DNA of 49,337 nucleotides from Vicinamibacteraceae bacterium. Its GTDB lineage: Bacteria > Planctomycetota > Phycisphaerae > Phycisphaerales > UBA5793. Of this stretch, positions 1-49,337 are shown one piece after another. The stretch lies in contig WYBR01000111.1 in the NCBI GenBank assembly GCA_011525805.1, positions 1 through 49,337 on the forward strand, written 5' to 3'. The notes below the pieces were generated by a model. The model was not told the DNA's origin. It made no database searches and saw only the letters and a program-made list of their open reading frames with translations. Made by a program: the position numbers and the translations under genes. Within the stretch, counting starts at the first letter, position 1. The number at the start of each line of letters is the position of its first letter.

Positions 1-760
1 CACCGTTTCGCCAGAAGTACGCCTCGCGCCGCCCGGGCGGTGGGTTGCTGAAATACCCGACGACTTCGGTGAGGTCATTGATGCCGTAGGCGAAACCGAC
101 CGCGTTGGTCGGCTCGCCGCCGATGTCGATCATCTGGCCGTTGCGCCAGAGGTAGGGTCGGGTGATGCGCTGGGCGTTGTAGGAGCGGCCGACGATCTCG
201 CCGTGGGCGTTGATGTCGTTGGCGCCTTCGTTGCCGAACTGGTTGCCGAGGGAGCCGAGGTCGATGGGCGCTTCGAGGCGCGGCCAGAGGGCGGAGCGGT
301 TCGCTGCTGAGCACCCCCCGACCATCCAGCCGAAGTCATTGGCTGTTCCGGCGAGGCAAAAGAGCGATCCGCCGAGCGAGGAGAGCAGAGTCGAACCGAC
401 GCCAATTCTCCACGCGGCCGCCCTGCTCCCTTGATTCACCATCGAATCTCCCACGAGCAACCCGCTCGTCGGGCTGATGCCGAAGAGGTTCGCAGTTTCA
501 CCACCCGGGGGCACAGGAGGGGTAAACAACTCGCCGTTGAACCAGAGCACGCTGTACGTTTGTCCGCTGAAGGCTCGCGACCACGCAACAACCCTGCCGA
601 ATTCATCCAGTTCCTCAATAAACGAGCCTTCGTGTCCCTCCAATACACCGATCGAAGCCACTTCGTAGGCCGTCACGCCGCTGGGCTGGGCGAGAGCTGG
701 CACCGCCTCAGAGAAGACAAGAACCGCCACACACCCGATCATCGTGCAAACACGTGGCAT
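1..760 (-). CDS. HAF-repeat secreted protein, 3' end outside window
   Basis: Partial gene: 253 codons are visible before the frame runs off the left edge. Translation starts at ATG 760, preceded by a strong GGGGGAGG ribosome site. The first ~25 residues (MPRVCTMIGCVAVLVF then a cleavage region ending ALAQ) form a Sec signal peptide. The body has the alternating pattern of HAF-type extracellular repeats: IGVLEGHEG, IDLGSLGNQFG, INAHGEIVGRSYN and INDLTEVVGYF, with WRNG between blocks. These repeats are common in secreted proteins of unknown function. The 5' part (about 310-760) has relaxed codon use (18 of 32 sampled third positions G/C), while the part below about 300 is strongly GC3-biased (31 of 32). 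Function unknown; the family call is by recognition of the repeat pattern. Confidence 0.8.
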   Translation of the reverse strand, partial: MPRVCTMIGCVAVLVFSEAVPALAQPSGVTAYEVASIGVLEGHEGSFIEELDEFGRVVAWSRAFSGQTYSVLWFNGELFTPPVPPGGETANLFGISPTSGLLVGDSMVNQGSRAAAWRIGVGSTLLSSLGGSLFCLAGTANDFGWMVGGCSAANRSALWPRLEAPIDLGSLGNQFGNEGANDINAHGEIVGRSYNAQRITRPYLWRNGQMIDIGGEPTNAVGFAYGINDLTEVVGYFSNPPPGRREAYFWRNG

Positions 761-879
761 GGCTGAGCCTCCCCCGGACTGCCGGCTGCCTCCAGAGTAT
801 AACCGGAGAGCACAGGACCGGGATGGGCGGGCAGGAGGGGGCGACAACGGGACCGGAACGGTTGCTTCTTCGGCTGGGA

Positions 880-1881
880 CTACAGCAGAGGCTCGCTCGC
901 CTCATCGCCGCCCAGCATCACGTGGCCCGCGGGCGCGAGTTCTTCGCGGTCGGTCGCTCGACTGGCCACTCGGAATCCCGATCGAAGTGCGGCCGATGCC
1001 CACGTGCCATCCGGTTTCAACGTGATCAGCCCGACCTGGTGATCGTCCACGATGTCGCAAGCCTCGACGATGCGTGCGATAACGGCCCGCGCCGCGTCGG
1101 CGGGGCAAGCGCCTTGGCGCATGAGTTCGACGGCGAAGAAGCAGCCGCAGGTGCGCATGAGCAGTTCGCCGGTGCCGGTGGCGACGGCGGCGCCGGCTTG
1201 CGGGTCGACGTAGAGGCCGCAACCGATGATCGGCGAATCGCCGACGCGTCCGGGGACCTTGAACGCCATGCCGCTCGTCGAGCACGCGCCGGCCATCGTC
1301 CCGTTCAAGTCGATCGCGAGCACGCCGATGGTGTCGTGGGTGCGGTTGTGCGGCAGGGCCTCGTCGGCGGCGATGCGCTGAGCCTCGTCGCCGATGCCGC
1401 GGAGTTCTTCGACGTTGCGCGGCGGGAGCCAGCCGCGGTAGCGCTCGCCCTTGAGCAGCGCCGGATCATCGCGCCACTTCCGCCAGACCTCGTGCGCCTC
1501 ATCCGTCAGCAGATCTTCGGGCGTGAAGCCCTGCGCGGCGGCGAAGGCGTCGGCGCCTTCGCCGGCGAGAAGCACGTGATGCGTCTGCTCCATGACGCGG
1601 CGGGCGCTGGAGACGGGGTGGTTGAAGCGGCGCACAAAGCAGACGCCGGCGCAGCGCCGCGGCGAGAGCATCACGCAGCCGTCGAGACTCACGCGGCCCG
1701 AGGCGTCGGGCAGGCCGCCGCGGCCGACGGAGTCGATCGTCGGATCATCTTCGACGGCGATGCAGGCGCGCTCGACGGCGTCGAGGGCGCTGCCGCCGCC
1801 CGCGAGGATCGGCCAGGCGGCGGCGTTGGCGACGCGGCCAAAGGACCACGTCGAGAGGATGATCGGCCGCTGCGGCGCCAC
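880..1881 (-). CDS. N4-(beta-N-acetylglucosaminyl)-L-asparaginase / isoaspartyl peptidase family (Ntn hydrolase)
   Basis: 333 aa Ntn-hydrolase of the glycosylasparaginase family, which self-cleaves before a Thr that becomes the N-terminal nucleophile. The site is seen as THDTIGVLAIDLNG, with Thr184 the expected nucleophile; GDSPIIGCGLYVD and ATGTGE downstream match the substrate-binding loops of the family. The N-terminal half has the typical GGGSALDAVE and DDPTIDSVG segments. No signal peptide is apparent, so a cytoplasmic location is inferred. The start is GTG at 1881, directly after the TGA of the upstream M16 gene (1882-1884), with AAGGG about 8 nt upstream inside that gene, implying translational coupling. 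Substrate (glycoasparagine or isoaspartyl peptide) cannot be told from sequence. Confidence 0.9.
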   Translation of the reverse strand: MAPQRPIILSTWSFGRVANAAAWPILAGGGSALDAVERACIAVEDDPTIDSVGRGGLPDASGRVSLDGCVMLSPRRCAGVCFVRRFNHPVSSARRVMEQTHHVLLAGEGADAFAAAQGFTPEDLLTDEAHEVWRKWRDDPALLKGERYRGWLPPRNVEELRGIGDEAQRIAADEALPHNRTHDTIGVLAIDLNGTMAGACSTSGMAFKVPGRVGDSPIIGCGLYVDPQAGAAVATGTGELLMRTCGCFFAVELMRQGACPADAARAVIARIVEACDIVDDHQVGLITLKPDGTWASAALRSGFRVASRATDREELAPAGHVMLGGDEASEPLL

Positions 1882-3300
1882 TCAATCGCCCTTGAGGATG
1901 AAGATGGCGCGGTTGCTGTCCGCGAAGTAAGTATCGCGCGCGGCGTTGAGGTCGCGAACGTCCATGCGCTCGAGTTGCTGCCGGTAGTTCTGCCAGAAGG
2001 CCTCGTCGCCGTAGTGAGAGCGGTAGGCGGTGGCGAAGGCGATGGTGTAGAGCAGGGCGGGGCGCTTGCCCAGTTCATCGATGACGCCGCCGCGAAGCGG
2101 CGCGCCGAGTTGCCAGTCGAGCGCGCCGAGCGTGCGGCGGGCGTCGGCCTGGGTGAACTTGCGGCTCTTCTTGATGTGGGCGTCCCACCACCCCAGCGCC
2201 GCGGCCGGCCCGCCGTCGCGCGTGAAGCGCCACATGTGCGGCGTGAGATACGCGGCGCGGGGGTCGAGGAGCATGTTGTACTGAAAGTCGAGGCGCGACT
2301 CGGCCCCGGGCAGCGTCGCCGCGTAGTGCGTCAGCGTGGTGCCCAGCACGAGGAACGCGGGATGATCAGGATGCGTCACCGGCGGCGCGAAGAACGCCGC
2401 CGTCCCGTGGTGGCGGCGCGAGGGCAGGTCGCCGCTGTCCATGATGTCGCGCGTCACCGCGCCGACGGGATGCACCGTCACGGGGAAGTCCGGCCGGGCG
2501 CCCGACGGCAGCGCGCCCAGGGCGCGATCGACGGTCGCGTCGAGGCCGATGCGGCTGACATCGCCGGCGAGGACCACCGTCACGTTGCCGCCGACCAGCC
2601 GCTGCTGCCACTCGCGCTGCACGCGATCGGGCGTGAGGCGGGCGAGACGGACGGGGTCGATGCCGCGCGGTGCGCCCGAGTCGTGTCGAAAGGCCTTGGC
2701 GACGAGCCAGGACATGGGCTTGAGAAGCGGCCGCTCCTCGAACAAGACGTTCATCTCGGCCTCGATCGCCTTGACCTCGCGCGCCAGCGCCACGTCGTCG
2801 ATTCGCAGCGTCAGAAGGCGGCGGGCGAGGCGCTCGACTTCGTCTGCCGCGCGGTCGGCCGCGACCACGACGCCGCACACGCTCAGCGCGTCGTAGGAGC
2901 GGACGATCCAGCCGTCGGGATAGCGCTCATCCAGTTGGGCGTCGGTGCGCCCCTGCTCGGCCTCGTCGGCGGCGGTGATGAGGAGGCGGTCGAGAAGGCG
3001 CGCCAGGCCGGGCGCATCGGCGGGATCGTGCGATGAGCCGGCGCTGAATGAAACGAGGATCGCGGCGTGGGTGGCGCCGTCGATGGGCTGCGTCAGCACC
3101 CGAACGCCGTTGGGCAGCGTGCGCGAGTGGACGACCTGAGGCGCGGGGGGCGTCGGCGACTCCGGCTCGGCGGCGGGAGGATCGGGAAGCGCCGGCGGCT
3201 GGCGTTCGTCCTGCACGGCTCGGGCCGCGGAAGCGCTGAGCACAATCGCCGCGAACTGCAGGATCGCGGCGAAGAGGAAACCCGGACGACGAGTGAGCAT
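1882..3300 (-). CDS. M16 (insulinase/pitrilysin) family protein, catalytic motif lost
   Basis: 472 aa from ATG 3300, chosen because it begins a clear signal peptide (MLTRRPGFLFAAILQFAAI, then ASAARA) and avoids overlap with the divergent argS. After a Pro-rich linker the M16 fold starts at RTLPNGVRVLTQPIDGATHA. The position of the zinc motif HxxEH reads RLLDR within GLARLLDRLL, so both His and the Glu are replaced; this copy should not bind zinc or cleave. M16 proteins often work as active/inactive pairs, but no active partner is seen in the window. It lies upstream of and abuts the asparaginase gene. Role: secreted or periplasmic, non-catalytic, unknown. Confidence 0.8.
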   Translation of the reverse strand: MLTRRPGFLFAAILQFAAIVLSASAARAVQDERQPPALPDPPAAEPESPTPPAPQVVHSRTLPNGVRVLTQPIDGATHAAILVSFSAGSSHDPADAPGLARLLDRLLITAADEAEQGRTDAQLDERYPDGWIVRSYDALSVCGVVVAADRAADEVERLARRLLTLRIDDVALAREVKAIEAEMNVLFEERPLLKPMSWLVAKAFRHDSGAPRGIDPVRLARLTPDRVQREWQQRLVGGNVTVVLAGDVSRIGLDATVDRALGALPSGARPDFPVTVHPVGAVTRDIMDSGDLPSRRHHGTAAFFAPPVTHPDHPAFLVLGTTLTHYAATLPGAESRLDFQYNMLLDPRAAYLTPHMWRFTRDGGPAAALGWWDAHIKKSRKFTQADARRTLGALDWQLGAPLRGGVIDELGKRPALLYTIAFATAYRSHYGDEAFWQNYRQQLERMDVRDLNAARDTYFADSNRAIFILKGD

Positions 3301-3429
3301 GAAGCCTCCAGTGAGCACGGCCGCGTCAGGCGGAAGTCGCGGCGGCATTCGCCCCGGCCGACGCCCGAAAAGCATACGGCCGCCAGGTACTGGATGCGAC
3401 GGGAGCGCACTTCTGGCGGCAAAGCGGAC

Positions 3430-3435
3430 TACACT
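3430..3435 (+). promoter_or_regulatory. -10-like hexamer (TACACT) just upstream of argS
   Basis: TACACT ends 8 nt before the argS ATG and there is no ribosome site in between. That spacing would place transcription start at or next to the start codon, giving a leaderless mRNA. No good -35 is visible. Inference from position only. Confidence 0.4.
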
Positions 3436-3443
3436 GCCGCCGC

Positions 3444-5285
3444 ATGAGCGTTGACCCCGTTGATCTTCTTGCAAAGAGATTCGTCGAGGCGATCGTCGCG
3501 GCCTTCGGCGCCGAGTTCGCCGACGTCGATCCGCTCGTGCGCGCGGCGCAGAATCCTCAGTTCGGCGATTTTCAGTCCAACGCCGCGATGGGCCTGGCCA
3601 AGCGCCTGGGCCGCAATCCGCGCGAGGTCGCGGCGGCGATCGTCCAGCACGCGCGCCTCGAGGACGTGTGCGAGACGCCCGAGATCGCCGGGCCGGGGTT
3701 CATCAATCTCCGGCTGCGGGGCGATGCGCTGCCGCGGCTGCTCGAGGATCTTGAAGGCACGCTCAAGGGGCGGGAGCATCACACGATTCGAAGAGCCCTA
3801 TCGTGGACGTCGGGGACTTCGCAGCGCGTTGTGGTCGATCTCGTCGGCGTCAACATCGCCAAGCAGATGCATGTCGGACACCTGCGCTCCTCGATCATCG
3901 GCGACACGCTCTGCCGCGTGCTGGCGAGCGTCGGCAACGAGGTGATTCCGCAGAACCATCTCGGAGACTGGGGCCTTCAGATCGCCATGGTGATCGCATC
4001 GCTGCGCCGGCGCCGCGTCGACCTCGACCGCCTCGATCTCGATCATCTCGAAGAAGCGTACCGCGATGCGACTCTCGACTGCAAGGCGGACCGGCCCGCG
4101 CTCGAATCGGCGCGGCGCATCAACGCCGGACCACACCGCATCGCCGAATGGGAAGCCCAGGTCGCCGGCGCCGAAGAGCGCCTCGAGGAGGCCAAGCGCA
4201 CCCTCGTGCGCCTCCAGCAGGGCGAGAGCGGAATCGTCGCGGCCTGGGAGAAGATCACGGCCATCACGATGCAGGCGTGTTACGAAATCTACGACCTGCT
4301 CGACCTCGTCGTCACCCACGAGCACAACCGCGGTGAGTCGTTCTACCGCGAGCGCCTCGGGCCGGTCGTGGATGAATTCGTTCGATCGGGCGTCGCGAAG
4401 GAGTCCGATGGGGCGATCGTCGTCGAGATCGAGGGGGACGAGACGCCCCTGATCATTCGCAAATCCGACGGCGGGTTTCTCTATGCGACGACCGATCTCG
4501 CGGCGATCAGGTATCGCATACAGGAACTCGGGGCGCAGCGCGTGATCTACGTCGTGGACAATCGCCAGCGCGACCACTTCCGCAAGGTGTTCGAGGCCAT
4601 CCGCAAGATCGGCTGGGACCGCCTGCCCGGCGGCGGCCGGGCCGAGTTGCGCCACGTCGCCTTCGGGGCCGTGTGCGGCGCCGACGGCAAGCCCCTCAAG
4701 ACGCGCAGCGGCGAGAACATCAGGTTGAAGGATCTGCTCCTGGAGGCCATCGACCGGGCCGGAGCGATCGTGCGCGACAAGAACCCGGATCTGCCGGACC
4801 CGGAACAGAAGGATGTGGCGCGGGCCGTGGGCATCGGCTCGGTGAAATACGCCGATCTCTCGACGCATCTGGTCAAGGATTACATATTCGCGTGGGACCG
4901 GATGCTCGCCTTCGAGGGCAACACCGGCGCCTATCTTCAGAACCAGTATGTCAGAATCCGCTCGATCGGGCGCAAGGCGCCGGACGACGTGCGGGCGGAT
5001 GCGGCGTTTCTCATCGCCGCGGTCGAGGAGAAGAGCCTGGCGCTCGCGCTGCTGCGGTACCCCGGCACCCTCGCGAGCGTGGCGGAGACGCTCGAGCCGC
5101 ATCGCCTGTGCCAGTACCTCTACGATCTGGCTGGCGCTTTTTCGGTCTTCTACACCCAGTGTCCCGTGCTCAAGGCGAAGACGACGGCCCTGCGCGATGC
5201 GCGCATCAGGCTCTCCCGCCTGACTGAGCGGATCCTCGCCGACGGCCTTGGCCTGCTCGGCATTCGAACGCTGGAGCGCATGTAA
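3444..5285 (+). CDS. argS: Arginyl-tRNA synthetase
   Basis: 613 aa class I synthetase that charges tRNA-Arg. The N-terminal tRNA-recognition domain (about 1-105) carries NPQFGDFQSNAAMGLAKRLG and PGFINLRL. The HIGH motif is MHVGHLRSSIIGD (His143), followed by QNHLGDWGLQ. The KMSK loop is the degenerate form usual in this enzyme, GKPLKTRSGENIRL. The C-terminal anticodon domain has DRMLAFEGNTGAYLQNQYVR. Odd point: residues about 110-127 (REHHTIRRALSW and following), between the N-terminal domain and the Rossmann fold, are encoded by a copy of a palindromic repeat found elsewhere in this window. It is probably a stand-alone transcription unit, leaderless by the TACACT spacing. Confidence 0.97.
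   Translation: MSVDPVDLLAKRFVEAIVAAFGAEFADVDPLVRAAQNPQFGDFQSNAAMGLAKRLGRNPREVAAAIVQHARLEDVCETPEIAGPGFINLRLRGDALPRLLEDLEGTLKGREHHTIRRALSWTSGTSQRVVVDLVGVNIAKQMHVGHLRSSIIGDTLCRVLASVGNEVIPQNHLGDWGLQIAMVIASLRRRRVDLDRLDLDHLEEAYRDATLDCKADRPALESARRINAGPHRIAEWEAQVAGAEERLEEAKRTLVRLQQGESGIVAAWEKITAITMQACYEIYDLLDLVVTHEHNRGESFYRERLGPVVDEFVRSGVAKESDGAIVVEIEGDETPLIIRKSDGGFLYATTDLAAIRYRIQELGAQRVIYVVDNRQRDHFRKVFEAIRKIGWDRLPGGGRAELRHVAFGAVCGADGKPLKTRSGENIRLKDLLLEAIDRAGAIVRDKNPDLPDPEQKDVARAVGIGSVKYADLSTHLVKDYIFAWDRMLAFEGNTGAYLQNQYVRIRSIGRKAPDDVRADAAFLIAAVEEKSLALALLRYPGTLASVAETLEPHRLCQYLYDLAGAFSVFYTQCPVLKAKTTALRDARIRLSRLTERILADGLGLLGIRTLERM
3772..3811 (+). repeat. argS: Dispersed palindromic element, copy A, in frame inside argS
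   Basis: This stretch begins GGAGCATC and contains CACGAT-N12-ATCGTG (3782-3787 and 3800-3805). It matches the tandem units at 14123-14190 at about 34 of 39 positions by eye, including the GGAGCAT flank and the 12-nt loop length. It encodes argS residues ~110-123 without breaking the frame. Confidence 0.75.
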
Positions 5286-5303
5286 TCTTACGGAAGAAGA
5301 ATG

Positions 5304-5462
5304 CTCACCACGAAGAACACAAGGACACAAAGGGGGCACGAAGAGTGAGTGAGTTGTTCAACTGTCTGATAGATGACTTGAGGCAATGCATACCGTTCTT
5401 TAACACCCAGCCCGAATCCCGCCTTTGCGGCCCTTTGTGATCCCTCGTGGCTTTGTGGTGAG
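5304..5462. repeat. Imperfect inverted-repeat element between argS and the deacetylase gene
   Basis: Two ~32-nt arms, 5304-5335 (CTCACCACGAAGAACACAAG and onward) and 5431-5462, are imperfect reverse complements; both contain CTCACCAC and CACAAAGGG. About 95 nt of lower-GC sequence lie between them with no convincing gene. The arm sequence resembles the accacgaagacacgaag-type repeats seen in intergenic regions of many environmental genomes, recalled and not searched. It fills the whole gap between the two genes. Confidence 0.6.
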
Positions 5463-5488
5463 TGTTCCATTGCCAACCGGAGTCAGCC

Positions 5489-6190
5489 ATGAACATTCTT
5501 GTCGTCGGGCCGCATCCGGATGACCAGGAAATCGGCATGGGCGGAACGATCGCGCGTCTCGTCGAGCAGGGGCACAACGTGCTGCTGCTCGATGTAACAG
5601 ACGGCGAGCCGACCCCGCATGGTTCGCCCGAGATTCGCGCCGTCGAGGCGGCGAAGGCGGCGGAGATTCTCGGCGTAAGGCGCCGCCAGCTCGGATTTCC
5701 CAACCGCTACGTCGAGAGCACGCTCGAATTGCGCCACGCGATCGCCGCCGTCATCCGTGAACATCAGGCGCAGGTTCTGTTTGCGCCTTACTTCGAGGAT
5801 GCGCACCCCGACCACCTCGCGGTGACGCAGGCGGTGATCGGCGCGCGTTTCGCCGCGCGACTCGTGAAGGTGGACGAGCCGTGGGGGCGGACGGGCAGGC
5901 CGATTCATCCCAAGTGGCTCTTCTTCTATTACGCGATGCACCTGCGCAAGGTGCACAACCCAACGTTTCTCGTCGACATCAGCGGGTTCGAGGAGCGCAA
6001 GATCGCCTCGATCGAGGCGTACCACAGCCAGTTCGTCGCGGCGGAGAAGAACCGCAAGGTGCTCAAGGGGATCGCAGCCATGGGAACGTACTTCGGCTCG
6101 CGCCTCGGCGTCGCCGCGGCTGAGCCGTTCCATTCGCAGGAGCCGCTCGGGCTGCATTCACTCGACGGGCTGGTCATGGAAGGTCATTGA
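5489..6190 (+). CDS. PIG-L/LmbE-family deacetylase, BshB1-like
   Basis: 233 aa zinc-dependent N-acetyl sugar deacetylase. It has the family's first metal motif GPHPDDQEIGMGGT at the N-terminus (His9, Asp11, Asp12) and the second, AHPDHLAVTQAV, near residue 110. KWLFFYYAMH, EAYHSQF and GSRLGVAAAEPFH match the bacillithiol-biosynthesis enzyme BshB1, which removes acetyl from GlcNAc-malate. No bshA or bshC is in the window, so pathway membership is inferred. ATG 5489 is preferred over an upstream in-frame codon because GGAG lies just upstream and the protein then starts at the conserved beta strand. Length is normal for the family. Confidence 0.88.
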   Translation: MNILVVGPHPDDQEIGMGGTIARLVEQGHNVLLLDVTDGEPTPHGSPEIRAVEAAKAAEILGVRRRQLGFPNRYVESTLELRHAIAAVIREHQAQVLFAPYFEDAHPDHLAVTQAVIGARFAARLVKVDEPWGRTGRPIHPKWLFFYYAMHLRKVHNPTFLVDISGFEERKIASIEAYHSQFVAAEKNRKVLKGIAAMGTYFGSRLGVAAAEPFHSQEPLGLHSLDGLVMEGH

Positions 6191-6200
6191 CCCGCCTCGA

Positions 6201-6764
6201 TCAGGACTTGAGTTTCGCGAGGCGGGCGCGGATGGCGGCGGCGTCGAGCGAGCCGGTGAAGACCTCGCGCACGCTGCCTTGCGCATCGACGAAGACGAGC
6301 GTGGGAATGGCGCTGACATTGAAGAGTCGCGCCAACTCTTCGGTGGCCATGAGTTCCACGCCGATCGCATGGTCGGAGTCGGCGAGATGCGCCTTGACGG
6401 CGTCCGGCCCGCCCCGGTCGACGGAGAGCGCGACGAGTTGGGCCGACTCCTCCAGTTCCGAGGCCATCGCCGCGAAGACCTGCCGCTGCTTGAGACGGGG
6501 CGGGCACCACGTCGCCCAGAAATCGAGAATCACCGGCCGGCCGAGGTACTCGTCGAGTTGAACCTCCCGGCCGTCGAGATCGACCGCCGTCAGACCGGCG
6601 ATCGACTGGGTTGCCCCGGCCGATCCGCCGCGGCCGAGCACGGTGTCCATGACCTTCGTGCAGTTCGGGCAGAAGCCCGTCGTGCCGGCGACGGCGATGT
6701 AGCCGACGACCACGGCGGGAATGGCGAGAACCTTCAATACAGTCGCGAGGGCGCCGGCAGGCAT
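6201..6764 (-). CDS. TlpA/thioredoxin-like protein with altered CxxC
   Basis: 187 aa. One N-terminal hydrophobic segment (about 5-30) is followed by FCPNC (Cys32, Cys35) and then a TlpA/AhpC-type thioredoxin fold: LDEYLGRPVILDFWATWC, ALSVDRGG and the cis-Pro loop VSAIPTLVFVD. The active site reads CPPR (Cys87-Arg90) instead of CPPC: the attacking Cys is present and the resolving Cys is Arg. It is probably membrane-anchored or exported. GGAG lies about 6 nt before ATG 6764. The gene converges on the deacetylase gene with 10 nt between the stops. It may act as a one-cysteine oxidoreductase or use the Cys32/Cys35 pair; this is inference. Confidence 0.85.
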   Translation of the reverse strand: MPAGALATVLKVLAIPAVVVGYIAVAGTTGFCPNCTKVMDTVLGRGGSAGATQSIAGLTAVDLDGREVQLDEYLGRPVILDFWATWCPPRLKQRQVFAAMASELEESAQLVALSVDRGGPDAVKAHLADSDHAIGVELMATEELARLFNVSAIPTLVFVDAQGSVREVFTGSLDAAAIRARLAKLKS

Positions 6765-6910
6765 GGTGTGGCTCCGTGCATCGGGAGAGGGATCAGACAG
6801 AGAAACTGGACTCGCTACGGACGCGGTGCGGCGGCGGTTCGATCCGATCGCGGGATGGACGTCCCTGATGCGTGCCCCGGCCACCGGCCGTCCGATACTG
6901 TTCATCGGCG

Positions 6911-8533
6911 ATGCTCATGACGTTCATCTGCGTTTCCATCTTCGTCGAGGACGTGGTCACGGCTGCAGCGGACGGCGAGGCGGCGCGGGCCGCCGGCGCG
7001 GACCTCATCGAGTGGCGCGTCGACAGCGTCGCCGACGACATCGCCCTCGTCGAGCGCCTCGTGCGCGACTCACCCCTGCCCTGCATCGTTACCTGCCGCG
7101 GGCGCGAGGAGGGCGGAGAGTACGGCGGCGACGAGCCGCAGCGCCTCGCACTGCTCGAGCATGTCGGCCTGCACGCCCGGCCGCGGTTTCTCGACGTCGA
7201 ACTCGCCGCCTTTGCGCGATCCGCGAACCTGCGGCAGAAGGTGAAACTCGCGATCCGCCACCCGGAACAACTGCGCGAACTCGATTCGACGCTGATCCTC
7301 TCGAGCCACGATTTCACAGGCCGGCCCATCGACCTGCTGCGGCGCGTCGAGCGCATGGCCGGCGAGCCGGCATGCGGGGTGATCAAAGTCGCGTGGATGG
7401 CCCGGTCGGTGCGCGACAATCTCGAAGCGTTCGAGATCCTGCGCGCCCGGCACAAACCCACGATCGCGCTGTGCATGGGGCCGATGGGCCTGATGAGCCG
7501 TGTGCTGGCGCCGAAGTTCGGCGCCCTGCTCACCTTCGCCTCGCTGCGGCCGGCGGGCGCGACGGCCCCGGGGCAGCCCACCGTCGAGGAACTCGTCAAC
7601 GGCTACCGCTTCCGCCGCATCGGGCCGGACACGCGCGTCTTCGGCGTGATCGGCTGGCCCGTCGAGCACTCGCGCAGCCCCGCGATCCACAACGCGGCGT
7701 TCGAACGGATCGACTTTGACGGCGTCTACCTCCCGCTCCCTGTCGCGCCGGATGAAATCGCCTTCCGCACCACGCTCGAAGCGCTCCTCGCGGACAGCGC
7801 GCTGACGTTCCGCGGCGCGAGCGTAACGATTCCGCACAAGACGCATCTGCTCGAGTTCGTGAGGAAGCGCGGCGGGCGGATCGACGAAGCGGCGCAGGCG
7901 GCGGGAGCGGCGAACACCCTCGTCGTCGGAGACGACGGGCACATTGAGGCGTGTAACACGGATGTCCGCGGGATTATCGCATCGGTGGCCGAGGCGCTCG
8001 ACTGCCACGAGGGGCGGCTGGGCGATCGCCGCGTTGCCGTCATCGGCGCGGGGGGCATGGCCAGGGCCGCAGTGGCCGGCTTCGCCCGCCTCGGCGCCAC
8101 CATCGTGATTCACCATCGGGACGTCAACAAGGCGCGGCGGCTGGCCGAGGAGTTTCACAGTCGGGCCGGCGCCTCGGGCTGGAGATCAAAGATCGTCGCC
8201 GCTCATCTCGAAAAGGTGTGCGCCTCCTGCTGCGACATCATCATCAACGCCACGCCCGTCGGGATGGTCGGCGGCCCCGACCCGCAGGGTCTGCCCTTCC
8301 CGATGGACAATGCGGCGAAAGGCAATCTCAGGTGGAGCAGGCAGACGCTCGTGGTGGACACCGTGTATGCCCCCTCCCAGACCCCCCTGCTGCGCTTCGC
8401 CGCGGCGCACGGAGCGGCGACGCTGGGCGGAGAAGGTCTCCTTCTGCGCCAGGCGTTCGGGCAATTCGAGCAGTGGACGGGGGGCGGGTTGACCTTTGAC
8501 GACTTCACCCGGGCCGCCCGGCCGGCGGGTTGA
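6911..8533 (+). CDS. aroDE: Bifunctional 3-dehydroquinate dehydratase / shikimate dehydrogenase (AroD-AroE fusion)
   Basis: 540 aa carrying steps 3 and 4 of the shikimate pathway on one chain. AroD (type I, about 1-235): DLIEWRVDSV, CIVTCRG, SSHDF with the catalytic His, VIKVAWMARS with the Schiff-base Lys, and MGPMGLMSR. AroE (about 240-540): VIGWPVEHSRSPAIHNAAF, GASVTIPHK with the catalytic Lys, AGAANTLV, CNTDVRGI, the NADP loop VIGAGGMARA, NATPVGM and the C-terminal GEGLLLRQAFGQFEQWTG. The fusion type is known from plants, chlamydiae and some planctomycetes. ATG 6911 and ATG 6917 (MTFICVSIF) are both possible; no clear ribosome site precedes either. TACTGT at 6896-6901 lies 9 nt before 6911. 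Another step, aroA, is at 39545. Confidence 0.95.
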   Translation: MLMTFICVSIFVEDVVTAAADGEAARAAGADLIEWRVDSVADDIALVERLVRDSPLPCIVTCRGREEGGEYGGDEPQRLALLEHVGLHARPRFLDVELAAFARSANLRQKVKLAIRHPEQLRELDSTLILSSHDFTGRPIDLLRRVERMAGEPACGVIKVAWMARSVRDNLEAFEILRARHKPTIALCMGPMGLMSRVLAPKFGALLTFASLRPAGATAPGQPTVEELVNGYRFRRIGPDTRVFGVIGWPVEHSRSPAIHNAAFERIDFDGVYLPLPVAPDEIAFRTTLEALLADSALTFRGASVTIPHKTHLLEFVRKRGGRIDEAAQAAGAANTLVVGDDGHIEACNTDVRGIIASVAEALDCHEGRLGDRRVAVIGAGGMARAAVAGFARLGATIVIHHRDVNKARRLAEEFHSRAGASGWRSKIVAAHLEKVCASCCDIIINATPVGMVGGPDPQGLPFPMDNAAKGNLRWSRQTLVVDTVYAPSQTPLLRFAAAHGAATLGGEGLLLRQAFGQFEQWTGGGLTFDDFTRAARPAG

Positions 8534-8713
8534 GCGGGCCGGTGGCGCGGCGTCTGGCCGAACGAGGTCCGCCGGCGCGTTATCTGCGGCGACCCACCGG
8601 GCATTTGTCGCAAGCCGCCAATAACAGGGTCCGATTGTGCCGATTGGTGGAGAGCCGATCCCGATCGTCGGCGATCGGTCCGGGCACCGCGTGGGGCGCC
8701 GCCGCAAACCATC

Positions 8714-9946
8714 ATGCTGCACATCGACATCACCCAGGCCCGACCCGGAATGACGATCGCGATGCCCGTGATGCACGCGCAGCGCCTCGACTCCATCCTC
8801 GTCCGGGCGGGCTACCAGATGGACGAGACCACGATCCGGCGCCTGACGGAACTGGGCCAGCGTTCGCTGTGGATCGAGGCGCCGGGGTTCGAGGTCATCG
8901 ATCACCACCTCAGCCCTTCCGTCGAGCGGGCGCGGCGCGAGATGCACGTCTTCGCGGCCCGGGCGCTGACGGACCTGCACGATGACCGCGCCTGGCGGCG
9001 GCTGCTCCGCGAGTTCACCGAGGCCTGCTCGAGCATGGCCGAGACGTTCATGGCCGAGCCGAACGCCGCGCTCTTCCTCGAAGAGACGGAGTCGAACGAA
9101 TACCGCATGATCGGACACGCGGCGAACACCGCCTACCTCGCCACGATCATCGGCATGAAACTCCAGGGCTACCTCGTTCGCCAGCGCAAGCGCCTCAGCG
9201 CCAAGCACGCGACGAACATCGTCACGCTGGCGCTCGGGGCGCTGTTGCACGACGTCGGCCTGTCGCGCCTGCCCGAGGCGGTGCTGGCGCGGTGGGAGGA
9301 GCAGCACGACGAGTTCGACACGGCGTGGCAGAAGCACTCACTGCTCGGCCACGAACTGGTGAGCGGGAAGGTCGAGCCGGCCGCCGCCGCCGCCGTCCTC
9401 CACCATCACCAGTACTTCGACGGCTCGGGCTTTCCGCAGAAGGCGAACTGGGAGGGGCGCAAGTCGGGCCTCCGCGGCGACGCCATCCACGTCTTCGCCC
9501 GCATCATCACCGTCGCCGACCAGTTCGACGAGTTGCGCACGCTCTACTCCTCGCGGCCCCGCCCGCTCGTCGAGATTCTCGCCGCCCTGACGACGGGCCG
9601 CATGAGGCGGCGCTTCGACCCCGTCATCCTCCGGGCGCTGCTCGAGATCGTCCCCGCGTACACGCCCGGCCGCCAGGTGACGCTCTCGACCGGCGAGCGC
9701 GCCTTCGTCGTCGTGTGGAGGCCCTCCGACCCCTGCCGCCCGAAGGTCGCGGTCATCGAGGATCTGCGGCCCCTGTGCCGGGGCGACACGCCGGAGCACC
9801 GATTCATCGATCTCGCCATGACGCCGGACGTGAGCATCGTCCAGTCGGGCGGGCAGGACGTGCGCGATTGCCAGTTCTCCTTGCCGGCGGACATCACGCC
9901 GCAAGGCGGACACGGCCTGCACTACCACGCGCTGGATGCGGCATAG
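8714..9946 (+). CDS. HD-GYP domain protein, probable cyclic di-GMP phosphodiesterase
   Basis: 410 aa. The catalytic HD-GYP domain lies at about residues 135-310: IGHAANTAYLA, GALLHDVGLSRL with the HD pair near 179, HSLLGHELV, and HHHQYFDGSGFPQ, a GYP-loop variant reading GFP with HHxxxDGxG intact; RIITVADQFDEL follows. The N-terminal ~90 residues (DITQARPGMTIAMPV) resemble the small leading domain common in these proteins. The C-terminal ~100 residues contain no domain I recognise. No transmembrane segment or receiver domain is seen, so it is a cytosolic hydrolase of cyclic di-GMP without an obvious sensor. It stands alone after a 180-nt gap holding no recognisable signal. Confidence 0.88.
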   Translation: MLHIDITQARPGMTIAMPVMHAQRLDSILVRAGYQMDETTIRRLTELGQRSLWIEAPGFEVIDHHLSPSVERARREMHVFAARALTDLHDDRAWRRLLREFTEACSSMAETFMAEPNAALFLEETESNEYRMIGHAANTAYLATIIGMKLQGYLVRQRKRLSAKHATNIVTLALGALLHDVGLSRLPEAVLARWEEQHDEFDTAWQKHSLLGHELVSGKVEPAAAAAVLHHHQYFDGSGFPQKANWEGRKSGLRGDAIHVFARIITVADQFDELRTLYSSRPRPLVEILAALTTGRMRRRFDPVILRALLEIVPAYTPGRQVTLSTGERAFVVVWRPSDPCRPKVAVIEDLRPLCRGDTPEHRFIDLAMTPDVSIVQSGGQDVRDCQFSLPADITPQGGHGLHYHALDAA

Positions 9947-10003
9947 CGGCAAAGCGGCCCCGCCGGAAGGGGCGCCTGTCGCGAGACCAGTGAATTGCCA
10001 CCT

Positions 10004-11038
10004 TCACTCGAACGTGTGCTCGACTACGTTGCTCGTCAGGCAGGTTGTGCGCTGGAGGGCTTGGATGAGGATCGTGCGGCCGCGCGCGTTTTCCGGCACG
10101 AAGCGCGCCAGGACGGCGTTGCCTTCCGTGTCGGCGGTGGCACTTCCCATGTACACCGGATTGGCGATGTTGACTCCGATGCTCCCGCAGCCGGGGATGG
10201 GGAACTCGCCCGGCGCGAGGCCATAGACGAAGTGGACGACGTCCGCCGGGCGCAGGCCCGTTACGTTCCATTCGTTCACTTCACCGGCGCGGCCGGGGAG
10301 GGGCGGATCGAGAATCGGCATCGGGCAGAGGTTGCCGTAGAACTGCACCCACACGCCGTCGGCGGGCGGGTTGCCGAGGATGGTGAGGAAGTCGGCGACA
10401 ACGGTCCCGATCCGCGCCTCGCGCTCGCGCACGACGAAGTCGTCGGCGAACTGGACATCCGATATGAAGCCCCAGACTCCTCGGCCGCTGATCATATTCG
10501 TAAAGGCATTGTCGTAAGTTTGCCTTTCAGCCATGAACAGTGTGTCGTGAATAACCCTTCCGTCGAACGTCACAACCTTCATGCCAGCGTCGCCGGGATA
10601 GGTCACATTCCGCATGGGAGACCAGTTCCAGTGGCTTCCGCGATCTGTAAACCGCCATTGATGCTCGTAGGCTCCGTCCTTCCAATGTGAATCGCCACCG
10701 ATCAGAACGTCGTAATCCCACACCTGCCGAAACTCATCACCGGTCGGACCAAGGTCCATCGGCTGGGCGTTGACCCACCAGACGCCTCGCGGAAGGACAA
10801 TACCAGACTCGGATAGATCCACGGAAAGGCGCACGCCCTGGCGTCCGAAAACCGAGTCGACAAAAGGTGTTGCCGACACCTCTTTGGCGCTGGCCTCAAA
10901 CTCGGCAACTGGTCCGGTTCCGAGAGGGATGCACTCCTGAGTCTGCGCCGTCGCTGAAGTGGCGATCGCCACAAGAGCCGCGCCGACGAGAATCTCACGA
11001 CTTGAACGCAAAACCGGGCTTGACATTCGGTTTCCCAT
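10004..11038 (-). CDS. Secreted protein of unknown function with C-terminal QA-x5-C-x-TS-x-VVE motif
   Basis: 344 aa from ATG 11038 (GTG 11041 and ATG 11026 are alternatives). A signal peptide is visible (ILVGAALVAIATSATAQ). The middle has no domain I can name. The last ~90 residues (GLRPADVVHFVYGLAPGEF onward) look like a separate beta module ending QALQRTTCLTSNVVE a few residues before the stop; the FG-GAP protein at 45311-47113 ends with the same spacing of Q, A, C, T, S, V, V, E. Codon use changes sharply at about 10470: 20 of 32 sampled third positions are G/C before, 31 of 32 after. Divergent from the BNR-type gene at 11096. Confidence 0.75.
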   Translation of the reverse strand: MGNRMSSPVLRSSREILVGAALVAIATSATAQTQECIPLGTGPVAEFEASAKEVSATPFVDSVFGRQGVRLSVDLSESGIVLPRGVWWVNAQPMDLGPTGDEFRQVWDYDVLIGGDSHWKDGAYEHQWRFTDRGSHWNWSPMRNVTYPGDAGMKVVTFDGRVIHDTLFMAERQTYDNAFTNMISGRGVWGFISDVQFADDFVVREREARIGTVVADFLTILGNPPADGVWVQFYGNLCPMPILDPPLPGRAGEVNEWNVTGLRPADVVHFVYGLAPGEFPIPGCGSIGVNIANPVYMGSATADTEGNAVLARFVPENARGRTILIQALQRTTCLTSNVVEHTFE

Positions 11039-11095
11039 CACCTATGCCTAGGCGCGAACACTGAAAGAGTCAACTCCTTGCCGAGGAGAACCATC

Positions 11096-12559
11096 ATGTC
11101 GCCAAATCTGTTCCGTACTGCAGCCTCGGCAGGCCACCTGGTGCTTCTCCTCTTCACCCAAGCCGCCTCCGCCCAACCTTCAATCGTGTCTCGGACGCTT
11201 GTTTCGATGGGCGACTACAACTATCCTGTGAACGAAACGACTGTTGCCGCATACGGCGGCAAACTCGTCGCGATGTGGAATATTATGGAGTGGAATTCCC
11301 AAGGCCAGCAGTGGCGGCATTACCGGCTGGGCTACGCGGTGAGTGAGCATGGCGGCGAGTCGTGGACAGACATGGGGTTCTTTCCGCGACCGGACGGTTG
11401 TTCACTGCACCAACTTGACCCAACGGTTGTGGCGGATCCGCTCGGATCGAACGCCGGAGACTTCATCGGTGCTGGGGTAGTGGAGTGCTCCGGATTCTCG
11501 GCAATCAGGGCGCATGTCGCGCGCTTGCCGGATGGTGAAACGACATTCGACGACTCGATAGCCCTGTCGAATGGCTCTCTCTCGTGTGGAACCGATTACA
11601 CACAGATCGCGGCAGGTCCGGACCCAAGCGATCCTCAGGGTTCGACGCACATCTACATGACGGGCTTCACAACTCAAGGAGGTCTCGATTGCAGTCCACT
11701 GACTCTCTGCCTCTTTCGATCCAGCGATGCCGGCGAAACTTGGTCGAATCGCAGCATCGTTTACATCGTAGATGAATCTGCTGCACAACCGGTAGCGGCG
11801 CCCTGGCCCGCAGTGGCGGCAAACGGCTCGCTCTACATCGCGTACAATGACGAGACGAATACGAGCGCACGCAAGATCAACATCTTGACAAATGTCAGTG
11901 CCGGATCGGGAGAGTTCACAAACCTCGCACTTGACCATGCTCGCATCGCGTTTTCTTTCCCCAATGCCACCAAGATGTACGGCAACTACATCGCGGGCGA
12001 TTTCCGCGTGCTCCACGGCATTTAGATGGCCTCCGACCCGACGGACCCGAACGTCCTCTACATCGTCTACCACGACTTCGACGAAGCGCCGCAAGACCCC
12101 GAGGATGACGCCGACGTGGACGTCTACCTCATCCGCGGCGAGTACAACAGCCAGAGCGAGGAATGGGAGTGGAGCGAGCGCATCCGAATCAATGATGACG
12201 ACCCCGACGTCGAGCACGACCAGTTCTTTCCGACGATCGTGGTGGACGACTACGGCGACCTGCACATCGCCTGGTTCGACACCCGCAACGATCCGCAGGG
12301 GCCGGATGACGACGTGCTGATCTCGCTCTTCTACGCCTTCAGCAACGACGGCGGGGAGACCTTCACCAACCATGAGATCGACGAAGTGGCGATCGACACG
12401 CTGGTGCTCCAGCAGAACGACTTCATCGGCGACTACATCCGCATCACGATGGCGGACGACGCCGTGGTGATCGTCTACAACGCCACGGGCCTGCTCGTGC
12501 CCTGGCCCTTCACGGTCTACGTCGAGCAGATTCACTCGGCGCGGATCGTGTGGGAGTGA
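11096..12559 (+). pseudogene. Secreted BNR/sialidase-like repeat protein split by an in-frame TAG
   Basis: The frame from ATG 11096 (GAGGAG about 8 nt upstream) encodes a signal peptide (LVLLLFTQAASAQ) and beta-propeller-like repeats with Asp-box-like pieces: SEHGGESWTDMG, RSSDAGETWSNR and SNDGGETFTNH. A TAG at 12023-12025 (codon 310) interrupts it; the same frame continues for 177 codons to 12559 with DPTDPNVLYIVYHDF, so both halves belong to one ancestral gene of about 487 codons. One base (for example CAG to TAG) would restore it. Either it is a nonsense pseudogene, a sequencing error, or the stop is suppressed; a restart at ATG 12026 would make a second half without a signal peptide. Codon bias also changes next to the stop. 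Function unknown. Confidence 0.7.
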
Positions 12560-12633
12560 CGAAAGGGCAAGCGGGAGATCGAGCCGGGCACTTCGATTGC
12601 CCTGCGCCGACGCGGAGAATGTCCAAGGGGCCC

Positions 12634-12662
12634 TTGGCGCGGCCGGTCCGAGGCGTTACACT
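12634..12662 (+). promoter_or_regulatory. Promoter of the prepilin-like gene, possibly leaderless
   Basis: TTGGCG (12634-12639), a 17-nt spacer and TACACT (12657-12662). The -10 ends 6 nt before ATG 12669, so transcription would start at about the start codon. This is the best -35/-10 pair among the TANNNT cases in the window. Confidence 0.5.
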
Positions 12663-12668
12663 CCTTTC

Positions 12669-13349
12669 ATGAAGACCAACCGCACTCTCCCGCAGCGCCA
12701 TGGCGCCTCGATGATCGAACTGCTCATCGTCGTCGGCATTCTCGTCGCCCTCATCGCCATCGTCGGCAGCGTGATCACCGGCACCGGCGGGCAGACGGGC
12801 ACCATGGGCGCCAAGGACCGGGCCGAGCGGCAGATCACCCAACTCAACCTCTACACCGTCTACCAGGGCTTCCGCGCCTTCGCCTCCGCCAACGACGGCA
12901 AGTACCCCTCGACGCGCACGCACAAGGGCCAGATGGACTCGGACACGACCCACCAGGTCTTCGCCCTGCTCATCGAGGACGGCTCGCTCGATCCGCGCCA
13001 ACTCATCAGCCAGAACGAGATGGAATCGGACTTCTCCGTCGGCTCGTCGAGCCGCTTCGGACCGAGCAACACCAGTTTTGCGCTGTGCGACTACGACGCG
13101 GACAACTGGCTCCGCTACCGCCAGTGGAACGACTCGTCGGGCTCGCAGTTCGCCCTCATGTCGGACCGGTGGTACGTGGACCGCGTCGTGGCGGAGTACC
13201 ACTCGATCAACGGCGAGTGGTGGCACGTGCTCATGGGGGACGGTTCGACGAAGATCGTCCATGACCCCCACCGGCCGGGGACGCAGGACCGGCTCTTTGA
13301 GCGAGATTCCTCTTTCGGCGACCTGGATGCGCTGATGGTGCATGACTGA
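12669..13349 (+). CDS. Type II secretion/type IV pilin-like prepilin
   Basis: 226 aa. A short basic leader (MKTNRTLPQRHG) is followed by ASMIELLIVVGILVALIAIV, the type III signal cut by prepilin peptidase after Gly, with Glu at +5 and a hydrophobic helix. The residue after the cut is Ala instead of the usual Phe/Met. The remainder (YTVYQGFRAFASANDGKYPS) is like the H-X9-DG pseudopilin group abundant in Planctomycetes, though the DG signature is not intact. It stands alone: no gsp/pil machinery genes are adjacent, so it is probably a minor pseudopilin exported by machinery encoded elsewhere. Confidence 0.82.
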   Translation: MKTNRTLPQRHGASMIELLIVVGILVALIAIVGSVITGTGGQTGTMGAKDRAERQITQLNLYTVYQGFRAFASANDGKYPSTRTHKGQMDSDTTHQVFALLIEDGSLDPRQLISQNEMESDFSVGSSSRFGPSNTSFALCDYDADNWLRYRQWNDSSGSQFALMSDRWYVDRVVAEYHSINGEWWHVLMGDGSTKIVHDPHRPGTQDRLFERDSSFGDLDALMVHD

Positions 13350-13420
13350 CCGCCCCGCCAGCCGCAAGCCACGCGAAAGTGCGAAAGTCAACGGATCACC
13401 CGCGCCCGACCGATGAGAGC

Positions 13421-14089
13421 ATGCACGTGGCCGCCGCGGCCGCCCGAGGGATGAACCGAATGCCGATGCTCACCGAGGCACCGACCTCCGCCGCGCTCGA
13501 GTCGCCGGTCGAGGCTGATGCGGCCGCCGAAACGATGGAGCCGTGCTCCGTGTCCAGCGAGACGATCGCATCGCGCGTCGAGGCGGTGCTGCTCACCTCC
13601 GACCGCCCGCTCACGGCCTCGCGCATCGCCGAGACCATCGCCCAGGCCGTCGGCGGCGCGATCGAAGACGCCCAAGTCGAGTCCGCTGTCGCCTCGCTCA
13701 ACGAGGTCTACGACGCCACCGGCCGGTCCTTCCGCATCGAGCGCGTCGCCGGCGGGTACCGCATGATGACGCGGCCGGAGTTCGGCGCCGTCACCGCCGC
13801 CACGGCGCGGGCCCGCGACGCCGGCCGATTGAGCCAGGCCGCGCTCGAAACGCTCTCCATCGTCGCCTACCGCCAACCCATCACCCGGGCCGACATCGAG
13901 GCGATCCGAGGCGTGGCATGCGGCGACATCCTGCGAAGCCTCCTCGAACGACGCCTCGTCAAGATCGTCGGACGGGCCGAGGAACTCGGACGGCCCATGC
14001 TCTACGGCACGGGGCGCGAGTTCCTCGAGGCCTTCGGCCTCGCGTCGCTCAAGGATCTGCCTGATTCGCGCGAGTTGCGGCAGGGGTAG
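13421..14089 (+). CDS. scpB: Segregation and condensation protein B
   Basis: 222 aa from ATG 13421; GTG 13379 and ATG 13451 are alternatives, since the first ~45 residues are low complexity and not conserved. The body is the two winged-helix ScpB core: SRVEAVLLTSDRPLTASRIA, RSFRIERVAGGYRMMTRPEF, SQAALETLSIVAYRQPITRA, DIEAIRGV and LLERRLVKIVGRAEELGRP. ScpB binds ScpA and SMC to load the bacterial condensin. No scpA is in the window. It precedes map and the ribosomal cluster, an arrangement differing from the usual secY-adk-map. Confidence 0.93.
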   Translation: MHVAAAAARGMNRMPMLTEAPTSAALESPVEADAAAETMEPCSVSSETIASRVEAVLLTSDRPLTASRIAETIAQAVGGAIEDAQVESAVASLNEVYDATGRSFRIERVAGGYRMMTRPEFGAVTAATARARDAGRLSQAALETLSIVAYRQPITRADIEAIRGVACGDILRSLLERRLVKIVGRAEELGRPMLYGTGREFLEAFGLASLKDLPDSRELRQG

Positions 14090-14122
14090 TGGGTCGATTC
14101 GGCGCGCTACCATCGCGGACAC

Positions 14123-14190
14123 CCCACGATTCGCAGAGCCTCATCGTGGGCGTGGAGCATCCCACGAATCGCAGAGTCTAATCGTGGGCG
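14123..14190 (+). repeat. Tandem pair of palindromic elements (copies B and C) between scpB and map
   Basis: Two 38-nt units: CCCACGAT (14123-14130), 12-nt loop, ATCGTGGG (14143-14150), spacer CGTGGAGCAT, then CCCACGAA (14161-14168), 12-nt loop, ATCGTGGG (14181-14188). Loops TCGCAGAGCCTC and TCGCAGAGTCTA differ at two positions. Each can fold as a hairpin. Related copies lie inside argS (3772-3811) and at 21340-21373. Confidence 0.85.
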
Positions 14191-14200
14191 TGCGCGCGTC

Positions 14201-14992
14201 ATGAAGCAGAACCGCGATTCGATCATCCTCAAGACCGCCGACCAGATCGAGCGCATGCGCCGGGCCTGCCGCGTCGTCGTGGCCGTGCTCGACCGCTGCG
14301 AGCAGGCGTGCCGGCCGGGCGTAACGACGGGCGAACTCGACGACCTCGCCCATGAGACATTCACCGGCCTCGGCGCTACGGGACTGTTCTACGGCTACCC
14401 GGACTACCAACCCGGCCGCGGCTATCCGCGCCACACCTGCATCTCCGTCAATGAAGAGATCGTCCACGGCATCCCCGGCGACCGGATCATTCGCGAGGGA
14501 GACATCGTCTCGATCGACTGCGGCGTGCGCCTCGACGGCTGGTGCGGCGACAGCGCCCGGACGATCCTCGTCGGCGCCGTGGCGCCCGAGGCGCGGCGCC
14601 TCGTCGAGACAACGACGCGCTGCCTTGAGGAGGCGATCGCCGCCATCCGCCCGGGCCTCCGGTGGAGTGATGTCGGCCTGATCATGGAGCGCCTCGCCGT
14701 GCGCGAGCGGCTGGGGATCATTCGCGAGTACGTCGGCCACGGCATCGGCCGAGCGATGCACGAGGCGCCGAAGGTCCCCAACTACGCCATCACCCCCGGC
14801 GGGCGGGAGGACTTCATCCTGCGGCCGGGGCTGGTCATCGCGATCGAGCCGATGCTCACCCTCGGCCGTGGACAGACGCTCACCCTTCGGGACGGGTGGA
14901 CGGTCGTGACGAAGGACCGCAAGTTCGCCGCCCACCAGGAGCACACGGTGGCGGTCTCGGCGGCCGGCGTGGATGTGCTGACCCGTTCCTGA
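14201..14992 (+). CDS. map: Methionine aminopeptidase, type I
   Basis: 263 aa metallopeptidase that removes the initiator Met from nascent proteins. All five metal ligands can be placed: Asp106 (SIDCGV), Asp117 (CGDSART), His180 (VGHGIGR), Glu216 (AIEPML) and Glu247 (HQEHTV), plus the substrate His89 (EIVHGIP). No N-terminal zinc-finger extension, so this is the short bacterial form. ATG 14201 lies 10 nt after the second palindromic hairpin (copy C), with no obvious ribosome site. In many bacteria map sits with secY-adk-infA; here it lies between scpB and infA-rpmJ-rpsM. A G/C-rich 9-bp hairpin follows at 15002-15025. Confidence 0.96.
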
Positions 14993-15001
14993 GGCCGGGC
15001 C

Positions 15002-15025
15002 GGCCGGCGCGGACGTGCGCCGGCC
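15002..15025 (+). terminator. Hairpin after map (weak terminator candidate)
   Basis: GGCCGGCGC and GCGCCGGCC pair perfectly around a 6-nt loop 10 nt after the map stop. No T tract follows (GTCGCAAAA), so intrinsic termination is uncertain. Confidence 0.4.
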
Positions 15026-15093
15026 GTCGCAAAAGGCCAAACCGTCGCCGGATCAAGCGTTTCGCCTGCTGGTCCCGCGGATCGGGGGCGGGC

Positions 15094-15099
15094 TACAAT
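15094..15099 (+). promoter_or_regulatory. infA: -10-like TACAAT upstream of infA
   Basis: TACAAT matches the -10 consensus at 5 of 6 positions and sits 57 nt before the infA ATG. No good -35 is seen at 16-18 nt. Likely start of the infA transcript, with a leader of about 50 nt. Confidence 0.4.
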
Positions 15100-15156
15100 C
15101 GCGTTCAGTTTTCTGAGGTTGGGCGGGGCGGCGGGCCGCTTCGCCGCGGAGTCTCC

Positions 15157-15372
15157 ATGGCGAAAGACGACAAGATCGAACTTCGGGCCGAAGTGGTGGA
15201 CGCGATGCCGAACGCGATGTTCAAGGTCCGGCTCGAGAACGGCCACGAGATTCTCGCCTACGTGTCGGGGAAGATGCGCAAGTTCTTCATCCGCATCCTT
15301 CCCGGCGACCAGGTGTCGGTGGAACTCAGCCCCTACGACCTGACCCGCGGGCGGATCACCTACCGATTCTGA
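15157..15372 (+). CDS. infA: Translation initiation factor IF-1
   Basis: 71 aa, standard length. It is a single OB-fold: [40 protein letters not shown] and [20 protein letters not shown]-1 occupies the ribosomal A site during initiation. ATG 15157 gives the conserved N-terminus; upstream in-frame codons belong to a read-through of noncoding sequence. It is followed by rpmJ in the usual order infA-rpmJ-rpsM. Confidence 0.97.
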
Positions 15373-15395
15373 GTGCCGTGGCCCGCCGGCGGCGC

Positions 15396-15423
15396 TTGGC
15401 CCTGCCCGGGACGGGGCTATGAT
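15396..15423 (+). promoter_or_regulatory. Candidate promoter upstream of rpmJ
   Basis: TTGGCC (15396-15401), 16-nt spacer, TATGAT (15418-15423). It could drive the rpmJ-rpsM-rpsK-rpoA-rplQ group. Both hexamers are approximate matches. Confidence 0.4.
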
Positions 15424-15470
15424 TGAGTTCGCAATTGGCCCGGCCCGAGCCGGGGTGAAGGGATGAGGTC

Positions 15471-15587
15471 ATGAAAGTCAAGTCGAGCGTGAAGCGCCGG
15501 ACCCTGGATTGCCAGATCGTCCGCCGCCGCGGCAAACTCTACGTGATCAACAAGAAGAACCCGCGCATGAAGCAGCGCCAGGGTTGA
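15471..15587 (+). CDS. rpmJ: 50S ribosomal protein L36, zinc-free form
   Basis: 38 aa: begins [19 protein letters not shown] and ends NPRMKQRQG. The zinc-binding set of the common form (three Cys and one His) is reduced to one Cys (Cys14), so this is the C-minus form that does not bind zinc. GGATGAGG precedes ATG 15471. Too short for many gene callers but unmistakable by position between infA and rpsM and by sequence. Confidence 0.95.
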
Positions 15588-15634
15588 GCAAGCAGCAAAG
15601 CGCCCGGCCGATCCGGGCCGTCGAGGATTGAGAC

Positions 15635-16012
15635 ATGCCCCGCATCGCTGGTGTTGATATTCCGGACAGCAAGCCGATCCGCTTTGCGCTTCGGTACATC
15701 TACGGCATCGGCCCCAAGTTCGCCGACGACATCCTCGCCGAGGCCGCCATCGACCCGACCAAGCGGGCGCGGGACCTCTCGGGCGAAGAGGCCAGCCGCA
15801 TCAACAGCATCATCGACTCGAGTTACCTCGTCGAGGGCACGCTGCGGCGTCAGGTGTCGCAGAACATTCAGCGATTGCGCGACATCCGCTGCTACCGGGG
15901 CGAGCGGCACCGCCGCGGCCTGCCGGTCCGCGGCCAGCGCACGCGCACCAACGCCCGCACCCGCAAGGGACGCAAGAAGACCGTCGCCGGAAAGAAGAGC
16001 GTCAAGGCCTGA
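15635..16012 (+). CDS. rpsM: 30S ribosomal protein S13
   Basis: 125 aa. [20 protein letters not shown] opens the chain; [13 protein letters not shown] is the helix-two-turn-helix region, [20 protein letters not shown] and [13 protein letters not shown] are the tRNA/S19-contacting C-terminal tail, ending Lys-rich. S13 sits in the 30S head and contacts P-site tRNA. It follows rpmJ by 47 nt and precedes rpsK by 114 nt, the usual alpha-operon order. Confidence 0.98.
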
Positions 16013-16126
16013 GCCTTGTCACAACATCCATCCGCCCCGCTCCTCCTGGCCGAGGCCGGGGCGATTCAGCCAGTTGCCTGCCGCCTGAGTCGGAGAAGGC
16101 AACGCCGGAACTGAGAGGAACGATTC

Positions 16127-16504
16127 ATGGCCAAGAAGACCGCCAAGGTCCGCAAGAACGTCATTCGCGGCATCGCGCACATCCGCGCCACTTTCAACAA
16201 CACGCAGATCACCATCACCGACGTGAACGGGGAGACGATCGCGTGGGATTCGGCCGGGACGGTCGGCTTCAAGGGGGCCCGCAAGAGCACGCCCTTCGCC
16301 GCGACTCGGGCCGCCGAGTCCGCCGCCGCCAAGGCGCGCAAGGTGGGCATGAAGGAGATCGAGATCCGCGTCAAGGGACCCGGCGGCGGGCGCGAGTCGG
16401 CCGTCACCGCCCTGGCGCACTCGGGCCTCAAGGTGACGGCGATCGAAGACCACACGCCGGTGCCGCACAACGGCTGCCGGCCTCCGAAACGCCGCCGAGT
16501 CTGA
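16127..16504 (+). CDS. rpsK: 30S ribosomal protein S11
   Basis: 125 aa. Conserved core: [51 protein letters not shown] and the C-terminal [19 protein letters not shown]11 lies in the 30S platform near the Shine-Dalgarno helix. GAGAGGA precedes ATG 16127. The next gene is rpoA; the rpsD (S4) gene that usually sits between them is absent, and the 160 nt gap holds no ORF for it. Confidence 0.98.
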
Positions 16505-16664
16505 TTCACTGCCCCGCCGCGGCCTGACCGCCGTCGTGGGTCTTTCAACTTGTTCGTCCTGCCGCCGGAATCAGCAGGAGTCTCGCCACCGGGCAGGGGC
16601 GAGTCGCTCCGATCAGCCGGCGGCTTCCCAACCGCGGGATCTGCCCGAACCAGGATTGACGACC

Positions 16665-17687
16665 ATGAGCAGCAGACGCATTCGTTGGCGCGGGCTGGAA
16701 CTGCCCGGCCGCGTCATCGCCGACCCGGCGATGAACACCCCCACCTTCGGCCGATTCTCCGTCGAGCCGTTCGAGCGCGGCTTCGGCACGACCGTCGGCA
16801 ACAGCCTGCGCCGCATCCTCCTCTCGAGCATCGAGGGGGCGGCGGTGAGCAGCGTGAAGATCGTCGGCGCCGAGCATGAGTTCTCCACCCTCAAGGGCGT
16901 CCTCGAAGACGTCACCGACATCGTCCTCAACGTCAAAAACCTCATCGTCGAACTCGAAGGCGATGAGCCTAAGACGATGAGCCTCGCTGCGACGGGCCCG
17001 GGCGAAGTGACGGCCGACCTCATCGAGGCCGACGCCGCCATCACCATTCACAACAAGAATCTCGTCATCGCCACCCTCACCGAGGAAGTCGATTTCGAGA
17101 TGCATTTCGTCGTGAGCAAGGGCCGCGGCTACGTCCCCGCCTCCGAGCAGTACGAGGCGGTGGAGGAGCAGGAGATCGGCGTGATCCCCCTCGACGCGGT
17201 CTACTCCCCCGTCCGCCGCGTGCGCTACAAGGTCGAGGACACGCGCGTCGGGCAGAAGACGAACTACGACAAACTCGTCATCGAAGTGTGGACGAACGGA
17301 ACGGTCAGCCCGGAGACTTCGCTCGTCGAGGCGGCGAAGATCCTCCGCAAGCACCTCAATCCGTTCGTGCAGTACAACGAGATCGGCACGGTCCGCGTCT
17401 CGCCGGAGGCGTCGGCCGCGGCGGGCGTCGAGGAGAAACTCCTCCGCAAACTCCGCATGCCAATCAACGAACTCGACCTGTCGGTGCGCGCGAGCAACTG
17501 CCTCGAGGCCGCCCGCATCCGCACCGTGGCCGAACTCATCAGCAAGTCCGAGAGCGACCTGCTCAAGGTGCGGTCCTTCGGCAAGACCTCGCTGCGCGAA
17601 GTGAAGAAGAAACTGGAAGAGATGGAACTGGCGCTCGGGTCGGAACTCCCCGAGGGCTTCGACCTGGAAACGATGAGCGTGCATTGA
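16665..17687 (+). CDS. rpoA: DNA-directed RNA polymerase subunit alpha
   Basis: 340 aa. The N-terminal dimerisation domain has FGRFSVEPFERGFGTTVGNS, LRRILLSSIEGAAV and GVLEDVTDIVLNVK; the C-terminal domain (about 265-330) has MPINELDLSVRASNCLEAA, RTVAELISKSESDLLKVRSF and GKTSLREVKKKLEEM, the helix-hairpin-helix that contacts UP elements and activators. ATG 16665 is chosen over an upstream in-frame ATG (16536) because the family starts near here. Followed by rplQ after 50 nt. Confidence 0.97.
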   Translation: MSSRRIRWRGLELPGRVIADPAMNTPTFGRFSVEPFERGFGTTVGNSLRRILLSSIEGAAVSSVKIVGAEHEFSTLKGVLEDVTDIVLNVKNLIVELEGDEPKTMSLAATGPGEVTADLIEADAAITIHNKNLVIATLTEEVDFEMHFVVSKGRGYVPASEQYEAVEEQEIGVIPLDAVYSPVRRVRYKVEDTRVGQKTNYDKLVIEVWTNGTVSPETSLVEAAKILRKHLNPFVQYNEIGTVRVSPEASAAAGVEEKLLRKLRMPINELDLSVRASNCLEAARIRTVAELISKSESDLLKVRSFGKTSLREVKKKLEEMELALGSELPEGFDLETMSVH

Positions 17688-17737
17688 AGGGCGCCTCGCC
17701 TCCGCGCGCCGCACTGAAGATCAAGGAGTGACCGATC

Positions 17738-18268
17738 ATGCGTCACCGCGTATACGGACGGAAGTTTTCGATGGACACGGAGCAGCGCCGCGCGCTGCTG
17801 CGCAACCTCGCCGCGGGCTTCTTCGAGCACGGGCAGATCACCACGACGCTGCCCAAGGCCAAGGCCGTGCAGCCCTTCGTCGAGAAGATCATCACCCTCG
17901 CGAAGCGCGGCGACCTGCACGCCCGACGCCGCACCGTCGCGCTGCTGCGCGACCGCATCATGTGCGACGACGAGAGCAAGGTCGAGCGCGACCGCTACGG
18001 CGAGGTGCGCAAAGGCCCCAAACTCGTCCGCCACATCTTCGAGAACGTCGGCCCGCGCTTCGCCGACCGCCAGGGCGGCTACACCCGCATCGTCAAACTC
18101 GCAAAGAACCGCATCGGCGACGGCTCGCCGCTCGTCGTCCTCCAGATGGTCGGCGACGAAAGCGGGCCGGAGATCGGCGGCCGCAAGTCCGCCCGCCGCA
18201 CCGCCAAGCAGCGCCGCCGCGACTTCGCCAACAAGGCGAAGACGCAAGCGGCGCCGGCTGCAGGGTAA
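17738..18268 (+). CDS. rplQ: 50S ribosomal protein L17 with C-terminal extension
   Basis: 176 aa, against about 120-130 in many bacteria. Residues 1-~125 are the L17 core: MRHRVYGRKFSMDTEQRRAL, LRNLAAGFFEHGQITTTLPK, AKAVQPFVEKIITLAKRGD and GGYTRIVKL. The remaining ~50 residues (PEIGGRKSARRTAKQRRR) form a basic, Ala-rich tail. AAGGAG lies 11 nt before ATG 17738. Last gene of the cluster; a strong terminator follows. Confidence 0.97.
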   Translation: MRHRVYGRKFSMDTEQRRALLRNLAAGFFEHGQITTTLPKAKAVQPFVEKIITLAKRGDLHARRRTVALLRDRIMCDDESKVERDRYGEVRKGPKLVRHIFENVGPRFADRQGGYTRIVKLAKNRIGDGSPLVVLQMVGDESGPEIGGRKSARRTAKQRRRDFANKAKTQAAPAAG

Positions 18269-18300
18269 CCCCCTTCGCCGGTTCCCACTCCGATCCCCCG

Positions 18301-18333
18301 CGGGCGGCGTCGATTACGACGCCGCCCGTTTCT
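18301..18333 (+). terminator. Intrinsic terminator after rplQ
   Basis: A perfect 12-bp stem, CGGGCGGCGTCG (18301-18312) with CGACGCCGCCCG (18317-18328), closes an ATTA loop and is followed by TTTCT. It ends the ribosomal cluster and lies 33 nt after the rplQ stop. Confidence 0.85.
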
Positions 18334-18338
18334 ATCAT
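18333..18338 (+). promoter_or_regulatory. pheS: -10-like TATCAT just upstream of pheS
   Basis: TATCAT ends 7 nt before ATG 18346 and directly follows the terminator T-run. It implies a leaderless pheS mRNA. No clear -35. Confidence 0.4.
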
Positions 18339-18345
18339 CTGCTCC

Positions 18346-19344
18346 ATGAGCGCCATGCTCGATCAACTCGACGCGATCGAATCCGAAGCGCGCGGCGCGC
18401 TCGACGGCCTCGCGGATGCCGAGGCGCTCGAGAAGTGGCGCCTCGCGTGGATCGGACCCAAGGGGCGTCTCAAGGGACTCCTCGGCTCGATGAAGGACGT
18501 CGCTCCCGCCGACCGGCCCGCCGTCGGTAAGCGCATGAACGAGGTCAAAGTCGCGCTCGAAGGCGCGTTCGAGCAGCGCAAGGCGTCCCTCGGGTCCGCG
18601 AAGCCGCAAGCGGCCGGACCCATGCTCGACGTCACCGAGCCCGCGCTTGATCACACGATCGGCCGCACGCACGTCCTCACGCGCACCATCGATGAACTCA
18701 TCGAGGTCTTTGCGCGGATGGGCTTCACCGTCGCCACCGGGCCCGAAGTCGAGGATGAGCACCACAACTTCACCGCCCTGAACATCCCCCCGGACCACCC
18801 GGCCCGCGATCCGCTCGACAACTTCTTCATCGACGGCAAGCACCTGCTGCGCACGCAGACGAGCACGGTGCAGATCCGCGCGATGGAGCAGAGCAAGCCG
18901 CCGCTGCGCATCGTCTCCTGCGGCCGCGTCTATCGACCCGACGAGGTGGACGCCACCCACTCGTTCATGTTCCACCAGATCGAAGGCCTCTACGTTGATC
19001 GCCAGGTCTCGATGGTCGATCTCAAGACGACGCTCCTGCAGTTCGCGCACGCCTACTTCGGCCCCGAGGCGGAGGTGAAACTCGTTCCGTCGTTCTTCCC
19101 CTTCACCGAGCCCAGCGCCGAGATGCACATCAAGATGAACGTGCGCGGCCAGTGGCGCTGGGTGGAACTCGGCGGCTGCGGCATGGTCGATCCCAACGTC
19201 TTCAAGGCCGTCGGCTACGACCCAGAGGAATGGACCGGCTTCGCCTTCGGCCTGGGCATCGAGCGCATCGCCATGCGCCGCTACGGCATCCCCGACATCC
19301 GCTGGCTCTTCGAGAACGATTTGCGGTTTTTGACGAGCGTGTGA
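18346..19344 (+). CDS. pheS: Phenylalanyl-tRNA synthetase alpha subunit
   Basis: 332 aa class II synthetase catalytic subunit. The N-terminal coiled-coil (about 1-85: RLAWIGPKGRLKGLLGSMKD, GKRMNEVK) binds tRNA. Motif 1 region: HVLTRTIDELIEVFARMGF and GPEVEDEHHNFTALNIP. Motif 2: LLRTQTSTVQIRAM, RIVSCGRVYRPDEVDATHS and FMFHQIEGLYVD. Motif 3: GFAFGLGIERIAMRRYGI. It pairs with PheT; no pheT is in the window, so the two subunits are unlinked here or pheT is far. Preceded by a terminator, so it has its own promoter. Confidence 0.97.
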   Translation: MSAMLDQLDAIESEARGALDGLADAEALEKWRLAWIGPKGRLKGLLGSMKDVAPADRPAVGKRMNEVKVALEGAFEQRKASLGSAKPQAAGPMLDVTEPALDHTIGRTHVLTRTIDELIEVFARMGFTVATGPEVEDEHHNFTALNIPPDHPARDPLDNFFIDGKHLLRTQTSTVQIRAMEQSKPPLRIVSCGRVYRPDEVDATHSFMFHQIEGLYVDRQVSMVDLKTTLLQFAHAYFGPEAEVKLVPSFFPFTEPSAEMHIKMNVRGQWRWVELGGCGMVDPNVFKAVGYDPEEWTGFAFGLGIERIAMRRYGIPDIRWLFENDLRFLTSV

Positions 19345-19392
19345 GGAAACCGCCGCGCACGAAGGTCGACGAGCCCGCAGCGCGAGCAAGGA

Positions 19393-19411
19393 CGATTGGT
19401 GAAACCAATCG
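19393..19411. terminator. Small perfect hairpin after pheS
   Basis: CGATTGGT and ACCAATCG pair perfectly around GAA, about 50 nt past the pheS stop. No T tract follows, so termination is possible but not shown. Confidence 0.35.
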
Positions 19412-19493
19412 GTCGAATCTCCCGTATGCTTGGGCGTCGCCACTCAGCGATATGTGAAGACCCGCCCGGAACCCGCGACGGCTCGCTCACTTG

Positions 19494-20225
19494 ATGGACA
19501 ACTTTCCGACAGATCGCGCACGCACTCAGAGAGGCTCATCTCGCACTCGCGCCGTCGTTGTCCTGATGCTCTCACTGTCGGCGCTCGGCCTGCTGGCCTG
19601 GTTCGCGGTGTGGGCGGTGCGCGATCTCATGCCGAGTCGCGTTCGGTGGACTCCTTACCTCAGGCTGGTGAAGGTCACGCGCGTTGGAGACTCCTATCGC
19701 CTCGACTCGTCGATGTCCGGGATTGCGAGCGGCAACGACACAAAGACCGTCGGCGAGTTGCTCTGGAAGTATGACATCCACGAGGGTGGCCGCTTCGGGC
19801 TTTGGCACAGTTACTACCGCAGAGTCTGGCGGGCAGAGGTGCAAGTCGATCGAGGCGCGATCGCCATCGAACAGGCCTCGGCTCTTCTTGCAGGAGTTCC
19901 AGCGGAGTACGAGGTGGACTGGTTGGTCGACTTTGCAACGGCGCATTCGCCGCAACCCGGTGTCGTTGAGTTCCGGTATGATCCCGAACCGATCGTGATT
20001 AACTGGAGTGGCATCGGCGCCAATTTCATGCTCTGGGCATTCGTGCCACTTCTCATCGTTTCCGTCAAGTACCTTCGCAAGTCGTCTTGGGAACTCTTCA
20101 ATGGCGCGAATCGGAGACTGAGCCTGCTGAGGTCCAATCGCTGCCCGAAATGCGGCTACGACACGCGCGGCCTGTCAAGCCCTCGCTGCCCCGAGTGCGG
20201 GGAGTCACTGGTGATGTATCCCTGA
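19494..20225 (+). CDS. Membrane protein with C-terminal double-CPxC zinc ribbon (paralogue 1)
   Basis: 243 aa from ATG 19494 (TTG 19491 possible). Two membrane helices: VVVLMLSLSALGLLAWFAVW near the N-terminus and NFMLWAFVPLLIVSVKYL near residue 180, separated by an extracytoplasmic region of about 130 residues. The C-terminus is CPKCGYDTRGLSSPRCPECG, a zinc ribbon with two CPxC knuckles typical of Planctomycetes proteins. The segment VVEFRYDPEPIVINWSGIGA has a counterpart (VELEYAPGQPKILWSGIAA) in the gene at 20539, so the two are paralogues. Codon bias is weaker than in the housekeeping genes. Function unknown. Confidence 0.8.
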   Translation: MDNFPTDRARTQRGSSRTRAVVVLMLSLSALGLLAWFAVWAVRDLMPSRVRWTPYLRLVKVTRVGDSYRLDSSMSGIASGNDTKTVGELLWKYDIHEGGRFGLWHSYYRRVWRAEVQVDRGAIAIEQASALLAGVPAEYEVDWLVDFATAHSPQPGVVEFRYDPEPIVINWSGIGANFMLWAFVPLLIVSVKYLRKSSWELFNGANRRLSLLRSNRCPKCGYDTRGLSSPRCPECGESLVMYP

Positions 20226-20338
20226 TCATGCAGCCGCCGTGGCCGAGCCGTGATACAGATTCAAATGCCCTCGTTTTCGCTCCATTCTCCCGTCACCGAG
20301 ATCGACTTGACCGACGAGCAGCGGCGGCTCGTCAGTGC

Positions 20339-20474
20339 GTAGGTCAGGTCCAGACCTGACGTTCGCGGTACGACGTGCTTCGCGCCGATCTCTCTTGCCG
20401 CGTTGAAGGATCGGCATGGGCGGTGCGCTTTCGTTCGCCCTTGCGCTCTGTCCTCAGGTTGCAACCTGACCTAC
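20339..20474. mobile_element. MITE-like palindromic element
   Basis: Perfect 11-nt terminal inverted repeats GTAGGTCAGGT (20339-20349) and ACCTGACCTAC (20464-20474) bound 136 nt. Each end also holds its own palindrome: GTCAGGTC-CA-GACCTGAC (20343-20360) and CAGGTTGCAACCTG (20455-20468). No transposase is encoded. It occupies most of the 310-nt gap between the two zinc-ribbon paralogues. A nested hairpin at each end resembles REP/MITE-type elements moved by a transposase elsewhere; that mechanism is inferred. Confidence 0.6.
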
Positions 20475-20538
20475 CAGCTACCTGCTGCAACAGGCAACGC
20501 ACATGAGCCGAATGGACGATGAGGCAGTGAGGTAGGTG

Positions 20539-21333
20539 ATGACTGAGCCAACCGAGCATCGCGTGCGCCTTCACGGCAAGTCCGGTCCGCCGCCGTGGCA
20601 GAGGCGGTCTCGCTGGTTTCCGCACATCGACGCGGCAGATGGGCTGGTGATGTCGTCGGTGCTGCTGGTCGTTCTGCTCGGCGGGTGCTTGATGGGAGTG
20701 GTGGCGTCCGCGAGTACGAACTCCGGCGCTCGCCCTCACACCTTTCTCGTCGTCGCTGGCGAGGCGGGATTCGAGGCCGTAGACACGGACTGGGCGCTGC
20801 AGAATGCCGCCTCGCCGACGGTGGTCGGCTCGCTCATGTGCGGTACGTGGAAGTCGAGTCGTGGCTGGTTCGGCCCGGCGGCAATCGTGGAGCGGCCGCT
20901 GCCGTTCGCCCGGGTCATTCTCCACGACACCAATCAGCCACTGTCGTCGGAGGAGGCGGAGCGCATCGCCGCCTCCGCGGCGAAGTTGACGTCGCGGTTT
21001 CAGCCGACGTCGCTCAGTCGCGTTCGCGCCCAAGGTTCGGGCATCGTCGAGTTGGAGTACGCGCCGGGCCAGCCGAAGATCCTCTGGTCCGGCATTGCCG
21101 CCAACTTCGGTCTGTGGTGCTACTTCGCGCTGGTCTGCTGGACCTTCGCCTGGCTGGTCCACTCTCTGCACTACTTCCTCGACCCACGGCGCAAGCGGGC
21201 GAGGAAACTCGGCGAGCATCTCTGCCCGCGGTGCAACTATGACGTGAGGCTGATCGAGTCGCCGCGCTGCCCGGAATGCGGCGAGCTCCTCACCATCGAG
21301 CCGGAACGCGTTGGACCGGCGATTTCAGAGTGA
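20539..21333 (+). CDS. Membrane protein with C-terminal double-CPxC zinc ribbon (paralogue 2)
   Basis: 264 aa from ATG 20539, with GAGGTAGG immediately upstream. Two membrane helices: VMSSVLLVVLLGGCLMGVV and LWCYFALVCWTFAWLVHSL, with an extracytoplasmic domain of about 130 residues between. The C-terminal ribbon is CPRCNYDVRLIESPRCPECG. Shares topology, ribbon and the LWSGIAANFGLWCYF boundary with paralogue 1 at 19494, but the extracytoplasmic part is much diverged. A palindromic element (copy D) begins 6 nt after the stop. Function unknown. Confidence 0.8.
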   Translation: MTEPTEHRVRLHGKSGPPPWQRRSRWFPHIDAADGLVMSSVLLVVLLGGCLMGVVASASTNSGARPHTFLVVAGEAGFEAVDTDWALQNAASPTVVGSLMCGTWKSSRGWFGPAAIVERPLPFARVILHDTNQPLSSEEAERIAASAAKLTSRFQPTSLSRVRAQGSGIVELEYAPGQPKILWSGIAANFGLWCYFALVCWTFAWLVHSLHYFLDPRRKRARKLGEHLCPRCNYDVRLIESPRCPECGELLTIEPERVGPAISE

Positions 21334-21339
21334 CCAACG

Positions 21340-21373
21340 CCCACGATGAGCGAGTCTTCGAGCGAATCGTGGG
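21340..21373 (-). repeat. Dispersed palindromic element, copy D (inverted orientation)
   Basis: CCCACGAT (21340-21347) and ATCGTGGG (21366-21373) pair perfectly around an 18-nt loop. Read on the minus strand, 13-nt blocks at each side match copy B; the loop is 6 nt longer. It lies in the convergent gap between a zinc-ribbon gene and the ATPase gene and could end both transcripts. Confidence 0.75.
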
Positions 21374-21459
21374 GTGCGTTTTACGCGCAGGCGAACGCGC
21401 AAGGGCGGTCATTCGATTGCAGCGCCCGTCCTCGCCGGCGCATCGGCCTGTATCGGGCC

Positions 21460-23544
21460 TCACGCCCCCGCGGGCTGGACGGTGTAGTGACCGAAGCTGC
21501 TCGTGGACGTCTTGACCGCCTCGTGCCGGTCGTGCTCCTCGCCGTAGCGCACGAGCCGGAAAGAGTTGGCGATGACGAAGATGTCGCCGGCAAAGTGGTA
21601 GACGGCCGCGATGAAGATCGCCCGCTCGCCGAGTTGCCCGCTCGCGGCGAGCGTGAGGCCGATGATGGCGATGACGATCGAGGCGACGATGTTCTGCGTG
21701 ATCACGCCGCGCGTCTTGCGCGCCAGTTCGAGGAGGAAGGGCAGGCGCGTGAGGTCGTCGTTCATCAGGGCGATGCCGGCGGAGTTGGCGGCAATGTCGG
21801 TCCCGCCCAGGCCCATCGCCACGCCCACGTCCGCCGCGGCCAGCGATGGCCCGTCGTTGATGCCGTCGCCGACCATCATCACGCGCCGGCCGGTGCGCGT
21901 GAGCTCGACGATCCGCGCGTGCTTCTCCTCGGGATGGCATTCGGCTTCGACGTGATCGATGCCGACCACCTGCCCCACGCGCCGGGCCACCGGCAGGCGA
22001 TCGCCCGTGAACATGCACACGAGGCGCACGCCGAGTTCGCGCAGGCGGGCGACGGCGCCGGTCGCCTGGGCGCGGACCTTGTCTTCGAGGCCGACGGCGC
22101 CGAGGTACTTGCCGTTGCGCATCACGTGGACGCCGGTCATGCCCTCGATGCGGGCCTCGACGGCGGCGATCTGATCCGTGATTGAAGCGTCAAGACGCTG
22201 AAGCCACTTCGCGCGTCCGACGTAGAGCGTGTCGGCGCCGGCGCTGACCTTGACGCCCAGGCCGTGAACTTCCTCCGCCTGCCCCTCGCGGCCGGGCGCG
22301 ATGCGCGCGGCCCGGGCCGTGTCCATGATGGCCAGCGCGAGGGGGTGGTTGGAGTGCTGCTCCGCCGTCGCGGCGGCCGCGAGGAGATCGGCCCCATCGA
22401 CTCCCTCCGAGGGAGCGAGGCGGCTGACGGCGAACTTTCCCGTGGTGATCGTGCCGGTCTTGTCGAGCACGACCGTGTCGATGCTGGCGGCGGTGTCGAA
22501 GACGGCGGTGCTCTTGATCATGATGCCGAGACGCGCTGCGGCCGCGAAGGCCGCCACCATCGCCGTCGGCGAAGCCAGCAGCAGCGCGCCGGGGCAGGTG
22601 ACGACCAGCACCGAGATCGCCCGCTCGATCGCCGTCGCGGAACTTCCCTCGCTGCCGCGATCGATGGAGAGAATGAAGACCGCCAGCGCCACGAACATGA
22701 CGATCCAGACATAGTGCCCTGCGACGAGTTCAATGATCTGCTGGCGCGGCGTCTTGGACTGCTCGGCCTCGTTGATGAGGTGGACGACCTTGCCGATCGT
22801 CGTGTCTTCGCCGACGCGGGTGACTTCCACGTCAATGGCCCCGGTGAGGTTGGTCGTGCCGGCGTAGACCATGCTCCCCGTCTCGACTTCGACGGGCGCC
22901 GACTCGCCGGTGAGGCTGGCCTGGTTGATCGTGCTGCGGCCCGTGGCGACGCGGCCGTCGGCCGGGAAGTTCTCGCCGGCGCGGACGCGGACGATGGTGC
23001 CGACCTTGACCTGTTCGAGCGGCGCCTCCTGCTCGACGCCGTCGATGACCACGCGGGCGACGTCGGGGGTGAGTCCGACGAGTTGCTCGATGGCGCGGTG
23101 GGCGCCCCATGCGGTGCGCCGCAGGACGGCGTCCATGAGAAAGAGGATGAACGCCAGGCCCCCCGCCGTCGTGTACTCCCCGGTCGCGAGGGCGGCGGTG
23201 ATGGCCAGCGCGACGAGGACCGAACTTGACGGCCGCCCCTTGCGGATCTCGCGGTACGCCGCTCGCAGCAGCGGCATGAGCAGGATGACGGCCCCGATGG
23301 CCGCAGGCACCACGCGAACGTCCCCGTCGATCCCGAACCAGCCCGCGAGCACCGTCGTCAGGACCATCGCGCCGCCGACGAGCGCGAAGACGATGGACCC
23401 CTCGGAGGAACTGGTGTTGTGCATCTCGCAGCAACTGGCGGTGTGGACGTGGGCGTGCTTGGGGCCGGCCCCGCCGTGGTGGTGGCCGTGATCGTGCGAA
23501 TGATCGTGATCGTGGGCGGGGTGCGAGTGGCCGGCGCTGGACAT
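21460..23544 (-). CDS. P1B-type heavy-metal translocating ATPase with CPG motif
   Basis: 694 aa. The N-terminus is His-rich (HDHDHSHDHGHHH) with SCCEMH, and has no HMA metal-binding domain. Further: actuator ASLTGESAPVEV, phosphorylation site VLDKTGTITTGK (Asp near 360), nucleotide site SNHPLALAI, hinge MVGDGINDGPSLAAADVGVA. The membrane metal motif is TCPGALLLASPT (near 315): CPG in place of the CPC, SPC or TPC of well-known subgroups, and the last helix has YHFAGDIFVIANSFRLVR. It should export or import a transition metal, but substrate cannot be set from these motifs. It is transcribed alone; no metal regulator is adjacent. Confidence 0.93.
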   Translation of the reverse strand: MSSAGHSHPAHDHDHSHDHGHHHGGAGPKHAHVHTASCCEMHNTSSSEGSIVFALVGGAMVLTTVLAGWFGIDGDVRVVPAAIGAVILLMPLLRAAYREIRKGRPSSSVLVALAITAALATGEYTTAGGLAFILFLMDAVLRRTAWGAHRAIEQLVGLTPDVARVVIDGVEQEAPLEQVKVGTIVRVRAGENFPADGRVATGRSTINQASLTGESAPVEVETGSMVYAGTTNLTGAIDVEVTRVGEDTTIGKVVHLINEAEQSKTPRQQIIELVAGHYVWIVMFVALAVFILSIDRGSEGSSATAIERAISVLVVTCPGALLLASPTAMVAAFAAAARLGIMIKSTAVFDTAASIDTVVLDKTGTITTGKFAVSRLAPSEGVDGADLLAAAATAEQHSNHPLALAIMDTARAARIAPGREGQAEEVHGLGVKVSAGADTLYVGRAKWLQRLDASITDQIAAVEARIEGMTGVHVMRNGKYLGAVGLEDKVRAQATGAVARLRELGVRLVCMFTGDRLPVARRVGQVVGIDHVEAECHPEEKHARIVELTRTGRRVMMVGDGINDGPSLAAADVGVAMGLGGTDIAANSAGIALMNDDLTRLPFLLELARKTRGVITQNIVASIVIAIIGLTLAASGQLGERAIFIAAVYHFAGDIFVIANSFRLVRYGEEHDRHEAVKTSTSSFGHYTVQPAGA

Positions 23545-23721
23545 CGAGAGCGTCTCCTGACGGGCGCAGCGGCCCGATGCGTCGAGTCGAAAAGCCTAGG
23601 CGGAACGGGGGCGTGAGTCCGTCCCGAGGAAGGGCATTCCCTCGGTACGACGCGGCAGCGGGCGGGGTTCGCACGCAGCCCGGGAAGCGCGACAAGCCGC
23701 GCGCCTGGAGCATCTCACCGC

Positions 23722-24546
23722 TCAGGAACCTTGGCGGAAGGCGATGATCGTGAGGTCGTCGGGTTTGCTCGGCCGCCCCTCCGCCGGCTCGAGCATCCGC
23801 CCGAGCGCCGTCTCGACAAGCAAGTTCACCGCCCGATCGAGATGGCCCTTGCGGATGCGCTCGACGATCTCCGAGATGTAGAGGTTGTCGAAGAGCCCAT
23901 CGGAGGCGAGGAGGATGGTGTCGTGCTTCTGGAGCGTAACGGCCGGGCCGATCTCGATGCGCATCTCCGCGAGTCCGACGGCGTTGGAGATGATGTGCCG
24001 GTCCTTGTGGTGGACGGCTTCATCGGGGCAGAGCATTCCCGCTTCGACGGCGTAGGCCACGAGGGAGTGGGAGATGGTCTGGAAGCGCACCCGCCCCCGC
24101 CGGCCGACGATCATGATCTCCGAGTCGCCGATGTGATAGGAACGGACGGTGTCGCCGACGATCTCGACGGCGGCGAGCGTGGTGGCCGCGCCGATGCCGA
24201 GATCGGTAACGCGCTGCTGGGCGGACTCGATGCCGTTGAGGATGGCGGTGCGCAGGTCGAACTCTTCCTCGCCGGCGTCAGACACAGCGTCGCGGAGGGA
24301 CTCGAGGGTCGCCTGAGCCGCCTCGGCGCCGCCGGTGCGCCCGCCGACCCCATCCGCCACGGCAAGGACGCTACGGCCCCGATCGACCGAGAGCACGGCC
24401 AAGGCATCTTCGTTGTCCGACTCCTTCGCGGGGCTGCGCATCGTTGAGACGACCGCCAGGCCGTGCGGGAGGGGCACGCACGCCGTCTCGGGGCTGTTGC
24501 AGCGACTCAGCAGCAGGTTCATCATTCGTGTGCTCGTGGCGATCAC
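23722..24546 (-). CDS. PP2C-family (PPM) serine/threonine phosphatase
   Basis: 274 aa from GTG 24546, favoured by GGGAGG about 10 nt upstream; ATG 24525 is the alternative. Metal-binding motifs of the PPM fold are present: KESDNEDALAVL, VADGVGGRTGGAEAA, YHIGDSEIMIVGRRGR, LASDGLFDNLY and the final PDDLTIIAFR. All Asp ligands look intact, so it should be an active Mg2+/Mn2+-dependent phosphoprotein phosphatase. No kinase is adjacent; partners could be Ser/Thr kinases or a STAS protein such as the one at 32292. Soluble; no membrane segment. Confidence 0.9.
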   Translation of the reverse strand: MIATSTRMMNLLLSRCNSPETACVPLPHGLAVVSTMRSPAKESDNEDALAVLSVDRGRSVLAVADGVGGRTGGAEAAQATLESLRDAVSDAGEEEFDLRTAILNGIESAQQRVTDLGIGAATTLAAVEIVGDTVRSYHIGDSEIMIVGRRGRVRFQTISHSLVAYAVEAGMLCPDEAVHHKDRHIISNAVGLAEMRIEIGPAVTLQKHDTILLASDGLFDNLYISEIVERIRKGHLDRAVNLLVETALGRMLEPAEGRPSKPDDLTIIAFRQGS

Positions 24547-24677
24547 GGCGCGTCGCCTCCCGCTCTCTCATCATCGGCCCGATAACGGCCGGACCTGAAT
24601 GGCGACGGCCGGTTGTGGCGGTCCTGCGACCGCCTGCCGCTCGCTTTCAAGCCGCGATTCGGTGCGGCACAGCAGGC

Positions 24678-24683
24678 TATGCT
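24678..24683 (+). promoter_or_regulatory. -10-like TATGCT just upstream of the GT39-like gene
   Basis: TATGCT ends 8 nt before ATG 24692 with no ribosome site between them, consistent with a leaderless transcript. Confidence 0.35.
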
Positions 24684-24691
24684 GGTGCCGG

Positions 24692-26329
24692 ATGGAGGCA
24701 GCCGGACAACAACCCACGGGGCCCGTCGACATCATCGCGCCCGCCTTCCGCCGAGCCGCCATGCTCCTGGCGGCGCTGATGGTGCTGATCGTCCTTGCCG
24801 CCCGATTGACGGGCGCGAGCGACTTGCACGACCAGACTCAGGAGAAAACCAGCGCCTACACGACCGACCTCGTGCTGCACGCCGGGGACTGGCGGCGGTG
24901 GATCCTGCCGCTCGAGCAGGGAGCGCACCCCGCAACCAAGCCGCCGCTCTACAACTGGCTCGCCGCGCCGGGCGTCTGGCTGACCGAGGGACGATGGGAC
25001 TGGCCGCATCGGCTGCCGAGCCTCGCGGCCTTTGCGGCGGTGGCGGCGCTGCTCTGGACGCTCGGGCGGCGCCTCGACCCCGCCGGACTCACCGGGCCGC
25101 TGGCCGTCATCATCCTCTGCTCGAACTACGCGTGGTTCAAACTCAGCGCTTTGATCCGCCCGGACACGCTCCTTTCGCTGTGGCTCGTGCTCGGATGGGT
25201 CGGCGTAACCGTCGTGCTGAGCGGCGAGGCCGCGGGGCGTGCGGGTCGCCTCTGGCGCGGCGTGATCTGGTTGGTATGTGCGCTGGCGGTGCTCACGAAG
25301 GGGCCGGCGGCGCTGCTCATTCCCGTGTTCGCAGCCGTCCTCGCCGGGGTCGATGCGCCCAAGGGCGGTCGCGCTCGCCGGGCGATGCAGGGGCTGCGCG
25401 ACTGCGGTGCGCTCTGGGGTCTGCCGCTGGTCCTTGCCATCACGGCCGCGTGGCTCGCCCTCCTCTGGCGGATCGATCCGGGGCACCTCTATGAGACGCT
25501 CATACGCGAGGAGTTCGTGGAGCGGGCGCTGGGGACGGGCGAGGAGGGAGTCAAGGAGGGGCCGTGGGACTTCATCCGCACGGCGCTGAACATGCCGCTC
25601 TATTTCATCTCGCGGTTTCTGCCGTGGTCCGTGCTCTTCTTCGGCGTGCTGCTGGACCTTCGCGCGCCGCGCCGCAAAGAGCGGCGCGATCTCCCCGCCG
25701 CGGCCGCGCGCGCGGCCTTCGATCCGCGCTGGTGGATGACCAGCGCAGTCACGTGGACGGTGCTCGTCGTCGCGGCCTTCACGCTCGCGGCGGGCAAGCG
25801 CGCGGATTACATCGCCTCGGCGTACGTCCCCGCCGCGCTGGCGGTGGCGTGGGGCCTGGGGCATCTCGGCTGGGCGCTGGCGCGGCGACTCCCCGCCGCA
25901 GTCGCCGCCCTCGCCCTCCTGACTCTCGCCGGCCTGATCGTCCACGATCGAGTGAACGGGTACGCGGTGAAGTACCCGCTCTCCGAGTCGCTGCGGGACT
26001 TTGCCCGCGAGGTCCGGCCGATCATCGAGAAGCAGCCGCTGGCGCTGGAGTTCTATCGCACGGGCGCAGCGCCGCTTCAGGTCATGTTGCATCGTTCGCA
26101 GCCGGTGCTCTTGAACGTCGAGGACCTGGCGGCTCGCATGGAATCGCACGGCGAGGCGTGGCTGATCGCGAGCGATCGCTCCGCCGACGAAGCGCTGGCG
26201 GCGGCCGGCCGCCGCGGGTGGAGCGTCGAAGAGGTCGCGGCCTCGCAGGCGGTCAAGGGAAGCGCCGCCGCGCCGCCGTTGCAGATGCGCCTCTACCGCG
26301 TGATGACGGAGGCGCGGGAGGGAACCTGA
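24692..26329 (+). CDS. Integral membrane glycosyltransferase, GT39/ArnT-like
   Basis: 545 aa from ATG 24692 (an upstream in-frame start would add 31 residues without membrane character). The first loop carries the acidic DLHDQTQEKTSAYTTD followed by GAHPATKPPLYNWLAAPGVW, matching the DE and HxxKPP signature of lipid-linked-sugar transferases such as ArnT and PMT-type enzymes. About ten hydrophobic helices follow (for example LAVIILCSNYAWFKLSALIR, LVCALAVLTKGPAALLIPVF), and a soluble tail of ~120 residues. It transfers a sugar from a polyprenyl carrier to an acceptor outside the cytoplasm; donor and acceptor are unknown. Confidence 0.88.
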   Translation: MEAAGQQPTGPVDIIAPAFRRAAMLLAALMVLIVLAARLTGASDLHDQTQEKTSAYTTDLVLHAGDWRRWILPLEQGAHPATKPPLYNWLAAPGVWLTEGRWDWPHRLPSLAAFAAVAALLWTLGRRLDPAGLTGPLAVIILCSNYAWFKLSALIRPDTLLSLWLVLGWVGVTVVLSGEAAGRAGRLWRGVIWLVCALAVLTKGPAALLIPVFAAVLAGVDAPKGGRARRAMQGLRDCGALWGLPLVLAITAAWLALLWRIDPGHLYETLIREEFVERALGTGEEGVKEGPWDFIRTALNMPLYFISRFLPWSVLFFGVLLDLRAPRRKERRDLPAAAARAAFDPRWWMTSAVTWTVLVVAAFTLAAGKRADYIASAYVPAALAVAWGLGHLGWALARRLPAAVAALALLTLAGLIVHDRVNGYAVKYPLSESLRDFAREVRPIIEKQPLALEFYRTGAAPLQVMLHRSQPVLLNVEDLAARMESHGEAWLIASDRSADEALAAAGRRGWSVEEVAASQAVKGSAAAPPLQMRLYRVMTEAREGT

Positions 26330-26534
26330 TCGCTCCGCACCGCAGCGCCGGGGACGGGTCAGTCAGATCAAACGTCCGGCGCGGCCGCGAAGTGAACGCG
26401 CCCGCGCCCTCGGTGCGGCGTGCGCTCGCGGCCGCAACCGATGCGACTCTTTCATGCCCGGCGCGTCGAACCTCCGATAAGTCCGGAATCGGTTACCCTG
26501 ACCGTTACCGATCCCGACTGGAAGGGTCTTGCCC

Positions 26535-27887
26535 GTGCGAACGATCGCGATCATCAACCAGAAGGGCGGGTGCGGGAAGACGACGACGGCGATCAACCTG
26601 AGCGCCGCGGCGGCGCGGCGCGGGCAGCGGGTGCTGCTCATCGACCTTGATCCGCAGGGGCATTGCGCTCTCGGGCTGTCCGTCCCCTCCGGCGCGATCG
26701 AGCGGCAGATCGGCGATGCCCTGCTGGCCGACCTCAACCGGCCCATCGACGTCAGCGAGATCACCTGGCAGGCGGGCGACAACCTCGACCTCATTCCCAG
26801 TTCCGTCCGGCTCGCCGCGCTCGAAGCGATCAGCGGCGGCCTCTCGCGCCTGCCAGACCGCGACCGGCGGCTGGATCAGTTGCTCCGCTGGGTCGCGGGG
26901 CGCTACGACCTGTGCATCCTCGACTGTCCGCCGCACATCGGCCTGCTGACCTTCAACGCCCTGCGGGCGGCGGGCGAGGTGATCGTCCCCGTCGAGACGA
27001 GTTACTTCGCCCTCCAAGGCGCCGAGAATCAGATTCGAACGATCGAGACCGTCGGCCGTCGCATCGGCCGCGCGCTCTCGGTCATTCTCCTTCCGACCAT
27101 GTTCGACGACGCCGTCCGCCTCTCGCAGGAAATCCTCGAGGAACTTCGGCGGCGGTACACCGAGATCGTCGCGCCGGTGACGATCCGGTACTGCTGCTCG
27201 CTGCGCGAGGCGGCGAGTTTCGGCCAGGCGATCTTCGAGTATGCACCCGAATCCTCCGGCCGGCGCGACTACGAAGCCCTCGCCCGATGGATCGAGTCCC
27301 GCCGACCGGCACCCGCGGCAGCACCGGGCTTCAGCGAGTCGGCGCACGAGGCGACCGCTCCGGCCGTAGAAACCTGCGTCGGTCCGATGTGGCCCCGGCC
27401 CGCGACCGAGCCCGGCAACCGAGCCGCGGAACTGGCGCAGCGGGCCCGCTACCTGCTCCAGCGCCGCCACGAGGCTCTCGCCGAGACGTGCGACTCGCCG
27501 GTTCATTCGGCGACGCCGGCCGCGCCTCTGCCCACGACCCTCGCCATCCCACCCCACGGTCCCGAAGAAGGCAGTATCGTGCAGTTCGGCCAGCGAGTGC
27601 GAGTCACCTACCGGTCGCCCGAAACGGCGCGGCAGGTCTTCATCGCCGGCGACTTCAACGCCTGGACGCCGCAGCAGACGCCGATGCGCTACAGCGAATC
27701 CCTCGGCGGGTTCGAGGCGTGGCTGACGCTGACGCCCGGGCGCTACCGCTACCGCCTCGTCGTCGATGGGCAATGGATCATCGATCCGGGCAACCCGCGC
27801 ACCGAGCCGAGCGATTCGGGCCAGTTGCACAGCCTGCTGAGCGTGTCCGCCGAGGCGAGCCTCCCACGCGCCGAGGCGGCCGGATGA
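26535..27887 (+). CDS. ParA/MinD-type ATPase fused to a CBM48/AMPK-beta-like domain
   Basis: 450 aa from GTG 26535 (GGAAGGG 9 nt upstream; TTG 26529 possible). Residues ~1-255 are a ParA ATPase: deviant Walker A INQKGGCGKTTTAINLS, RVLLIDLDPQGHCALGL, Walker B region LCILDCPPHIGLLTFNAL, VPVETSYFALQGAENQ. A variable Pro/Ala linker follows. The last ~95 residues are an E-set glycogen-binding-type domain: ARQVFIAGDFNAWTPQQTPM, EAWLTLTPGRYRYRLVVDG, QWIIDPGNPRTEP. ParA dimerises on DNA or surfaces to position cargo; CBM48 domains bind alpha-glucans or pack on enzymes. Together they suggest positioning of a polysaccharide-linked cargo (inference). No parB or parS-like site is seen. Upstream, GGTTACC and CGTTACC are repeated near the likely promoter. 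Confidence 0.88.
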   Translation: MRTIAIINQKGGCGKTTTAINLSAAAARRGQRVLLIDLDPQGHCALGLSVPSGAIERQIGDALLADLNRPIDVSEITWQAGDNLDLIPSSVRLAALEAISGGLSRLPDRDRRLDQLLRWVAGRYDLCILDCPPHIGLLTFNALRAAGEVIVPVETSYFALQGAENQIRTIETVGRRIGRALSVILLPTMFDDAVRLSQEILEELRRRYTEIVAPVTIRYCCSLREAASFGQAIFEYAPESSGRRDYEALARWIESRRPAPAAAPGFSESAHEATAPAVETCVGPMWPRPATEPGNRAAELAQRARYLLQRRHEALAETCDSPVHSATPAAPLPTTLAIPPHGPEEGSIVQFGQRVRVTYRSPETARQVFIAGDFNAWTPQQTPMRYSESLGGFEAWLTLTPGRYRYRLVVDGQWIIDPGNPRTEPSDSGQLHSLLSVSAEASLPRAEAAG

Positions 27888-27938
27888 TCCCTTGACCTTG
27901 AGCCCCTGAGGCGCAGTGCCTCGCGCCTGCGGCCGAAC

Positions 27939-29339
27939 ATGATCAAACCCAGCGCCCCCCTTCACCGATCCGAATTTGACGATCTCGCGGATCTGTTCCT
28001 GACCGACGACGGCGCGGCCGAGGTCGCCCACCGCCCCGCGGCGGCTTGTGCGCAAGGCGGCGGCGAGAGTTCAAACACCCAAGCACCGCGCATCGCGGCG
28101 CTGCTGGTGGTCAATCTGCCCGTTTTCTCCGGCCCATGGGTCGACCAGGCGGCGGCCCACCTTGCCTCGCAGCGCGGACCGACGGCCCTGCTACGCCGGC
28201 GCGAGGGGCAGATCAGCCTTGACCTCTTCGCCACTCGCGACGTCCAGCAGGCCGCCACTCGCGACGTCCAGCAGGCCGCCGCCCGGGCGACCGGCGCAGC
28301 GCCCGCCGATCTGGCCTCGATCGTCGAATGTTGTCGATCGGCCGTCGCGCAGTGGGTCGTGGAGATTCGGCCGGAGGACGCCGGCTCAGCCCCGGGGCCG
28401 GGCGCATGCGATGAACTCATCCTCATTTCCGGCGCCGACGAGGCGGCGGTGGTCGCCGCGTTCGGTCAGATCAAGCGACTCGACGCCGTGTGGCGATCAC
28501 GACCCATTGGACTCGTCGTGGCGGGAAGCGAGCAGGAAGCGGCACGGCGCGCGGCTGAGCGGATCGTTCAGGCGTGCCGGAACTCGCTCGAGCTCGACGT
28601 CGAACTACGGGGAATCGTGCCGCGGATGCAGCCGATCGCCTCGCGACCCGTGGCGCGCCTTGAAGAGCGCGGCGATCCGCTGACGGTGCTTGCCGGCGTC
28701 CTCTCGCAGCCGCGTGTTGAACCGGCGGACCGCCGCGCGCCCGCCGCGCAGAATGGACCCGAATCACACACCGCGCCTGCGGCGCCGCGCGTGGCGCTGC
28801 GGCCCAGGCCGGCGCCCGCGCCGCCGCTTCCCCCAGTGGCCGCGGCTCACACGCCCCATGAACAGATGCTCCGCCCCACGACGCCGAGCGGGAGAAGCGG
28901 GGAAGCAATGCGCGACGCGGACGTGTCGCGTCCGGCCCCGGCCGTCGGACCCGCCGCGCCGGCGCCGGCACGGACGCTCATTGATCTCGTGCCCGGCCTC
29001 AACGGCATGGACGTGCTCTGCCCTCGCGCCGAGGGTGTGGTGTTCGCCTTCGACTCGAACGGCCGGCTCCACGCGCTGGTCGAAGAAGACTCGGAATCGG
29101 CGCTGACCCGATTGCACGTCGCCTGCGACTGGGCGGGCGAGCACTACGCGCTGCTCTCCCGGCTCAATCCGTTCCTTGCCGCGCCCGGCGGAGCCCGCGG
29201 GTCGGAGGTCATTGCGCACCTCTTCACGAGCCGCGCGCGCGAGCGGCGGCACCTGGCCGACGGTTCCTGGCGCGTTCACATCCTTGTTCGTGATCCCGCC
29301 GACGCAGGCCGCATCGCGGCCCACGTCGAACTGAATTGA
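27939..29339 (+). CDS. Unknown partner protein of the ParA-CBM48 gene, possibly ParA-like without a P-loop
   Basis: 466 aa, 51 nt after the ParA fusion and likely in its operon. The N-terminal part, PRIAALLVVNLPVFSGPWVD, QAAAHLASQRGPTALLRR and EGQISLDLF, looks like a ParA/MinD-type fold without any Walker A motif; CDELILISGADEAAVVAAFG and SRPIGLVVAGSEQEAARRAA fit the later strands. A ~130-residue Pro/Ala-rich linker leads to a C-terminal domain (TLIDLVPGLNGMDVLCPRAE onward) I do not recognise. A perfect 24-nt tandem duplication (28230-28277) encodes ATRDVQQA twice. The ParA resemblance is tentative. Confidence 0.7.
   Translation: MIKPSAPLHRSEFDDLADLFLTDDGAAEVAHRPAAACAQGGGESSNTQAPRIAALLVVNLPVFSGPWVDQAAAHLASQRGPTALLRRREGQISLDLFATRDVQQAATRDVQQAAARATGAAPADLASIVECCRSAVAQWVVEIRPEDAGSAPGPGACDELILISGADEAAVVAAFGQIKRLDAVWRSRPIGLVVAGSEQEAARRAAERIVQACRNSLELDVELRGIVPRMQPIASRPVARLEERGDPLTVLAGVLSQPRVEPADRRAPAAQNGPESHTAPAAPRVALRPRPAPAPPLPPVAAAHTPHEQMLRPTTPSGRSGEAMRDADVSRPAPAVGPAAPAPARTLIDLVPGLNGMDVLCPRAEGVVFAFDSNGRLHALVEEDSESALTRLHVACDWAGEHYALLSRLNPFLAAPGGARGSEVIAHLFTSRARERRHLADGSWRVHILVRDPADAGRIAAHVELN
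28230..28277 (+). repeat. Perfect 24-nt tandem duplication in the ParA-partner gene
   Basis: GCCACTCGCGACGTCCAGCA followed by GGCC occurs twice head to tail (28230-28253, 28254-28277), adding eight residues without changing frame. Zero mismatches imply a recent event. Confidence 0.95.
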
Positions 29340-29363
29340 GCGCGTGGATCGCACGCGCGCCAA

Positions 29364-29391
29364 GCGAGCCGCCCGAAGAAGGGCGGCTCGC
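29364..29391. terminator. Hairpin between convergent genes
   Basis: GCGAGCCGCCC (29364-29374) pairs perfectly with GGGCGGCTCGC (29381-29391) around GAAGAA. It lies between the stops of the ParA-partner gene and the minus-strand secreted gene and may end both, although neither side has a strong T tract. Confidence 0.55.
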
Positions 29392-29430
29392 GGTGGAAGG
29401 CTGAGCCAAGGCGCATGCCGAGCCGGCGCG

Positions 29431-30141
29431 TCAGCGCTCGATGCGGCCGTCGCGGACGCGGATCTTGTCGAAGACCATGCCCCGGCCGGTTCGCTCGTTG
29501 TCGGTCTCGATGCTGATGGCCTCGATGCCTGGGACGAAGGCGGCGCCGGTGAAGTCGGCGACCTGCCGCTGGTCAATGGAAAGGTGCAGCCGCCCGTCGG
29601 CCCGCGCGGCGAGAACGAGGGTGTAGTTGACGTTGGGGCTCCAGGTCATGTTCGGCACGAGTTCAAACGCTCCGCCGCCCTGACCGTCGGGGACCAGAAT
29701 CCAGATGCGCCCGCCGCGCTCGAACTTCACGCGCGTGACGACGACGTTGTTGGTGACGTTCTTGGGGGTGATGTACCAGGTCACGTCGCTGCTCGTGAAG
29801 CCGAAGAGCATCGTGAGCGCGTAGTCCTTGCCGTTGGGTTCGGGGATGTCGGCGAACTTGGGGCTGGTCACCAGGGTCTCGAACCCGAAGGCCGAGCCGC
29901 GTGAGACCACGCCCACACCGACGCGACGATCCCCTTGACCCCAGCGCGTAATTGCGGCGCTTCCCGGAATGGACCGCCAACCGTGCTGGAGGTTGAGTTC
30001 GCCGAACTCAAACTGCCGAGGCGCATTCGGCGCCACGCTGAACGGCTCGGAGTAATACAGTTGAAGCGCCGCCTGCGATGGCGCAGCAAGCGCCAGCACG
30101 AGCGTCGTCACCAGCACGCCGATCTGTGAAAGCCTGATCAT
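29431..30141 (-). CDS. Secreted protein, concanavalin-like fold suspected
   Basis: 236 aa from ATG 30141, with a signal peptide (QIGVLVTTLVLALAAPSQAA). The mature part has alternating beta strands with many aromatic/Gly turns: FEFGELNLQHGWRSIPGSAA, TLVTSPKFADIP, VNYTLVLAARADGRLHLSID and a final GMVFDKIRVRDGRIE. The pattern resembles LamG/concanavalin-like secreted domains found in Planctomycetes, but no catalytic or binding motif can be named. It lies downstream of, and on the same strand as, the ABC ATPase gene, separated by 270 nt in which I see no clear promoter. Confidence 0.7.
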   Translation of the reverse strand: MIRLSQIGVLVTTLVLALAAPSQAALQLYYSEPFSVAPNAPRQFEFGELNLQHGWRSIPGSAAITRWGQGDRRVGVGVVSRGSAFGFETLVTSPKFADIPEPNGKDYALTMLFGFTSSDVTWYITPKNVTNNVVVTRVKFERGGRIWILVPDGQGGGAFELVPNMTWSPNVNYTLVLAARADGRLHLSIDQRQVADFTGAAFVPGIEAISIETDNERTGRGMVFDKIRVRDGRIER

Positions 30142-30410
30142 CTGTTCGTCTCCGCTTCTGAGATTCCCGGCGGACCGGGCTCTTCCGCCCGCGCCGCACC
30201 TGTTTCCTGTCAACGCCTGTCCCCGGTTCGGCACGATCCGCCGCGCAGAGCGTCCCGGACGCGCCGCGGCGCGGAGCGCCGACCCTCCATTCAAGTAAAC
30301 CCCACGGCGGCGGCTTTGCAAGCCGAAGCCGGGCTTCCGGCCGAGATTGTCGGGCGATTCCCGTGCGGACGGCAGACTCAGCCGGAATTGCCACCCGATG
30401 ATATACGCTC

Positions 30411-31532
30411 TCAGCCGCCCGCCCGGTTTCCGAAATCGCCCGGCTCGAACAGGTGAAGCCGCGAAGGGTCGATCCCGACCCGCACGCGCTGCCCCGACCG
30501 AAACCCGTCCGCGGCGTCCACCCGGGCGATGATCCGGCATTCCGGGCCCAGGCGCAACACCAGGTCCATCCGGTCTCCCAGCGGCTCGACCAATGCGACT
30601 TCGAGATCGATCGCTGGGAGCGACGCCGCGGCCGCGCCGGCGGGGGTCACGATAAACGCCTCAGGCCTGATCCCAAGAACCAGGCGCCGGCCCGCACCCG
30701 GCCCCGACCCCAGGAACGGCTCGACTCCGGAGGGCAAGGGCAGTCGCAGACCGGCTTGCCCGGTGATCCACACCCGGCCGTTGGAGTGGTCGAGTATGAC
30801 GTCGATGAAGTTCATCGGAGGCATGCCGAGGAAACCCGCGACGAACCGGTTCGCCGGCCGGCGGTACACCTCCAGCGGCGAGCCGATCTGCTGGGCCGTC
30901 CCCGCGCACATGACAACGACGCGGTCGCCCAGCGTCATCGCCTCTTCCTGATCGTGCGTGACGTAGATCGTTGTCGTTCGCAGCCGCTGGTGCAGCGCCT
31001 TGAGTTCAGCGCGCATCTCGACGCGCAACTTGGCGTCGAGATTGGAGAGCGGCTCGTCAAAGAGGAATGCCTTGGGCCGGCGGACAATGGCCCGGCCGAC
31101 GGCCACGCGCTGGCGTTGCCCGCCGGAGAGTTGCCGCGGCTTGCGCTCCAGCAGATCCTCGATCCCGAGCAGCCGGGCCGTCTCGCGCACCGTCCGGTCG
31201 ATCTCCGCCCGCGCCACGCCGCGCAACTTCAGCGCGAAGGCCATGTTCTTGTACACGCTCATGTGCGGATAGAGCGCGTAGTTCTGGAAGACCATGGCGA
31301 TGTCGCGGTCCTTCGGGTGGACGTCGTTGACGACTCGCCCGCCGATCGAAATCGTCCCGCTCGTGGGTTCGTCCAGGCCCGCGATCATGCGAAGCGTGGT
31401 GGATTTGCCGCAGCCCGAAGGTCCGACGAGCACCACGAACTCGCCGTCGGCGATGCGCAGCGAGAGTCGATCGACCGCTCGAACACCGCCGGAGAAGTCC
31501 TTGCAGAGGTTGGTTACTTCCACTTCGGCCAT
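30411..31532 (-). CDS. ABC transporter ATP-binding protein, MsmK/UgpC type
   Basis: 373 aa. Nucleotide-binding domain: Walker A VGPSGCGKSTTLRMIAGL, Q-loop MVFQNYALYPHMSVYKNM, signature LSGGQRQRVAVGRAI, Walker B AFLFDEPLSNLDAKLR and switch TIYVTHDQEEAMTLGDRV. The C-terminal ~130 residues form the OB-type regulatory domain (VLGIRPEAFIV, LEVALVEPLGDRMDLVLRL) seen in carbohydrate-importer ATPases that serve several permeases. No permease gene is nearby, and the solute-binding gene at 41324 is of the Fe3+/anion type, so it probably energises unlinked sugar importers. AGGCGG lies upstream of ATG 31532. Confidence 0.95.
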   Translation of the reverse strand: MAEVEVTNLCKDFSGGVRAVDRLSLRIADGEFVVLVGPSGCGKSTTLRMIAGLDEPTSGTISIGGRVVNDVHPKDRDIAMVFQNYALYPHMSVYKNMAFALKLRGVARAEIDRTVRETARLLGIEDLLERKPRQLSGGQRQRVAVGRAIVRRPKAFLFDEPLSNLDAKLRVEMRAELKALHQRLRTTTIYVTHDQEEAMTLGDRVVVMCAGTAQQIGSPLEVYRRPANRFVAGFLGMPPMNFIDVILDHSNGRVWITGQAGLRLPLPSGVEPFLGSGPGAGRRLVLGIRPEAFIVTPAGAAAASLPAIDLEVALVEPLGDRMDLVLRLGPECRIIARVDAADGFRSGQRVRVGIDPSRLHLFEPGDFGNRAGG

Positions 31533-31730
31533 GCCGCCGACGCCTCCTCTGCGCCGCCTCAGAGGCGGGAAGCCCGAAGGGAGCGCGTGGTCATGGTAGT
31601 CGCACCCCCTCCCGGCCGGGGACGCTTGCCCAATCCGCGCAATCGGAATGTCTTGATGCCGCGACCCGCCCCGGCCGAGAGTGCGACCGCATATCAGCCG
31701 AAGAGACTCACATCAACAGGGGTGGATGCC

Positions 31731-32060
31731 ATGCAGAACAAGCCTGCGAAGAGTCTCGACCAGATCAAACCCTTCCTGCGGATGCTGGAGGGTTCGATTG
31801 ATGATGCCCGCCGGCGCCGCCTCGGACACGACCAGGCGCCCGGGCCCGTGGCGGCGCCCAACGCCGCGGCCTTGAGAAACGGCGCGCCCCCGCAGCCCAC
31901 CCGGCCGGCGCCCACCGCCGGCCCGATTCCCATGCCGGGCAGCGTCGCGGCTCCGCCGGCCGCCGCGCCCGAGCCGGCCGACCGACCGCTTCGCGCCACT
32001 CCGATAAAGCCCAAGCAGACGCTTCATCCTTCCACGGGCTTCCGTCCCACCGGATCGTGA
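31731..32060 (+). CDS. Small Pro/Ala-rich protein of unknown function
   Basis: 109 aa from ATG 31731, preceded by AGGGGTGG. Residues 1-31 (KSLDQIKPFLRMLEGSIDDA, RRRRLGH) look like a short amphipathic helical region; the remainder is Pro/Ala-rich and probably disordered, ending HPSTGFRPTGS. No signal peptide or membrane segment. It precedes the STAS gene by 230 nt in the same direction; a link is possible only by proximity. Confidence 0.6.
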   Translation: MQNKPAKSLDQIKPFLRMLEGSIDDARRRRLGHDQAPGPVAAPNAAALRNGAPPQPTRPAPTAGPIPMPGSVAAPPAAAPEPADRPLRATPIKPKQTLHPSTGFRPTGS

Positions 32061-32291
32061 CGAGCGCCGGCCGTCCGATGCACTTTCAGTCCGCGAACAC
32101 GCCGTCACGAGCCGCAGACCTTGCGCAGACTTCCGGGCCAGCCCGGCTCGCGGCGCGATTCGACCACGACCCTCATGCGCCCGGCCCGCCGCGTCGAAAC
32201 TTCAGTCAGGGATGCGGCGCGTCCACGCGACGTCGCGATTCGCCGCGCTTGCGATTCAACGCCGGGGGATGGGGAAGTGAAGGATGAGGCC

Positions 32292-32681
32292 ATGTCCGCA
32301 TTCGAGACGGGCAACCAGAACCTCGCCGTGCTTGACCGCCTCGGGGAGACCGCCGTCGTCACGCTCACCGTCCAGGCCCTCGCCGGCGATGAAACGGCGC
32401 TGGCCCTGCGCGAACTGCTCACCAGCGTCTACCAGCAGGGCAACAAGCACTTCATCCTCGACCTTCAGAACGTCTCCGCGATGGACTCGGTCTGCGTTGG
32501 CGTGCTCGTCGAGATGCTCACGCAGATGCAGCAGACGCGCGGCGGCGGGCGCATCGCCCTCGTCAACGCCGACGGCAACGTGGCCTATCTCTTCCGCATC
32601 ACGCGCCTCGACCGGGTCTTCCCGATCTGCCGGGACGTCATGACGGCGCTGACAGCCGTGGAGCACGCCAGCGCGGCATGA
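32292..32681 (+). CDS. STAS-domain protein (anti-sigma factor antagonist-like)
   Basis: 129 aa from ATG 32292, preceded by GGATGAGG. Single STAS domain: AVVTLTVQALAGDETALALR, KHFILDLQNVSAMDSVCVGV, LVEMLTQMQQTRGGGRIALV and FRITRLDRVFPIC. In SpoIIAA/RsbV-type antagonists the Ser after Asp in the DS pair is phosphorylated by an anti-sigma kinase; here MDSVCVG keeps that Ser. No kinase or sigma factor is adjacent; the PP2C phosphatase at 23722 is a conceivable but distant partner. Confidence 0.88.
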   Translation: MSAFETGNQNLAVLDRLGETAVVTLTVQALAGDETALALRELLTSVYQQGNKHFILDLQNVSAMDSVCVGVLVEMLTQMQQTRGGGRIALVNADGNVAYLFRITRLDRVFPICRDVMTALTAVEHASAA

Positions 32682-33229
32682 CACGGCGCGGTCGGCCGCC
32701 TGACGGAGAATCGCCCTCGCCGGACGCGGCTTGACACTGCCGAATTCCGTCGGCGCCACTCCGACCCACGTGCCGCCGTCCGGCGCGCTGAGGCGGAGTC
32801 TGCCAACGGCCTCGCCGCGTTCTCGCACTTTCGCGGCCTGCCCCTTGAGCAGGATGCGGTGCGGATTCCCTGTCTTTGTCGTCCATCTCCGCTGGAAGTG
32901 TGGCGCCCGCCGCGTCGCCGGACCGCTCCATTCCCAGCCGGCGCAGCGAGTTGCGCCGCGACCGATTCACGCCCTCGCCCGGCTTCTTCAGACACCGGGT
33001 TGCTTTCCCCTATGGACGTCCTTCCTGCCTGAGGCAGCATCACACGGGTGAGGCGGTCGATGCTGCACCGCCCGGCACAGTCACAGGGACTCGAAGTGTC
33101 CAGGAACAGCACATGCTCAACCCGTCGACGCTCGTTGCTTCGGCGACGCGAGCGAGCGAGCGCATTACCCAACCGCCTGATTCGACGCCGGCCGGGATGC
33201 GCCAACAGGAGTTTAAGGAGTGTGTCACG
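32682..33229. other. Long gap between STAS and DUF11 genes
   Basis: About 550 nt without a convincing gene. A perfect TTGACA (32731-32736) has no -10 at 16-18 nt. A small hairpin CTGCC-TGA-GGCAG lies near 33029. The ORFs crossing the stretch have no recognisable protein features. Probably promoter and 5' leader of the DUF11 lipoprotein gene. Confidence 0.4.
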
Positions 33230-34906
33230 ATGAACAGGAAGAAGTGCAGTTGGAAGAACCTCGTCGGCGCGAGCGGCGCCTTGGCGTTGGCGTTCACCAT
33301 CGGATGCGAGTCGGAGCGCGGCGCCGATTTGCGCGACGACCGCTGGATGGTCGTCCCCTGGTATCGCGAGACCGACGCGGAGCCTGAACCCGCACCGCCC
33401 GCCGCGCAGGCCCAGCAGACGCGGCCCGCCGAACCGGCGCCGCAGCCGGCCGCGCCCCCGCCCGTGGCGCGCGCCGCGTCTCACTGGTGGCCGACCATGA
33501 AGGACGACCGCTCCCTGCGGTGGTCCGCCATGGCCTTCCCGACCGGCGATCCGCTCACGAGCGTCATCGGCATCGAGAAGGGCATGCCCAACGAGACGAG
33601 GCTCAACCAGAAGTTCAACTACAAGATCCTCGTCACGAACCTGACGACCAACACCCTCGAGAGCGTCGTGCTCTACGAGGACTTCGGCAAGAACCTCGAG
33701 TACTACTCCGCGAACCCCACGGCCACGACCAGCGGCGGCCGCGTCTCCTGGATGCTCGGGTCCATGGCGCCGCGCGAGACCAAATCCATCCTGGTCAGCG
33801 CCACGCCGACCGCCGAGGGCACCGTCGGCGCCTGCGCCAGCGTCACCTACGCCACGGCATTCTGCGCCAACGTGCCCGTCGTCGCCCCGCAGCTGAAGAT
33901 CGTCAAGACCGGTCCCGCCGAAGTCATCCGGTGCGACGAGATCGTCTACAACATCGAAGTCTCGAACACCGGCACGGGCACGATGTCCAATGTCAAGGTC
34001 GTCGATGCCCTTCCCCGCGGCCTCCTCACCGTCGAGGGCCGCAATGCCTTTGAAGCCGCGGTCGGCACTCTCGCTGCCGGCGAGGTCAAGCGCTACTCCT
34101 TCCGCGCCAAGGCCGAATCCAAGGGCAAGTTCGAGAATCTCGCCACGGCGACGAGCGACGACGGCCTCAAGGCGGAGTCGTCCGTTGTTTCCGTCCTGGT
34201 GCGCGAACCCGCGCTGAAGATCACCAGGTCCGGACCGACGGAGGCGTACATCTCCGTTCCCCTGACCTACGAGATCACCGTCACCAACACCGGAGACGCC
34301 GCGGCCCTCGACACCGTGCTCGAAGAGGCGGTCGCGACGGGCGCCGTGCTCGTCAACGCCTCCGACAACGCGTCAGCCGTGGGCGGGAAGGTTCTCTGGA
34401 AACTCGGCACCCTCGCCGTCGGCGCCTCGAAAAAGGTCACGCTCACCCTTCGCGGCGATCAGCCCGTCTCGATCCGCGGCGTTGCCACCGCCAAGGCCTA
34501 CTGCGCCCAAGCCGTCACCGCGAGCACGGACACGGCCGTGCGCGGCATCCCGGCGATCCTCCTGGAAGTCGTGGACCTCTCCGACCCGATCAAGGTCGGC
34601 GAGAACGTGACCTACCAGATCACCGTCACCAACCAGGGCTCGGCCGTGGACCGCAACATCCGCCTCGTCTGCACGCTCGAAGAGAACCAGCAGTTCGTCT
34701 CCGTGAGCGGTGCCACGAGCGGCAGCGTCGCCGACAACGTCATCACGCTCCAGCCGCTGGCGCAACTCGCGCCCAAGGGCCAGGCCGTCTGGAGCGTCAC
34801 GGTCAGGAACGTCACTCCGGGCGATGTTCGCTTCAAGGTGTCCATGAAGAGCGACAACCTGACGCGCAACGTCGAAGAGACCGAGGCGACGAACGTGTGG
34901 CGTTGA
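33230..34906 (+). CDS. DUF11-repeat lipoprotein
   Basis: 558 aa from ATG 33230, with AAGGAG 9 nt upstream. Lipoprotein signal ALALAFTIGC; the Cys would be lipidated. A Pro/Ala-rich stretch (about 45-85) follows, then four DUF11/CARDB-like beta modules with repeated wording: FNYKILVTNLTTNTLESVVL, IVYNIEVSNTGTGTMSNVKV, LTYEITVTNTGDAAALDTVL and VTYQITVTNQGSAVDRNIRL. Such modules occur in large cell-envelope proteins of Planctomycetes. It is probably a structural outer-surface or periplasmic protein. A strong hairpin terminator follows 42 nt after the stop. Confidence 0.9.
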   Translation: MNRKKCSWKNLVGASGALALAFTIGCESERGADLRDDRWMVVPWYRETDAEPEPAPPAAQAQQTRPAEPAPQPAAPPPVARAASHWWPTMKDDRSLRWSAMAFPTGDPLTSVIGIEKGMPNETRLNQKFNYKILVTNLTTNTLESVVLYEDFGKNLEYYSANPTATTSGGRVSWMLGSMAPRETKSILVSATPTAEGTVGACASVTYATAFCANVPVVAPQLKIVKTGPAEVIRCDEIVYNIEVSNTGTGTMSNVKVVDALPRGLLTVEGRNAFEAAVGTLAAGEVKRYSFRAKAESKGKFENLATATSDDGLKAESSVVSVLVREPALKITRSGPTEAYISVPLTYEITVTNTGDAAALDTVLEEAVATGAVLVNASDNASAVGGKVLWKLGTLAVGASKKVTLTLRGDQPVSIRGVATAKAYCAQAVTASTDTAVRGIPAILLEVVDLSDPIKVGENVTYQITVTNQGSAVDRNIRLVCTLEENQQFVSVSGATSGSVADNVITLQPLAQLAPKGQAVWSVTVRNVTPGDVRFKVSMKSDNLTRNVEETEATNVWR

Positions 34907-34947
34907 GTCCCGGATGCACCCGATCGCCCGAGCGATCCGGCCAGCGC

Positions 34948-34977
34948 GGCGCCCGAGGTCAAACGACCTCGGGCGCC
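34948..34977. terminator. Bidirectional terminator after the DUF11 gene
   Basis: GGCGCCCGAGGTC (34948-34960) pairs perfectly with GACCTCGGGCGCC (34965-34977) around AAAC. It sits between the convergent DUF11 and cyclase genes and could serve both. Confidence 0.75.
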
Positions 34978-35053
34978 CCTTCACTTGTCCGGAACTCGAA
35001 GTTCGGAACGGTTTCACTTCACGCGCCGCGCGTGCCGCTGCGCACGGACCGCC

Positions 35054-35917
35054 TCACGACCGCTCCGGTCGGCGAGCCGGCAGCCTCGCGGGCAGCGGCC
35101 CGGCTGGCCGCGAGTCGCGCCGGCCGGAATCAACCGCCCGCGGCGCCAGCCGCGGCTGAGGCTCCGCCTGGGCGCGCACCGGCGGCCGCGGGGGCAGGTC
35201 CGCCCTCGCGCGAGCGTGCGAGAGTTGCCAGCAGGCGCCCGCGACGAGTCCGGCCGCCGCCAGCGACGCGAGCGACAGGCTCGCGAGCGCGCCGCTGCCG
35301 CGCGAACCTCGAAACGGCCGCCGCAGCGCCAACGCCACGCGCGCCAGCGCCGCGAAGCGGACCGGCGCCTTGGATTCGAGCAGAACGCGGTAGATCGCGA
35401 TGCGATCCTCGATGTTCCGCAGTTCGCGCACGCCGAGGCAGTCGGTGCGCAGCGCCAGGCGCTTGTGGACCAGGTCGTACACGACTTGCGTGATGCAGAT
35501 GCCGCCGGGCTCCGTCTCCGAGAGCACCCGCGCCGCGATGTTGACTCCCTCGCCCATGATGTCGCGGCGGCTCACGAGCACGTCGCCGATGTGAATCGCG
35601 ATGCGATGCTGCAGGCTCCGCCGGGGCGCGGAGACGGCGGACGAGCACGCAAAGTGCTGCTGCGACCGCACCGCAAACCGCACCGCCGCCAGCGCGCTGG
35701 GGAAGGAGAGCAGCAGGCCGTCGCCCGTGGTCTTGATGACCCGCCCGCCGAGCCGGGCGCAGATCTGCGACATGGCGCGAAAGTCGCGCTCGAGCAGGAG
35801 CACCGTCTCGCGCTCCGCCTGCCCCATGCTGCTGCACGAGTTCGCCGCGTCCGTGAAAACGATCGCGGCCACCTGGCGCCGGCCATCCAGCGATTCAAAG
35901 GGCGCTTGCTCGTTCAT
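35054..35917 (-). CDS. Class III adenylate/guanylate cyclase with C-terminal membrane helix
   Basis: 287 aa from ATG 35917. The cyclase homology domain is at the N-terminus (about 15-165): VAAIVFTDAANSC with the first metal Asp, RVIKTTGDGLLLSF with the Lys and second metal Asp, and MGEGVNIAARVLSE with the Asn/Arg pair, so it looks catalytically complete; substrate ATP is favoured by the Lys but not proved. One membrane helix follows near 210-232 (LASLSLASLAAAGLVAGACW) and then a Pro/Arg-rich tail of ~55 residues. This order, catalytic domain first and membrane helix last, is unusual. The tail is very GC-rich and may be poorly constrained. Confidence 0.85.
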   Translation of the reverse strand: MNEQAPFESLDGRRQVAAIVFTDAANSCSSMGQAERETVLLLERDFRAMSQICARLGGRVIKTTGDGLLLSFPSALAAVRFAVRSQQHFACSSAVSAPRRSLQHRIAIHIGDVLVSRRDIMGEGVNIAARVLSETEPGGICITQVVYDLVHKRLALRTDCLGVRELRNIEDRIAIYRVLLESKAPVRFAALARVALALRRPFRGSRGSGALASLSLASLAAAGLVAGACWQLSHARARADLPPRPPVRAQAEPQPRLAPRAVDSGRRDSRPAGPLPARLPARRPERS

Positions 35918-36117
35918 GACGACGCTCCTTGCGGACGCTGCCCGATCGGCGCCCGGGGCGGGCCCCTCGGGGCGCGCCGGGGCCGACCCGACTCGTCCAC
36001 CCTCAATCTCGCAGAATACAGGCGGCGGGGACAGCGCCAACCACGGCCATGCAGCCGGCCGCCCGCCGAAGGGGCCCGACACCGGCTCAAAAGGGGCTCC
36101 GCGGCGCTCGCCGCGTC

Positions 36118-36123
36118 TATCAT
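36118..36123 (+). promoter_or_regulatory. -10-like TATCAT just upstream of the Uma2 gene
   Basis: TATCAT ends 7 nt before ATG 36131, the same hexamer and spacing as at pheS. Suggests a leaderless mRNA. Confidence 0.4.
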
Positions 36124-36130
36124 CCCGTGC

Positions 36131-36679
36131 ATGATTGTCCCGCACCACATCACGACGGCCGAGCAACTCGAACGGGCCGGGGACATCGGCCGGTGCGAAC
36201 TGCGGCGCGGAGAACTGGTGATGATGAGTCCTGGAGGCTGGAGGCACGGCCAGATCGCGCTGAAAATCGGGCGACTCGTCGGCTCGTACGTTGAGGCGCA
36301 TGGTCTGGGCGCAACTGGGGGAGCCGAGACCGGCTTCATCATCGAGCGAGACCCCGACACCCTGCGTGCGCCCGACGTCGCCTTCGTGCGGCGTGAACGG
36401 ACGGCCCTGGGAAGAGCGGTGGGGTTCTTCCCCGGCCCGCCCGATCTGGCCGTCGAAGTGATCTCACCCGGCGATTCCGCGAGCGAAGTGCTCGACAAGG
36501 TGCACCAGTGGCTGGAGTGTGGCTGCGAGAGCGTCTGGGTCGCCGACCCGCAGCGGCGCACCATCAGCGTGTACCGCAAGGACCGCCCCGTGCGCGTCTG
36601 GCGCCCGGGCGAGGCGCTCGACGATGAGCCGCTTCTGCCCGGGTTTTCGCTCTTGATCGATGAGGTCTTTGCCGACTGA
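36131..36679 (+). CDS. Uma2-family (DUF820) putative PD-(D/E)XK nuclease-fold protein
   Basis: 182 aa, typical length. Motifs of the family: RCELRRGELVMMSPGGWRHG, RAPDVAFVRRER, GPPDLAVEVISPGDSASEVL, DKVHQWLECGCESVWVADPQ and RTISVYRKDRPVRVW. The Asp, Glu and Lys of the fold (PDLAVEV and the following Lys) are in place. Uma2 genes are numerous in cyanobacteria, planctomycetes and other large genomes and their role is unsettled. No transposase or toxin-antitoxin partner is adjacent. ATG 36131 is the family-like start. Confidence 0.9.
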   Translation: MIVPHHITTAEQLERAGDIGRCELRRGELVMMSPGGWRHGQIALKIGRLVGSYVEAHGLGATGGAETGFIIERDPDTLRAPDVAFVRRERTALGRAVGFFPGPPDLAVEVISPGDSASEVLDKVHQWLECGCESVWVADPQRRTISVYRKDRPVRVWRPGEALDDEPLLPGFSLLIDEVFAD

Positions 36680-36706
36680 GCGTTCGGCGGCTCCCTGCGG
36701 CCCGCT

Positions 36707-37747
36707 TCAGCCGGCGCGCGCGACCCAGCGCATCCACCGGCCGTGGTGATGCGCTTCCGCGAGAAGCGTGCGCTGCGGCGCTTCGCCCCGGCGGTGCAGG
36801 GTGAGGTGGAGCCTCGGCCCTGGATCATCGCGCAGCCACTCGAGCGAAACGTGCGCGAAATCGCGCCTGCGACCGAGGCCGGCGAGCAGGTGCTCAAATC
36901 GCTCGCGCCATGCGCGATCCATCTGGTAGATCGCGTGGCAGTGAAAGATGCACGGCGTCGCATCCCTCGGCGCCGCGGCGAACGCCTCCGGCACGAGGTC
37001 CATTGCGTCGCCCGTGAGAATCCTCGGCGGCGACCGCCTCGCGATGTCGCGCGCGGCTCGTAGCAAAACGAGGCGCTCGACCATGTCCGGCCAGATGAGC
37101 GACTCGATCCATCGCATCGCGTCATCGTCCAGCACGTCGACCGGCGCAAGGTCGATGCCGAGGCGCCCGGCGATCGCCGGCATGACTGGCGGCAGCGGCG
37201 GCTCGATCCCGCCTCGCAACTCCGTCTCGACCAGCGCCGGCGAGTTCGGCCCGAGTTCGACGCCGTTGCTGTAGTGGTAGTGATACCGATCGAAGAAGAG
37301 ATTGAGTCCGCTGGAGGCGCCGACTTCGATGAGGTGCAGCGGCGCGTCGAATGAGGCGAAGGCGCAAGCGAGCGCCGGGAGGAGTACGCCGCAGCGGCCG
37401 ACTTCGTTCGTCTGCACCAGGCGCTCGCGCACGAGTTGTCGAATCGCGTGCTCATGCGCGAGGCAGAAATCGCGGAAGTGAGGCCACGCGTCATCCGCCG
37501 GTCGCGCACCGCCGACGGTCGCATAGAACGCGCGGAGCGGATGATCGACGCCGCACAGAAGCAGGTAATGCACGGCCCCGAAGAGCAGGTTCGCGGGCGG
37601 ATGCTGCGAATGCCCGCCGCGCGCCATGGAGCGAACCAACTCATCCTCCGCCACGCGGGCCGAAAGCGCCGCGTAGAGCGGGCAATACTCAGCGCACACC
37701 GTGGCGAAAAACTCAAACTCGCGCTGGAGCGGATCGGCGCCGGCCAT
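36707..37747 (-). CDS. DUF2332-family protein
   Basis: 346 aa. Family features: the N-terminal helical part FEFFATVCAEYCPLYAALSA, then LLFGAVHYLLLCG, and an AdoMet-methyltransferase-like GxSSGLN loop, LHLIEVGASSGLNLFFDRYH, followed by YSNGVELGPNSPALV and FHCHAIYQMD. A methyltransferase-related fold is suggested by that loop but no activity is established. The start lies 6 nt after the glyA stop, so it is co-transcribed with glyA; a one-carbon link is a guess. Confidence 0.85.
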   Translation of the reverse strand: MAGADPLQREFEFFATVCAEYCPLYAALSARVAEDELVRSMARGGHSQHPPANLLFGAVHYLLLCGVDHPLRAFYATVGGARPADDAWPHFRDFCLAHEHAIRQLVRERLVQTNEVGRCGVLLPALACAFASFDAPLHLIEVGASSGLNLFFDRYHYHYSNGVELGPNSPALVETELRGGIEPPLPPVMPAIAGRLGIDLAPVDVLDDDAMRWIESLIWPDMVERLVLLRAARDIARRSPPRILTGDAMDLVPEAFAAAPRDATPCIFHCHAIYQMDRAWRERFEHLLAGLGRRRDFAHVSLEWLRDDPGPRLHLTLHRRGEAPQRTLLAEAHHHGRWMRWVARAG

Positions 37748-37753
37748 CGCTCT

Positions 37754-39043
<1,290 letters not shown>

Positions 39044-39101
39044 GGCGGCTCCTTGAAATCACGATTGCGCGATCGCTTCATCGTAGTCGATTTGCGCGTC
39101 C

Positions 39102-39142
39102 GCCGCTTGCGTCTTCGCCTTGAAAGCCGCTTGCGTCTTCGC
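39102..39142 (+). repeat. 17-nt direct repeat upstream of the Cpn10 gene
   Basis: GCCGCTTGCGTCTTCGC occurs twice without mismatch at 39102-39118 and 39126-39142, period 24. The second copy overlaps the left arm of an inverted repeat around the likely -10. May be regulator sites or a slippage duplication. Confidence 0.8.
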
Positions 39143-39168
39143 TTCGATTCAATGCTATAGTCGAAGCG
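39140..39168 (+). promoter_or_regulatory. Extended -10 promoter inside an inverted repeat, Cpn10 gene
   Basis: CGCTTCGA (39140-39147) and TCGAAGCG (39161-39168) are perfect inverted arms 13 nt apart. TGC-TATAGT (39153-39161), an extended -10, lies between and at the edge of the arms, so a dimeric repressor bound there would block polymerase. It is not the CIRCE sequence. Operator role inferred. Confidence 0.5.
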
Positions 39169-39184
39169 GAGGCGCAATCACCGC

Positions 39185-39514
39185 ATGGCATCAAAGGAAT
39201 CTCCCAAGCAGACCGCCGACAAGGCGATCGAAATCGTCGAGCCCATCGGCGCGCGCGTGCTGATCCGCAAGGATGAAGACCGCAAGCAGACCAAGTCAGG
39301 CATTCACCTGCCCGACAAGATCGAGATTCCCACACTGACGGGGCGCATCGTCGCGGTCAGCGCGCAGGTCGAGCACGATGAGGACTACCCGATCCGCCAG
39401 TACGACCGCGTGCTCTTCAACCCCAAGGATGCGATTCCGGTTGATTTCGAGGGCGACAACCGCCTCTTCGTCGTCCCCGTCGAGAACGTCGTCGCGGTGT
39501 TCCGCAAGGGATAG
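39185..39514 (+). CDS. Cpn10/GroES-family co-chaperonin, orphan and diverged
   Basis: 109 aa. IEIVEPIGARVLIRKDEDRK, KSGIHLPDKIEIPTLTGRIV and YDRVLFNPKDAIPVDFEGDN follow the GroES beta-barrel pattern, with the mobile-loop region shortened to KQTKSGIHLPD. No groEL is adjacent, unlike the usual groES-groEL pair, so this is likely an extra paralogue. It has a 15-residue N-terminal extension rich in Lys/Ser. Its promoter region carries a direct repeat and an inverted repeat. aroA follows closely and may be co-transcribed. Confidence 0.85.
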   Translation: MASKESPKQTADKAIEIVEPIGARVLIRKDEDRKQTKSGIHLPDKIEIPTLTGRIVAVSAQVEHDEDYPIRQYDRVLFNPKDAIPVDFEGDNRLFVVPVENVVAVFRKG

Positions 39515-39544
39515 CGGGGCGCGGCGATGCAAGTGCGATCCCCG

Positions 39545-40867
39545 ATGAGCGACGACGCCCGCCCGATCGAGCCGCTGAGCGCCCCCTTCCGCGTTTCCCT
39601 CACGCCGCCCGGCTCGAAGAGCCTGACGAACCGGTATCTGCTTCTCGCCGCGCTGGCGCAGGGGCAGTCGATCCTGCGGCGGCCGCTGCGGGCGGATGAC
39701 ACGCAGGTCATGGTCGAAGCGCTGCGGGCGCTGGGCGTCGAGATCCGCGCCGAGGAGCAGGGCGGGCAATGGGAGCAACTCACGATCGACGGCAGCGCCG
39801 GGAACCTGCGCGGCGGCGGCGCCCTCGACCTGCACAACGCCGGCACCGCCGTGCGCTTCCTCACCGCCGCCTGCACCCTCGCCGATGCGCCCGTGATCAT
39901 TGACGGCAACCGCCGCATGCGCGAGCGGCCCATCTCTCAACTCGTCGAGATTCTCCGCGGCCTCGGCGCGACGATCGAGTTCGTGCATCACGACGGCCGC
40001 CTGCCGCTGCGCATCCATCCGACGCTCTGGCGCGGCGGCGAGGTCGAGGTCGGAGCGACCCTTTCGAGCCAGTTCATCTCCGCGCTGCTCATGATCGCGC
40101 CGCTCATGCGCGAGAGCCTCACGCTGCGCATCGCCGGGCCGCTCACCTCGCCCGGCTACGTGGCGCTCACGCTCGGTTGCATGTCCGCCTTCGGCGCGAC
40201 GATCGACGCCACGCCGAACCTCGACCGCATTGTCGTCCGCCCCGGCCGATACGCCGGAGCGGAGATGGCGATTGAACCGGACGCTTCGAGCGCCACCTAC
40301 TTCCTCGCGGCCGCGGCGCTGTGCCCCGGCTCGGCCTGCACGATCGAAGGCCTCGGCAAAGGCTCGCTCCAGCCCGACGTGCGATTCGCCGATGCGCTGC
40401 ATGAGATGGGAGCGGCCCTGACCTACGGCCGCGACTTCATCACGGTCCTCGGCCCGAGCGAACCCCTGCGGGGCATCGACCTCGACTGCGCCGCGATGCC
40501 CGATGCGGCGATGACCCTCGCCGTCGTCGCCGCTTTCGCGCGGGGCGAGACCGTCCTTCGCGGCCTCTCGACACTGCGGCACAAGGAGACCGACCGCCTC
40601 GCCGCGCTCAGAGCCGAACTGACCAAACTCGGCGCAGGCGTCGAGATCGAGGATGACGAAATGCTCGTCATTGAGCCGGCCGCCGACGCACGGCAGCGGC
40701 ACGACGAAGTGCGCATCGAGACCTACGACGACCACCGCATGGCGATGGCGTTCTCCATCGCCGGCCTCGTGCGACCCGGCGTGAGCATCGCCGATCCATC
40801 GTGCGTGGCGAAGACTTTCCCGGAGTACTGGTCGGAGTTCGAGCGGTTGGAACGCGGCCCGGCGTAG
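39545..40867 (+). CDS. aroA: 3-phosphoshikimate 1-carboxyvinyltransferase (EPSP synthase)
   Basis: 440 aa from ATG 39545; ATG 39527 would add six residues. Motifs: LTPPGSKSLTNRYLLLAALA (substrate Lys/Ser), the catalytic-loop region DLHNAGTAVRFLTAAC, NRRMRERPISQLVEIL, ATLSSQFISALLMIAPL, LRHKETDRLAALRAEL and ETYDDHRMAMAFSIAG. The loop reads HNAGTAVRF where E. coli has GNAGTAMRP, so the Pro after Arg is Phe; such changes occur in other bacterial groups and can affect glyphosate binding (not testable here). Lies 30 nt after the Cpn10 stop. Works downstream of AroDE (6911). Confidence 0.96.
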   Translation: MSDDARPIEPLSAPFRVSLTPPGSKSLTNRYLLLAALAQGQSILRRPLRADDTQVMVEALRALGVEIRAEEQGGQWEQLTIDGSAGNLRGGGALDLHNAGTAVRFLTAACTLADAPVIIDGNRRMRERPISQLVEILRGLGATIEFVHHDGRLPLRIHPTLWRGGEVEVGATLSSQFISALLMIAPLMRESLTLRIAGPLTSPGYVALTLGCMSAFGATIDATPNLDRIVVRPGRYAGAEMAIEPDASSATYFLAAAALCPGSACTIEGLGKGSLQPDVRFADALHEMGAALTYGRDFITVLGPSEPLRGIDLDCAAMPDAAMTLAVVAAFARGETVLRGLSTLRHKETDRLAALRAELTKLGAGVEIEDDEMLVIEPAADARQRHDEVRIETYDDHRMAMAFSIAGLVRPGVSIADPSCVAKTFPEYWSEFERLERGPA

Positions 40868-40991
40868 CCGACTTCCGGCGCCGGGCGTTCTGTGGCGACC
40901 TTATCGGCTGCGCGAAGCGATCGGAGTTCGTTCGGGAGGGAGGGTCTCAAGATCCGCCGCGGACGGACCGAAGGGAGGGGCAGGCCCGCGC

Positions 40992-41237
40992 ATGTTCCCC
41001 TCACCCCCCCAGTCTCCCGCCGACGCGATGCGCACATCCCTTGGAGGTGCGCTGAGCGACCTGGCAATCGCGGGCGCGGCCGAGGCCCTGGCGGACGATC
41101 CGCGCAGCGCGGGCGACTTCGACGGCCTGAGCGATCCGATCGATCGTTTCCCGGCGTGGCTGGCCGGCGGGATCATCGTCGCGATCAGCAGCGTCTTCTG
41201 GGTCGGTCTGATCACGATTGCCGGCTGGGTGTTCTGA
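40992..41237 (+). CDS. Small single-span membrane protein
   Basis: 81 aa from ATG 40992 (ATG 41028 possible). The first half is polar and acidic (ADDPRSAGDFDGLSDPIDR) and the end is one hydrophobic helix (AGGIIVAISSVFWVGLITIA) reaching the C-terminus, as in tail-anchored proteins. No family recognised. GGGAGG lies about 12 nt before 40992. Stands between aroA and the ABC binding-protein gene. Confidence 0.55.
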   Translation: MFPSPPQSPADAMRTSLGGALSDLAIAGAAEALADDPRSAGDFDGLSDPIDRFPAWLAGGIIVAISSVFWVGLITIAGWVF

Positions 41238-41260
41238 GGACTTTCTCGAGCGATTCGGGC

Positions 41261-41269
41261 TGATATGAT
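41261..41269 (+). promoter_or_regulatory. Extended -10 promoter for the ABC binding-protein gene
   Basis: TGATATGAT (41261-41269) is an extended -10 with no good -35. Expected start about 41276, giving a ~48-nt leader before ATG 41324. Confidence 0.4.
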
Positions 41270-41323
41270 GGGCGACGCGGCGGCGGAAGCCGCGCAGTTC
41301 GTGCCTTCAGTCCGGAGCGGCGC

Positions 41324-42376
41324 ATGTCCCGAGGCGCGCAAGTATTCTGCCGGTGCGTGCTGCTGCCGGCGCTGGCCGCGGCGGCGGCGATCGCGCCCGG
41401 CTGCTCGCGCCGGCCGTCCGAGCGCACCGTCGTCGTCTACACGAGCGCCGACCAGGAGTACGCCGAGCAGGTGCTCGCGGAGTTCGCGCGGCGTTACCCC
41501 GACGTAGTCGTCGTGCCGCGCTTCGACACCGAGGCGACCAAGACCACCGGACTCGTCGAGCGCCTCCGGGCCGAGCGCCGCGATCCGCAGTGCGACGTCT
41601 TCTGGTCGAGTGAGGTTTTCCTGACGCAGAAACTGGCGGATGAAGGTCTCCTCGAGCCGTGGACGAATGAGATGGTGAAGGACTGGCCGGCGGCGCATCG
41701 GGACGCTCAGGGGCGGTGGTACGGCTTTTCCGCGCGGGCCCGCGTGGTCGCTTATGCGCCCGCTCGCGTCTCCGACCCTCCGGTCCGCTGGCTCGATCTC
41801 GCCGAACCGCGCTTCAAGGGGCGGATCGTCATGGCCGATCCGAACTATGGCACGACGCGCGGCCACGTCGCGCTCTGGTTCGCACTCTGGGGCGAGCAGC
41901 GCGCCGCCGCCTTCCTGCGCGACCTCCGCGCCAACGGCCTGCGCATCGTCCGCAGCAACTCCCAGGCGGTGCGCGACGTCGCAGACGGCCTGGCCGACCT
42001 CGCCCTCACCGACACCGACGACGTCTGGGCCGCGCAGCGCAACGGATATGACGTCGAACTCGTCTTTCCGCGCCACGGCGACGGGCCGGGCGAAGGAACC
42101 CTGCTCATCCCCAACACCGTCAGCCTCGTCGCGGGCCGGCCCCACAACTTCGACGCCATCCTCTTCGCCGAGTTCCTCCTCGGCGACTGGTGCCAGGCCC
42201 TGCTCCTGCGCAGCGATTCGCACAACATGCCCATCCTGCCCAACGGCGCCTCGCTCAGCGTCCGCGTCGACCGCAAGTACCTCATCCCCGATCCGCTCGT
42301 CGCGGACGTGGCGGCCGTCACGGCTGCGATGGAGCCGGCGATGAAGGCGACCAACGAAATCCTCCTCGGCCGGTAG
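41324..42376 (+). CDS. ABC transporter substrate-binding lipoprotein, Fe3+-binding (FbpA) type
   Basis: 350 aa. Lipobox AAAAAIAPGC gives a lipid anchor. Mature start RTVVVYTSADQEYAEQVLAE and the later LDLAEPRFKGRIVMADPNYG, VRSNSQAVRDVADGLADLAL, TDTDDVWAAQRNG and GTLLIPNTVSLVAGRPHNFD are the hallmarks of the iron(III)/spermidine-type binding-protein cluster. The Tyr ligands of FbpA are not evident, so the substrate may not be iron. No permease or ATPase genes follow; cysS is next, 72 nt downstream to its preferred start. Confidence 0.88.
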   Translation: MSRGAQVFCRCVLLPALAAAAAIAPGCSRRPSERTVVVYTSADQEYAEQVLAEFARRYPDVVVVPRFDTEATKTTGLVERLRAERRDPQCDVFWSSEVFLTQKLADEGLLEPWTNEMVKDWPAAHRDAQGRWYGFSARARVVAYAPARVSDPPVRWLDLAEPRFKGRIVMADPNYGTTRGHVALWFALWGEQRAAAFLRDLRANGLRIVRSNSQAVRDVADGLADLALTDTDDVWAAQRNGYDVELVFPRHGDGPGEGTLLIPNTVSLVAGRPHNFDAILFAEFLLGDWCQALLLRSDSHNMPILPNGASLSVRVDRKYLIPDPLVADVAAVTAAMEPAMKATNEILLGR

Positions 42377-42434
42377 CGCGGGGCCGGCGCGAGGGCGACC
42401 CGGCCGGCGTGTGGAGAAGCGGACCATCGCCCCG

Positions 42435-42440
42435 TACCGT
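42435..42440 (+). promoter_or_regulatory. cysS: -10-like TACCGT upstream of cysS
   Basis: TACCGT ends 7 nt before ATG 42448 (and 1 nt before ATG 42442). The spacing supports 42448 as a leaderless start. Confidence 0.3.
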
Positions 42441-42447
42441 CATGCGC

Positions 42448-43980
<1,533 letters not shown>

Positions 43981-44016
43981 ATCTACCCACAGGCTCACAC
44001 TCGAGGTGAAATCGTC

Positions 44017-44949
44017 ATGAAACGAACGACGCGCGACGACGACGTGGAATGCCCCTCGCGGTGCGCTGCATCGGGCCCTGGGTGGTTGAGCAGGACGGCG
44101 CCGCGGTCGTCCGCCTCTGGTCTGCGCGCCCTGTGCTTCGCCGCGGCCGTGGCGGTCGCGATGGCGCTGCCCGCCTGCAACAAAGGCAATAAGAAGGCCG
44201 ATCAACCGCAGGAGCCCGCGGAAGAGGAGGCCAAAGAAGAGCAGCCGCCCCCCGGGCCGCGCGGCGCGCTCCTGCCCGACCCGCGCAACCAGGTCCCCGC
44301 CGGCGGCGAGATCCGCCAGTCGCTGCTCATCTACGCCGTGGGCAGCCGAAGCATGCTCGGCCACTTCGTCCACCACGAGAGTCCCGGCACGGCGCCGATC
44401 CTCCTGCTCATGCACGACGAGCGCGGCATCGACGAATGGCTGCGCGAGCGGGCGGACAGTTACGCGCGCCTCGGCTACCACGTTCTCTGCCCCGACCTCT
44501 CTGAACTGCTCAACGAGACGCTCGATCAACCGGTCGTCGACAACGTCGTTGCCGCGGTCGCCGAGGCCGAGGTGCGTCTGGGGCGCCAGCCCACCGGCCG
44601 CCTCGCCGCGATCGGCTGGGGCCGCGGCGGCGCCCAGGCGCTCACCCTCGCGCGCCACCTCGACCTCGAAGCGCTGGTGATCTGCTACGGCCCGCTCGTC
44701 ACCACACCCAACGCACTCGAAGCCGTCCGCGAGCCGGTGCTCGGCATCTTCGGCCGGCTCGACCAGGTCGTGCCCGAGTCGATGGTCACCGAGTTCCACG
44801 CCACGATGCAGAAGATGGGCGGGACCTTCAACGGCAACGTCTGGTCCGACGAGGGCCATGACTTTATGCGCCTGCCCAACGACCCCACCAACGCGCTCGA
44901 GGCGAACCTCGAAATCGTCAACTGGCTCGACACCTATTTCGAGCCATAG
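44017..44949 (+). CDS. Alpha/beta-hydrolase (dienelactone hydrolase-like) lipoprotein lacking the nucleophile
   Basis: 310 aa. The N-terminus has a long basic head and then LCFAAAVAVAMALPACNKG, a lipobox with Cys54, followed by an acidic/Pro linker. The hydrolase fold (about 95-310) has ILLLMHDERGIDEWLRERAD and the nucleophile elbow AAIGWGRGGAQAL, where family members have Cys or Ser at the third position (GFCFGG type) but here Gly stands. Asp (FGRLDQVVP) and His (DEGHDFMRL) of the triad are kept. It should therefore not hydrolyse by the usual route; perhaps a binding protein. It follows cysS by 36 nt. Confidence 0.82.
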   Translation: MKRTTRDDDVECPSRCAASGPGWLSRTAPRSSASGLRALCFAAAVAVAMALPACNKGNKKADQPQEPAEEEAKEEQPPPGPRGALLPDPRNQVPAGGEIRQSLLIYAVGSRSMLGHFVHHESPGTAPILLLMHDERGIDEWLRERADSYARLGYHVLCPDLSELLNETLDQPVVDNVVAAVAEAEVRLGRQPTGRLAAIGWGRGGAQALTLARHLDLEALVICYGPLVTTPNALEAVREPVLGIFGRLDQVVPESMVTEFHATMQKMGGTFNGNVWSDEGHDFMRLPNDPTNALEANLEIVNWLDTYFEP

Positions 44950-44989
44950 CGGCGGCGCTCAGGATCATCCCGCGCATGAAAGAGGGTGC

Positions 44990-45025
44990 CACTGCGCGCT
45001 CGCCGCTCTGAGCGAGAGTGCAGTG
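44990..45025. repeat. Imperfect hairpin in the convergent gap
   Basis: CACTGCGCGCTCGC (44990-45003) pairs with GCGAGAGTGCAGTG (45012-45025) with two mismatches around an 8-nt loop. The GGTGCCACTGC context resembles GTGGCACTGC-type repeats of planctomycete intergenic regions (recalled). The rest of 44950-45310 (about 360 nt) holds no gene I can support. Confidence 0.5.
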
Positions 45026-45310
45026 CGGCGGGCAGGGGTGAACGATTGCTCTTTCACCCCCGACATCGATCTCCGCCCCGAGCGACGGCGATCGATGCCA
45101 CCCGCGCGAGTGAGGGCGCCTTCGCACGTTCGCAAAGAGCACGTCGGCGCAATGCTCTACGGCGCCATTCTTTCGCACCACGGGGGAGCATCGCTCCATC
45201 ATCAAGGTCGCGTCGATCGCTTCAATCCCTTCTTTGCGACTTCCGCGCTCCCGTGCAGCAAAGCCTCTCGTCCTCGCTGGCGCTTCGGCCTGGTGAGCGC
45301 GGCGCGACGC

Positions 45311-47113
45311 TCAGCGCACCTCAACGACTTCGCTCGTCTCGCAGCCGGTCAAGGCCACGGCTTGAAGCCACGTTCCGCAGGCGTTGCTCGACAGCGTCGC
45401 GTTGACATTGGCGACGCGGTCGGGTCCGAAGCGCAGCGTGGCGACTCGCCGCGCCGAGCCGTCCAGGCCCAGCACCGTGCCGGAGCAGGGCAGGCCGTTG
45501 GGCACGCGCGCTGCGCCGCGCCCGGCGGCGTGAACCAGCGCTGCCCGCGTGCCGGGCGCTCCGTTGGTCACCGCGACGACGACGGCGCCGGGGCAGCCGC
45601 CGACGAGAGCCAGCCCCGGCCGCGTCCCCGCCTCCACCTGTCGCAGAATCTGCACGGTGTCGTCGAGTTCGTCGATGAGGGCGAGGTCGAGGTCGCCGTC
45701 GTTGTCGCCGTCGTACATCGTGGCGCACGAGGCGGCGCTGGACGCGGGGAACTCGCGGTGGAAGAGGAAGCGTCCGGAGCCGTCGTTGACGTAGAGGCTC
45801 CAGTCGCCGCTGAAACTCGAGTTGATCCAGTCGAGATCGCCGTCGCCGTCAAGGTCGCCGAGGTCGGTGGCGAGGGGGAACTCGTCGGTGATGTAACTGA
45901 CGGGCGGGGCGAGCGAGCCGGCCCCGTCGCCGAGGAGAATCGCGCCCGATCCGGGCGAGAAGGCGTTGCACCCGGCGACGTCGACGTGCCCGTCGCCGTT
46001 CACGTCTCCCAGCGCGATCATCCACGTGTAGCCGCCGCTGCTCTGCGTCGAGGCGAGGGTGAACGAGCCGTCGCCGTTGTTGGTGAGCACGACGATGCGC
46101 GAGGAGTTGGCGGCGCTGCCGACGAGATCGAGCAGGCCGTCCTCGTTCATGTCGGCGGCGGCGAGGGCGTACTCGCCCGCCCCGCCGCCCTCAAAGTACA
46201 CGGGCGGCGCGAACGTGCCGTCGCCGAGGTTGCGCAGCATCGAGAGGTTGCTGCTGCTGGAGTTCGTGTTGACGATGTCGATGTGTCCGTCGCCGTTGAC
46301 GTCGAGGACCGCGATGCCGCGCGGCGCGCCGCCCACCGCGTACTGCGTCTGCGGCTGGAACGTCCCGTCGCCCCGGCCCAGCAGCACCGAGATCGTGTTC
46401 GTGCTGATGTTCGCCACGCACACGTCCGCGAAGCCGTCGTGGTTGAAGTCGCTCGGCTCGTTCGGGCTGGCGCGTCGGTTGACGGGGTACGGCCCGGAGA
46501 AGGGGTGCATCTCGCAGTTCCCTTCCGCCTTGTTGAGAAAGACGCGCAGATCGGCGGAGTCTTCGTTGATCGTCGTCAGGTCGAGGAAGCGGTCGCCGTT
46601 GAGGTCCGTCGCCAGCGCGCCGTAGGCGCGGGTGCGTGTGTTCGGGTTGCTGCGCGTGCTGAGGGTCTGGACGGTCTCGAAGTGCAGCCCCGAGGGCTGC
46701 GCCGCGGTCCAGAAGAGGTACGAGTATCCGCCCGGCCGCAACGGCTCGCCCCCCGCGCCGCGGAGGTCGTGCGAGAGAATCACCATCACCGTCTCTCCCG
46801 CCGAAAATGGCTGATCGGGCGCCAGCGCCACGACGCGGTCGCCGTCGGAGAAGGAGAAGGAGCCGACGACTCGCCCGCTCCAGCGCCCGAAGGCCCAGAA
46901 AGACCGGTCGTTGATCGTGCCGCGATCGACGGGGCGGTCGAATGTGACCACGATCGCCGCGTCCACCGGCGCGTCGAGCGCGTTCGAGGCCGGCTCGACG
47001 GAGACCACGTTGATCTGCTGCGCCGGCGCTGCGGCGGCGAGCGCGAGGCAGGCCGGCAACGCGGCCGCGAGCATTCGAAGGCACAAACATCGATTCGTGA
47101 TTCGGCGCGACAT
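45311..47113 (-). CDS. Secreted FG-GAP/VCBS-repeat protein with C-terminal QA-x5-C-x-TS-x-VVE motif
   Basis: 600 aa from ATG 47113, preceded by GGAGG. Signal peptide LAAALPACLALAAAAPAQQ. An Ig-like N-terminal domain (VEPASNALDAPVDAAIVVTF) is followed by about seven FG-GAP repeats with calcium-type loops: DLNGDRFLDLT, DFNHDGFADVC, DVNGDGHIDIV, DMNEDGLLDLV, DVNGDGHVDVA, DLDGDGDLDWI and DGDNDGDLDLA, forming a predicted beta-propeller. The final ~95 residues are a separate module ending QAVALTGCETSEVVE, the same spacing as in the secreted protein at 10004. Extracellular; ligand unknown. Confidence 0.9.
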   Translation of the reverse strand: MSRRITNRCLCLRMLAAALPACLALAAAAPAQQINVVSVEPASNALDAPVDAAIVVTFDRPVDRGTINDRSFWAFGRWSGRVVGSFSFSDGDRVVALAPDQPFSAGETVMVILSHDLRGAGGEPLRPGGYSYLFWTAAQPSGLHFETVQTLSTRSNPNTRTRAYGALATDLNGDRFLDLTTINEDSADLRVFLNKAEGNCEMHPFSGPYPVNRRASPNEPSDFNHDGFADVCVANISTNTISVLLGRGDGTFQPQTQYAVGGAPRGIAVLDVNGDGHIDIVNTNSSSSNLSMLRNLGDGTFAPPVYFEGGGAGEYALAAADMNEDGLLDLVGSAANSSRIVVLTNNGDGSFTLASTQSSGGYTWMIALGDVNGDGHVDVAGCNAFSPGSGAILLGDGAGSLAPPVSYITDEFPLATDLGDLDGDGDLDWINSSFSGDWSLYVNDGSGRFLFHREFPASSAASCATMYDGDNDGDLDLALIDELDDTVQILRQVEAGTRPGLALVGGCPGAVVVAVTNGAPGTRAALVHAAGRGAARVPNGLPCSGTVLGLDGSARRVATLRFGPDRVANVNATLSSNACGTWLQAVALTGCETSEVVEVR

Positions 47114-47311
47114 GGAACCCTCCTCCTCGTGGGTCAGAGTACTGCGATCGCCACCCGCGGCGCGCAGCGTCCGCGAAAGTGAACCGCGCGGCGGAGCGCG
47201 GTTATTCCGGATCACTGCCTCCTCAATCGTGGTCCCAGACCCGCCGGCGGCGCGATCGAGACTGACCTCGCGCGCCCTCTGGGGCTTGTGAACCCGCGCC
47301 GGCCGCCGCGC

Positions 47312-47317
47312 TAGCGT
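47312..47317 (+). promoter_or_regulatory. mgtE: -10-like TAGCGT just upstream of mgtE
   Basis: TAGCGT ends 6 nt before ATG 47324; a weak match but at the same spacing as the other TANNNT cases. Confidence 0.25.
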
Positions 47318-47323
47318 CAGGGC

Positions 47324-48688
47324 ATGGAACTTCAGGACAAGGAATCGCTGCCGCAGCGGCTCGTCGCGCTGAGCGAGGCGGGGGAAGGAAGCGCCTGCGC
47401 CGCCCTGCTCGAACAACTCGACGCCTCCGAGACCGTTCACACCGTCACGCGCCTCTCCGACGAACACCGCACGCGCCTGCTCGAACTGCTCGATCCCGAG
47501 TCGGCCGCGAACCTCCTCAGCCTCCTGCCCGAGCACCAGGTGGTCGGCGCGATCGGGGACCTCGGCCCGACGACGGCGGCGAAGATCATCGAGGAACTGC
47601 CCAGCGACGAGCGGGCCGATCTCGTCGGCCTGCTCGATCACCGTGAGGCGCTCTCGATCCTCGCCGAACTCGCCGAGCCGGAGGCGAGCGACATCCGCCG
47701 CCTCGTCGCCTACCCGCCCGACAGCGCCGGCGGGTTGATGATCACCGAGTACGTGCAGTATCCCGCCGAGGCGACCGTCGGGGACGTCATCGACGACCTC
47801 GGCCGAAACGCCGAAAAGTACTCGCACTTCAACATTCAGTACGCCTACGTGACGGACGAGGCCGGGCTGCTCGTGGGCGTGCTGCGGATGCGCAACCTGC
47901 TCCTCACCGCGCGGCACCGGCGCATCGGCGAGATCATGTCGCGCGATCCGCTGGCGGTGCGCGACGCGACGGCGCTGGATGACCTCGTCGGGTTCTTCGA
48001 CGAGCACCGCTTCTTCGGCGCGCCGGTGGTGGATGCGCTGGGGCGGCTCGTCGGCGTCGTCGAGCGCTCGGCTGTGGACGCCGCCGTCGCCACCCATCGC
48101 GAGAAGGACTTCCTGCGGTCGCAGGGCATCGTCGGCGGCGACGAGTTGCGCTCGATGCCGCTTCTGCTGCGCTCGCGCCGGCGCCTCTCGTGGCTGAGCG
48201 TGAACATCCTGCTCAACATCCTCGCCGCCGGCGTCATCGCGCTCCACCAGGACACGCTCGAAGCCGTGATCGCGCTGGCGGTCTTCCTGCCCATCATTTC
48301 CGACATGAGCGGCTGCTCGGGCAACCAGGCCGTCGCGGTGAGTATGCGCGAACTGACGCTGGGCGTGATCCGCCCCGTCGAGGTCCGCCGCGCGCTTCTC
48401 GGAGAGGTGTTTCTCGGGCTGCTCAACGGGCTGGTGCTCGGGCTGCTCATCGGCCTCGTCGCCTTCACCTGGCGGCAGAACGTCTACCTGAGCCTCGTGG
48501 TCGGCGGCGCGCTGACGCTCAACACCGTCGTCGCGGTGCTCATCGGCGGATCCGTTCCCCTCGTGCTCAAGCGCCTCAACTTTGACCCCGCGCTCGCCTC
48601 CGGCCCGATTCTCACGACGATCACCGACATGTGCGGCTTCTTCCTGGTCCTCACCTTCGCCGCCGCCATGCTCAGCCGACTGGCGTAG
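47324..48688 (+). CDS. mgtE: Magnesium transporter MgtE
   Basis: 454 aa channel-type Mg2+ importer. Order: MgtE_N superhelical domain (about 20-125: LDPESAANLLSLLPEHQVVG, ELPSDERADLVGLL), DIRRLVAYPPDSAGGLMITE, two CBS domains (AYVTDEAGLLVGVLRMRNLL; DEHRFFGAPVVDALGRLVGV), the connecting helix and five membrane helices from about 280. Pore motifs are FLPIISDMSGCSGNQAVAVS (usually GNxGNQ) and GPILTTITDMCGFFLVLTFA with the conserved Asp. Cytosolic Mg2+ closes the channel through the N and CBS domains. GNAGNQ is changed to GCSGNQ. Divergent from the FG-GAP gene. Confidence 0.95.
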   Translation: MELQDKESLPQRLVALSEAGEGSACAALLEQLDASETVHTVTRLSDEHRTRLLELLDPESAANLLSLLPEHQVVGAIGDLGPTTAAKIIEELPSDERADLVGLLDHREALSILAELAEPEASDIRRLVAYPPDSAGGLMITEYVQYPAEATVGDVIDDLGRNAEKYSHFNIQYAYVTDEAGLLVGVLRMRNLLLTARHRRIGEIMSRDPLAVRDATALDDLVGFFDEHRFFGAPVVDALGRLVGVVERSAVDAAVATHREKDFLRSQGIVGGDELRSMPLLLRSRRRLSWLSVNILLNILAAGVIALHQDTLEAVIALAVFLPIISDMSGCSGNQAVAVSMRELTLGVIRPVEVRRALLGEVFLGLLNGLVLGLLIGLVAFTWRQNVYLSLVVGGALTLNTVVAVLIGGSVPLVLKRLNFDPALASGPILTTITDMCGFFLVLTFAAAMLSRLA

Positions 48689-48756
48689 CGCCCGCAGGTG
48701 ACGGGACGCGGCCGTGCCCGGCCGCATACCATTCGCGCAACACAAGGAGCGACGTC

Positions 48757-49337
48757 ATGAGATCAGCCGCACCGCTCGCCCTTCTGCTCATCGGCGTGCT
48801 CGCGCTGCCGGCCGCGGCGCGGCAGGCGGGGAGCGATCCCGTCGAGGCCGAACTCAAGGCCCTGCTCGCCGAGCATGAGAAGTCCGATCTCAAGTTCGGC
48901 GAGGGGTACCGCGCGTTTCGACCGCGGTTCGAGGCCTTCGCGCAGGCCCATCGCGGCACGGAGTCCGAAGCCCGCGCCACGCTTTGGCTCATCCAGCAGA
49001 CGTGGTGGTTGCGCGACGAGGGGAAGATGGAGTCCACCTCCATGCCCCTCGCCGAAGACCTCCTCGAGCGCCAGCCGGGCTCGCGCCACCTCGATCTGCT
49101 CGTCGAGTATTACTACGTCTTCACGAAGGACCAGCGTCAGGGCCTCTATGAGCGCCTGCTGGAGGTCTCGCCCCACCGCGAAGTGAAAGCGGCAGCGCAC
49201 TTCGGCCTGGCCCAACTCGGCGCCCCGCGCCTCCCGGACGGCTCGCCCAACCCCCACTACGCAAAACTCCTCGGCGAGTACAAAGACGTCAAGTGGCGCG
49301 AGACGACCTACGGCCGCATCGCCGACGCCCGCGTCAA
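48757..49337 (+). CDS. Secreted protein, 3' end outside window
   Basis: 193 codons are visible. ATG 48757 with AAGGAG 8 nt upstream; signal peptide PLALLLIGVLALPAAARQ. The mature part is helical and charged, with TPR-like spacing (EARATLWLIQQTWWLRDEGK; LVEYYYVFTKDQRQGLYERL; VKAAAHFGLAQLGAP). This resembles the N-terminal helical region of planctomycete proteins that continue into a redoxin domain, but that part would lie beyond the window. Follows mgtE by 68 nt on the same strand. Confidence 0.7.
   Translation, partial: MRSAAPLALLLIGVLALPAAARQAGSDPVEAELKALLAEHEKSDLKFGEGYRAFRPRFEAFAQAHRGTESEARATLWLIQQTWWLRDEGKMESTSMPLAEDLLERQPGSRHLDLLVEYYYVFTKDQRQGLYERLLEVSPHREVKAAAHFGLAQLGAPRLPDGSPNPHYAKLLGEYKDVKWRETTYGRIADARV

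Follow-up and report, generated by a model that had tools for sequence, protein, structure and literature searches.

What does a ParA ATPase do when a putative carbohydrate receptor is built into its own chain? This question is raised by a gene in the 49,337-nt stretch of DNA analyzed here (referred to as the window), which encodes a ParA ATPase followed by a C-terminal E-set domain of the AMPK-beta/CBM48 type. ParA/MinD ATPases are a main bacterial means of placing large cargos. Known links between these ATPases and their cargos are generally made via separate partner proteins, and the cargo of many orphan ParAs is unknown. A ParA with a built-in putative carbohydrate receptor, retained since the origin of its class, therefore points directly at a testable cargo.

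The ParA-CBM48 fusion gene

The fusion gene is a single uninterrupted reading frame that starts at TTG 26529 or GTG 26535 and ends with the stop at 27887. The first-pass annotation had started the protein at GTG 26535, and the family consensus begins with the Met at this codon, which agrees with that choice. TTG 26529 is the alternative start, and residue numbers of the fusion protein are counted from it. The protein matches the Pfam families AAA_31 (residues 4–184, E 5e-45) and AMPK1_CBM (PF16561; residues 365–442, E 2e-12, 47.6 bits against a cut-off of 26.8). CBM_48 (PF02922) likewise passes its cut-off (24.3 against 22.4 bits). An AlphaFold model built from 104 homologues has a mean pLDDT of 85.6 and shows a ParA fold, a helix in the linker and a beta-sandwich of the E-set type. 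The pLDDT is mostly above 90 in the ParA domain and mostly above 85 in the E-set domain, and falls below 50 at residues 281–296 and 325–347, on either side of the helix. The helix is retained in some truncated proteins that have lost the E-set domain. The features of the fusion gene and its neighbor are listed in Table 1.

Table 1. Features of the fusion gene and the partner gene in the window.
Feature	Coordinates	Strand	Description
ParA-CBM48 fusion gene	26535..27887	+	450 aa from GTG 26535; open ORF; Pfam AAA_31 and AMPK1_CBM; kept in 104 distinct sequences
Soj/ParA ATPase domain	26535..27308	+	Up to residue 260; NQKGGCGKTT, DLDPQ and DCPP motifs
Conserved linker helix	27420..27491	+	Residues 298–321, RAAELAQRARYLLQRR; AlphaFold helix; consensus RAAEL..RAR.L
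E-set domain, AMPK-beta/CBM48 type	27579..27848	+	Residues 351–440; Pfam PF16561, PDB phmmer, conservation
Partner gene	27939..29339	+	466 aa; LADLFL N-terminal motif, degenerate FlhG/FleN-like MinD domain, disordered Pro/Ala linker, C-terminal domain
Pseudo-FlhG/MinD domain of partner	28074..28712	+	Residues ~46–258; VIA-align, profile against PDB
C-terminal domain of partner	28989..29336	+	Last 116 aa; without known family

The description of this gene in the first-pass annotation, a ParA ATPase joined to a C-terminal CBM48-type E-set domain, was thus borne out, as a single intact protein carries both Pfam domains above their cut-offs. Two checks proposed there also came out in its favor: a CBM48/AMPK1_CBM fold is predicted for the tail, and the fusion is present in relatives. 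The probability that misassembly, a frameshift or a spurious match of the tail explains the fusion is negligible. The fusion is one open frame in about 100 independent genomes, forms a single clade and has a Pfam score far above the cut-off, and these artifacts were therefore ruled out.

The ParA ATPase domain

All 104 relatives share the deviant Walker motif NQKGGCGKTT (KGGxGKT with the signature lysine) unchanged, and neither the DxD motif nor the Walker B aspartate varies across the fused ParAs. In VIA-align, whose listing for this protein spans residues 1–266 alone and says nothing on the E-set domain, the nearest solved structures are Soj/ParA proteins (9a6n, Z 37.5; 8ray, Z 37.0). The Soj/ParA structures score Z 35–37.5 with 34–40% identity and are followed by McdA, MinD, FlhG and BcsQ. 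The profile match to ParA 8ray has an E value of 5.5e-74. The domain also matches BcsQ models (PF06564, E 6e-12; TIGR03371, E 1.6e-23), with the NCBIfam BcsQ equivalog TIGR03371 scoring 83.5 bits against a cut-off of 157.85. Two positions align with the DNA-binding arginines of Soj. They are basic in approximately 56% and 68% of the family, and are Ala and Ser in the window protein, with other basic residues nearby. Since these positions are only partly basic, DNA binding by the fused ParA may be called plausible.

The E-set domain and its glucan-contact positions

CBM48 domains bind alpha-glucans, not beta-glucans. When the isolated tail was searched against the PDB with phmmer, the AMPK beta-2 and beta-1 glycogen-binding domains were retrieved (E 7.5e-11 to 1.8e-8). 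Residues W379, R409, W416 and H434 of the window protein occupy the positions of AMPK W100, K126, W133 and N150; we presume that K126 and N150, too, contact the glucan. The W100 position holds Trp in 102 of the 104 fused proteins and the W133 position in 93, the K126 position is Arg or Lys in 99, and the N150 position is Asn in 86 and His in the window's own genus. By conservation, the W100, K126, W133 and N150 positions rank 6, 9, 15 and 17 among 87 E-set columns. In plant PTST, which puts a starch synthase on granules, the tryptophans equivalent to W100 and W133 are required for starch binding (PMC4339375). PTST is thus a precedent for a non-enzymatic CBM48 protein with a targeting function. 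The host genome contains one other AMPK1_CBM match (E 2e-8), in a stand-alone 185-aa protein on contig C6 (L002:1282-1836, minus strand).

Distribution, origin and loss of the E-set domain

The 104 distinct fused sequences come from Phycisphaerales, Sedimentisphaerales and allied planctomycetes, and ParA matches were found in all 101 close relatives. Across 294 genomes of the phylum, a profile search scored more than 300 bits in 21 of 22 Phycisphaerae. No other genome reached this score, so that the fusion was not found in any of approximately 270 genomes from the remaining planctomycete classes. The scores drop from 372 to 285 bits, and below this gap other ParAs are matched essentially over the ATPase alone. 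In the tree of the ParA core, the fused proteins form one clade (support 96) against the unfused ParAs of the same and other classes, and every deep branch of this clade has the E-set domain. Collectively, the single clade, the E-set domain in all deep branches and the class-limited matches suggest, as the simplest reading, a single fusion event at the root of Phycisphaerae with vertical inheritance thereafter. A fusion of the Phycisphaerae type is also present on a 4 kb contig labelled Limnohabitans (L093). Its fusion falls inside the planctomycete tree, and the contig is probably mis-binned.

The E-set domain has been cleanly lost in genomes G012, G017, G024, G036 and G039 and eroded in G007, G010, G020, G028 and G040, all of which keep the ParA. 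These losses and erosions require about five changes on the tree, many of them within one family. In G020, the glucan-contact residues are eroded to W/Q/P/A, and this genome has GH13 matches and no GT35, GH57 or GT5 matches. Since the E-set domain was lost while the ParA, and usually the partner described below, stayed, glucan binding is not needed for the function of the ParA core. These comparisons thus indicate that the core has a tail-independent function and that the glucan-binding part is accessory.

A partner gene related to FlhG

A second gene lies downstream of the fusion gene (Table 1). It was newly noticed in this analysis and matters for any mechanism. A profile search identified 81 distinct partners adjoining the fusion. 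All of them share its strand, they generally follow it immediately, and 13 overlap the fusion gene by 4 bp. A group of Sedimentisphaerales-like loci lacks the partner, and several families of Phycisphaerae gave no strong match to it; it is conserved in most of the class.

The product of the partner gene in the window has no match in Pfam or NCBIfam. Its N-terminal domain matches FlhG/FleN in Foldseek (E 3.5e-7), and the profile of the family retrieves FlhG from the PDB (E 4.6e-7). In VIA-align, which covers residues 47–236 alone and says nothing on the C-terminal domain, it aligns with FlhG 4rz3 (Z 11.2, rmsd 3.7, 162 aligned residues) and with FleN (Z 9.5–10.1). A Walker A-like motif is missing in 80 of the 81 partners, and the one found is of a type other than KGG. 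With this motif lost, the partner probably cannot bind ATP as such ATPases normally do. In 56 of the 81 partners, the N-terminal part carries a short motif whose commonest form is LADLFL. For the C-terminal domain, 28 aligned members gave no convincing sequence match in Pfam or the PDB.

A separate canonical FlhG is encoded in the host genome beside FlhF and flagellar export genes. These names were given by recognizing the sequences by eye and, for FlhG, also by a profile match. A flagellar role for the partner was rejected in view of this separate FlhF-FlhG operon.

A profile search found the partner in G012, G024, G036 and G039, all of which are without the E-set domain. As the partner stays where the E-set domain has been lost, it goes with the ParA core. 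A joint loss of the E-set domain and the partner was also considered and dropped: a single-sequence search had given four genomes without the partner, and the profile found it in two of them. After this correction, the association has a p value of 0.055.

Genomic neighborhood

The conserved neighbors of the fusion gene are the partner and aroB; an alpha-glucan gene was never a conserved neighbor in the loci compared. ParB was not found among the neighbors scanned with Pfam, and the window has no match to canonical parS with up to three mismatches. The first-pass annotation had likewise reported neither ParB nor parS at this locus. Plasmid partition was rejected, as 80% coverage of the query was reached by none of the best 5000 PLSDB matches.

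A PMT-type glycosyltransferase is encoded directly upstream of the fusion gene (24599-26329, plus strand), and such a gene also lies upstream in five other loci. Two loci (L079 and L092) carry directly upstream a gene for a protein of approximately 610 aa that is DUF115/Maf-like by eye. Several Phycisphaerales (L169, L170, L171 and L179) have a second, unfused ParA, considered here as a possible chromosomal ParA, near recO-like and vanZ/murJ-like genes, and no ParB was recognized by motif near it. In another family of the class (G237), an unfused ParA (L174:4594-5448, minus strand) lies among genes that by eye are PilM/N/O/Q-like type IV pilus genes.

Alpha-glucan metabolism of the host

The host genome (G000; 4.5 Mb, 97% complete) contains no GH13 domain and no GlgB. 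GH13 is likewise missing from G002–G004, of the same genus, and G001 has two GH13 matches. The GlgA cut-off was reached by none of 101 class members, the host included, so the classical glycogen pathway, defined by GH13, GlgA and GlgB, was not detected in the host. The host encodes an alpha-glucan phosphorylase (TIGR02094, 847 bits), a GH57 enzyme and a 503-aa GT4/GT5-like transferase whose best NCBIfam match is the glycogen synthase glgA_Coryne, below the cut-off. An alternative, GH13-free alpha-glucan pathway is therefore plausible from the gene content. Since the classical enzymes are missing but this alternative set is present, positioning of glucan granules is possible in the host. A link between E-set integrity and the alpha-glucan phosphorylase was tried and rejected, because its Fisher p value of 0.008 overall becomes 1.0 without one family and thus reflects one lineage.

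Possible functions of the two-gene module

Tentatively, and with less than even confidence, we favor the reading that the two genes form a module for positioning alpha-glucan, consisting of a ParA, its putative glucan tether and a pseudo-ATPase partner. This module for spatial organization would be ancestral to the class Phycisphaerae. By analogy with other ParA/MinD systems, the ATP-bound dimer of the fused ParA would bind the nucleoid, and the E-set domain would tether the ATPase to intracellular alpha-glucan, either a polymer resembling glycogen or an enzyme complex bound to glucan. The partner may regulate the ATPase or serve as an adaptor, perhaps as a pseudo-ATPase that pairs with ParA or by binding through its N-terminal motif. 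The glucan polymer would thereby be distributed over the length of the nucleoid and split between the daughter cells. This reading is favored by the single origin and class-wide inheritance, the invariant Walker motifs, the kept glucan-contact residues, the PTST precedent, the phosphorylase, GH57 enzyme and GlgA-like transferase of the host, the erosion in G020 and the tight linkage of the partner. It is opposed by the missing GH13, GlgA and GlgB, the E-set losses in which ParA was kept, the lack of independent tracking with the phosphorylase, the His at the N150 position in the window's own genus, the only partly basic Soj arginine positions and the absence of an alpha-glucan neighbor.

E-set domains are often protein-interaction or scaffolding domains, and the tail may be one of these, with the partner choosing a protein complex as cargo and the tryptophans being structural or binding a peptide or another sugar. 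The persistence of the ParA core and partner in the four genomes without the E-set domain, the host without a classical glycogen pathway and the lack of a conserved glycogen-gene neighbor are consistent with such a scaffold. However, both tryptophans and the Arg/Lys align with the AMPK glucan contacts and belong to the best-conserved E-set columns, and a domain that does not bind glucan would not be expected to retain this set of residues. We consider a scaffold somewhat unlikely. That an accessory domain can be lost without the core, as observed, would also be expected if the glucan were a signal instead of a cargo, its binding to the E-set domain switching ParA and so coupling the carbon reserve to chromosome organization or division. 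A sensor role, by which AMPK would detect glycogen, has been proposed for the AMPK glycogen-binding domain, that of the beta subunit (McBride 2009, reference 38 of PMC4339375). The ParA domain is nearest to chromosomal Soj, which would suit such a switch, whereas the lack of a ParB neighbor and of a canonical parS in the window speaks against it, and we regard a glucan signal as unlikely.

The relation of the partner to FlhG/FleN, the matches of the ParA to BcsQ models and the PMT-type glycosyltransferase upstream in the window and five other loci would instead suit a module that places a machine for making or exporting a surface glycan or an appendage that is glycosylated, in the manner of BcsQ for cellulose and FlhG for flagella. 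Yet the true FlhG is encoded elsewhere with the flagellar genes, bcs genes are not conserved beside the fusion, the Soj fold is much closer than that of BcsQ (Z 37 against 27), and the glucans bound by CBM48 domains are of the alpha and not the beta type. We therefore hold a surface-glycan machine to be quite improbable.

No published description of a ParA-CBM48 fusion was found among the open-access papers searched. The first-pass annotation had suggested positioning or counting of polysaccharide granules or a glycan-linked complex, for which its author knew of no described system. Each domain is known; these papers gave no account of the pairing, its fixation across the class or the pseudo-FlhG partner. 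It is rather doubtful, though conceivable, that this is the first ParA-driven system for positioning, partitioning or counting intracellular alpha-glucan particles, with the receptor within the ATPase, a pseudo-FlhG regulator and a class-wide distribution. If glucan is bound, bacteria would actively distribute or sense their storage polymer, for which no described system was found. The partner family also presents a case of a MinD/FlhG ATPase turned into a pseudo-enzyme.

Comparison with known systems

The most economical reading of the locus is a ParA with its own glucan tether and a pseudo-ATPase partner that may act as regulator or adaptor, and its parts resemble several known systems. The fused ParA shares the fold, deviant Walker A, DxD and Walker B with Thermus thermophilus Soj (2bek/1wcv) and ParA 8ray, with approximately 38–40% identity over about 245–250 residues. 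It differs from them in its C-terminal putative glucan-binding domain, its locus without ParB/parS and partly other residues at the Soj DNA-binding positions. BcsQ, which acts with BcsE/BcsR in cellulose secretion, is likewise a MinD-type ATPase tied to a polysaccharide system, but the fusion locus has no bcs genes and its ParA core is nearer to Soj.

The tail belongs to the same domain family as the AMPK beta glycogen-binding domain/CBM48 and has the same binding tryptophans, but is joined to a ParA ATPase, whereas the AMPK beta domain belongs to a kinase complex. Plant PTST, with a CBM48 and a coiled coil, also is a non-enzymatic CBM48 protein, and it targets another protein to starch granules (PMC4339375); unlike the fusion, it has no ATPase and acts in a eukaryotic plastid, so that CBM48 is the sole domain in common. 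FlhG/FleN share with the partner the fold and the detectable sequence relation given above (Z 11.2; E 4.6e-7), and the partner differs in its lost Walker A, its extra N- and C-terminal parts and its position outside the flagellar operon. The partner proteins through which ParA systems link a nucleoid-bound ATPase to its cargo are very diverse (PMC10241942). In carboxysome positioning by McdA/McdB and in other ParA/MinD systems with a cargo, an orphan ParA lies beside a lineage-specific partner, as it does here. Unlike these systems, the Phycisphaerae module has its putative cargo-binding domain within the ATPase itself, and its partner resembles an inactive MinD/FlhG.
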